Assembly: GCF_002149035.1 (NCBI RefSeq)
Contig: NZ_NGFP01000053.1
Location: forward strand, 1 to 40,608
Source: Streptosporangium minutum
GTDB taxonomy: Bacteria > Actinomycetota > Actinomycetes > Streptosporangiales > Streptosporangiaceae
Length of the DNA: 40,608 nt
Direction: 5' to 3'
A program made the position numbers and the translations under genes. The notes below the pieces were generated by a model that was not told the DNA's origin, did no database searches, and was given only the letters and a program-made list of their open reading frames with translations. Below are positions 1-40,608 of this stretch, one piece after another. Position 1 is the stretch's first letter, and every line of letters begins with the position of its first letter.

Positions 1-16
1 CCCGATGGGAGGGAGC

Positions 17-1000
17 ATGCGCGTAGCCGAGAACCTGAACGCCGCCCTGCACGGGCTGCTGGACGATGATCCCACCGCCTACATGATCGGCGAGGACATC
101 ATCGACCCGTACGGCGGCGCCTTCAAGGTCACCAAGGGCCTGTCGACCCGTTTCCCCGGCCGAGTGATCGGCACTCCGATCAGCGAGGGCGCCCTGACCG
201 GCGTCGCGGCGGGGCTGGCGCTGACCGGCAACACGGCGGTGGCCGAGATCATGTTCGGCGACTTCGTGGCGCTCGCCTTCGACCAGCTCTGCAACTTCGC
301 GAGCAAGTCGGTCTCCATGTACGGCAGGCGACTGCCCCTGCGGATGGTGGTGCGCTGCCCGACCGGCGGCGGCCGGGGTTACGGCCCCACGCACAGCCAG
401 AGCCTGCAGAAGCACTTCGTCGGCATGCCGGGGCTGTCGCTGTATGAGATGTCCCCCTTCCACGACAACCGCGCCGTGCTCGGCGCGATGCTGGAGCGGG
501 GCGAGCCGTGCGTCTTCTTCGAGGACAAGGTCCTCTACACCCGGCAGATGGACCAGGTCGACCCGCTTTTCACGGTGCGCCGTGAGGGCGACCTGGCCGT
601 GGTCGACCTGCGCGGCCCGGACGCCCGGCCCGACTGCGTGATCATCGCGCCGGGCGGGATGGCGCACCGGGCGCTGGCCGCGATGCGGTCCCTGCTGGTG
701 GAGCAGGAGATCTCCTGCCGGCTGCTGGTCCCGTCCCGGCTCTACCCGCTGGACGCCGACGCGCTGCTGCCGTTCCTGGGGGAGGTCGTCCTGGTCGCCG
801 AGGAGAGCACGGCCGGCGGCACCTGGGGCAGCGAGGTCGCCCACCTCCTGCACGCCCGTCTCTGGGGCCGCCTGCGCGGCCCCGTCCGCCTCGTCCACTC
901 CCGGGCCAGCGTGATCCCCACCGCCGCCCACCTCGAGAACGAGGTCCTGGTGGGGGAGTCCACGATCCACCACGCCGTACGAGAGGCCCTGCGTGGCTGA
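17..1000 (+). CDS. 2-oxoacid dehydrogenase E1 component, beta subunit
   Basis: This is the transketolase-like beta subunit of a thiamine-diphosphate 2-oxoacid (or acetoin-type) dehydrogenase. With an alpha subunit it decarboxylates a 2-oxo substrate and passes the acyl group to the lipoyl arm of E2. The 327 residues match the family's usual length. GEDI near residue 25 lies in the conserved TPP-site region, and PISEGALTGVAAGLALTG and the C-terminal transketolase domain are present. I start at ATG 17 because GGAGG lies at 8-12; an in-frame ATG at 5 lacks a site. The 3' end overlaps the E2 gene by 8 nt, so the two are co-translated. No alpha subunit is in the window; it is presumably upstream. 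Linkage to an NRPS suggests the complex makes a dedicated acyl unit and is not housekeeping PDH. That role, and the substrate, are inference. Confidence 0.88.
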   Translation: MRVAENLNAALHGLLDDDPTAYMIGEDIIDPYGGAFKVTKGLSTRFPGRVIGTPISEGALTGVAAGLALTGNTAVAEIMFGDFVALAFDQLCNFASKSVSMYGRRLPLRMVVRCPTGGGRGYGPTHSQSLQKHFVGMPGLSLYEMSPFHDNRAVLGAMLERGEPCVFFEDKVLYTRQMDQVDPLFTVRREGDLAVVDLRGPDARPDCVIIAPGGMAHRALAAMRSLLVEQEISCRLLVPSRLYPLDADALLPFLGEVVLVAEESTAGGTWGSEVAHLLHARLWGRLRGPVRLVHSRASVIPTAAHLENEVLVGESTIHHAVREALRG

Positions 1001-2321
1001 CATCCGCGTCCCCAAGCTCAACAACAACGACACCGAGTACCTGGTCGTGGAGTGGCTCGTCGAAGACGGCAAGCCCGTCCAGGCCGGAGACCCCGTCGCC
1101 GTCCTGGAGACCTCCAAGGCGGCCGACGAACTGGAGGCCGCCGAGTCCGGTCACCTCCACCACGTGGCCGGGCTCAACACCTGGATCGCCCCCGGCGCCG
1201 TCCTCGCCCGGATCACCCCCGAGGCCGTCCCGGCGGCGTCCGCCGACGCGCCGGTCACCTCCGGGGCGGTTCCCGCTTCCGCTTCCGCGGCGTCCCCGGA
1301 CACGCCGGCCGCCGCCGCGGACGTCCCCGCGACCGGCGCCCCCGTCATCACCGACCCCGCCCGCGCCCTGATGGACGCGCTCGGCGTCACCGTCGCCCAG
1401 GTCACGGCCCTCGGCCTGCCCATCGTCCGCCGCGGCGACGTGGAACGCCTGGCCGGGAGCGCCGGTGCGCCGCCGGCCACCGGTGGGCACGCCGGAGCCA
1501 ACGGCGCCCACGGGCACGCCGGAGCCAACGGCGCCCACGGGCACGCGGGAGCGGACGGCGCCCACGGGCACGCCGGAGCCGACGGCGGGGTTCCCGGACA
1601 GGCCCGCGCCGCCGACGGTCCCTTCTCGCAGGCGGGGGAGCGGGCCGGAGAGGCGGGCTCCGACGGCGCGGCGGGCACGTATCCGCTCTCCCGGGTGCAG
1701 CGGGCAGTGGCCAGGGCGGTCACGACCTCGCACAGCACGATCCCCGCCGCCTACACGGTGGTGAAGTTCGACGTGGGGCCGCTGCTGGCGCGGACCAGGG
1801 GGCTGAGCAGGGATGTCCGCCGGCCGGTCGGGCTGGCGGAGCTGTTCGTCCAGGCCGTGGCCGCGCTGCATCCGGCGTACCCGCTGTTCTTCGCCTCGGT
1901 CGACGGGGATCGGGCCCGGCCGGCGGAGGCGCCGCGTGTCGGCGTCACCTTCGACATGGGCCAGGGCCTCTACGTGCCGGTCGTCCACGACACGGGGTCG
2001 CTCCGGGAGATCGCCGACACGCTCATGCGCTACCGGCTGGCGGCCACCGAGGGCGACTTCCGGGAGAGGGACCTCACCGGCGCCAACATCGCCGTCACCC
2101 TGCACACCGACGCCGACGTGATCCTCGCGATCCCCTTCGTCTTCCCCGGGACGGTCTGCGCGCTCGCGGTCACCTCGCCGCAGCCCGAGGTCGTCCTCGG
2201 TGACGACGGCGCCGTGACGACGAGAACCGTCGCGAACATCGGCCTCGCCTACGACCATCGACTGATCAACGGCCGGGACGCCGCGCTGTTCCTCGCCGCC
2301 CTCCGGATGGAGCTGCATTGA
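993..2321 (+). CDS. Dihydrolipoamide acyltransferase (E2) with repeat linker and Asn in the catalytic motif
   Basis: This is the E2 subunit of a 2-oxoacid dehydrogenase-type complex. Domains in order are: an N-terminal lipoyl domain (about residues 1-75, lipoylation site Lys42 in ETSKAADE); an Ala/Pro linker; a peripheral-subunit-binding-like helix pair (about 120-152); a His/Gly/Ala-rich linker of nearly four 9-residue repeats (166 onward); and the acyltransferase domain (about 225-442). The usual C-terminal signature DHRxxDG reads DHRLING here: His422 is kept but the Asp is Asn426. GTG at 993 overlaps the E1-beta 3' end, and the stop codon overlaps the TTG start of the NRPS. The tight coupling implies that its acyl product feeds the NRPS. 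A direct acyl transfer to the NRPS condensation domain is possible but unproven. A degraded or low-activity transferase is the alternative. Confidence 0.85.
   Translation: MADIRVPKLNNNDTEYLVVEWLVEDGKPVQAGDPVAVLETSKAADELEAAESGHLHHVAGLNTWIAPGAVLARITPEAVPAASADAPVTSGAVPASASAASPDTPAAAADVPATGAPVITDPARALMDALGVTVAQVTALGLPIVRRGDVERLAGSAGAPPATGGHAGANGAHGHAGANGAHGHAGADGAHGHAGADGGVPGQARAADGPFSQAGERAGEAGSDGAAGTYPLSRVQRAVARAVTTSHSTIPAAYTVVKFDVGPLLARTRGLSRDVRRPVGLAELFVQAVAALHPAYPLFFASVDGDRARPAEAPRVGVTFDMGQGLYVPVVHDTGSLREIADTLMRYRLAATEGDFRERDLTGANIAVTLHTDADVILAIPFVFPGTVCALAVTSPQPEVVLGDDGAVTTRTVANIGLAYDHRLINGRDAALFLAALRMELH
1488..1586 (+). repeat. 27-nt in-frame tandem repeat in the E2 linker
   Basis: Three full 27-nt units and a partial fourth encode HAGANGAHG, HAGANGAHG, HAGADGAHG and HAGADG. 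The copies are nearly identical at the DNA level, so they probably arose by recent slippage. They lengthen the flexible linker between the subunit-binding region and the acyltransferase core. Confidence 0.9.
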
Positions 2322-5300
2322 CCGAGACGACGCTGTCGGACGCCAAGCGGGCGCTGCTCGCCCAGCGGCTCCGACGCCGGGAGGAGTCCCGGACCATCAC
2401 ACCCCGGGCCCCGGGAACCACCCCGCCCCTGTCCCACGCCCAGGAACGCCTGTGGTTCCTGGAGCAGTACCGCCCCGGCACCACCACCTACACCGTCCCC
2501 GTCGCGGCGCGCCTGCGCGGAGACCTGGACGCCGACGCGCTGCGCCGGGCCCTGGACGAGATCGTCGCGCGCCACGAGGCCCTGCGGACGCGCTTCCTCA
2601 CCACCGAGGACGGCACACCCGAGCTCGTGGTCGACGGGCCCCGCCCGGCCGAGCTGCGCGTCACCGAGGCGGCGGACCTGGAGGCCGCGGTCGAGCTGCT
2701 CGACGCCGAGCTCGCCACCCCCTTCGACCTGGAGCACGGCCCCCTCTTCCGGACCGTCCTGGTACGGCTCGCGCCCGACGACCACGTGCTTCTGATCGCC
2801 GCCCACCACACCGTCATCGACGGCTGGTCCAGCGACGTGATCATCCGTGAGCTGCTCGCCCTGCACGACGGCGCGAACCCGCCGTCCGCCCCGGTCGGTT
2901 ACGGCGACTACGCCCTCTGGCAGCGCGGACGCGAGCACCGCGGCGAGATCGACCACTGGCGGGAGAAGCTCGCCGGTCTGCCCGCCATCGAGCTCCCCAC
3001 CGACCGGCCGCGCCCGGCCGAGCAGGGGTACGAGGGAGCCGCCCTCGACTTCCGGCTGGACGCCGACCTCACCCGGCGGCTCACCGACCTGGGCAAGGCC
3101 GCCGGGGCGACGCCGTACATGACGCTGCTGGCCGCCTTCCAGGTGCTGCTGGCCCGGTACTCGGGACAGTCGGACTTCGCGGTCGGCTCCCCGGTCGCGG
3201 GACGCGGCCTGCCGGAGCTGGACGGCGTCGTCGGCATGTTCGTCAACACGCTGGTGCTCCGCGCGGACCTGGCCGACGATCCGTCGTTCAGCGCGTTCCT
3301 GGCCCGCACCCGCGAGACCGCGCTGGACGCCTTCGCGCACCAGGAACTCCCGTTCGACCAGCTCGTCAACGAGCTGAACGTGGTCCGCGACGTGAGCCGG
3401 TCGCCGCTCGTCCAGGTGACGTTCGCGCTGCAGAACTTCAAGGCCGGGGAGGAGGACGGGCGGGTCTCGTACGTCACCCTGCCCGCCAGGACCACCCGTT
3501 TCGACCTGGGCCTCTACCTGTTCGAGAACCCTGACGGGCTGGTCGGGAACTTCACCTACAGCACGGCGCTGTTCGACCCGGAGACCGTGGAGCTGCTGGC
3601 GTCCCGGTTCGAGACGCTGCTGCGTTCCATCGTGGAGTCGCCGCAGACGCGGGTCGGAGAGCTCTCCCTGCTCTCCGAGGACGAGCGGGACCTGGTCCTC
3701 GGCTTCGGCGCCGGCACCGCCCCGGCGCCCGCCGGCCACGACCTGCTCCACGACCTCGTCACCGCGCAGGCCGCGCTGACCCCCGGAGCCACGGCCGTGG
3801 TCTGCGGCGACTCCCTGACCTACGCCGAGCTCGACGACCGCTCCACCCGGATCGCCGCCCTGCTGAGGAACCGCTACGGCGTCGGCCCCGACACCCGGGT
3901 CGGCGTGTTCCTGGAGCAGTCCACCGACCTCGCGGCGGCCGTCATCGGCGTCATGAAGGCGGGCGGCTCCTACGTCCCCCTCGATCCCAAGCAGCCCCGC
4001 GACCGGCTGGCCCACATGCTCGGCGACGCCGGAGCCGTCGTCGTCGTCACCACCTCCGCCCTCCGCGACCTGGTCCCGGGGCCGCCGGCCGTCTGCCTGG
4101 ACGAGGAGACGCTGCGGGAGACCGCGTTCGAGGCGCCCCCGGTCACGGCCGACCACCTCGCGTACGTGATCTACACGTCGGGGACGACCGGGCGGCCCAA
4201 GGGCGTCGGGGTGCAGCACCGGCAGGTGCTCACCTACCTGGCCGGGGTCAGGGAGCGGTTCGAGGTCGAGCCCGGGGCGGTCTACACGCTGCTGCAGTCG
4301 CTCTCGTTCGACTTCGGGGTGACGATCTTCTACCTGTCGCTCATGACCGGCGGCGAGCTGCACCTGGTCGACCCGCAGTCGCCGGTCGAGGAACTCGCCG
4401 GGCAGCTCGGCCGTACCGACTACCTGAAGATGACCCCGTCCCACCTGGCCTCGCTGCTCGCCGACCCCGACATCGCCGACCCGGCCGACCTGCTCCCGCG
4501 CAAGCTGCTCGTCCTCGGCGGCGAGGCGTCCAAGTGGAGCTGGGCCCGGGAGCTGAGCGCGCACACCACCGTGGTCAACCACTACGGTCCCACCGAGGCC
4601 ACGGTCGGCATCTCCACCCACGCCGTCACCGGCGAGGCCGAGCGGTCGCTGAACCTCCCGATCGGCAGGCCGCTCCCCGGGGCCCGGGTCTACGTGCTGG
4701 ACGAGCATCTGCGGCTCGTCCCGCCCGGCATGACCGGTGAGATCTACCTCGGCGGCGACCGGCTCGCCCGGGGATACCTCGGCCAGTCCGGCCTGACGGC
4801 GGACAGGTTCCTGCCCGACCCGTACGGCGAGCCCGGCGCGCGCATGTACCGGACCGGCGACCTGGGCCGCTGGCTGCCCTCGGGCGACCTGTGCTTCCTC
4901 GGCCGCCGTGACCTCCAGGTGAAGGTCCGGGGCTACCGGGTGGAGCTGTCGGAGATCGAGTCGGTCCTCACCGACCAGCCCGGCGTCGCGCACGCCGTCG
5001 TCGAGCTGCGCCAGGACCGGTTGATCGGCTACCTCGTCGGCGAGCGGACCAGCGTGAGCGAGCTGCGCGCGGCGCTCGGCGAGCGGCTCCCCGAATACAT
5101 GATCCCCGCGCGGTTCGTCTGGCTGGACGAGCTGCCACTGAAGTCGCACGGCAAGGTCGACCGGGCCAGGCTGCCCGAACCCGACGAGGAGCGGCCGGAC
5201 CAGGAGGCCGGGTTCGTCCCGCCGCAGACGCCTGTCGAAGAGGCGATCGCGGGGGTATGGGCCCAGGTGCTCGGACTGGTCCAGGTCGGCGTGCTGGACG

Positions 5301-7990
5301 ACTTCTTCGACCTGGGCGGACATTCGCTGCTCGCCGCACAGGTGGTCGCCCGCCTGCGGAAAGCCCTTCCCGCAGGCGGGCGCCAGGTAAGCATCCTGGA
5401 CCTGTTCAAGCACCGGACCGTCCGCGAGCTCGCGCAGCTCGTCGAGGCCGGCGACGACGGTCCGCGCATGCTCCTGCACCGGCTCACCCCGGTCCGCACC
5501 GCCACCTCCACCCTGGTCTGCGTGCCGTACGGCGGCGGCAGCGCGGCCATCTACCAGCCGCTGGCCGACGCGATGCCCGCGGGCTGGGCGTTGCACGCGG
5601 TCGCCGTCCCCGGTCAGGAGATGGGGCTGATCGAGGAGACCCGGCCGGTGGCCGAGGTCGCGCAGGGCTGCGTGGAGGAGATCCTCAAGGGGATCCGGGG
5701 GCCGCTGGCGCTGTACGGCCACTGCGGGCTCGGCGTCATGCTGACCGTGGAGATCGCCCGGCGCCTGGAGGCGGCGGGACGGCCGGTGGAGGCCATCTAC
5801 CTCGGCGGCATCTTCCCCTTCGCCCGGCCCGCCTCGACGCTGGCCTGGCTGTCGAACCTGACCGACCGCCTCCGCAGCGACCAGGTCTGGGCCAACGCCC
5901 TCCAGGCCGCCGGTCTCGACGTCGAGGACCTCGACCGGGACCAGCTCAAGTTGATGATCGACAACCGCCGCCAGGGCACCAAGGAGGCGGAGCGCTACTT
6001 CACCCGCCTGTTCGCCGAAGGCGTCGAGCCGCTCAGGGCGCCGATCATCTCGGTGGCCGGCGAGCGTGACCCGGCCACCGAGTTCTACCAGGAGCGCTAC
6101 CGCGAGTGGCACCTGCTCACCGACTCCACCGCCGTGGTCGTCCTGGACGAGGCCGGGCACTTCTTCCTGAAGTACCGGGCCGAGGAGCTGTCGGCCATCG
6201 TCACCGGCACCCACCGGGCCATCGCCTCCGGCGAGACCGCCGCGCTGGGCCGTACCGACCGATCCACCTGGTGGCTTGAGGGCATCTCCGACCAGCGCGC
6301 CTCCGAGGGGCCTGGGGCCGTCGCGGGCGTGTCCGGTCGACTCGGGTCCGTTCCGGGTGTGTCCGGGCTGGCTGGATCCGACTCGGATGCGTCCGTCCCT
6401 GGTGTGTCCGGGCAGGCCGGGTCGGGTTCGGAGGTTCCTGGACAGGTCGTGTCCGGCTCGGGCGTTCTCGGGCAGGCCGGGGCAGGTCCGGATGTCCTCG
6501 GGCAGACTGAGGCTGTGCCGGACGGCTCCGTTCCGGGGGTCGGCCGGCAGGACATACCCGCTCCCCGCGTCGCCGGGCACGGGGCGTCCACCCCGTACGG
6601 GACGCGGCGGGAGCCGAAGCCCAGCATGAAGCGGTTCGCCACGGTGGCGGCGGGACAGCTCATCTCGATCATCGGGTCGTCGCTGACCGAGTTCGCGGTC
6701 CCGCTGTGGATCTACGTCACCACCGGGTCGCTCGCCAGGTTCGCCCTGTTCTCGGTCCTCGCACTCGTCCCCGGCATGCTGGTGTCCCCTCTCGCGGGGG
6801 CCCTCGTCGACCGCTACGACCGGCGCAGGGTGATGCTCGCCGGGGACATCGGCGCGTTCGGCACCCAGCTCGCCCTCGGGATCCTGCTGTGGACCGGAAA
6901 CCTCCAGGTCTGGCACATCTACCCGCTCCTGGTGCTGCTGTCGGTCGCGCTCACCTTCCAGCGCCTCGCCTACAACTCGGCCGTCCCCCAGCTGGTCCCC
7001 AAGCGTTTCCTCGGCCACGCCAACGGCGTCGTCCAGATGGTGACCGGCACCGCTCAACTCGTCGTCCCGCTGGTCGCGGTCGGCCTGATGGCCGTGATCG
7101 GCCTTGAGGGCATCCTCGTCCTGGACGTCGTCTCCTACGTCTTCGCGATCGCGGTGCTGCTGTTCGTCCGCTTCCCGAAGACGATGGCCTGGAAGCGCAG
7201 GGAGTCCCTGGTCTCCGAGATGGTGGAGGGGTGGAAGTTCTCCTGGGGCAACCGGGGCTTCCGCGGCATGCTCTTCTTCTTCGCGGTGCTGAACATCTTC
7301 CTGTCCCCGCTGTTCCTGCTGATCTCACCGCTCGTCCTGGGCTTCGCCACCCTCCAGGACGTCGGCCGGATCTCCTTCGCCGGGGGACTCGGCGTCTTCC
7401 TCGGCGGTCTGACCATGACCGTCTGGGGCGGTCCACGGCGGCAGCGGCTGCGCGGAGTCATGCTCTCCACCGTGGTCCTCGCCGTCTTCTGCCTGATCAC
7501 CGGCCTCCAGCAGAACCTGCTCGTGATCGCGGTCGGCGCGTTCGGCATGTCGTTCTGGCTGACCCTGCTCAACGGCGTCTATGCCACGATCATCCAGGTG
7601 AAGGTGCCGCAGCGCTTCCACGGCCGGGTCATCGCGCTCAACACGCTGATCGCCTGGTCCACCCTGCCGATCGGTTTCGGCCTGGTCGCGCCGTACGGCA
7701 GTGCGGCGTTCGAGCCGCTGCTGCTGCCCGGCGGCCCGCTGGCCGACACGGTCGGCCTGGTGCTCGGCACCGGTGCGGGCCGGGGCGTCGGCCTGATGTA
7801 CGTGCTGTTCGCCATCGCCATCGCCGTCACCGCGCTGGTCGCGATGCGCACCCGGACCCTGTCCCGGTTCGACGTGGACGTGCCGGACGCGCTCCCGGAC
7901 GACCTGGTCGGCTTCCAGACCCTGCAGAGGCGCCATGGACAGGAGCAGCAGCACGAGCCGGTCGCGGAGGTGACCGCCCTGCAGACATGA
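2318..7990 (+). CDS. NRPS (C-A-T-TE) fused to an MFS exporter
   Basis: This single 1,890-residue chain joins a full nonribosomal peptide synthetase module to a transporter. The C domain (about 35-455) has HHTVIDG at 163-169. The A domain (about 475-950) has YTSGTTGRPKG, YGPTEATVG, YRTGDLG and catalytic Lys946. By motif alignment its pocket reads D665-F666-T669-K704-V732-G734-H755-V763-G764-K946, close to the known aspartate code DLTKVGHIGK. The carrier domain has Ser1003 in DLGGHSLL. The TE (about 1055-1300) has GHCGLG with Cys1136 in place of Ser, plus likely Asp1251 and His1281. A Gly/Ser/Val-rich repeat linker (about 1331-1415) leads to an MFS of the EntS/MFS_3 type (about 1438-1870). The start is TTG, with GGATGGAG at 2305-2312, overlapping the E2 stop. 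As there is no loading module, the C domain should take an acyl donor, perhaps from the E1/E2 pair. The product would be an N-acyl-aspartyl compound or cyclised derivative; this is inference. Confidence 0.9.
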   Translation: MTETTLSDAKRALLAQRLRRREESRTITPRAPGTTPPLSHAQERLWFLEQYRPGTTTYTVPVAARLRGDLDADALRRALDEIVARHEALRTRFLTTEDGTPELVVDGPRPAELRVTEAADLEAAVELLDAELATPFDLEHGPLFRTVLVRLAPDDHVLLIAAHHTVIDGWSSDVIIRELLALHDGANPPSAPVGYGDYALWQRGREHRGEIDHWREKLAGLPAIELPTDRPRPAEQGYEGAALDFRLDADLTRRLTDLGKAAGATPYMTLLAAFQVLLARYSGQSDFAVGSPVAGRGLPELDGVVGMFVNTLVLRADLADDPSFSAFLARTRETALDAFAHQELPFDQLVNELNVVRDVSRSPLVQVTFALQNFKAGEEDGRVSYVTLPARTTRFDLGLYLFENPDGLVGNFTYSTALFDPETVELLASRFETLLRSIVESPQTRVGELSLLSEDERDLVLGFGAGTAPAPAGHDLLHDLVTAQAALTPGATAVVCGDSLTYAELDDRSTRIAALLRNRYGVGPDTRVGVFLEQSTDLAAAVIGVMKAGGSYVPLDPKQPRDRLAHMLGDAGAVVVVTTSALRDLVPGPPAVCLDEETLRETAFEAPPVTADHLAYVIYTSGTTGRPKGVGVQHRQVLTYLAGVRERFEVEPGAVYTLLQSLSFDFGVTIFYLSLMTGGELHLVDPQSPVEELAGQLGRTDYLKMTPSHLASLLADPDIADPADLLPRKLLVLGGEASKWSWARELSAHTTVVNHYGPTEATVGISTHAVTGEAERSLNLPIGRPLPGARVYVLDEHLRLVPPGMTGEIYLGGDRLARGYLGQSGLTADRFLPDPYGEPGARMYRTGDLGRWLPSGDLCFLGRRDLQVKVRGYRVELSEIESVLTDQPGVAHAVVELRQDRLIGYLVGERTSVSELRAALGERLPEYMIPARFVWLDELPLKSHGKVDRARLPEPDEERPDQEAGFVPPQTPVEEAIAGVWAQVLGLVQVGVLDDFFDLGGHSLLAAQVVARLRKALPAGGRQVSILDLFKHRTVRELAQLVEAGDDGPRMLLHRLTPVRTATSTLVCVPYGGGSAAIYQPLADAMPAGWALHAVAVPGQEMGLIEETRPVAEVAQGCVEEILKGIRGPLALYGHCGLGVMLTVEIARRLEAAGRPVEAIYLGGIFPFARPASTLAWLSNLTDRLRSDQVWANALQAAGLDVEDLDRDQLKLMIDNRRQGTKEAERYFTRLFAEGVEPLRAPIISVAGERDPATEFYQERYREWHLLTDSTAVVVLDEAGHFFLKYRAEELSAIVTGTHRAIASGETAALGRTDRSTWWLEGISDQRASEGPGAVAGVSGRLGSVPGVSGLAGSDSDASVPGVSGQAGSGSEVPGQVVSGSGVLGQAGAGPDVLGQTEAVPDGSVPGVGRQDIPAPRVAGHGASTPYGTRREPKPSMKRFATVAAGQLISIIGSSLTEFAVPLWIYVTTGSLARFALFSVLALVPGMLVSPLAGALVDRYDRRRVMLAGDIGAFGTQLALGILLWTGNLQVWHIYPLLVLLSVALTFQRLAYNSAVPQLVPKRFLGHANGVVQMVTGTAQLVVPLVAVGLMAVIGLEGILVLDVVSYVFAIAVLLFVRFPKTMAWKRRESLVSEMVEGWKFSWGNRGFRGMLFFFAVLNIFLSPLFLLISPLVLGFATLQDVGRISFAGGLGVFLGGLTMTVWGGPRRQRLRGVMLSTVVLAVFCLITGLQQNLLVIAVGAFGMSFWLTLLNGVYATIIQVKVPQRFHGRVIALNTLIAWSTLPIGFGLVAPYGSAAFEPLLLPGGPLADTVGLVLGTGAGRGVGLMYVLFAIAIAVTALVAMRTRTLSRFDVDVPDALPDDLVGFQTLQRRHGQEQQHEPVAEVTALQT
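6308..6562 (+). repeat. Degenerate PGVSG/VLGQAG repeat linker between TE and MFS
   Basis: About 85 codons of low-complexity sequence contain imperfect repeats (AGVSG, PGVSG, PGVSGQAG, VLGQAG, VLGQT). It has no hydrophobic core, so it probably serves as a flexible tether between the soluble synthetase and the membrane domain. The repeats are also visible in the DNA as recurring CGGGCAGGCCGG-like units. Confidence 0.75.
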
Positions 7991-8044
7991 GCCCGCCGGG
8001 GCCCATGATGAGGGCGGGAGCGGTGAACGCCCCTGAGTACGGCT

Positions 8045-8074
8045 CCGCCGTACCGGCACATCCCGGTACGGCGG
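8045..8074 (+). terminator. Hairpin after the NRPS-MFS operon
   Basis: A perfect 12-bp inverted repeat, CCGCCGTACCGG (8045-8056) and its complement (8063-8074) around a 6-nt loop, lies 55 nt after the NRPS-MFS stop. It has no U-tract, which is common for GC-rich actinobacterial terminators. It marks the likely end of the E1-E2-NRPS transcript. Confidence 0.7.
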
Positions 8075-8228
8075 GGCGGTGCGGCCACCGCGGGGCCTGT
8101 CCCGTCCGGGCTTCTCGATTCCACGGACGCAACCCCTGGAGCCGGGTGGAGGTCACCGGCCTCCCCGTCACCCGAAGGTCCCGTCTTCCTTCCGAAGACC
8201 ATCGGAAGTCCTTCGATTCTCTCGGCAG

Positions 8229-8265
8229 GGTTCTCCGGAGAGTCTCTCCGGAAGGTTCTCCGGAG
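8229..8265 (+). repeat. Short TCTCCGGA repeat cluster
   Basis: GGTTCTCCGGAG occurs at 8229-8240 and again at 8254-8265, a 25-nt spacing. A related TCTCTCCGGAA lies between them. Each core is palindromic (CTCCGGAG). It sits just before the TetR/NmrA remnant. It could be an operator left over from the lost regulator or slippage debris; I cannot tell which. Confidence 0.55.
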
Positions 8266-9122
8266 GGGCGGGAGTCGACCCGGCCCTCGTCATGCAGCAC
8301 TTCGGCTCCAAGCAGGAGCTGTTCAGCCGGGCCGTCCAGGACTCTTCGGTGCCGGAGGACGCGGAGCCCGGGGAGCTCGTCGAGCGGATGCTGGAGACAC
8401 TCGGCGTGAAGCTGAGCGGGCTGCCCCCGGCCTCGTTCGGGTCGGCGCTCTCTCCCGGAGACCGGTTGTTCCTGAACAGCTCGCTGTGGCCCGGCTTCGT
8501 CCCCCGGTACCGCGAGGTGATCGACCTCGCACGATCGGCCGACGTGGCCCAGGTGGTGAAGGTGTCCGTGCGCGGGGCGGAACCGGGGGCGCTGCTCGGC
8601 GGCGGAATGCACGGCGAGGTCGAGGCACACCTCAAGGCGTCGGGGCTGGCCTGGTCGATCCTGCAGCCGGTCGGGTTCATGCAGAACCTGCCCGCGGAGG
8701 TCTCCTTCCAGGACGGCGAGGGCCGCTTCCACGGCTCCTACGGTCCGGGCCGGGTGGGCTACATCGACGCCAGGGACATCGCCGACGTGGCCGCAACCCT
8801 GCTCACCCGGCCGGTCGGGGCGGATGAGACCTACGTCCTCACCGGCCCCGAGGCGCCGACTCACGACGAGATCGCCGCAGCCGTCAGCGCCGCGCTCGGC
8901 CGCACCGTCCGCTACGTCGACCTCCCGGTGGAGGAGTTGACCGGCCGTCTGGAGCGCCAGGGCCTCCCCGGACCCGCCGCCCGTGACCTCGCCGAACTCA
9001 TGGCCCAGATCGGGGACGGCCGATGGTCCACCACCACCGGAACGGTCGAGGCCCTGACCGGCCGCCCGCCCCGATCCCTCACCCGCTTCCTCACCGACCA
9101 CGCCGCAGCCTTCCGCCTGTGA
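8259..9122 (+). pseudogene. Remnant chimera: TetR DNA-binding fragment fused to a truncated NmrA-like oxidoreductase
   Basis: One open frame holds pieces of two families. The first part (about 8265-8430) contains AGVDPALVMQHFGSKQELF, typical of the end of a TetR helix-turn-helix, but the first TetR helices and most of the ligand domain are missing. From about 8440 the frame reads as an NmrA/NAD(P)-binding SDR-like protein (VVKVSVRG, LAWSILQPVGFMQNL, YIDARDIADVAATLL) lacking the N-terminal Rossmann GxxGxxG segment. The end at 9122 looks natural for the NmrA family. A deletion joining a TetR gene to an adjacent oxidoreductase gene would explain this. An in-frame ATG at 8292 could still give a protein, so a live truncated NmrA-like gene is the alternative. 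It converges on the helicase gene. Confidence 0.65.
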
Positions 9123-9163
9123 CCCCCAGGCGGCCACCTCCAGGCCCACAGGTGACAGGTCTC

Positions 9164-9181
9164 TCCGCCCCGACAGGCGGA
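9164..9181. terminator. Weak hairpin between converging genes
   Basis: A 6-bp stem, TCCGCC (9164-9169) and GGCGGA (9176-9181), lies in the 155-nt gap between the converging TetR/NmrA remnant and the helicase gene. Both directions could use it. The stem is short, so the call is tentative. Confidence 0.3.
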
Positions 9182-9277
9182 TCCTCCAGGGTCCGCCGGC
9201 GCGGTCTCTCTCCTCTGGCGGGCGGAGTCCTCAGATACCCGTGAGGCAGGTCCCGGGAGATCAGTGGGCGGGGGTTT

Positions 9278-12200
9278 TCAGGCCCGTAGGCGCAGGCCTC
9301 TCGGGGTCGGGTGGAAACCGGCGGCCTCCAGGGCGGCGCCCAAAGGGGAGTCGTTGATGGCGGTGCCGTCCGCGCGTTCCACGGTCAGCTTGCCGAGGGC
9401 GCCGTCGCGCACGGCCAGGGCCAGGGCGTCCACGGCGGGCTGGAGGCGGTCGTCGTCGGTGAAGGACAGCAGGGTCTTGCCGCCACGCTCGACATAGAGC
9501 ACCAGGTGCCCGTCCACGAGCACCACCAGCGATCCCGCCTTCCGGCCCGGCTTGTGGGAGACCTCCCCGGGATGGGCGGGCCAGGACAGCGCCGCGCCGT
9601 ACGGGTTGGCCGGGTCGGCCGCCGCCAGTACCACCGCGCACCGTCCGTTCCCCTCCGGCCTCCGGGCGCTCCACGGGTCAGGGTCGGGTGCCTCGGAGCG
9701 CGGTGGCGTGGCGGCGGCGCGCATGCGGTCGACGGCTCCGGGGAGGGCGAACTGGGCGCCGCCCAGCCCCTCGACGAAATAGCCCCGACGGCACCGGCCG
9801 CTCTCCTCGAAGGCACGGAGCACCTGGTAGACCGCGGCGAACCCGCCGGGCAGCCGTTCGGCGGTGACCGCGCCCCGCGTCACCACGCCGTGCCGCTCCA
9901 GCAGTGCCTCGGCCTGGGCGTGTGCCCGTTGGGTCGGGTCGTCCGCGGCTCCGGGCAGCAGCCACCAGCGACCGCCCACGGTCGGCGGCCCGCTCCGGGT
10001 GGGCAGTACCGGCCGCCGCCTGCGTGTCGTGGCCGGGCGGTGGGCGGGACGGCCGGTGCCGAGCGTGGCCCGCAGCGGTGCGAGCGTGTCACCGGTGATC
10101 CGCCCGGCCCACACCAGGTCCCACACCGCGGCGGTCAGCGTCCCGTCGTCCGGGACCGAACCGGCCGTCAGGGATCCGACACGGCCCGCCAGCTCGCGGA
10201 AGAACAGCGCCCCTCCACCGCCGAGCACCTCAAGGACCGCCTCGTGCAGCGGGGTCATGGTGATCTCGACCGGATCGGGCATCAACAGGGGGGCGGTGTC
10301 GGCGAAATACAGCGCCACCCAGCCGTCCCCACCCGGCAGGGAGCCCTGCCCGGCCCAGAGGACCTCGCCCGAGGACGTCAGCTCGTCCAGCAGCGACGGG
10401 TCGTATCCGGGGACCCGTGAGGGCAGGACCAATGTCTCCAGCGCCGACGCCGGCACCGCCGCGCCCTGCAACTGCTCGACCGCGCTCACCAGCGCGTCGA
10501 TCGGCGGCCTGCCCCGCTGCGGGGCGCCGCTGATGCCGTGCCAGGCGGGGGCGAAGACGGCCAAGGTCTCGGGGGAGACCGGCTCCACCTCCTTGCGGAG
10601 CCGGGCCAGGGACCTGCGGCGCAGCATCCGCAGCACCCCTGCGTCGCACCACTCCTCTCCCCGGCCGCCAGGCCTGAACTCCCCGCTCACCACCCGGCCG
10701 GAGACGGCCAGGCGGCGCAGCGTGTCGGTGACGACCGCCGGGCCGAGCCCGAACCTGGCGGCGGCCGTACTCGCCGGAAACGGGGTGCGCGTGCGGGCGT
10801 GCCTGGAGACCAGGTCGCCCAGCGGGTCGTCCACCGGCTCCAGGAAGGCGTGCGGCACTCCCACCGGCAGCGGCACGCCGAGCGCGTCGCGCAGCCGGGC
10901 GGCGTCCTCGATGGCCGCCCACTGCTCCTGCCCGGCCACTCGCACCCTGATCGCCCGCCGGGCGCTCTCCAGGCCGGTCAGCCAGGCTGGGTCGCCCTCA
11001 CGCAGGCTCACGTCGGCCGCGACCAGGGGGCCGTGCGAACGGAGCAGGTCGGCGAGGTCCTCGGCGTCGCGGAGCGGCCGGTCCAGCCGGGCCAGCTCAC
11101 GCTCGGTGTCGGCGATCACGTCGGGGTCGAGCAGCTCACGCAGGTCCGCCTGGCCCAGCAGCTCGGCCAGCAGGCTGGTGTCGAGCGCGAGCGCCTGGGC
11201 ACGGCGCTCGGCCAGGGGGGCGTCCCCCTCGTACATGAACGCGCCGACGTAGTTGAACAGCAACGACGCCGCGAACGGCGACGCCTGGGAGGTCTCGACC
11301 TCGACCAGCCGCACGCGCCGCGCCGAGATGTCCCGCATGAGCCGGACCAGCCCCGGCACGTCGAACACGTCCTGCAGGCACTCGCGCATCGTCTCCAGCA
11401 CGACCGGGAACGAGCCGTACCGGCTGGCCACGTTGAGCAGGTGCGAGGCCCGCTGCCGCTGCTGCCACAGCGGGGTGCGCTTGCCGGGGGTACGGCGCGG
11501 CAGCAGCAGGGACCGTCCCGCGCACTCCCGGAAGCGCGCCGCGAACAGCGCCGAGCCGCCGAGCTCCTCGGTGACGATCTGCTCGATCTCCTCGGCGTCG
11601 AAGACCGCGACGTCCGACGGGGGACCGGAGAGCGTGTCGGGGATGCGCAGCACGATCCCGTCGTCGGAGTGCACGGCCTGGACGTCGACGCCGTAGCGCT
11701 CCCGCAGCCGCCGCCCGATCGCCAGGGCCCACGGCGCGTGCACCCGCGCCCCGTACGGCGAGTGCACCACGACCCGCCAGTCGCCCAGCTCGTCGTGGAA
11801 CCGCTCGACCAGCAACGTCCGGTCGTCCGGCACGTATCCGGTCGCCTGCCGCTGCTCGGCCAGGTAGGACAGCAGGTTGGCCGCGGCGAACTCGTCGAGC
11901 CCCGCCGCCCTGATCCTCTCCACGGCGCGCTCCCGCGCCGGGTCCCCCTGTCCCGCAGGGCCGGGTTTCCCGTTGTCTCCCGCCGGATCGCCCGGCTCCG
12001 CCGAGTCCGGCCTGGCGCCGTCTCGCGCGAGGCTCCCCTTCCTGCCGGATCCCGGCCCGGCGCCGGAGTCGGCGCCCGCGCCGGACATCTCACGCAGGAA
12101 CGAGCCGATCGCCCTGCCCAGCTCCGCCGGGCGTCCCGCGTTGTCGCCGTGCCAGAACGGCAGCTTGCCCGGCTGGCCGGGGGCTGGGGAGACCAGCACC

Positions 12201-14113
12201 CGGTCGGCCGTGATGTCCTCGATCCGCCAGGAGGTCGCGCCGAGCACGAACACGTCCCCCGCCCGGGACTCGTAGACCATCTCCTCGTCCAGCTCGCCCA
12301 CCCGCGAGGACTTCTCCCCGACCAGGAAGACGCCGAACAGCCCTCGGTCGGGGATCGTGCCGCCGTTGGTCACGGCCAGCCGCTGGGCCCCGGGGCGCCC
12401 CCGCAGGGTGCCGGTGACCCGGTCCCACACGATGCGTGGGCGCAGCTCGGCGAACTCCTCGCTCGGATAGCGCCCGGCGAGCATGTCGAGCGTCGCCTCC
12501 AGGGCGCTGCGGGGCAGCGTCCGGTACGGCGCGGCACGCCGTACGACGGTCTCCAGGTCGTCCACCGTCCACTCGTCCAGCGCGGTCATCGCCACGATCT
12601 GCTGGGCGAGCACGTCGAGCGGGTTGCGCGGGTAGCGGAGCTCCTCGATCTCCCCGCTCCTCATCCGCTCGGCCACCACGGCCGTCTGGACCAGGTCGCC
12701 GCGGTATTTGGGGAAGATCACGCCACGTGAGACGGCTCCCACCTGGTGGCCGGCCCGGCCGATCCGCTGCAGGCCGCTGGCCACGCTCGGCGGCGACTCC
12801 ACGCAGGCGACCAGGTCCACCGCGCCCATGTCGATGCCGAGCTCCAGGCTGGAGGTCGCGACCACCGCCGGCAGCCGCCCGGACTTGAGCGCCTCCTCGA
12901 TCTGGGAGCGCTCCTCCTTCGACACCGACCCGTGGTGGGCCCGCACGATCTCCGGGACCGTCCCCTTGGCCGCACCGGCCTGCGCCATCATCGCCGCCGG
13001 GGTGGACAGGGACGCCGGCGGCGCGGGGAAGCCCTCGGCCCAGTGCACCGGCTCCGACGGCTCCGACGGCTCCGGCTCGCCGGTCCTGCGCTCCCACGCC
13101 AGCTCGTTGAGGCGGGTGCACAGCCGCTCGGCCAGCCGCCGGGAGTTGGCGAACACGATCGTCGAGCTGTGGTCCTCGATCAGGTCGAACAGCCGCTCCT
13201 CCACGTGCGGCCAGATGGACCGCCGGGCCGGGGGCTCCAGCAGCCACCGGTCGTCGTCATCGGGCTGGGAGGGGCGCGGAGCGCCGTCGAGCTCCGTCAT
13301 GTCCTCGATCGGGACGACCACCTTGACCTCGATCGTCTTCTCCGAAGGCGGCTGGATCACCGCCGCCGGGCGGGAACCGCCGAGGAAGGCGGCCACCTCG
13401 TTCACCGGCCGCACCGTCGCCGACAGACCGATCCGCTGCGCGGGCCGGGGGAGCAGGGTGTCGAGCCGCTCCAGGCTGAGGGCCAGGTGCGCGCCGCGCT
13501 TGGTGGCCGCCACGGCGTGCACCTCGTCGACGATGACCGTCTCCACGCCCCGCAGCGCCTCGCGGGCCTGGCTGGTCAGCAGCAGGAACAGCGACTCGGG
13601 GGTCGTGATGAGGATGTCCGACGGCCTGGCCGCGAAACGGCGCCGCTCCTGCGGCGAGGTGTCACCCGACCGGATCGCCACCGAGATCTCCGGCACCGCG
13701 AGCCCGAGCCGCCGCGCGGTCTGCCGCATTCCGGCCAGCGGCGCCCGGAGGTTGCGCTCGACGTCCACCGCCAGGGCCTTGAGCGGCGACACGTAGAGCA
13801 CCCGGCACCGCTCGGCGGGGGCGTCGTCCTCGCGTGAGCGCCTCCGCCCGCCCGTGGCGCCCGCGGTGTCCTCGGCGGGCCCGCCCGTCGCGGCCGCGCG
13901 TTCGGCGGCCAGCCGGTCGAGCGACCACAGGAACGCGGCCAGCGTCTTGCCTGAGCCGGTCGGCGCGACCACGAGGGTGTTGTCCCCCCGGGCGATCGAT
14001 GCCCACGCGCCCTCCTGGGCGGCGGTGGGCGAGGCGAAGGCTCCGGTGAACCAGTCCCTGGTCACAGGGGTGAAGTGGTCGAGCGCTGATCCGGTCACGG
14101 CTCCATACTGCAT
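9278..14113 (-). CDS. lhr: Lhr-type DEAD/H-box ATP-dependent helicase
   Basis: This is a large Lhr (long helicase-related) superfamily 2 enzyme, a 3'-to-5' nucleic-acid translocase linked in other actinobacteria to the DNA-damage response. Counting from ATG 14113 it has APTGSGKT at 50-57, DEVH at 196-199, SATV at 231-234 and QRIGRAGH at 449-456, followed by the long Lhr C-terminal region. The length of about 1,611 residues suits full-length actinobacterial Lhr. A Gly/Ala/Pro-rich insert around residues 680-730 is probably a disordered loop. The start is uncertain. GTG 14143 and GTG 14098 are in frame, and CAGTAT lies exactly 6 nt before GTG 14098, which would fit leaderless expression. The gene stands alone and is divergent from the VOC gene. 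Confidence 0.93.
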   Translation of the reverse strand: MQYGAVTGSALDHFTPVTRDWFTGAFASPTAAQEGAWASIARGDNTLVVAPTGSGKTLAAFLWSLDRLAAERAAATGGPAEDTAGATGGRRRSREDDAPAERCRVLYVSPLKALAVDVERNLRAPLAGMRQTARRLGLAVPEISVAIRSGDTSPQERRRFAARPSDILITTPESLFLLLTSQAREALRGVETVIVDEVHAVAATKRGAHLALSLERLDTLLPRPAQRIGLSATVRPVNEVAAFLGGSRPAAVIQPPSEKTIEVKVVVPIEDMTELDGAPRPSQPDDDDRWLLEPPARRSIWPHVEERLFDLIEDHSSTIVFANSRRLAERLCTRLNELAWERRTGEPEPSEPSEPVHWAEGFPAPPASLSTPAAMMAQAGAAKGTVPEIVRAHHGSVSKEERSQIEEALKSGRLPAVVATSSLELGIDMGAVDLVACVESPPSVASGLQRIGRAGHQVGAVSRGVIFPKYRGDLVQTAVVAERMRSGEIEELRYPRNPLDVLAQQIVAMTALDEWTVDDLETVVRRAAPYRTLPRSALEATLDMLAGRYPSEEFAELRPRIVWDRVTGTLRGRPGAQRLAVTNGGTIPDRGLFGVFLVGEKSSRVGELDEEMVYESRAGDVFVLGATSWRIEDITADRVLVSPAPGQPGKLPFWHGDNAGRPAELGRAIGSFLREMSGAGADSGAGPGSGRKGSLARDGARPDSAEPGDPAGDNGKPGPAGQGDPARERAVERIRAAGLDEFAAANLLSYLAEQRQATGYVPDDRTLLVERFHDELGDWRVVVHSPYGARVHAPWALAIGRRLRERYGVDVQAVHSDDGIVLRIPDTLSGPPSDVAVFDAEEIEQIVTEELGGSALFAARFRECAGRSLLLPRRTPGKRTPLWQQRQRASHLLNVASRYGSFPVVLETMRECLQDVFDVPGLVRLMRDISARRVRLVEVETSQASPFAASLLFNYVGAFMYEGDAPLAERRAQALALDTSLLAELLGQADLRELLDPDVIADTERELARLDRPLRDAEDLADLLRSHGPLVAADVSLREGDPAWLTGLESARRAIRVRVAGQEQWAAIEDAARLRDALGVPLPVGVPHAFLEPVDDPLGDLVSRHARTRTPFPASTAAARFGLGPAVVTDTLRRLAVSGRVVSGEFRPGGRGEEWCDAGVLRMLRRRSLARLRKEVEPVSPETLAVFAPAWHGISGAPQRGRPPIDALVSAVEQLQGAAVPASALETLVLPSRVPGYDPSLLDELTSSGEVLWAGQGSLPGGDGWVALYFADTAPLLMPDPVEITMTPLHEAVLEVLGGGGALFFRELAGRVGSLTAGSVPDDGTLTAAVWDLVWAGRITGDTLAPLRATLGTGRPAHRPATTRRRRPVLPTRSGPPTVGGRWWLLPGAADDPTQRAHAQAEALLERHGVVTRGAVTAERLPGGFAAVYQVLRAFEESGRCRRGYFVEGLGGAQFALPGAVDRMRAAATPPRSEAPDPDPWSARRPEGNGRCAVVLAAADPANPYGAALSWPAHPGEVSHKPGRKAGSLVVLVDGHLVLYVERGGKTLLSFTDDDRLQPAVDALALAVRDGALGKLTVERADGTAINDSPLGAALEAAGFHPTPRGLRLRA

Positions 14114-14370
14114 CGCCCCACCGACAGAATCCGCCAGGGTCACGACTGGCCCGAGCGGGCCGCTCGCCGGGCGGATCGGCTCCGTCGCACCGACCGGCTG
14201 GGAGGGCGACGCTGGGAGGACGATACCGTCGCCGGCTCCGTGTTCCCGAACCCCGGAACGTCGATGGAGATCCTCGCCACCATGGCGTGACGGCTGGGGA
14301 AGGTTCGCCGCGTCCTGTCGGGGAGATAGAGATCAGACGAGCACCCGACGCATTGAGCGGTGAGCCAGCG

Positions 14371-14859
14371 ATGAGCATCGACCATCCGGCGGTGGAGACG
14401 GCACGCGAGCGGATCAAGGCGGAGCATCTGCGGGAGCACCGCCCGCCGAGCAGCGCGAGGGGCCTGCACCACTTCGCGCTGATCTCCTCCGACGTGGAGA
14501 CGACGATCGCCTTCTACCAGGATCTGCTGGAGTTCCCCCTGACGGAGATCTTCGACAACCGCGACCACCGGGGATCGAGCCACTTCTTCTTCGACGTCGG
14601 AAACGGCAACCTGCTGGCCTTCTTCGACCTGCCCGGCCTGGACCTCGGTCCCTACAAGGAGGTCCTCGGCGGGCTCCACCACATCGCCGTCTCCGTTGAC
14701 CCGTCCACCTGGGAGCGGCTGCGGGGCAAGCTGGAGGCCGCGGGCGTGCCGCACCGGATCGAGAGCGGCGCGTCGATCTACTTCAGGGATCCCGACGGGA
14801 CCCGCCTGGAGTTGCTCGCCGACCCGCTGGGCGAGATGTACGGCTCCCGCGTTCTCTGA
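14371..14859 (+). CDS. VOC (glyoxalase/dioxygenase-fold) family protein
   Basis: This 162-residue protein has two vicinal-oxygen-chelate halves. The first begins GLHHFALISSDVETTIAFYQDLLEFPL and the second is centred on GLHHIAVSVDPSTWERL, ending in the typical YFRDPDGTRLELL. His, His and Glu in these motifs are the expected metal ligands. Members include glyoxalase I, ring-cleavage dioxygenases and resistance proteins; nothing here decides between them. I chose ATG 14371 because it places the first strand normally and has a weak GGTGAG upstream; longer in-frame starts add unlikely sequence. It has its own intergenic region, divergent from the helicase. Confidence 0.85.
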   Translation: MSIDHPAVETARERIKAEHLREHRPPSSARGLHHFALISSDVETTIAFYQDLLEFPLTEIFDNRDHRGSSHFFFDVGNGNLLAFFDLPGLDLGPYKEVLGGLHHIAVSVDPSTWERLRGKLEAAGVPHRIESGASIYFRDPDGTRLELLADPLGEMYGSRVL

Positions 14860-14916
14860 GACCCGGACCGGGACCGGCGAGAGGCTTGTCCGGTCATGAG
14901 CGCGACGGGGAGGGGC

Positions 14917-14922
14917 CACACT
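14917..14922 (+). promoter_or_regulatory. Candidate -10 for DUF3046 transcript
   Basis: CACACT ends exactly 6 nt before the ATG of the DUF3046 gene. The same spacing recurs at several genes in this window. GGAGC in the spacer could instead act as a close ribosome-binding site, so leaderless expression is possible but not certain. Confidence 0.4.
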
Positions 14923-14928
14923 TGGAGC

Positions 14929-15123
14929 ATGCGCCTGTCGGAGTTCTGGAACCGGATGAAACTGCACTTCGGTGACCCGTACGCGGAGTCGTGGGCCCGC
15001 GACTACGTCATCGCCGATCTCGGTGGTCGGACGGTGAACCAGGCGCTGGCCGACGGCGTCGCCGCCAAGGAGGTCTGGCGGGCCGTGTGCGGGGTGTCCG
15101 ACGTCTCCGCCCGGCTGCGCTGA
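14929..15123 (+). CDS. DUF3046 family protein
   Basis: This 64-residue protein (MRLSEFWNRMKLHFG..., ending GVSDVSARLR) matches DUF3046, a small actinobacterial family of unknown function. The conserved SWARDYVIADLGGRTVNQAL and KEVWRAVC segments are present. I start at ATG 14929 because family members begin MRL; an upstream in-frame ATG at 14896 adds a non-conserved extension. DUF3046 genes are commonly found just upstream of recA, as here, although a minus-strand gene lies between. There is no direct evidence for a role in recombination. Confidence 0.88.
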   Translation: MRLSEFWNRMKLHFGDPYAESWARDYVIADLGGRTVNQALADGVAAKEVWRAVCGVSDVSARLR

Positions 15124-15183
15124 AGGGCGCGGGGCAAGCGGGTCGAGCGGGCTGAGCGGGCTGAGGCGTCCGGAAGGCCCGGG

Positions 15184-15486
15184 TCAGGGGGTGCCGTTCA
15201 GCAGTTTCCCGATCAGGTCGGCCACATGGCCGGGGTCCTCGGCGCTCTCCTGGCCGTCCGGGGACCACAGGAAGAGCCAGCCGTCCCCGGCCGGGCAGGC
15301 GAAGACGATCGTCTGCCGCCCCGTGTCCGGATGCCACACCCAGAGCACGGGGGCTCCGGCTCCGAGCATGCGGCCCGCCAGCCCCCGGCCGGGCAGCTCG
15401 GCGGTCAGGGACTCAAGGTGGGCCAGGCGTCGCCGTGCGAACGCGGTGGTCACGTCGGTCACCTCGCGGTCGTTTGCCTTCAGCAT
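15184..15486 (-). CDS. Small hypothetical protein between DUF3046 and recA
   Basis: This open frame encodes 100 residues on the opposite strand to its neighbours. It has an amphipathic Arg-rich N-terminal helix (ARRRLAHLESLTAEL), a central strand-like block (APVLWVWHPDTGRQTIVFACPAGDGWLFLWSPDG) and an acidic end. I recognise no family. The balanced, non-repetitive composition and the Trp-rich central block look like a real small domain and not a shadow frame. There is no clear ribosome-binding site at ATG 15486; GTG 15462 is an alternative start. Confidence 0.55.
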   Translation of the reverse strand: MLKANDREVTDVTTAFARRRLAHLESLTAELPGRGLAGRMLGAGAPVLWVWHPDTGRQTIVFACPAGDGWLFLWSPDGQESAEDPGHVADLIGKLLNGTP

Positions 15487-15611
15487 CGCCGCAGCTCAGC
15501 CCGGTGGCAACAGGTCGGGGGGAACGATCGGAAATGTCGCTCCCAGGATGGGGTCCGCCGCCTCCTGCGGCCTGCGCCGCCCCGGGAACACGTGACGCCG
15601 TTGAACCACGA

Positions 15612-15627
15612 TCGAACAATCGTTCGG
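15612..15627 (+). promoter_or_regulatory. LexA-binding SOS box upstream of recA
   Basis: TCGAACAATCGTTCGG matches the Gram-positive/actinobacterial SOS box TCGAAC-N4-GTTCGA at all but the final base. It lies 107 nt before the recA start and should bind the LexA repressor. Confidence 0.85.
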
Positions 15628-15670
15628 CTATATTGGACACGCCGCCACTCGTGGCGTGCTCTCCAGAAAA

Positions 15671-15692
15671 TGTCGGTGGCACCCCGTAGCTT
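15671..15692 (+). promoter_or_regulatory. PafBC-dependent (RecA-NDp type) promoter of recA
   Basis: TGTCGGTG, then 8 nt, then TAGCTT matches the LexA-independent DNA-damage promoter pattern TGTCRGTG-N8-TANNNT described for mycobacterial recA and attributed to the PafBC activator. The predicted transcription start is about 35 nt before the recA ATG. Together with the SOS box it implies dual control. Confidence 0.75.
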
Positions 15693-15733
15693 TCTGGCAA
15701 CCGATTCAACCCGCGACCCTTCAGGGGGCTCCC

Positions 15734-16837
15734 ATGGCGGCTAACGACCGCGAGAAGGCGCTCGAGACCGCGCTCGCTCAGATCGAGCGTCAGTTCGGCA
15801 AGGGCTCTGTCATGCGCCTCGGCGACGAGACCCGCGCGCCCATCGAAGTCATCCCGACCAGTTCCATCGCGCTCGACGTCGCGCTCGGCATCGGCGGGTT
15901 CCCGCGTGGCCGAATCGTCGAGGTCTACGGTCCGGAGTCCTCCGGTAAGACCACCGTCGCGTTGCACGCGGTGGCCAACGCCCAGCGGGCCGGCGGCATC
16001 GCGGCGTTCATCGACGCCGAGCACGCCCTCGACCCGGAGTACGCCAAGAAGCTGGGCGTCGACACCGACGCGCTGCTCGTCTCCCAGCCCGACACCGGTG
16101 AGCAGGCGCTGGAGATCGCCGACATGCTGATCCGGTCGGGCGCCGTCGACCTGCTGGTCATCGACTCGGTCGCGGCCCTGGTGCCCAAGGCCGAGATCGA
16201 GGGCGAGATGGGCGACAGCCACGTCGGCCTCCAGGCCCGCCTGATGTCCCAGGCGCTGCGCAAGGTCGCCGGCGCGCTCAACAACACCGGCACCACCGCG
16301 ATCTTCATCAACCAGCTCCGTGAGAAGATCGGCGTCATGTTCGGCTCGCCCGAGACCACGACCGGTGGAAAGGCGCTGAAGTTCTACGCCTCGGTCCGTC
16401 TCGACATCCGGCGCATCGAGACGCTGAAGGACGGCACCGAGGCGGTCGGCAACCGCACCCGCGTGAAGGTCGTCAAGAACAAGATGGCCCCGCCCTTCCG
16501 CGTGGCCGACTTCGACATCCTCTACGGGGTCGGCATCTCCCGTGAGGGCGGCCTGATCGACATGGGTGTCGAGCACGGCTTCGTCCGCAAGTCCGGCGCC
16601 TGGTACACCTACGAGGGCGACCAGTTGGGGCAGGGCAAGGAGAACGCCCGCAACTTCCTGAAGAACCACCCCGACATGGCCAACGAGATCGAGAAGAAGA
16701 TCAAGGAGAAGCTCGGCATCGGCCCCCGCCTCGACACTCCGGCCACCCCGCCGCCCGCAGCTCCCGCCGCCGCGCCGGTTCCCGCCACCTCCGGTCGCGG
16801 CTCCAAGGCGGCCACTCCCAAGCCGGGTGACGTCTGA
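15734..16837 (+). CDS. recA: Recombinase RecA
   Basis: RecA is the ATP-dependent strand-exchange protein of homologous recombination and the co-protease that triggers LexA cleavage. The 367-residue protein has the Walker A motif GPESSGKT at 66-73, the [10 protein letters not shown] Walker B region, the DNA-binding loop region around [24 protein letters not shown], and a Pro/Ala-rich C-terminal tail typical of actinobacteria. There is no intein. ATG 15734 follows AGGGGG at 15723-15728 and gives the standard N-terminus [11 protein letters not shown]. recX starts 13 nt after the stop, so the two are co-transcribed. Control is by the SOS box and PafBC-type promoter listed separately. Confidence 0.99.
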
Positions 16838-16850
16838 ACCGGATTGATCG

Positions 16851-17756
16851 ATGACGACGGGACCTGACTCCGGTCCGGCCGACGAGGCCGGGCCGCGGGA
16901 CTGGGGTGCCTGGCCGGATGTTCCGGAGGCCGGGTCCTCCGGGACGGGCAGAAGAGGGGGCCGCTCACGGCGCTCGCGCCGGGATCGGCCGGGAGCGTGG
17001 GAGACCTCCGGCCCGGGCGGGCCGGACGGCTCAGCCCCTGGCTGGGGGAGCGGCCTGGCCCCGGGCGGCGAGCCCGCTCCGGACGACGGTTTCACAGGCG
17101 AGGCGGATGACCGCCCCGTCGGGGAGACCCGAGGCCGGGGTGGCCGCGGGTCCCGACGCGGCGGGAAGCGGTCGCGAGGCGGCTCCCAGGGGATCCTGCC
17201 CGATGGGCCGGTCGACGGATCTCCGGCGAGCCGGGGGCCCGCGGCGGATCCGCAGGCCGTGGCCAGGGCGATCTGCCTGCGGCTGCTGACCATGGCTCCG
17301 CGCACCAGGGCCCAGCTCGCCGAAGCGCTGCGCAAGCGTGAGGTGCCCGAAGAGGCGGCCGAGGCCGTGCTTGAGAGGTTCTCCGAGGTCGGGCTCATCG
17401 ACGACGAGGCGTTCGCCGCGGCGTGGGTGAGCTCACGTCACGCCGGGCGAGGCCTCGCCCGCAGGGCCCTCGCCTCGGAGCTACGCCACCGCGGGGTGGA
17501 CGAGGACACCGTCAAGGAGGCGGTGGAGCAGCTCGACCCCGAGCAGGAGGTGGAGACGGCCCGCAGGCTCGTGGCACGTAAGCTCTCGGCGACCCGCGGT
17601 CTGGAGCCGGCCGTCAGGACCCGGAGGCTGGCCGGCATGCTCGCCCGGAAGGGGTACGGTCCCGGTCTGGCCTTCCGTGTGGTGCGTGAGGCACTTGAGG
17701 GTGAAGAGGCGGAAAGTTCCGCGTTTTCCACAGAACTGGATTACCCACACGACTAG
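16851..17756 (+). CDS. recX: Regulatory protein RecX with long disordered N-terminus
   Basis: RecX binds RecA filaments and restrains recombinase activity. The conserved part (about residues 137-300) has the three-helix repeats: RAICLRLLTMAPRTRAQLAEAL, VLERFSEVGLIDDEAFAAAWV with RHAGRGLARRALASELRHRGV, and the C-terminal repeat ending RVVREALEG. The first 135 residues are Gly/Arg/Pro-rich and probably disordered, making the protein 301 residues against roughly 150-200 in many species. Such extensions occur in other actinomycetes. The start follows recA by 13 nt, and no strong ribosome-binding site is visible, so the true start could be further in. The operon with recA lets RecA and its restrainer be induced together. 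Confidence 0.93.
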   Translation: MTTGPDSGPADEAGPRDWGAWPDVPEAGSSGTGRRGGRSRRSRRDRPGAWETSGPGGPDGSAPGWGSGLAPGGEPAPDDGFTGEADDRPVGETRGRGGRGSRRGGKRSRGGSQGILPDGPVDGSPASRGPAADPQAVARAICLRLLTMAPRTRAQLAEALRKREVPEEAAEAVLERFSEVGLIDDEAFAAAWVSSRHAGRGLARRALASELRHRGVDEDTVKEAVEQLDPEQEVETARRLVARKLSATRGLEPAVRTRRLAGMLARKGYGPGLAFRVVREALEGEEAESSAFSTELDYPHD

Positions 17757-18191
17757 CGAAAACACGCGCGGATGTTTTACACCGAAGGGGCCAGATGAGT
17801 GGCGTCTTGACCCAAAAGACCGGCGCCGTCACCCCCGGTAATGTCAAGGTCCCGGTGCCTTCACCCGGCTTCGGCCGAGACGACGGGTGAGAAACATCGG
17901 CCCCTCATGTTTGAACAGTCCCCAGGCTGGCTTTGCTTGCTCGTTACCTCTTTGCCGCTTAACCTCGACGGCAGTGAGGAGTTACTCCGCGCAGTGCGGA
18001 TTGTCATAACGGCGAATTACGGACGTGCAAGCTTGGTGGATGCGGGCAGACGGCGTGTCGGCGGGAGTGGCCGGCGCAGCGTCGGTCCCGTGTTGATGTC
18101 TGCCCTGATGGCGCCAGCGCTTGGGCTTTCCGTGCCGTGCGTGTGACCCTCGCGTGCTTGATATTTGCGACGCGAGGAGGGCGGGGCGCGC
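17757..18191 (+). other. Long gene-free leader region upstream of rny
   Basis: These 435 nt hold no convincing gene. One open frame at 17841-18146 lacks any family resemblance or ribosome-binding site. The region is less GC-rich than its surroundings around 17900-18030 and contains a 7-bp inverted repeat (TCACCCG at 17861-17867, CGGGTGA at 17884-17890). TAATGT at 17839-17844 could be a -10, which would give an untranslated leader of about 340 nt. It probably carries the rny promoter and leader. Confidence 0.5.
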
Positions 18192-19808
18192 ATGGATCCG
18201 GTTGTGGTCGTCGTATTGGCGGGGGCGGTCGCGGTTCTTGCCGTGGTGACGATAGCCGCGCTGATCGTGTTGCTGCGTCGCACCGGTGGAGTCGGCGGGA
18301 CGAAGGGGCCCTCCCCCGAGCAGGAGGCCGAGATCCAGGTCGCACTGGAGGAGGCCAGGCTTGAGGCCGCCGAGATCCGCACCAGGGCCCAGCATGACGC
18401 CGAAGAGGTCCTGCGCAGGTCCGAGGCCGCCGTCGACGCCGCCGCCGAGCTGCGCAAGGAGGCCGAGGCGGAGAGCCGGGGGCTGAAGTACGAGCTGAAG
18501 GAGCTCCGTTCTGACCTTGAGCGCCGGGAGAACCGGCTGGCCGAGCGGGAGCAGCGCCTCGACGAGGAGGCCAGGCGCCAGGCCGACCGGGCGCGCAAGC
18601 TCGCCGAGACGGAGACCAAGCTCGCCGGCCGTCGTGAGGATCTCGACCGGGTCGCCCAGGAGCGCAAGGCCATCCTGGAGCGGGTGTCCGGTCTCACCGG
18701 CGACCAGGCGAAGGCCGAGCTGGTCAGGGAGATCGAGAACCAGGCCAAGCGTGAGGCCGCGCTGATCGTCAGGGAGATCGAGGGCGAGGCCCGCAAGGAG
18801 GGCGAGAAGCGGGCAACCAAGATCGTCACGTTGGCGGTCCAGCGCGTCGCCACTGAGCAGACCGCCGAGTCCGTCGTCAGCGTCCTGCACCTGCCCGGCG
18901 ACGAGATGAAAGGCCGCATCATCGGCCGTGAGGGCCGCAACATCCGCGCCTTCGAATCGACCACCGGGGTCAACCTGATCATCGACGACACGCCCGAGGC
19001 AGTGCTTCTGTCATGTTTCGACCCTGTCCGCCGTGAGACCGCCCGGCTGACGCTGGAGAAGCTCGTCCTCGACGGCCGCATCCACCCTCAGCGCATCGAG
19101 GAGGCGCACGAGCGCAGCAAGGCCGAGGTCCAGGAGTTGTGCGTGCGCGCCGGCGAGGACGCCCTGGTGGAGCTCGGCATCACCGAGATGCATCCCGAGC
19201 TGATCACGCTGCTCGGCCAACTCCGCTACCGCACCTCTTACGGTCAGAACGTGCTCGGCCACCTCGTGGAGTCCGCCCACATCGCCGGGATCATGGCAGC
19301 CGAGCTGCGGCTCGACTCGATGCTGCTCAAGCGCTGCACGGTCCTGCACGACATCGGCAAAGCCCTCACCCACGAGGTCGAGGGCAGCCACGCCCTGATC
19401 GGCGCCGAGATCGCCCGGCGGTACGGCGAGCACGAGGACGTCGTCCACGCGATCGAGGCCCACCACAACGAGGTCGAGGTCAAGACCGTCGAGGCCGTCC
19501 TCACCCAGGCCGCCGACGCGATCAGCGGCGGCCGTCCGGGGGCCCGGCGCGAGTCGCTGGAGGCCTACGTCAAGCGGCTGGAGCGGTTGGAGGAGATCGC
19601 CACCTCCTACGACGGCGTCGACAAGGTCTTCGCCATGCAGGCGGGCCGGGAGATCCGGGTCATGGTGAAACCCGACTCGGTCGACGACATCCAGGCCCAG
19701 GTGATCGCCCGCGACGTCGCCAAGCAGGTCGAGGAGGAGCTCACCTACCCCGGCCAGATCCGCATCACGGTCGTCCGCGAGTCCAGGGCCACCGAGTTCG
19801 CGCGCTGA
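18192..19808 (+). CDS. rny: Ribonuclease Y
   Basis: RNase Y is a membrane-anchored endoribonuclease that starts mRNA decay. The 538 residues show, in order, an N-terminal membrane helix (about 3-28, Val/Ala/Leu-rich), a long charged coiled coil (about 40-200), a KH domain with GRIIGREGRNIRAFE, and an HD domain whose metal ligands include the HD of VLHDIGKA. The C-terminus DIQAQVIARDVAKQVEEELTYPGQIRITVVRE is typical. ATG 18192 has GAGGAGG at 18174-18180, a long 11-nt spacing; it gives the expected short extracytoplasmic start before the membrane helix. The gene stands alone and ends at a terminator shared with the converging peptidase gene. Confidence 0.97.
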   Translation: MDPVVVVVLAGAVAVLAVVTIAALIVLLRRTGGVGGTKGPSPEQEAEIQVALEEARLEAAEIRTRAQHDAEEVLRRSEAAVDAAAELRKEAEAESRGLKYELKELRSDLERRENRLAEREQRLDEEARRQADRARKLAETETKLAGRREDLDRVAQERKAILERVSGLTGDQAKAELVREIENQAKREAALIVREIEGEARKEGEKRATKIVTLAVQRVATEQTAESVVSVLHLPGDEMKGRIIGREGRNIRAFESTTGVNLIIDDTPEAVLLSCFDPVRRETARLTLEKLVLDGRIHPQRIEEAHERSKAEVQELCVRAGEDALVELGITEMHPELITLLGQLRYRTSYGQNVLGHLVESAHIAGIMAAELRLDSMLLKRCTVLHDIGKALTHEVEGSHALIGAEIARRYGEHEDVVHAIEAHHNEVEVKTVEAVLTQAADAISGGRPGARRESLEAYVKRLERLEEIATSYDGVDKVFAMQAGREIRVMVKPDSVDDIQAQVIARDVAKQVEEELTYPGQIRITVVRESRATEFAR

Positions 19809-19852
19809 GTCCGTCGTCAGCGTCCCGAGTCTGCCCGATGACGACGGCTCAG
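19805..19852. terminator. Bidirectional terminator containing both stop codons
   Basis: CTGAG-T-CCGTCGTCA (19805-19819) pairs with TGACGACGG-CTCAG (19839-19852), a 14-bp stem with one bulged base and a 19-nt loop. The rny stop (19806-19808) and the peptidase stop (complement of 19849-19851) lie in opposite arms and pair with each other. It should terminate both converging transcripts. Confidence 0.75.
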
Positions 19853-21726
19853 CTCCGGAAGATCTGCTGGTAGAAGGCGAGCTCGGTGGCCAGAGCCGCG
19901 CTGCGGGTCTCGGCGCGGCGGAAGCCGTGGGCCTCGCCCTCGAAGGTGAGGTAGGTGCACGGCACGCCGCGTTCGGCGAGGGCGTCGGCGAAGGCCTGAG
20001 ACTGGGCGGCGGGGACCACCGGGTCGGACAGTCCCTGCAGGAGAAGCATGGGACAGCTCACCCCGGCGACCCGGCCGAGCGGCTCGCGCGAGCTGTACAG
20101 GACGGGATCCGCAGGGCCCACCAGCCACTCGATGTAGCGGGACTCGAAGTCGTGGGTGGTCGCGACGAACGAGGCGAGCGCGCTCACGCCGTAGTAGGAG
20201 ACCCCGCCGGCGAACGCATCGGACGCGCAGCAGGCCGCCATGACCGTCCAGCCGCCGGCGCTCCCGCCCCGGATCGCGATCCGCTCCGGGTCGGCCAGGC
20301 CCTCGGCGGCCAGCCACTCGGCGGCGGCGACCGAGTCCTCCACGTCGACCACGCCCCACTGGCCGCGCAGCCGGTCGCGGTAGGCGCGGCCGTAGCCGGT
20401 GGAACCGCCGTAGTTGAGGTCGAGCACGCCGATGCCCCGGCTGGTGAAGAACGCCTTCTCCAGGTCGAGGGCGCCGGTGCTGCGCCCGGTGGGGCCACCG
20501 TGGACGAACACCACGTAGGGCGGGGCGCCGTCGCCCCGGGCCCGCGGGTTCGACGGCGGATGGACGAACGCGTGGACCCGGCGGCCGGAGCGGCCCTCGA
20601 TCTCCACGGTCCGGGCGAGCGGCAGGTAGGCGATGTCGGGCAGCTCGTCGACGTCACGGCGGAGCTCCTCCGCCCGCCCGGTCGCGGTGTCCACGCGGAC
20701 GATCGACCGGGGCGCCGTCGCGCTGTATCCGATCCCGGCCAGGACGCGCCCGTCGGACGCGAGGACCTGATCCCAGCCGTCATAGGGCACGTCCAGGTCG
20801 GTCAGCACGCCGCTGTCCGGGTCGAGGACGCCCAGCCGCATGTCTCCCCGCCCGTGCAGGACCGCGATCCGCCCGTCAGCCAGCACCTGGTACGGCGACC
20901 CGCCGAGCTGCCACAGCGGTCCGGCGAACTCCTCCTCCACCGGGTGGAGCGCCCGGCGCGAAGTGCCGTCGATGCCGATCCGGTAGAGGTTCCACCAGCC
21001 CGACCGGTCAGAGATCAGATAGAGGTGCCGGTCGTCGCGCCACTGCGGGGCGAGCACCGACTCGGAGGGCCCTCCCACGACAGTCCAGGAGGCGCCGTCG
21101 GCCAGCCGGGTGATCCGCAGCTCGGTGCCGTTCCACGGCATGCGTGGGTGGTCCCAGCAGACATAGGCCAGGTGCTCGCCACCGGGGGAGAGGGCGAGGC
21201 CGGCGTAGAAGTCGCTCCCGCTGACCCGCTCCCGCGGCACGTCCCCGCCGTCCAGCGGGACGGACACGATCGAACGGCTGATCCCGCCGTCGTGGTGCCG
21301 CTCCTGGACGCACCAGACCTGCCCGTCGTGGACGATCATGTCCGCGTAGCGGAGCCCGGACTCCCGCCCGGGTCTCGGCGTGATCGACCGGGGTTCGGCG
21401 CCGGGGGGCAGCAGGTAGAGCCGCTGGTCGGCGAGATTGGCGAACACCACGCCCCCGCCGGGAACCACCGCGTAGGACCGCCCGCCGTACTCGTGGACGC
21501 GGGTCCTGGCGCTCCACGGCGCCGACAGCAGCTCGCGGTGTGTGCCGTCGGCGTCTCGGTGCGCGATCGTGGTCCGCCCGCCCTCCGCGGGGCGGTCCTC
21601 GGTCCACCACACCTCTCCGCCGAGCACCGTCGGGAATCCCAGGCGCAGCCCGGACCTGGCCACCCCGGTGCTGGAGATCGGGGAAGGCCAGGTGGCGTAC
21701 GGCAGGACGACCTGCTCGGGGGACAT
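19849..21726 (-). CDS. S9 family (prolyl oligopeptidase-like) peptidase
   Basis: This cytosolic serine peptidase has 625 residues: an N-terminal beta-propeller region (about 20-370) and a C-terminal alpha/beta hydrolase domain. The catalytic triad is visible as Ser489 in GGSAGGW, Asp568 in GLSDPVVP and His600 in GEAHGF. It resembles the acylaminoacyl-peptidase/dipeptidyl-aminopeptidase branch, and no signal peptide is seen. In the minus direction CAGGAT (21738-21733) lies 6 nt before the ATG, so it may be transcribed leaderless from its own promoter. The gluABCD operon upstream on the same strand is separated by a hairpin. The natural substrate cannot be read from sequence. Confidence 0.93.
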   Translation of the reverse strand: MSPEQVVLPYATWPSPISSTGVARSGLRLGFPTVLGGEVWWTEDRPAEGGRTTIAHRDADGTHRELLSAPWSARTRVHEYGGRSYAVVPGGGVVFANLADQRLYLLPPGAEPRSITPRPGRESGLRYADMIVHDGQVWCVQERHHDGGISRSIVSVPLDGGDVPRERVSGSDFYAGLALSPGGEHLAYVCWDHPRMPWNGTELRITRLADGASWTVVGGPSESVLAPQWRDDRHLYLISDRSGWWNLYRIGIDGTSRRALHPVEEEFAGPLWQLGGSPYQVLADGRIAVLHGRGDMRLGVLDPDSGVLTDLDVPYDGWDQVLASDGRVLAGIGYSATAPRSIVRVDTATGRAEELRRDVDELPDIAYLPLARTVEIEGRSGRRVHAFVHPPSNPRARGDGAPPYVVFVHGGPTGRSTGALDLEKAFFTSRGIGVLDLNYGGSTGYGRAYRDRLRGQWGVVDVEDSVAAAEWLAAEGLADPERIAIRGGSAGGWTVMAACCASDAFAGGVSYYGVSALASFVATTHDFESRYIEWLVGPADPVLYSSREPLGRVAGVSCPMLLLQGLSDPVVPAAQSQAFADALAERGVPCTYLTFEGEAHGFRRAETRSAALATELAFYQQIFRS

Positions 21727-21815
21727 GGCGTAATCCTGCCCGATAACCCGCCGCCTGTCGCCGATATGGCGCCCATCCCGCGCGACATGCGGTGATTCTG
21801 TTCTCCGGAACGCCG

Positions 21816-21847
21816 GAGGGCGGCCACCGCGACCGGTGACCGCCCTC
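21816..21847 (-). terminator. Hairpin after the gluABCD operon
   Basis: GAGGGCGG-C-CACCG (21816-21829) pairs with CGGTG-A-CCGCCCTC (21834-21847), a 13-bp stem with one mismatch and a CGAC loop. It lies 55 nt past the gluD stop and before the peptidase gene on the same strand, so it likely ends the importer transcript. Confidence 0.65.
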
Positions 21848-21901
21848 GGCGGAACCTGGGCAAGCCCACCGGAACCGGGGCTGCCCTCGGACAGAGCCGC
21901 G

Positions 21902-22840
21902 TCAGTCCACCGCGGAGATGTCGCCCGAGCCGGGCGCCACGACCGCCCCGGGCGGGACGACCGGCTGGGCCGAGGACTTGCGGCTACGGCGGCTGCGCCT
22001 CTCCAGCAAGACGGCGATGGCCCCGACGATCAGGTTGATGATGATGTAGACGATCGCGATGACGATCACTGCCGGGATGATGTTGTTGAAGTTGGACGGC
22101 AGCACGCGCGCCCCCGCGTTCAACAGGTCCTCGAACGAGACGATGAACCCCAGGGCCGTGTCCTTGAGGAGCACGACGAGCTGAGCGACGATCGCCGGCA
22201 TCATGGCCGTGACCCCCTGCGGCAGCAGGATCATCCGCATGACCTGGCCCTTGCGCAGCCCGATCGCGAGCGCCGCCTCCGACTGGCCGCGCGGGATGGA
22301 CAGGATGCCCGCCCGCACGATCTCCGCCAGCACCGACCCGTTGTACAGGACCAGGCCGGTCACCACCGCCATGAACGGGGTCACGGTCAGCCCGAAGACC
22401 GCGCTCCCGCCGTACATCACCGCGAAGATCATGATGAGCAGCGGGATGGCCCGGAAGAACTCGACCACCGCTCCCGCAGGGACGCGGATCCAGGCGTGGT
22501 CGGACAGCCTGCCGATGCCGAAGACGAACCCGAACGGCACCGCGATCAGCGCGGCGACCGCCGCCGCGCTGAGCGTGTTGAACAGGCCGGGCAGGATCAG
22601 GTTGATCCACACGTCGCCCCGGAGGAACGGGGTCCACAGGTCGGCGTTGAGCTGGTTCTTCTCATCCAGCTTGGTCACCATCACGTAGACGGCGAGCAGC
22701 GCGACGAGGACGACCACCACCGTGAGCACGGTGTTGCGCATCCGGGCGCGCGGGCCGGGAGCGTCGTAGAGGACGCTGACCCGATCCGGCGCGGACGCGC
22801 GTTTACGCGTCTTTCTCGGCTCCGCGGTCAATGTGCTCAT
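21902..22840 (-). CDS. gluD: Amino-acid (glutamate-type) ABC transporter permease GluD
   Basis: This is the second inner-membrane permease of a polar amino-acid importer. It has 312 residues, with one membrane helix after a basic N-terminus (about 35-60) followed by the HAAT permease core. The EAA loop region reads VRAGILSIPRGQSEAALAIGLRKGQVMRMILLPQGVTAMMP. The C-terminal tail is Arg/Ser- then Pro/Val-rich and not conserved. The ATG at 22840 overlaps the gluC stop (ATGA), indicating translational coupling; a longer in-frame start at 22870 would run into gluC and is less likely. Gene order and sequence match the GluABCD system of corynebacteria and streptomycetes. The substrate is probably glutamate, but glutamine or aspartate is possible. 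Confidence 0.92.
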   Translation of the reverse strand: MSTLTAEPRKTRKRASAPDRVSVLYDAPGPRARMRNTVLTVVVVLVALLAVYVMVTKLDEKNQLNADLWTPFLRGDVWINLILPGLFNTLSAAAVAALIAVPFGFVFGIGRLSDHAWIRVPAGAVVEFFRAIPLLIMIFAVMYGGSAVFGLTVTPFMAVVTGLVLYNGSVLAEIVRAGILSIPRGQSEAALAIGLRKGQVMRMILLPQGVTAMMPAIVAQLVVLLKDTALGFIVSFEDLLNAGARVLPSNFNNIIPAVIVIAIVYIIINLIVGAIAVLLERRSRRSRKSSAQPVVPPGAVVAPGSGDISAVD

Positions 22841-23505
22841 CGGACCACCGCCAGGCGCTTGGACAGCCACGTGAACAGCAGTCCGGTGGGCAGAGTCAGG
22901 ATCAGGAAGCCGAGCGCGAACCCGAAGAAGATCGGGACGACCGCGTCGCCGTGCGACTCGAAGAGGGTCTTCATCGTCAGGGAGGCCTCAGCCACGCCGA
23001 TGGCGGCGGCGATCGTGGTGTTCTTGATCAGCGCGATCAGGACGCTGCCCAGCGGGGCGATCACCGCGCGGAGCGCCTGGGGCAGCACGATCAGCCGCAG
23101 GTTCTGGAAGAAGGTCAGGCCGATGGCGCGGGCCGCCTCTGCCTGGCCGAGCGGCACCGTGTTGATCCCGGCCCGGATCGCCTCGCAGACGAACGCCGCC
23201 GTGTAGGCCGACAGGCCGATGATGGACAGCCAGAGATAGTTCGTGGACAGGCTCGTGGAGAACGAGACGTCCAGCACCAGGCCGAGGCCCAGCCCGCAGA
23301 ACACGATCACCAGCGTCAACGGGGTGTTCCGCACGATGTTCACGTACGCCGTGCCGATCCCGCGAAGGACGGGCAGCGGGCTGACGCGCATCCCGGCGAG
23401 GATCGTCCCGAGGACCAGCGCCAGGAGCCCGCTGGCGAGCGTGAGCCGTATCGTCAGCCAAAAAGCTTCCAGGATGACCGGGAATTCGTCGAAGAGTGCC
23501 TGCAC
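22837..23505 (-). CDS. gluC: Amino-acid (glutamate-type) ABC transporter permease GluC
   Basis: This 222-residue HAAT-family permease pairs with GluD in the membrane. Hydrophobic helices occur around residues 12-38, 60-80, 90-110 and 185-210. The EAA motif reads IRAGINTVPLGQAEAARAIGLTFFQNLRLIVLPQALRAVIAPL and contacts the ATPase. The start is GTG 23505, with GGAGG five bases upstream. Its stop overlaps the gluD ATG. A strong hairpin separates it from gluB, so it is likely made in smaller amounts than the binding protein. Confidence 0.94.
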   Translation of the reverse strand: MQALFDEFPVILEAFWLTIRLTLASGLLALVLGTILAGMRVSPLPVLRGIGTAYVNIVRNTPLTLVIVFCGLGLGLVLDVSFSTSLSTNYLWLSIIGLSAYTAAFVCEAIRAGINTVPLGQAEAARAIGLTFFQNLRLIVLPQALRAVIAPLGSVLIALIKNTTIAAAIGVAEASLTMKTLFESHGDAVVPIFFGFALGFLILTLPTGLLFTWLSKRLAVVR

Positions 23506-23523
23506 TCATCCCTCCAATAGCCG

Positions 23524-23553
23524 TCGGCCGGGGCGTTCGCACGCCCCGGCCGA
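23524..23553 (-). terminator. Intercistronic hairpin between gluB and gluC
   Basis: A perfect 13-bp inverted repeat, TCGGCCGGGGCGT (23524-23536) and its complement (23541-23553) around TCGC, sits in the 59-nt gap between gluB and gluC. It could act as a partial terminator or as an mRNA-stabilising stem, raising binding-protein levels over the permeases. It lies within an operon, so complete termination is unlikely. Confidence 0.6.
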
Positions 23554-23564
23554 TTCGTGGCCGA

Positions 23565-24374
23565 TCAGTAACGCTCGACGGCCGGCGGGGTGGTGAAGAA
23601 CTTTCCGAACTCGCCGAAGTTGGCGTCGACGGCCTTCTTCCAGCTGCCGTCCTTGAACATCTTCTCCACGGCCGCGTTGATCTTCTCGCGGGTGTCCTTG
23701 TCGTCCAGCTTCACGCCGATGCCGTACTTCTCCTCGGAGAAGGGCTTGCCGACGAGGCGGAACTTGCCGGGCGACTGGGTGGCGAACCCGGCCAGGATCG
23801 TCGCGTCGGTGGAGATCGCATCGACCTGCTTGTTCTCCAGCAGGGGCAGGCAGGCGCCGTAGCCCTGCTGCTCGGTGAGGTACTGGCCCTTCCAGGCGTC
23901 GCCGAACTTGTCGACCAGACGCTTGGGCGAGGACGACCCCTGGGCGCCGCAGACCTTCTTGTCCTTCAGGTCGTCGACACTGTTGATCGTCGTGTCGTCC
24001 GCGCGGGTCAGGATGTCCTGGCCGGTGACCAGGTACGGCCCGGCGAATCCGATCTTCTTCTTGCGGTCGTCGGTGATCGAGTAGGTCGCGATCACGATGT
24101 TGACCTGGCCCTGCTGGATGAAGGACTCGCGGTTGGCCGAGATGGCCTCCTTGAACTCAACCTTGTCGCCGGTGTAACCGAGCTCCTTGGCGACATAGTT
24201 GGCCACGTCGACGTCGAAACCCTTGAACGAACCATCCGGCTGCTTCTGTCCCAGGCCGGGCTGGTCGAACTTGATCCCGACAACGAACTTGTCACTGCCG
24301 CCGCTGCACGCGGTGAGACTCGCCGCTGCGGCCGCCATCGCGATCACCACGGCTCCAATACGACGTACACGCAT
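23565..24374 (-). CDS. gluB: Glutamate-type ABC transporter substrate-binding lipoprotein GluB
   Basis: This is the extracytoplasmic solute receptor of the importer. Its 269 residues start with a lipoprotein signal peptide (MRVRRIGAVVIAMAAAAASLTAC) whose lipobox LTAC places the acylated Cys at 23. The mature part is a type II periplasmic-binding-protein fold (SBP_bac_3), with FVVGIKFDQPGLG..., GFDVDVANYVAKELGY and a second lobe from about residue 110. An AGAGG site precedes the ATG. It follows gluA by 35 nt and is separated from gluC by the hairpin described separately. Confidence 0.94.
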   Translation of the reverse strand: MRVRRIGAVVIAMAAAAASLTACSGGSDKFVVGIKFDQPGLGQKQPDGSFKGFDVDVANYVAKELGYTGDKVEFKEAISANRESFIQQGQVNIVIATYSITDDRKKKIGFAGPYLVTGQDILTRADDTTINSVDDLKDKKVCGAQGSSSPKRLVDKFGDAWKGQYLTEQQGYGACLPLLENKQVDAISTDATILAGFATQSPGKFRLVGKPFSEEKYGIGVKLDDKDTREKINAAVEKMFKDGSWKKAVDANFGEFGKFFTTPPAVERY

Positions 24375-24409
24375 CCTGCTACCTCTTCTTCTTTAAGGGG
24401 GGTGAGCCG

Positions 24410-25165
<756 letters not shown>

Positions 25166-25265
25166 GGGGGACAACGTAATTCTGTAAAGGGCACCCGGGG
25201 CTAACCCTGCGGTACCGATCAGATCACGACCTGCCCGTTTCGGGTAAAATTTTGTCCAGCTTCTG

Positions 25266-25925
25266 TCAGATCCGGCCGAGCGCGGCCGGATCCAAGGTCA
25301 GCTTGAACGGTTCGGTGAAGTCTGCGGTCGTGCCTGCGGAGACGCGGTGAGTGAGCTGATACTCTCCGTTTTCGTCGAGCGCGTAAGTGAAGATCACGGG
25401 CAGTTCGTCGTTGCCCTGACCGCGGAACGGCCTCATCTCAATGCGCCAGAAATGCGGGATGCCCGCCTCTGCGTACTTTGCATGTTTGATGCGACGGTCG
25501 GTGGCTGTGGTGGATTTGGAGACGATCTCGACAACCAGGCGTACCCACTCGGGCTGGGCGATGTCCGCGCCCTCTTCGAACGGTGCCTTGTCGACCACCA
25601 TCAGGTCGGGGATGACTCCGGGCTTGCGGTCCAGCAGCAGGCCGGTCGCGGTGACCGGCACCATCTCCTCCGGTGACAGGCTCTCCAGGAGATTCTGGAG
25701 CCGATCTCCGAGGCGCTGGTGCCGGAAGGGCGGAGCGGGGGACACGATGAGGCTCCCGTCGATGAGCTCGTAACGGCTGCCGTCGTCGCGCGAGTTGAGC
25801 TCGAACCACTCATCGACGCTGAGCTCGCCCGGGGTGGCCCAGAAGCTCGCCGGCTTCGGCGCCGCCTTCTTGTGCGGCTTCTTGGCCTTCACGGGCGCCT
25901 CCGAGGTCTGCACGAGCATCGCCAT
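25266..25925 (-). CDS. Uma2 family (DUF820) endonuclease-like protein
   Basis: This 219-residue Uma2/DUF820 protein has a restriction-endonuclease-like fold. The acidic PDLMVVD and the downstream [36 protein letters not shown] are the PD-(D/E)xK-like core; the Glu of VVEIVSKS and nearby Lys are probable active-site residues. A Lys/Ala/Pro-rich basic tail precedes the core (about residues 14-30). Such genes are numerous and scattered in filamentous actinomycetes and cyanobacteria, often as single genes; the biological role is not established. GGTGAG lies 6 nt before ATG 25925, which supports this start; ATG 25919 is also in frame. It lies alone between gluA and miaB and is absent from the usual gene order around miaB. 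Confidence 0.88.
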
Positions 25926-26092
25926 CGCGGCTCACCACTCTCAGCTGTCGGTCGGATCTCATTCTCGCACGCGGCTTTGGAACCCCAGATTAGCGACGCC
26001 GTCAGCTCAGCGTGACGGTTTCATTACCTACGGTGGGCCGGGTGTGGGCCGTGTCCGAAGGCCGCGCGGAGCGCCTACCCTTGTCTGTTGAG

Positions 26093-27589
26093 ATGACTGT
26101 CACCGTGGAGAGCGCCCGCACGTACGAGGTACGTACCTACGGGTGCCAGATGAACGTGCACGACTCCGAGCGCCTGTCGGGCCTTCTCGAAGACGCGGGC
26201 TACGTCCCCGCGCCCGAGGGGGAGACGGCCGACGTGGTCGTGTTCAACACCTGCGCCGTGCGGGAGAACGCCGACAACAAGCTCTACGGCAATCTCGGGC
26301 ACCTGCGCCCCTCGAAGGTGGGCAACCCCGGTATGCAGATCGCCGTGGGAGGCTGCCTGGCGCAGAAGGACCAGGGGGAGATCGTCCGCAGGGCGCCCTG
26401 GGTGGACGTGGTGTTCGGCACCCACAACATCGGCTCGCTGCCGGTGCTGCTGGAGCGGGCACGCGTCCAGCAGGAGGCCCAGGTCGAGATCAAGGAATCC
26501 CTGGAGACCTTCCCGAGCACGCTGCCGACCAAGCGCGAGTCCGCCTACGCCGCGTGGGTGTCGGTCTCCGTCGGGTGCAACAACACCTGCACGTTCTGCA
26601 TCGTGCCGGCGCTGCGCGGCAAGGAGAAGGACCGCCGCCCCGGCGACATCCTGAACGAGGTGCGGACCCTGGTCGACCAGGGCGTGCTGGAGATCACCCT
26701 GCTCGGGCAGAACGTCAACACCTACGGGGTGGAGTTCGGCGACCGGCTCGCCTTCGGCAAGCTGCTGCGGGCCTGCGGCGACATCGACGGGCTGGAGCGG
26801 GTCCGCTTCACCAGCCCGCACCCGGCCGCGTTCACCGACGACGTCATCGCGGCCATGGCCGAGACGCCCAACGTGATGCACCAGCTCCACATGCCGCTGC
26901 AGTCCGGCTCCGACCGGATCCTCAAGGCGATGCGCCGCTCCTACCGGGCCGAGCGCTACCTGGGCATCATCGAGCGAGTCCGCGCGGCCATGCCCGACGC
27001 CGCCATCTCCACCGACATCATCGTGGGCTTCCCCGGCGAGACCGAGGAGGACTTCCAGGGCACGCTGGACGTGGTGCGCGAGTCGCGGTTCGCCAACGCC
27101 TTCACGTTCCAGTACTCCATCCGTCCCGGCACCCCCGCCGCCACCATGGACGACCAGATCCCCAAGGAGGTCGTGCAGGAGCGCTACGAGCGGCTCGTCG
27201 CCCTGCAGACCGAGATCTCCTGGGCGGAGAACAAGAGGCAGGTCGGGCGGACGCTCGAGGTGCTGGTGGCCGAGGGCGAGGGGCGCAAGGACGAGGCGAC
27301 CCGCCGCCTGTCGGGCCGCGCCGCCGACAACCGGCTGGTCCACTTCGCTCCAGGCGGGGAGACCCCGCGTCCCGGTGACATGGTCGCCGTCGAGGTGACC
27401 TACGCGGCCCCGCACCACCTGGTGGCCGACGGCCCGGCGCTGAAGCTCCGCCGCACCCGCGCGGGCGACGCCTGGCAGGCCCGCCAGGCCGCCCCGCCGG
27501 CCGCCGGCCCCGGAGTCATGCTCGGCATGCCCTCGATCGGCCGTCCCGCTCCGCTCCCCGAGGCCTCCGGCTGCTCCGTCCCCTCCTGA
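26093..27589 (+). CDS. miaB: tRNA (i6A37) methylthiotransferase MiaB
   Basis: MiaB is a radical-SAM enzyme that adds a methylthio group to N6-isopentenyladenosine-37 of tRNAs, using the product of MiaA. From ATG 26093 (498 residues) the N-terminal cluster domain has Cys18, Cys54 and Cys88, and the radical SAM motif has Cys162, Cys166 and Cys169 ([12 protein letters not shown]). A TRAM domain follows around 375-445, then a Pro-rich tail of about 50 residues. I prefer ATG 26093 because [21 protein letters not shown] is the family N-terminus; the longer frame from 26012 is not conserved. TACCCT at 26076-26081 may be its -10, giving a very short leader. miaA is 5.3 kb downstream. Confidence 0.97.
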
Positions 27590-27951
27590 GGTCCGGTGGC
27601 GTGGGCTGAGATCCCGGGTGGCTCCGTGCTGTGAGCGATTCGGCGGGCCATGCCGGGAGTGATTCCGGGTGGTCTCGTCCGAGACGGGCCCAGGCCCGTT
27701 CGCCGCTCCCGGAACCGGGGGGCAGGGATGTGCCGGCACGCCGAAAACCCCTGTGGGAGCGGCGATCCGGGCGCCGGGGCCGTTCCCGCCAGGGCATATG
27801 CGTACGGTGGCGGAGCAGAGACTCTCAAGCGATGACATTTCGTGATCTGTCTGTTGTTGCTGTGCAAGCACTTCCTTGCTGTGACTACTGTGGTTCCGCA
27901 CCCTCGGAAGCCGTGGAGGTTTCCCCCCGAGAACCGCAGGGAGTTTTTCTC
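27590..27951 (+). other. Gene-free 362-nt region after miaB
   Basis: I find no gene here. It holds a short inverted repeat (ACGGGCC and GGCCCGT within 27678-27693) and, at about 27830-27890, a patch of lower GC than the flanks that probably holds the promoter of the next gene. I could not fix a -35/-10 pair with confidence. Confidence 0.4.
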
Positions 27952-28503
27952 ATGCACGTCCCTCAATCTCCGACCGGTCGCGGAGAGCCGGAAATCCTCA
28001 CCGGCCCCGCCGATAGGCCGAATCCCCGCAGGAAAAACAGGAAAAGCAGGAGAAACGGCCCGGCCATAGCCGCTTTCTCCGTCCTCGCCGCCGCCCTGCT
28101 GGGCGGAGGCGCTCTCCTCGCCGTCACGAACGGCGGTGCGGACGGACCCGGCGCCGCGCAGGTGTCGCAGTCACCAAAGGACGCCCAGGACGCCTCGCAG
28201 GATCCCGGGTCGGGCGAGGGCGTCAAACAAGGCGAGAAACAGGAGCCCGGTCAGGAGCCGGACGTCGCGTCCGGTCAGCAGGACGCGACGTCCGGCGGAG
28301 GCCCCGGCACGGGCACCCGCGCCGATGCCGGCGCGGGCAAGGCGTCCGAGAGCGACGCGGGCAGTTCCGGAGCCGACAAACCGATGGCCGACGAGCCGGC
28401 CAAGGAGCGGCAGAGCGGTCCGCGGCAGCCGGACGAAGGTCAGACCGACCCCCGCAGTGACGGTGCCACCGGATACGTGGCTCCGCGGGGGCCTGGAAAG
28501 TAA
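27952..28503 (+). CDS. Membrane-anchored disordered hypothetical protein
   Basis: This 183-residue protein is of no family I recognise. It has a basic N-terminal segment (NPRRKNRKSRRN), one membrane helix at about 38-60 (AIAAFSVLAAALLGGGALLAVT), then about 120 residues rich in Gly, Ser, Asp, Glu and Gln with no hydrophobic core. The positive-inside rule suggests the N-terminus faces the cytoplasm and the low-complexity tail lies outside the membrane. AGGGAG with 8-nt spacing supports ATG 27952; the open frame extends further upstream without a start signal. It lies alone between miaB and the LigB-like gene and is followed by a strong terminator hairpin. Confidence 0.7.
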   Translation: MHVPQSPTGRGEPEILTGPADRPNPRRKNRKSRRNGPAIAAFSVLAAALLGGGALLAVTNGGADGPGAAQVSQSPKDAQDASQDPGSGEGVKQGEKQEPGQEPDVASGQQDATSGGGPGTGTRADAGAGKASESDAGSSGADKPMADEPAKERQSGPRQPDEGQTDPRSDGATGYVAPRGPGK

Positions 28504-28618
28504 CGATCCCCACCTCGGCCGTACATCCCGGTCCGTGAGGCGCCGGTGTCCGCGACACGGGACACGGTGACTCCCCTCAACGGTCCATGGGGCGGGTCGG
28601 TCGAGGGCCGGACAGAGG

Positions 28619-28654
28619 CGCGGGGCACGGGTGAACCTCTCACCGTGCCCCGCG
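28619..28654 (+). terminator. Strong hairpin before the LigB-like gene
   Basis: CGCGGGGCACGG (28619-28630) and CCGTGCCCCGCG (28643-28654) form a perfect 12-bp stem that continues inward with TGA/TCA after a bulged G. It has no U-tract. It should terminate the transcript of the hypothetical gene ending at 28503. Confidence 0.75.
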
Positions 28655-28725
28655 TCGCCGTCCGGGCGGTCTCCTCGCCGCGGAACGGCGGGGGACCGGC
28701 GGAGTGCGGCCCCGCCGGGCTGGAT

Positions 28726-28731
28726 TAGTCT
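28726..28731 (+). promoter_or_regulatory. -10 element for leaderless LigB-like transcript
   Basis: TAGTCT matches TAnnnT and ends exactly 6 nt before the GTG start of the next gene, which places the transcription start at the start codon. No ribosome-binding site is needed. Confidence 0.65.
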
Positions 28732-28737
28732 GGCGAG

Positions 28738-29415
28738 GTGCTTGTCGCCGCGGCTGTGTGCCCGCACCCACCCCTGCTGGTCCCCGAGCTGGCCGGTGCC
28801 GCGGCTGCGGAGCTCGACGAGCTCCGCGCGGCATGCGCGGCGGCGGTCGGGCTGTTGCGCGATGCCGTCCCCGACGCGATCGTCGTGGTGGGCGGCGCCG
28901 ACCGGGCCGTCACCTACGGCGCGGACGCCTCCGGAAGCCTGGCGCCCTGGGGCCCCGATGTCAGGACGGGGCAGGGAGAGCCGGTCCTGCCACTGTCCCT
29001 GTCGATCGGCCGGTGGCTTCTCGAAAGGGAGCACATGACCGCCTCGGGATTTCATTCGATCTCCTTCGACGCGGCTCCGGCGGAGTGCGCGGCCCTCGGC
29101 GAGCGGCTGGCGGCGACGGCCGGACGCGTGGCGATGCTCGTCATGGCCGACGGGTCCGCCTGCCTCACCGAGAAGTCCCCGGGATACCTCGATCTCCGTG
29201 CGCGGCCGTACAACACCGCGATCGTCGGGGCGCTCGGCCGGGCCGAGGCTCCGGCGCTCGCGGAGCTCGACCCCGGTGAGGCCGCCGGGCTGTGGTTCGC
29301 CGGACGTGCCGCCCTGCAGGTCCTCGGCGGGGCGGCGGGCTCCCTGAACGGGGAGATCCTCTACGACGACGCCCCCTACGGCGTCGGCTATTTCGTCGCC
29401 CGCTGGACGGAGTGA
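28738..29415 (+). CDS. Class III extradiol ring-cleavage dioxygenase-like (LigB-superfamily) protein
   Basis: This 225-residue protein resembles the LigB/MEMO-like superfamily: VCPHPPLLVPELAG at the N-terminus, IVVVGGADRAVTYG, then VAMLVMADGSA and a C-terminal ILYDDAPYGVGYFVARW. His in CPHPP is the likely metal ligand, but I cannot find the full ligand set with certainty, so activity is open. Genes of this type commonly lie between miaB and miaA in actinobacteria, and their function is unknown. The start is GTG 28738, apparently leaderless (TAGTCT 6 nt upstream). Confidence 0.85.
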   Translation: MLVAAAVCPHPPLLVPELAGAAAAELDELRAACAAAVGLLRDAVPDAIVVVGGADRAVTYGADASGSLAPWGPDVRTGQGEPVLPLSLSIGRWLLEREHMTASGFHSISFDAAPAECAALGERLAATAGRVAMLVMADGSACLTEKSPGYLDLRARPYNTAIVGALGRAEAPALAELDPGEAAGLWFAGRAALQVLGGAAGSLNGEILYDDAPYGVGYFVARWTE

Positions 29416-29595
29416 TTCCGGCCGGTAGCCGGCTACGCGTCCTCCCGCGAGGAGGACCGCCCCGCCGTACCGGCCGAGCTCGACCGGCTCGGCGTGTTCG
29501 GCGTGCGGCGGGCCGTGCCGGTGGTGGCCAGAGCCTTGCGGGTGTCCCGCTCGACCGTGTACACCCTGCTGTCCGACCTCAGGAGCACGCCATGA
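29416..29595 (+). pseudogene. C-terminal remnant of a YheO/DauR-type regulator
   Basis: Directly after the LigB-like stop, and in the same frame, 59 codons read GYASSREEDRPAVPAEL followed by a clear helix-turn-helix (VRRAVPVVARALRVSRSTVYTLLSDL). This resembles the C-terminal HTH of YheO/DauR-family regulators, which normally carry an N-terminal PAS-like domain of about 150 residues. That part, and any start codon with a ribosome-binding site, are missing. The fragment's stop overlaps the aminotransferase ATG (ATGA), the mark of a former two-gene operon. Stop-codon readthrough of the LigB-like gene is unlikely because that protein ends naturally. Confidence 0.65.
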
Positions 29596-30731
29596 CCTTC
29601 CTGCCCGACTTCAGGCTCGAGACCTACTTCTCCCGCTGGGAGTTCACCGCCCGTCACCACCTGACCGCCTCCGACGCGGAGACCATGTCGATGGCGGAGC
29701 TGCTCGCGCTCGCCGACGACGAGGACCGCCGGGCCTGGGCGGATCTGCGGCTCGGCTACACCGAGACCTTCGGCGACCCGGGCCTGCGGGAGGCGATCGC
29801 GGCCACCTACACCGACGTGCTCCCCGCGGACGTGCTGTGCTTCGCCGGCGCGGAGGAGGGCATCTACCTGGCGATGCGCGTCCTGCTCGGCCCCGGCGAC
29901 CACGCCGTCGTGGTCACGCCGAACTACCAGTCGGCCGAGACGGTCCCGCTGTCGCTGTGCGAGGTCACCGGGGTGGCGCTCGACGCCGGACGGGACTTCG
30001 CCCTCGACGTCGGGGCGATCGAGGCGGCGCTGCGGCCCGACACCCGGGTGGTCTCGGTGAACTTTCCCAACAACCCGACGGGCAAGCTGATCCCGGCGGC
30101 CGACCTGCGGCGCCTGGCGGAGCTGTGCGACGAGCGGGGGATCCACCTGTTCAGCGACGAGGTCTACCGAGGGCTGGAGCTTGACCCCGCGCGCACCCTG
30201 CCGCAGGCCGCCGACCTGTCTCCCCGGGCGCTGTCGCTCAACGTGGTCTCCAAGGCCTACGGCCTGCCCGGCCTGCGGGTCGGCTGGATCGCCTGCCGCG
30301 ACCCCGAGCTGCTGGCCAGGCTGGAGCGGGCCAAGCACTACACCTCCATATGCAACGCGGCGCCCAGCGAGATCCTCGCCAGGATCGCGGTGAAGTCCCG
30401 GGAGGTGATCCTCGCCCGCAACCGCGGGATCATCGCCGCGAACCTGCCGCTCTTCGACGCCTTCTTCGCCGAGTTCCCGGATCTCTTCGCGTGGGCGCCG
30501 CCCGAGGGCGGCTGCGTCTGCTTCCCCCGTTATCTGGGCCCCGGTTCCGTGGACGCCTTCTGCGAGAGCCTGGTGGAGGAGGCCGGCGTGCTGCTGCTGC
30601 CCGGGGGCCTCTACCGCTCCGAGCTCACCGGCGTCCCCACCGACCGGTTCCGCCTGGGGGTGGGCCGGCGCGGGGCTCAGGAGGCGCTCGACGCCTTCGC
30701 CACGTGGCTGCGCGCCCGCCGGTCCGGGTGA
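29592..30731 (+). CDS. PLP-dependent class I/II aminotransferase
   Basis: This is a fold-type I aminotransferase of 379 residues. Its PLP site is visible: NFPNNPTGK with Asn161, SDEVY with Asp189 and Tyr192, and Schiff-base Lys221 in [15 protein letters not shown]. The substrate cannot be assigned; some relatives act in specialised amino-acid pathways. ATG 29592 overlaps the stop of the regulator remnant. The 3' end overlaps the converging RNase Z gene by 55 nt. It is not part of the usual miaB-miaA neighbourhood, so it was likely inserted together with its lost regulator. Confidence 0.9.
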
Positions 30732-31651
30732 TCCCGGCGGGGGACGGGGACGCGCATCAGGTCGTGGGCCAGGACGACGTCGCCGTCGAAGGACCGGCGG
30801 GCCTCTTCGAGGAAACGGGGTCCGTCCTCGGCGTCGTAGCGTTCGGACAGGTGGGTCAGGACCAGGCTGCGGACGCCGGACTCGGCGGCGACCCGGCCCG
30901 CCTGGGCGGCGGTCAGATGGCCGTACCGCGAGGCGAGCGGCTCCTCCCCGGACAGGAACGTGGACTCGATCACCAGCAGGTCCACGCCCTCGGCGAGGGC
31001 GAACACCCCCTCGCACAGCCGGGTGTCCATGATGAACGCCGCGCTCTGGCCGGGGCGGGGGCCGCTGCAGTCCGCCAGTCGCACGACGGACCCGTCCGGG
31101 GCGGTCACCGTGCCGGTGCGCTGCAGCTCGCCGATCGACGGGCCGCGGACGCCCCGCTCGGCGAGGAGGGAGGGGATCATCCGCCGGCCGTCCGGCTCGT
31201 CGAGGCGGTAGCCGTAGGATTCGACGGGATGGGAGAGCGGGCGCGCGGTGAGGGTCACCGGGCCCGCCTCGAAGGTCGTGACCGGGCCGGAGACGGGACG
31301 TTCGGTGATCACCGAGGTGTCGGCGAAGGCGCTGGCGTGGCGCAGGCGGCGCCAGTAGGTCTCACCGGTCGCGGGATAGGCCGCCTGGACCTCGTGGGCG
31401 ACGCCGTCCCTGGCGATGCGCTGGACGATTCCGGGGACCCCCAGGCAGTGGTCGCCGTGGAAGTGGGTCACGCAGATCCAGGTGATGTCGTGGGCGCCGA
31501 CGCCCGCGTGGAGCATCTGGCGCTGGGTGCCCTCACCTGGGTCGAAGAGGAAGCCCTGACCGTCCCATCGCAGGAGATATCCGTTGTGGTTACGGTGACG
31601 GGTGGGCACCGCGCTGGAGGTGCCGAGGACGACGAGTTCGCGAAGGGACAC
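30677..31651 (-). CDS. rnz: Ribonuclease Z (tRNA 3' endonuclease)
   Basis: RNase Z removes 3' trailers from pre-tRNAs. The metallo-beta-lactamase fold is shown by THFHGDH at 62-68 (counted from GTG 31651), with further ligands expected in the [15 protein letters not shown] and [10 protein letters not shown] segments. The 324 residues are near the family's usual length, with an extra basic tail of about 18 residues. I prefer GTG 31651 because homologues begin [11 protein letters not shown] and TACCAT lies 7 nt upstream; ATG 31660 adds three residues and shares its CATG with the divergent methyltransferase. The 3' end overlaps the aminotransferase gene by 55 nt. Confidence 0.93.
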
Positions 31652-31658
31652 AGTCCAC

Positions 31659-32186
31659 ATGGTAGGAACCGTGGCGTTCGGGAGTGTTCCGACACCGCTG
31701 GGGGACATGCTCGCCGCGGTCACCGAGACAGGTGTGGCGGGGGTCGGCTGGAGCGGCAGGGAGCGGCTCAGGGCCCGCTTCCTGGAGGGGCTCGGCCTGG
31801 CGGAGGTGGACGATCCCGGCCGGACGGCCCCGGTGCTCGGTGAGCTCGCCGACTACTACGCGGGCAGGCTGCGGGTCTTCGGCGTCCCGGTGGACTGGAG
31901 TCTCACCTCCCCCGTGCAGCGCAAGGTGCTCGGCACGCTGTACGAGACGGTGGCCTACGGCAAGGCCGTGACCTACGGCGAGCTGGCCGCGCGGAGCGGG
32001 ACGGGCGTCCCCGCGCGGGCTATCGGTTCGATCATGGGGGCCAACCCCGTCCCCATCATCGTCCCCTGTCACCGGGTGGTGGCCGGGAACGGGCTGGGCG
32101 GGTTCAGCGGGGGAGAGGGCGTGGAGTCCAAGCGATGGCTGCTGACCATGGAGGGCTACCTGCAGCCGACGCTCGACTGGGACTGA
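31659..32186 (+). CDS. ogt: Methylated-DNA--protein-cysteine S-methyltransferase
   Basis: This repair protein transfers alkyl groups from O6-alkylguanine to its own cysteine. From ATG 31659 (175 residues) the acceptor Cys137 lies in the signature VPCHRVV, with [12 protein letters not shown] as the DNA-binding helix region and SIMGANP before the active site. It is a single-domain Ogt/MGMT type without an Ada domain. GTG 31671, with TAGGA upstream, is an alternative start. It is divergent from rnz, and the two coding starts overlap or nearly touch, so the promoters must lie inside each other's genes. Confidence 0.93.
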
Positions 32187-32249
32187 GCGGGACGCGCGGG
32201 AACCGCCCGGGGACTTTGCCGGGCGGGCCGCGATGAAGATGACGCCGCT

Positions 32250-32630
32250 CTAGCCGGCGTACGGAGGCCGGTCGGTCTCGTCGGAGCTCCGAGGCGCCTG
32301 CGGTTCCTGTGGTGTCGGTGTCGCACCGGGGGCCTGGGACGAGGGGCCCGTCTCGGGCTCGGTCTCGCCCAGGGGCCGGGATGTGCCGGCCTCGCCGGGA
32401 TTCCGGGGCGTGGCGGTCTCGCCAGGGACCGGGGACGTGCCGGTCTGGCCATCGATCATGTCCGCCCGCCGCCTGGCCTGTTCGGCCCCGGCGTCGATGT
32501 ACTGGTCGTACTGGCCACCTGTCTTTTCCTTGGCCATCTGTGCTGCCTTGTCGATGCCCTGGTTGGCGAGCTCCTCAGCCTTGGTGCTGTGCTCGCCGAG
32601 CATGCTCCTGACCTTGTCGAAGATCGACAT
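32250..32630 (-). CDS. MT0933-like antitoxin-family protein
   Basis: This is a 126-residue protein whose first 60 residues (MSIFDKVRSMLGEHSTKAEELANQGIDKAAQMAKEKTGGQY) match the MT0933-like antitoxin family, a short helical domain. The rest is a Pro/Thr/Glu-rich disordered tail with repeating GETATP and PGE units. GGGGGA with 7-nt spacing supports ATG 32630. No toxin gene lies beside it, so a role as a bona fide antitoxin is doubtful; the family name rests on a mycobacterial annotation. It lies opposite to ogt and miaA. Confidence 0.8.
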   Translation of the reverse strand: MSIFDKVRSMLGEHSTKAEELANQGIDKAAQMAKEKTGGQYDQYIDAGAEQARRRADMIDGQTGTSPVPGETATPRNPGEAGTSRPLGETEPETGPSSQAPGATPTPQEPQAPRSSDETDRPPYAG

Positions 32631-32844
32631 GGGTGAATCCCCCGATGCACGTCATGCCACTTTGTACGGGCCGTAGCACCATTTCTATCCTTGTTTGGGA
32701 ATATCCGATTTTCGGTCTAGAGAAACGACAATCTTTGTCAAAAGGATGTCTCTTCAGGCCGCCCGTCCCGGGAGCCACCCGCCTCCCGGGGACCCGGGCC
32801 AGGTGCGGCCGGGGCACCGTCACCCGGCATCCCCGCTCAGTTGG

Positions 32845-32850
32845 CACACT
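32845..32850 (+). promoter_or_regulatory. Candidate -10 for miaA
   Basis: CACACT ends exactly 6 nt before GTG 32857 and is identical to the hexamer at the DUF3046 gene. No ribosome-binding site is visible, so miaA is probably leaderless. Confidence 0.5.
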
Positions 32851-32856
32851 TGTCCC

Positions 32857-33762
32857 GTGCGCCAACTACCAGTCATCGCCGTCATCGGGCCCACGGCGGC
32901 CGGAAAGTCCGATCTCGCCGTGGATCTCGCCCTCGAACTGGGGGGCGAGGTCGTGAACACCGACTCCATGCAGCTCTATCGGGGAATGGACATCGGAACG
33001 GCCAAGCTGTCCCCGGCCGAACGGCGTGGGGTCCCGCACCATCTGCTCGACATCTGGGACGTGACCAAGACCGCGAGCGTGGCCGAGTACCAGGCGCTGG
33101 CCCGGCCGCTGATCGACGACATGCGGGCGAGGGGCGTCGTGCCGATCCTGGTGGGCGGGTCCGGGCTCTACGTGCGGGCCGCCCTCGACGACCTGGAATT
33201 CCCCGGCACCGACCCGGAGATCCGCGCGCGGCTGGAGGCGGAGCTGGAGCGCACGGGCCCGGCACCGCTGTACGAACGCCTCCGTGAGCGCGACCCCAGG
33301 GCCGCCGAGGCCATCCTGCCCGGCAACGGCCGCAGGATCGTCCGCGCGCTGGAGGTCGTCGAGTTCTCCGGACGGCCGTTCTCGGCCACGATGCCGTCCT
33401 ACGACGCCGTCTACGACAGCGTGCACCTGGGCGTGGAGGTGCCGAGGGAGATCCTGGACGGGCGGGTCGCGGCCCGGGTGGAGCGGATGTGGGAGGCCGG
33501 GCTGGTGGACGAGGTCCGGCGGCTCGCCGCGCGGGGACTCGCCGACGGCCGTACGGCCAGCCGCGCGCTCGGCTACGCCCAGGTGCTGCGCTTCCTCGAC
33601 GGCGAGTGGACCGAGGAGCAGGCGATGGAGGAGACGATCCGCGCGACGCGCAGGTTCGTCCGCCGCCAGGAGTCGTGGTTCCGCCGCGACCCACGGGTGG
33701 TCTGGCTCCCCCAGCAGGCTCCGGACCTTCTCGGCCGGGCGCTCGCGCGGGTGCGCGGCTGA
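32857..33762 (+). CDS. miaA: tRNA dimethylallyltransferase MiaA
   Basis: MiaA prenylates adenosine-37 of tRNAs reading U-starting codons, supplying the substrate for MiaB. The 301-residue protein has the P-loop GPTAAGKS at 11-18, followed by [23 protein letters not shown], the [11 protein letters not shown] region and a C-terminal [14 protein letters not shown] nucleotide/tRNA-binding segment. I start at GTG 32857 because it gives the family N-terminus; the open frame extends to 32695 without conservation. dapF starts 53 nt after the stop. Confidence 0.97.
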
Positions 33763-33803
33763 TCCCGCCGGACCGCCGGGAAGGGGCTCCCGACCGGCGC
33801 GAC

Positions 33804-33809
33804 TAGAGT
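33804..33809 (+). promoter_or_regulatory. -10 element for leaderless dapF
   Basis: TAGAGT ends exactly 6 nt before the dapF ATG, with no ribosome-binding site between, which fits leaderless transcription inside the short miaA-dapF gap. Confidence 0.65.
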
Positions 33810-33815
33810 CGGAAC

Positions 33816-34622
33816 ATGCGATTCGTAAAGGGACACGGTACCGAGAACGACTTCGTCATCCTTCCCGATCCCGACGGTGAGCTGGAGCTGTCCGCCGCGC
33901 TCGTGGCGGCGGTGTGCGACCGGCGTGCCGGGATCGGCGCCGACGGCGTGCTGCGCGTGATGCGGACCAAGCTCAGCCCCGAGGTCGCCGACCAGGCGGG
34001 CGAGGCCGAGTGGTTCATGGACTACCGCAACGCCGACGGCGGCGCCGCCGAGATGTGCGGCAACGGGGTGCGGGTCTTCGCCCGCTACCTGGTCGACGCG
34101 GGGCTGGCGCACGCGGGCGAGTTCGGCGTGGCCACCCGGGGGGGAGTCAGGCGCGTACGGCTCGCCGAGACCGGCGACGTGACCGTGGACATGGGCGCGC
34201 CCCGGCTGCTGGGCCGCAGCCACACGACCGTGGCCGGCCAGGAGTACGAAGGACTCCGCGTCGACATGGGCAACCCCCACCTGGCCTGCGTCATCGGCGA
34301 CCCGGTGGCCCAGCTCGACCTGGGCTACCAGCCCGGGTTCGACACCGAGGTGTTCCCGAGCGGGGTGAACATCGAACTGCTCAACCCGGTGGGGCCGCGC
34401 CGGGTCGTGATGCGGGTCTTCGAGCGGGGTTCGGGTGAGACACGCTCCTGCGGCACCGGCGCGGTCGCCTCCGCCGTGGCGGCCGCCCACCTGGCGGGGG
34501 AGACCACCGGCACCTGGGCGGTCGAGGTCCTGGGCGGCACCGTCACCGTCACCCTCGACGAGCGCACCAGCTACCTGGCGGGTCCCGCGGTCCTGGTCGC
34601 CTCGGGCGATCTCACCCTGTGA
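33816..34622 (+). CDS. dapF: Diaminopimelate epimerase
   Basis: DapF converts LL- to meso-diaminopimelate, the precursor of lysine and the peptidoglycan cross-linking residue. The 268-residue protein has both catalytic cysteines: Cys81 in MCGNGVR and Cys212 in SCGTGAVA, with FVKGHGTENDFV at the N-terminus and DMGNPHLA in the centre. It follows miaA as in many actinobacteria. In several relatives hflX comes close after dapF; here other genes follow and no hflX is seen in the window. Confidence 0.97.
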   Translation: MRFVKGHGTENDFVILPDPDGELELSAALVAAVCDRRAGIGADGVLRVMRTKLSPEVADQAGEAEWFMDYRNADGGAAEMCGNGVRVFARYLVDAGLAHAGEFGVATRGGVRRVRLAETGDVTVDMGAPRLLGRSHTTVAGQEYEGLRVDMGNPHLACVIGDPVAQLDLGYQPGFDTEVFPSGVNIELLNPVGPRRVVMRVFERGSGETRSCGTGAVASAVAAAHLAGETTGTWAVEVLGGTVTVTLDERTSYLAGPAVLVASGDLTL

Positions 34623-34683
34623 GGGCACTCGCGTGAGCCAAGTCGTTTGGGGCATGCTCGCCGACCTGGCAGACTGACGTCTC

Positions 34684-36960
34684 ATGGACGTGGACATCTG
34701 GGCCTGGGTCGGCGACACCCAGCGGCAACTGCACGAAGACGGGCACACCGGTCTGGCCATGGCGATCGGAGATGTGCCCGCGCAGGCGCTGGAAGGCCGA
34801 TACTCGCAGCTCGACGTGCTCGCGCCGGCCATCGCGCAGCAGGCGGAGAACCTGGAGCTGCCCTGGCTTGAGTTCTACGCCCGTTACTGGCACCTGATCG
34901 GCCGCGTCGGCGACCGCGCCCAGGGCGCGGTCGCGATGGCCGACGCGGAGACGCTCGTCGAGTTCGCCGGCCGCGAGGACGTCCGCGAGTGCCCGGCCGC
35001 CCCCGGTGCCGTGGCCGCGCTGGCCATCGCGCGGGCCAACACCGACGGCCCCGGCTACGCGGCCGAGCGGCTGGCGGCTCTGGACGCCGTCGAGGTCGGG
35101 CCCGACTCGCTGGCCTTCTCCGCCATCGCCGAGCAGTATGTCGCGGCCCTGGTGGACGCCGGCCGCGTCGAGGAGGCGATCACCCATGCCGAGTCCGCCG
35201 TGGCGAGGCTGGGCGACGCCGGCCGTGAGGCGAGCTGGGAGCTGGGGGCCGCCTCGGCCCGCGCCCTCCTCGCCGCCGGCCGCGCGGAGGACGCGCTGAC
35301 CGCGCTGGACGCCGCGTCCGGGTTCAAGCCCGACGACCCGGTGGCCAAGGCCCACCGCGAGGGCGTGCTGCGCGCGCTCGTGCTCGCCACCCTGGACCGG
35401 GTGCCGGAGTCCGTCGACGCCCTGCCCGACCTCGACGTGGTCGGCGAGCACCCGCGTGACTGGGTCGAGTGGGCGCACGCCATCCGCAAGCTCGCCGGAT
35501 CCGCGCAGATCACCAACAGCTGGCAGCTCGGCCGGGTGCTCAAGCAGTGGATCGACTACTTCGCCATGATGGGCGGCTACCGTCCCCGGGTCGAGCTCGC
35601 GCTCATCGCCGGTGACCTGGCGGTTGCCCGCCAGGGGGTGTGGCAGGCCCGCCTGCTGGCCGACATCGCCGAATCCGCCGCGGGGGAGCTCAAGAGCCCC
35701 GGCGACGTCGCCGAGCGGATCGCCGCGCTGCGCGCCGCCATCGACGGGACCACCCCGAAGGAGGCCCCCGGTCCCCAGGACGAGCTGGTCGGCTACTTCG
35801 ACGCCGCCGACGGCTTCAACGCCGACCCGGAGCGCTGGGTGGGCTGGCTGACCCCGCTGTCCGGGCATGACCTGGAGGCCACCCGGCGCCACACCACCAC
35901 GCTGGGCTTCCTCGGCTACCCCGCCAGGGGCGCCGACATCTACTGGACCATGCTGGTCGAGTCCGGCGACATCGAGACCGCCGACCCGCAGGACGTCTCC
36001 TACCTCACCGGCCTGCTGATCGAGGCCCGCCAGGACGAGCGCCTGGAGCAGATGGCCGAGCGGCTCCCCGCCGCCCAGCGCCACCTGGCCCTGGGCCGGC
36101 TGCACCGCGCGCGGGAGCGCTGGGAGCAGGCCGCGGCCGAGGGTGAGGCGGCGGTCGCCGCCGGTGCGGGCATCGAGGCGAGCCGCCTGTGGTCGGCCGC
36201 CGTGCAGCAGACCGGTGACAACGCCAAGGGCGCCGGGATCCTGCGGGACCTCCTCGACTCCGAGGAGATCGAGCCCGAGGACGTCTGGCGGATGATCACC
36301 ATGGCGACGGCCGCCGAGGACTGGGACACCGTCCGCGCGGGCGCTGCCAAGATCGGCATGCCGCTGCAGTCGACCGAGGGGCCGGTCGAGGAGGAGATGG
36401 GCCTGGTGCGCATCATCCTGCCCGCCCCCGACGGCAGCCAGCGCGCGGTCATCAGCCTGCGCACCGGCCCCGCGACGGCCCGCCTGGCCATCCCGCAGCC
36501 TCCCGGCATGGACTACAACGCCGGAGACCTGGTCGTCTTCGACCCGCAGCTGCTGGAGCCGATCCCGGAGAAGGCGGAGGACCAGGAGGGCTTCATCCCG
36601 CCGTTCGCCGCGGTCAGCATGCTCCGGCCGGGTGGCTACACGAGCTGGTTCTTCGACGGCGCGGCCCCCAGCGAGGCCGACTGGACCGAGTTCAACGAGG
36701 TCATGGCCGAGCGCGGCTGGCCGATGTGGGTCTACAGCGACGAGAACTACACCGTGACCCACCCGACCTCGGGCGAGCGGCTGCCCGGCGTGTTCGGCTG
36801 GGTCGCGGTCCCGCCGGACGTCACGCCGGTCGAGGTGGACGCCCTGCTCGACGACGCCACCGAGCGCTGGGTGCACCCGCTGGCCTGGCTCGACCTGGCC
36901 AAGACCGTCGACGTCGAGGTGGAGCGGCACGAGCGCATCACCAAGGAGTACGGCCTGTAG
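34684..36960 (+). CDS. Large TPR-like protein of unknown function
   Basis: This protein has 758 residues with no signal peptide or membrane segment. Residues 1-560 are almost entirely helical with TPR-like A/G/Y-spaced repeats, for example SLAFSAIAEQYVAALVDAGRVEEAITHAESAVARLG and WELGAASARALLAAGRAEDALTALDAA, so it probably binds proteins. The last 190 residues are different: mixed beta-like sequence with many aromatic residues (SWFFDGAAPSEADWTEF, GWPMWVYSDENYTVTHP). I do not recognise the family. ATG 34684 is preceded by CAGACT at 34670-34675. It is flanked by dapF and a terminator and appears monocistronic. Confidence 0.85.
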   Translation: MDVDIWAWVGDTQRQLHEDGHTGLAMAIGDVPAQALEGRYSQLDVLAPAIAQQAENLELPWLEFYARYWHLIGRVGDRAQGAVAMADAETLVEFAGREDVRECPAAPGAVAALAIARANTDGPGYAAERLAALDAVEVGPDSLAFSAIAEQYVAALVDAGRVEEAITHAESAVARLGDAGREASWELGAASARALLAAGRAEDALTALDAASGFKPDDPVAKAHREGVLRALVLATLDRVPESVDALPDLDVVGEHPRDWVEWAHAIRKLAGSAQITNSWQLGRVLKQWIDYFAMMGGYRPRVELALIAGDLAVARQGVWQARLLADIAESAAGELKSPGDVAERIAALRAAIDGTTPKEAPGPQDELVGYFDAADGFNADPERWVGWLTPLSGHDLEATRRHTTTLGFLGYPARGADIYWTMLVESGDIETADPQDVSYLTGLLIEARQDERLEQMAERLPAAQRHLALGRLHRARERWEQAAAEGEAAVAAGAGIEASRLWSAAVQQTGDNAKGAGILRDLLDSEEIEPEDVWRMITMATAAEDWDTVRAGAAKIGMPLQSTEGPVEEEMGLVRIILPAPDGSQRAVISLRTGPATARLAIPQPPGMDYNAGDLVVFDPQLLEPIPEKAEDQEGFIPPFAAVSMLRPGGYTSWFFDGAAPSEADWTEFNEVMAERGWPMWVYSDENYTVTHPTSGERLPGVFGWVAVPPDVTPVEVDALLDDATERWVHPLAWLDLAKTVDVEVERHERITKEYGL

Positions 36961-37032
36961 GCACGGTCCCGTCAGGCCCCGTGCGCCGGTAGGACCGTGG
37001 CGGGCGTCCTGACCCCGTCCTCGGACCCGCCG

Positions 37033-37066
37033 CACCGCCCGTGGGGAAGCCCCCTCACGGGCGGTG
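37033..37066 (+). terminator. Intrinsic-type terminator after the TPR gene
   Basis: CACCGCCCGTG (37033-37043) and CACGGGCGGTG (37056-37066) form a perfect 11-bp stem, followed by TGCTTT. It ends the TPR-gene transcript 72 nt past its stop. Confidence 0.8.
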
Positions 37067-37151
37067 TGCTTTCCACCTCTAGAATCTCGTTCTGCATCTT
37101 CGGCGGCAAAGGTTCCGCCCGGAGGGTTCCGTGCACAAGAGGAGGATCCGG

Positions 37152-37910
37152 ATGCTGGACCGATTCCGGCTGGACGGCAAGGTCGCGATCGTCACCGGAG
37201 CATCCTCGGGGCTCGGTGTCGCCTTCGCCCGGGGCCTGGCCGAGGCGGGCGCCGACATCGTCATCGGCGCGCGCCGCAAGGACCGCCTTGAGCGGACCCG
37301 CGCCCTGGTCGAGGAGACCGGCAGGCGGTGTGTGGCCGTGGCGACCGACGTGACCAGTCCGGAGGACTGCCAGGCGCTGGTCGAGGCGGCGGTCGCCGAG
37401 CTGGGCGCGGTGGACATCCTGATCAACAACGCCGGCGTCGGTACGGCCGTGCCCGCGCTCAAGGAGACGCCCGAGCAGTTCCGGCAGGTCGTGGAGATCA
37501 ACCTGCACGGCACCTACTGGATGGCGCAGGCCTGCGCCCGGGTCATGAGGCCCGGCTCCTCGATCGTCAACATCGGCAGCATCCTGGGGGAGACCACCGC
37601 GGGACTGCCGCAGGCCGCCTACAGCGCCTCCAAGGCGGCCGTCGTCGGGCTCACCCGCGACCTGGCCCAGCAGTGGACCGGCCGGCGCGGCATCCGGGTC
37701 AACTGCGTCGAGCCCGGCTTCTTCGCCTCGGAGATGACCGAGCAGTACGCCGAGGGATACATGGCGTGGCAGCTCGAACACCGCGTTCTGATGAAGCGTC
37801 CGGGCGATCCGGCCGAGCTGGTCGCGGCGGCGATCTTCCTTGCCTCCGACGCCGGTTCCTACGTGACCGGGGCCGTGATCCCGGTGGACGGTGGAATCCT
37901 CATCACCTGA
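37152..37910 (+). CDS. SDR family NAD(P)-dependent oxidoreductase
   Basis: This classical short-chain dehydrogenase/reductase has 252 residues. TGASSGLG near residue 15 binds the cofactor, NNAG is at 92-95, and the catalytic Ser143, Tyr157 and Lys161 form the usual triad (YSASK). The C-terminus ends VTGAVIPVDGGILIT as in the family. A strong GGAGG at 37141-37145 with 6-nt spacing fixes ATG 37152. Basic residues after the second strand (GARRKDR) suggest NADP(H) preference. The substrate is unknown; relatives include glucose- and 3-oxoacyl-reductases. Confidence 0.93.
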   Translation: MLDRFRLDGKVAIVTGASSGLGVAFARGLAEAGADIVIGARRKDRLERTRALVEETGRRCVAVATDVTSPEDCQALVEAAVAELGAVDILINNAGVGTAVPALKETPEQFRQVVEINLHGTYWMAQACARVMRPGSSIVNIGSILGETTAGLPQAAYSASKAAVVGLTRDLAQQWTGRRGIRVNCVEPGFFASEMTEQYAEGYMAWQLEHRVLMKRPGDPAELVAAAIFLASDAGSYVTGAVIPVDGGILIT

Positions 37911-37927
37911 GGTCGCCCGTATGCCGC

Positions 37928-37944
37928 GGGTAATCGTATTACCC
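37928..37944. promoter_or_regulatory. Palindromic operator-like site upstream of cupin gene
   Basis: GGGTAATCGTATTACCC is a perfect 7-bp inverted repeat around CGT. It lies 17 nt after the SDR stop and about 90 nt before the cupin start, in an unusually AT-rich patch. It resembles a dimeric-repressor site. A second short palindrome, ACACGTGT, lies about 25 nt downstream. The regulator is unknown. Confidence 0.45.
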
Positions 37945-38034
37945 CAGTTAAACGTCCGGTTTCGTGGAACACGTGTATCCGTTACGCATGAGTGCGAGAG
38001 TTCCTGTCACTTAATGGAAGCGGGTGGAGGCATC

Positions 38035-38397
38035 TTGCTGGAGATCGACAGACTCGGCGCGGTTGTCCGCGACGAGCGCCCCTGGGGTGGGTTCGAGCGT
38101 TACACGCTCAACGAGCCGTCCACCGTGAAGATCATCGAGGTGGCGCCCGGCCAGCGGCTCAGCCTGCAGAGGCACGAGCATCGGGACGAGCTGTGGGTCG
38201 CCCTCGACCCCGGCGCGGTGTTCGAGATCGACGGTGAGCGGATCGAGCCCTCGGTCGGCGACCGCGTGCTCATCCGGGCGGGCCAGACCCACCGCCTCAG
38301 CTCCGCGGGGCGGGCGACCCGGATCCTGGAGATCGCCTTCGGCCACTTCGACGAGGACGACATCGAGCGTCTCGAAGACTCCTACGGGCGCGTCTGA
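38035..38397 (+). CDS. Stand-alone phosphomannose-isomerase-type cupin
   Basis: This 120-residue protein is equivalent to the C-terminal cupin of type II mannose-6-phosphate isomerase/GDP-mannose pyrophosphorylase, here without the nucleotidyltransferase half. Metal ligands are visible as His47, His49, Glu52 and His86 (RHEHRDELW and GQTHRLSS), with PWGGFERYTLNE at the N-terminus. I prefer TTG 38035, preceded by GGAGG at 38026-38030; ATG 38014 is in frame but lacks a site. Isomerase activity is plausible but unproven, since many such small cupins bind other ligands. A palindrome lies upstream. Confidence 0.85.
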   Translation: MLEIDRLGAVVRDERPWGGFERYTLNEPSTVKIIEVAPGQRLSLQRHEHRDELWVALDPGAVFEIDGERIEPSVGDRVLIRAGQTHRLSSAGRATRILEIAFGHFDEDDIERLEDSYGRV

Positions 38398-38598
38398 GCT
38401 CGCGTATCCCCCCACCGCGCGCGCTCCGAGGTTCCCCGCGGCGTCCGGCGGGCCGGGCCGGTCGGCGGCCACCGTGGTCCGCGGGCCGGCCGTACCGCAG
38501 CCGGCTCCGACTCGGCGTCCGGCCACCGGTTCCGCGAACTCATCGCTGTATGAGGTAATTTGCCACTTCATGGGTAGTGGATGCGCGTGAGAGGTGGC

Positions 38599-39270
38599 AT
38601 GGTGCGATCGGCACTGGGACGAGGTGCGGTCGTCGCGACGATCGCGTTCACATTGGCGGGTTGCGGCCTCGCGGGGCAGGGGACCGGAGACCAGTCCGCC
38701 GGCAGCGGGAAGTCCTCTGCCGCGGCACTCAAGGACCTGAACAAGCTGCAGGTCAAGGGCCGTGCTCCGATGACCGGCTACGACCGGGACAAGTTCGGTC
38801 CCGCGTGGTCGGACGTCGACCACAACGGCTGCGACACCCGCAACGACATCCTCAAGCGCGACCTCAAGGACGAGACGTTCAAACAGGGCACCCATGACTG
38901 CATCGTGCTGACCGGGATCCTCGACGACCCCTACAGCGGCAAGACCATCAAGTTCGAGCGCGGCCAGAAGACCAGCATGGACGTGCAGATCGACCACGTG
39001 GTCGCCCTCGCCGACGCGTGGCAGAAGGGCGCCCAGCAGTGGCCGGTCAGCAAGCGCAAGGAGCTGGCCAACGACCCGCTGAACCTGCTGGCCGCCGACG
39101 GCCCGCTCAACAGCCAGAAGGGCGCCGGTGACGCGGCGACCTGGTTGCCGCCGCGCCGCGCCTACCGGTGCACCTATGTCTCCCGCCAGATCGATGTCAA
39201 GATCAAATACGACCTGTGGGTGACGTCCGCGGAGAAGGACGCCATGCAGGCCGTGTTGAACTCCTGCTGA
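38599..39270 (+). CDS. HNH (DUF1524/GmrSD C-terminal-like) nuclease lipoprotein
   Basis: This 223-residue protein is probably exported. Residues 1-22 form a lipoprotein signal ending in LAGC. The mature part carries a His-Me finger core: DVQIDHVVALADAW with His133, NDPLNLLA with Asn162, and NSQKGAGDAATWLP with Lys174 and Asp178. Many actinomycetes encode such secreted HNH family proteins. The function could be nucleic-acid scavenging or defence, but is not shown. I prefer ATG 38599 with AGAGG five bases upstream; ATG 38581 is in frame. Its TGA directly abuts the converging PepSY stop (TGATCA). Confidence 0.88.
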   Translation: MVRSALGRGAVVATIAFTLAGCGLAGQGTGDQSAGSGKSSAAALKDLNKLQVKGRAPMTGYDRDKFGPAWSDVDHNGCDTRNDILKRDLKDETFKQGTHDCIVLTGILDDPYSGKTIKFERGQKTSMDVQIDHVVALADAWQKGAQQWPVSKRKELANDPLNLLAADGPLNSQKGAGDAATWLPPRRAYRCTYVSRQIDVKIKYDLWVTSAEKDAMQAVLNSC

Positions 39271-39591
39271 TCATCCATCGCTGCCCCGCTTGAACTTGAC
39301 GATCGTGCCGGACTCGGCCGAGACGTGGATGTCGTACTCCCAGCCGTCCTTGCGTACCTCGACCTTCCAGATGGCGTAGCCGTGCTCGCACTCACGCTCG
39401 ATCTTGGTCACCCGCCCGCCCGAGACGCGGCTCCTGGCGATCTGGGCGGCCTTCTGATAGGGGATCTCCGACGCGGCAGTGGCGGGGGAGAGGGCGGCCG
39501 CCCGGTCGGCGGCGAGGGCGATGCCGCCCCCGCCGGCCAGGAGGGCAGCGGTTCCGATGGTCACGACGGCGGTTCCGATGATCTGTTTCAT
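39271..39591 (-). CDS. Secreted PepSY-domain protein
   Basis: This 106-residue protein has an N-terminal signal peptide (MKQIIGTAVVTIGTAALLAGGGGIALA) and a single PepSY domain (IPYQKAAQIARSRVSGGRVTKIE..., IWKVEVRKDGWEYDIHVSAESGTIV). PepSY domains are found in peptidase inhibitors and sensor or lipoprotein extracytoplasmic parts; small secreted ones are of unknown role. ATG 39591 gives a normal signal peptide; the longer frame from 39630 does not. Its stop abuts that of the nuclease gene. Confidence 0.85.
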   Translation of the reverse strand: MKQIIGTAVVTIGTAALLAGGGGIALAADRAAALSPATAASEIPYQKAAQIARSRVSGGRVTKIERECEHGYAIWKVEVRKDGWEYDIHVSAESGTIVKFKRGSDG

Positions 39592-39709
39592 GCATCCAGA
39601 GTTCCCGCGATCAAGGTGGGGCCAGGCCAAGCCTCCGCTAAAACAGCGTCATGCCTCCGCAGGCGTGGGAACCGGGCCGGGGGCGGACGCCCCGGCCCGC
39701 CGCCGGCCG

Positions 39710-39715
39710 TACAGT
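39710..39715 (+). promoter_or_regulatory. -10 element for leaderless pirin transcript
   Basis: TACAGT ends exactly 6 nt before GTG 39722. The intervening bases are C then five G, which could also act as a weak ribosome-binding site, but they touch the start codon. Confidence 0.6.
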
Positions 39716-39721
39716 CGGGGG

Positions 39722-40608
39722 GTGAGCAACCTGGAGACAGCCCCGCAGGAGATCCGGTGCGCCGCGGCCGCCGCGGCGGAGCCGGTCGTCGAGCGGCTGA
39801 CCGGTCACGCGGTGGCGCTGGGCGGGCCGCGCGCGATGACGGTCACCCGCACGCTGCCCAACCGGGGGCGGCGGATGGTCGGCGCGTGGTGCTTCGTCGA
39901 CGACTACGGCCCCGAGGTGGCCGCCATGCGCGTGCCGCCGCATCCGCACGCCGGGCTGCAGACGGTCACCTGGCTGGTCTCGGGTGAGGTGCTGCACCGC
40001 GACAGCCTCGGCAGCCTGCAGGAGGTACGGCCGGGCCGCCTCAACCTGATGACGGCCGGGCGTGGCATCTCCCATTCGGAGGAGTCAGCCGAGGCGCCGC
40101 TGCACGGCGTGCAGCTCTGGGTGGCCCTGCCCGACGAGGCCAGGCACGTGGCCCCGCATTTCGAGCACCACGCCGACCTGCCGGTCCTGACCGAGGGCGG
40201 CGCGCGGGTCACCGTGATCATGGGCTCGCTGGGCGGAGCCACCTCTCCGGCCCGCGCCTACACGCCGCTGCTCGGCGCGGAGATCGTGATCTCCGGCAGT
40301 GCCGCCCTGCCGGTGGAGCCGGATTTCGAGCACGCGGTCCTCCTGCTGTCCGGTGACGTCGAGGTGGCCGGTGCGCGGCTGGAGCGCGGGACGCTGCTCT
40401 ACCTCGGCTGCGGCCGGCCCGATCTCCGGATGAGCGGGCAGGGCCGCTTCCTGCTGCTCGGCGGCGAACCGTTCGACGAGGAGATCGTGATGTGGTGGAA
40501 CTTCATCGGCCGCAGCCACGACGAGATCGCCGCCTTCCGGCAGGGATGGGCGGAAGGCGAGGACTTCGGCACCGTCCAGGGTTTCGACGGCGCCCCTCTC
40601 CCCGCCCC
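39722..40608 (+). CDS. Pirin family protein (partial, runs off the window)
   Basis: This frame from GTG 39722 is open to the window end, giving 295 residues so far, close to full pirin length. It is a bicupin: VPPHPHAGLQTVTWLVSGEVLHRDSLGS carries the metal-binding His pair, GRGISHSEES and GVQLWVALP complete the N-terminal cupin, and RAYTPLLGAEIVISG... the C-terminal one. The end MWWNFIGRSHDEIAAFRQGW is typical. Bacterial pirins include quercetin dioxygenase-like enzymes and regulators of metabolism; the role here is unknown. The stop codon lies beyond the window. Confidence 0.92.
   Translation, partial: MSNLETAPQEIRCAAAAAAEPVVERLTGHAVALGGPRAMTVTRTLPNRGRRMVGAWCFVDDYGPEVAAMRVPPHPHAGLQTVTWLVSGEVLHRDSLGSLQEVRPGRLNLMTAGRGISHSEESAEAPLHGVQLWVALPDEARHVAPHFEHHADLPVLTEGGARVTVIMGSLGGATSPARAYTPLLGAEIVISGSAALPVEPDFEHAVLLLSGDVEVAGARLERGTLLYLGCGRPDLRMSGQGRFLLLGGEPFDEEIVMWWNFIGRSHDEIAAFRQGWAEGEDFGTVQGFDGAPLPA

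Follow-up and report, generated by a model that had tools for sequence, protein, structure and literature searches.

A nonribosomal peptide synthetase termination module and an MFS domain in one polypeptide, recurrent in Streptosporangiaceae

Nonribosomal peptides normally leave the cell via separate transporters, whose tie to the synthetase is unclear. Database names such as 'non-ribosomal peptide synthetase/MFS transporter' are in use. The enterobactin synthase EntF and the MFS exporter EntS are a pair serving one product and, like the fusion described here, combine a C-A-T-TE synthetase with an MFS protein, but as two proteins instead of one; the NCBIfam model for EntF scores 398.7 bits on the fused protein, far below its cut-off of 2400. 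Another related case is Pls, the epsilon-poly-lysine synthetase, whose membrane part is not known to be an MFS transporter. Pls resembles the fusion in being an NRPS with transmembrane domains in one chain, and differs from it in lacking traditional condensation and thioesterase domains, as stated in the available part of PMC9617413. A third system, LplT-Aas, unites an MFS transporter and an adenylate-forming enzyme in apparently one ORF in some bacteria and couples transport to chemistry; unlike the fusion, it flips lysophospholipid inwards and has neither NRPS nor thioesterase (available part of PMC11416262). In the same excerpt the fused LplT-Aas forms are described as uncharacterised, and engineered placement of Aas on the LplT C terminus is reported to have disrupted LplT expression (PMC11416262). 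Within open-licence full texts, the scope of our literature search, no paper was recognised as describing a C-A-T-TE-MFS fusion, and the available part of PMC3924187 contains nothing on NRPS-MFS fusions.

Domain organisation and recurrence of the fusion

The sequence analysed, hereafter the window, is a stretch of 40,608 nucleotides from Streptosporangium minutum (contig NZ_NGFP01000053.1). On its forward strand, positions 2318..7990 form a single ORF of 1890 aa without internal stop, and its TTG start codon overlaps the TGA of the E2-like gene upstream. Pfam places C, A, PCP, TE and MFS domains in this order, every one of them above its gathering score. The condensation domain (2423..3691, residues 36-458, Pfam Condensation) carries HHTVIDG, a form of the Condensation-domain consensus HHxxxDG, and the adenylation domain (3764..5155, residues 483-946, in Pfam AMP-binding 483-821 and AMP-binding_C 879-946) has the ten-residue code DFTKLLHVGK. 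The peptidyl carrier protein (5243..5443, PP-binding residues 976-1042) shows a GGHS site. It is followed by the thioesterase (5459..6295, Pfam Thioesterase from residue 1065), with a Cys-Asp-His triad in GHCGLG, GERDP and GHFFL and an extra predicted strand, TWWLEGVS, at its end. A disordered, hypervariable linker of about 104 residues (6299..6610) then leads to the MFS domain (6614..7879; Pfam MFS_1 and MFS_3), in which 12 TM helices were counted by hand on the model. The marks of an NRPS termination module, namely C, A, PCP and TE in order, HHxxxDG, the PCP serine and the TE triad, are all present. The original prediction of a full C-A-T-TE module and a multi-helix MFS domain in one frame is thus borne out by the ORF and its Pfam domains.

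A search for other proteins of this architecture, which the same prediction had called for, yielded 62 proteins that have TE and MFS in a single frame; most come from Streptosporangiaceae, two from Embleya and one from Streptomyces clavuligerus. They comprise 59 from genome loci and 3 from plasmid records; the 59 are what is left of 65 TE+MFS frames after removal of six exact repeats, 22 repeating or cut locus ids having been left out beforehand. Some of the 59 are near-identical, and many, lying on short sequence stretches, cover only the A or T domain onward. A stop between TE and MFS was looked for and was seen in none of the 62. A scan of genome contigs gave 33 loci, of which the 23 from Streptosporangiaceae (L009-L031) all have C-A-T-TE-MFS in one frame. 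Their genera are Streptosporangium and Acrocarpospora, for which family membership was confirmed, and Planobispora, Planomonospora, Microbispora, Nonomuraea and Microtetraspora, which we take to belong to the same family. At the other ten loci no fusion is visible: in the acidobacterial L032 the C-A-T-TE and MFS parts are separate ORFs, eight loci match in the MFS only and L039 matches in the A domain only.

The window genome itself encodes seven fused proteins (contigs C478, C54, C148, C198, C401, C301 and C118). Genome draws, each including the window's genome, were searched with a T-TE-MFS query, a match to which is not equal to a demonstrated fusion. Within the window's family the query matches 72 of 150 genomes at 1e-20, and in 56 of the 150, by hand count, the best match lies below 1e-100. 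A class-wide draw gave matches in 12/246 genomes at 1e-60, ten of them from the window's family. In an order-wide draw 35/101 match; since the rows shown, matching or not, are all from the window's family, this draw says little on other families. Outside the family, a fused protein of 4022 aa (L117) was found in another family of the same class, and plasmid records with the fusion come from the laboratory species Streptomyces clavuligerus (three records match, the fusion being read in one) and Embleya (two). The former, on plasmid NZ_CP027859.1 of strain ATCC 27064 (L124, 13939-20556), is a frame of 2206 aa with a Cys-TE and the same A code; the PLSDB table has no gene entered at this place.

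Relatives in many genera, together with open frames of more than 1800 aa of the same architecture in the one-contig genomes G101, G100, G139 and G031, rule out an annotation artefact or a chance fusion for practical purposes, and the likelihood that two genes were joined by an assembly or annotation error is vanishingly small. The C-A-T-TE-MFS architecture is real and is widespread in one family.

Transporter domain, linker and proposed role

We favour, with a probability of roughly two in three, the reading that a terminal NRPS module releases its peptide via a Cys-thioesterase beside a tethered MFS exporter, and that this arrangement is reused in several gene clusters. The protein would close a short NRPS assembly line and bring an exporter of its own. 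Its C domain would couple the chain arriving from upstream to whichever residue the A domain has loaded; the TE cysteine would take the chain over from the PCP, and ring closure or hydrolysis would free it. The MFS domain, held nearby on a tether of variable length, would then pump the product outward, probably by proton antiport. Such a tether, which need not be a channel, could set the synthetase:exporter ratio, draw the terminal module to the membrane and raise the local product concentration, and the whole unit would be reused among clusters with the A domain sometimes exchanged. Transport direction, cargo and proton coupling are features that we infer.

Pfam assigns residues 1444-1781 to MFS_1 (80 bits, cut-off 33.4) and 1438-1786 to MFS_3 (62.5 bits, cut-off 27). 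The H+ antiporter model TIGR00900 scores 197.6 bits, below its curated cut-off of 319.6, and the macrolide exporter models MefA (101.7 bits, cut-off 675) and MefB (117.7 bits, cut-off 800) both match weakly. Sequence searches of the PDB give the MFS part a single match, the sugar transporter GlcP, which covers about one third of it. Foldseek places human MCT1, SPNS2, VAChT and VMAT1 first; the E-values of the exporters NorA, MdfA and LmrP are close to theirs. Since many MFS folds match at similar E-values, the fold cannot separate export from other uses, and the export role that we infer rests on context and family. That the fold search singles out no exporters would also suit an MFS part that is mainly a membrane anchor or that pumps some compound other than the product of the attached module. 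We consider this quite unlikely, as a complete 12-helix fold, 163 invariant columns out of 422 (18 sequences) and a low dN are more than an anchor should require. Compared with six relatives, the MFS part has dN 0.04-0.10 and dS 0.28-0.42, like C, A and TE, and is under purifying selection as the enzyme domains are. Where synthesis, release and a transporter had been predicted to share one chain, the data (62 proteins, low MFS dN) add that it is one maintained polypeptide.

The linker behaves differently, with dN 0.63-0.75 against the same six relatives and, on an unsure alignment, dN/dS of about 0.5-1 in five of them (not computable in one). In the window protein, about 104 residues after the last conserved TE strand are modelled at a pLDDT of about 27. 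AlphaFold modelling of PCP-TE-linker-MFS from 24 sequences (mean pLDDT 67.7, pTM 0.56) shows the PCP, the TE, an MFS with twelve helices by hand count and, between TE and MFS, a disordered linker (354-457); relative domain placement is not interpretable in this model. In the model alignment T343, W344, W345 and G348 of the strand closing the TE are invariant; beyond this strand conservation ends until the start of the MFS. The spacer from TE motif to MFS ranges from 10 to 283 residues with a median of 42 in the 51 of 62 proteins that were measurable by pattern; a measure that takes in the end of the TE gives 66-337 residues. Even between the window and the near-identical L009, whose domains are 99-100% identical, the TE-MFS gap differs by 43 residues. 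Variable length, poor conservation and the disorder in the structure prediction, which had been proposed for this segment, suit a tether, not a fixed channel.

The original prediction had gone further, in having the thioesterase hand its product directly to the exporter, which would protect the host or prevent back-hydrolysis; on this account the TE would bind to the MFS and deliver the product into the MFS cavity. In the fusion the TE always adjoins the MFS, a conserved strand closes the TE, and spacers of 10-13 residues in 7/51 measured proteins (including L044, L060 and L030) would permit close contact. Domain distances among C, A, T, TE and MFS correlate at 0.84-0.94 throughout in 35 full proteins. 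In these related proteins the partial correlation of TE with MFS, given C and A, is 0.59, as against 0.14 for A with MFS given TE. That of C with MFS given TE is 0.40, so co-variation is not unique to TE and MFS. Set against the other spacers, which reach 283 residues, are disordered in the window model and change at the dN/dS noted above, direct hand-off appears unlikely: the co-variation of TE and MFS speaks in its favour, and the long, poorly conserved spacers against it.

Disordered linkers are also possible protease targets, and a Met stands just before the MFS in at least 48/59 fused proteins (46 found by pattern plus L053 and L085, read by eye), as might be expected if the NRPS and MFS halves were made or matured separately through an internal start or linker cleavage. 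This we judge very unlikely. Such a Met is absent in 11/59, the TE-MFS junction is stop-free throughout, and a Shine-Dalgarno-like 4-mer precedes the Met in only 6 of the 46 checked for this one signal. An internal start for a separate MFS was set aside, as these 46 share no consistent ribosome binding site.

With regard to the history of the tethered unit, a tree of the MFS parts was built by a quick method from 73 rows (62 fused, 10 separate and 1 unlabelled), its long branches leaving the deepest order unsure. The labels fused and separate need two changes on it, and the fusion may have had a single origin. The unlabelled row is L118, the frame of which is cut by the contig end; there, at 4012-7053 on the reverse strand, the frame continues after an MFS of the fused kin into a stretch resembling, by eye, a SAM methyltransferase. 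In some members a similar TE-MFS is joined to a different A domain; L122, for one, is 38% identical to the window in A, 63% in TE and 71% in MFS.

Gene neighbourhood and adenylation codes

The window starts inside a gene cluster. Upstream of the fusion gene, Pfam identifies as cluster partners an E1-beta-like gene (5..1000, forward strand) and a 2-oxoacid dehydrogenase E2-like gene with lipoyl and catalytic domains (993..2321, forward strand). The matching E1-alpha is found in the same genome right at the end of contig C24, a contig that also carries a two-module NRPS besides stand-alone A, C and PCP genes; no E3 gene was seen with the E1/E2 genes of the NRPS cluster. As with NapB and NapD in naphthyridinomycin biosynthesis, the E1/E2 genes here could perhaps supply a two-carbon or acyl unit. 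When the neighbourhoods were compared, as had been proposed, E1-alpha, E1-beta, E2, a stand-alone A, a C or C-T protein and a C-like protein were repeatedly found next to the fusion, across several though not all cluster layouts; at L014 and L022-L024 no E1/E2 was found within the sequence stretch covered. The window-type clusters L046 and L079 continue with a DMFA2_C protein, which has a counterpart of 57% identity at one Embleya locus. These N,N-dimethylformamidase-like proteins (L079, 10125-11957; L046, 12533-14368) adjoin NRPS genes.

At L078/L079 no second transporter was seen between the NRPS, A, C, PCP, E1 and E2 genes and the fusion gene. ABC-transporter-like genes were noticed by eye farther out, at about 16.5-18.9 kb in L046 and about 2.9-6.1 kb in L080. 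Separate MFS genes of the same kin lie near NRPS genes at L047, L119, L121 and L032, the NRPS of L047 having by eye a thioester reductase-like end. Downstream in the window, the ORF at 8079-9122 (forward strand), with only the later part of an NmrA/NAD-binding match after a start that by eye is TetR-like, looks like decayed genes at the cluster edge. The Lhr-type ATP-dependent helicase gene at 9278-14143 (reverse strand), which scores above its NCBIfam cut-off, probably lies outside the cluster.

The window-type code DFTKLLHVGK, which by specificity-code tables we take to be Asp-like, occurs in 28/33 readable A-domain rows. Other terminal codes are presumably Ser-like (L045, L052, L053, L085, L123 and L126), Cys-like (L122) and Dap/Dab-like (L051), and upstream A codes look, by our assumption, Gly and Dap/Dab-like. 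Such codes depend on the alignment, that of L045 being DVWHVCLIDK in one and DVWRVCLIDK in another. A known product with the order Gly, Dap/Dab-like, Asp-like was sought, the order itself being a guess from ten-residue codes, and none was identified.

Thioesterase type and comparison with known systems

The thioesterase was correctly predicted to be present in the module, in frame; its nucleophile type had been missed. The nucleophile is Cys in 61/62 fused TEs (58/59 from genome loci and 3/3 from plasmids), L051 having Ser, and the catalytic Asp and His are found in 59/59. In PDB searches ObiF1 ranks first both with the window TE (phmmer, E 4e-18) and with a profile of 19 TE sequences (E 7e-32), followed by type II TEs such as BorB and RifR, and later still, in the profile search, SulM. 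For the TE, Foldseek on the model places ObiF1 and SulM first, then AB3403 and RifR. On alignment, the window Cys, Asp and His fall on the ObiF1 triad Cys1146, Asp1254 and His1284, whose roles are given in the available part of PMC6668435; by our own reading, chain and paper numbering are offset by 20. Alignment to ObiF1 GGQDP and GGH puts the catalytic Asp at position II (after beta7), as in RifR. The nucleophile elbow is one residue longer (GHCGLG) than in ObiF1 (GHCAG) in 54/59. According to PMC11298585, ObiF1 and SulM alone among NRPS TE domains carry the Asp here, and both close four-membered rings.

With a Cys nucleophile and the Asp placed as in ObiF1, release of a strained ring by the fused TE is possible. 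Against it, this Asp position is common to type II TEs, AB3403 is a Cys TE without known ring chemistry, and the terminal A code is Asp-like in those 28/33 readable rows; Pfam scans and BLAST matches of genes from window-type clusters (NRPS, C-like, DMFA2-like, A, C, PCP, E1-alpha, E1-beta and E2) showed no Asp hydroxylase. It is tempting to extend the idea to the whole family, as a cassette with varied upstream modules whose Cys-TE would release a strained or reactive C-terminal ring (beta-lactone, thiolactone or other), the exporter being tethered because the product is reactive or toxic; we offer this tentatively and on balance doubt it.

Two narrower assignments were rejected. A SulM-type beta-lactam TE does not fit, the Gln-Cys-Asn motif being absent and the window having His-Cys-Gly. 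Nor is the Cys-TE an exclusive mark of the MFS fusion, as an unfused TE of the window genome also has Cys. This is the NRPS thioesterase without MFS at C43:6120-6419, which reads GYCMG. In the window genome Cys is found in 7/7 MFS-fused TEs and, among the six other TEs above 46 bits, in one, with Ser in five; this count leaves out seven weaker matches. The seven unfused TE rows in the 59-protein comparison represent three distinct genes, all with Ser.

With release domain and exporter joined in a natural protein that is widely kept, coupling of release to export becomes directly testable, and a natural linker series of about 10 to 283 residues is available within the fusion proteins. The Cys-type TE makes fusion clusters, including that on the Streptomyces clavuligerus plasmid, a good hunting ground for strained-ring peptides.

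The nearest known systems on the thioesterase side have been characterised structurally. SulM (sulfazecin, PDB 8w2c/8w2d), the second Foldseek match, shares with the window TE the Cys nucleophile and the Asp at position II; they differ in that SulM has Gln-Cys-Asn, the criterion for a beta-lactam TE in the available part of PMC11298585, whereas the window family has mostly His-Cys-Gly. The closest is ObiF1, the obafluorin beta-lactone synthetase (PDB 6n8e; PMC6668435, available part), which, like the fusion, is a C-A-PCP-TE protein with one further domain after the TE. It has the same Cys nucleophile and RifR-like Asp and is the top TE match by phmmer, profile and Foldseek alike. However, the same part of PMC6668435 describes its post-TE domain as MbtH-like and docked against the protein's own A domain, with no transporter, and ObiF1 turns a beta-hydroxy amino acid into a beta-lactone, whereas the window family, in which an MFS domain takes the place after the TE, mostly has an Asp-like code.
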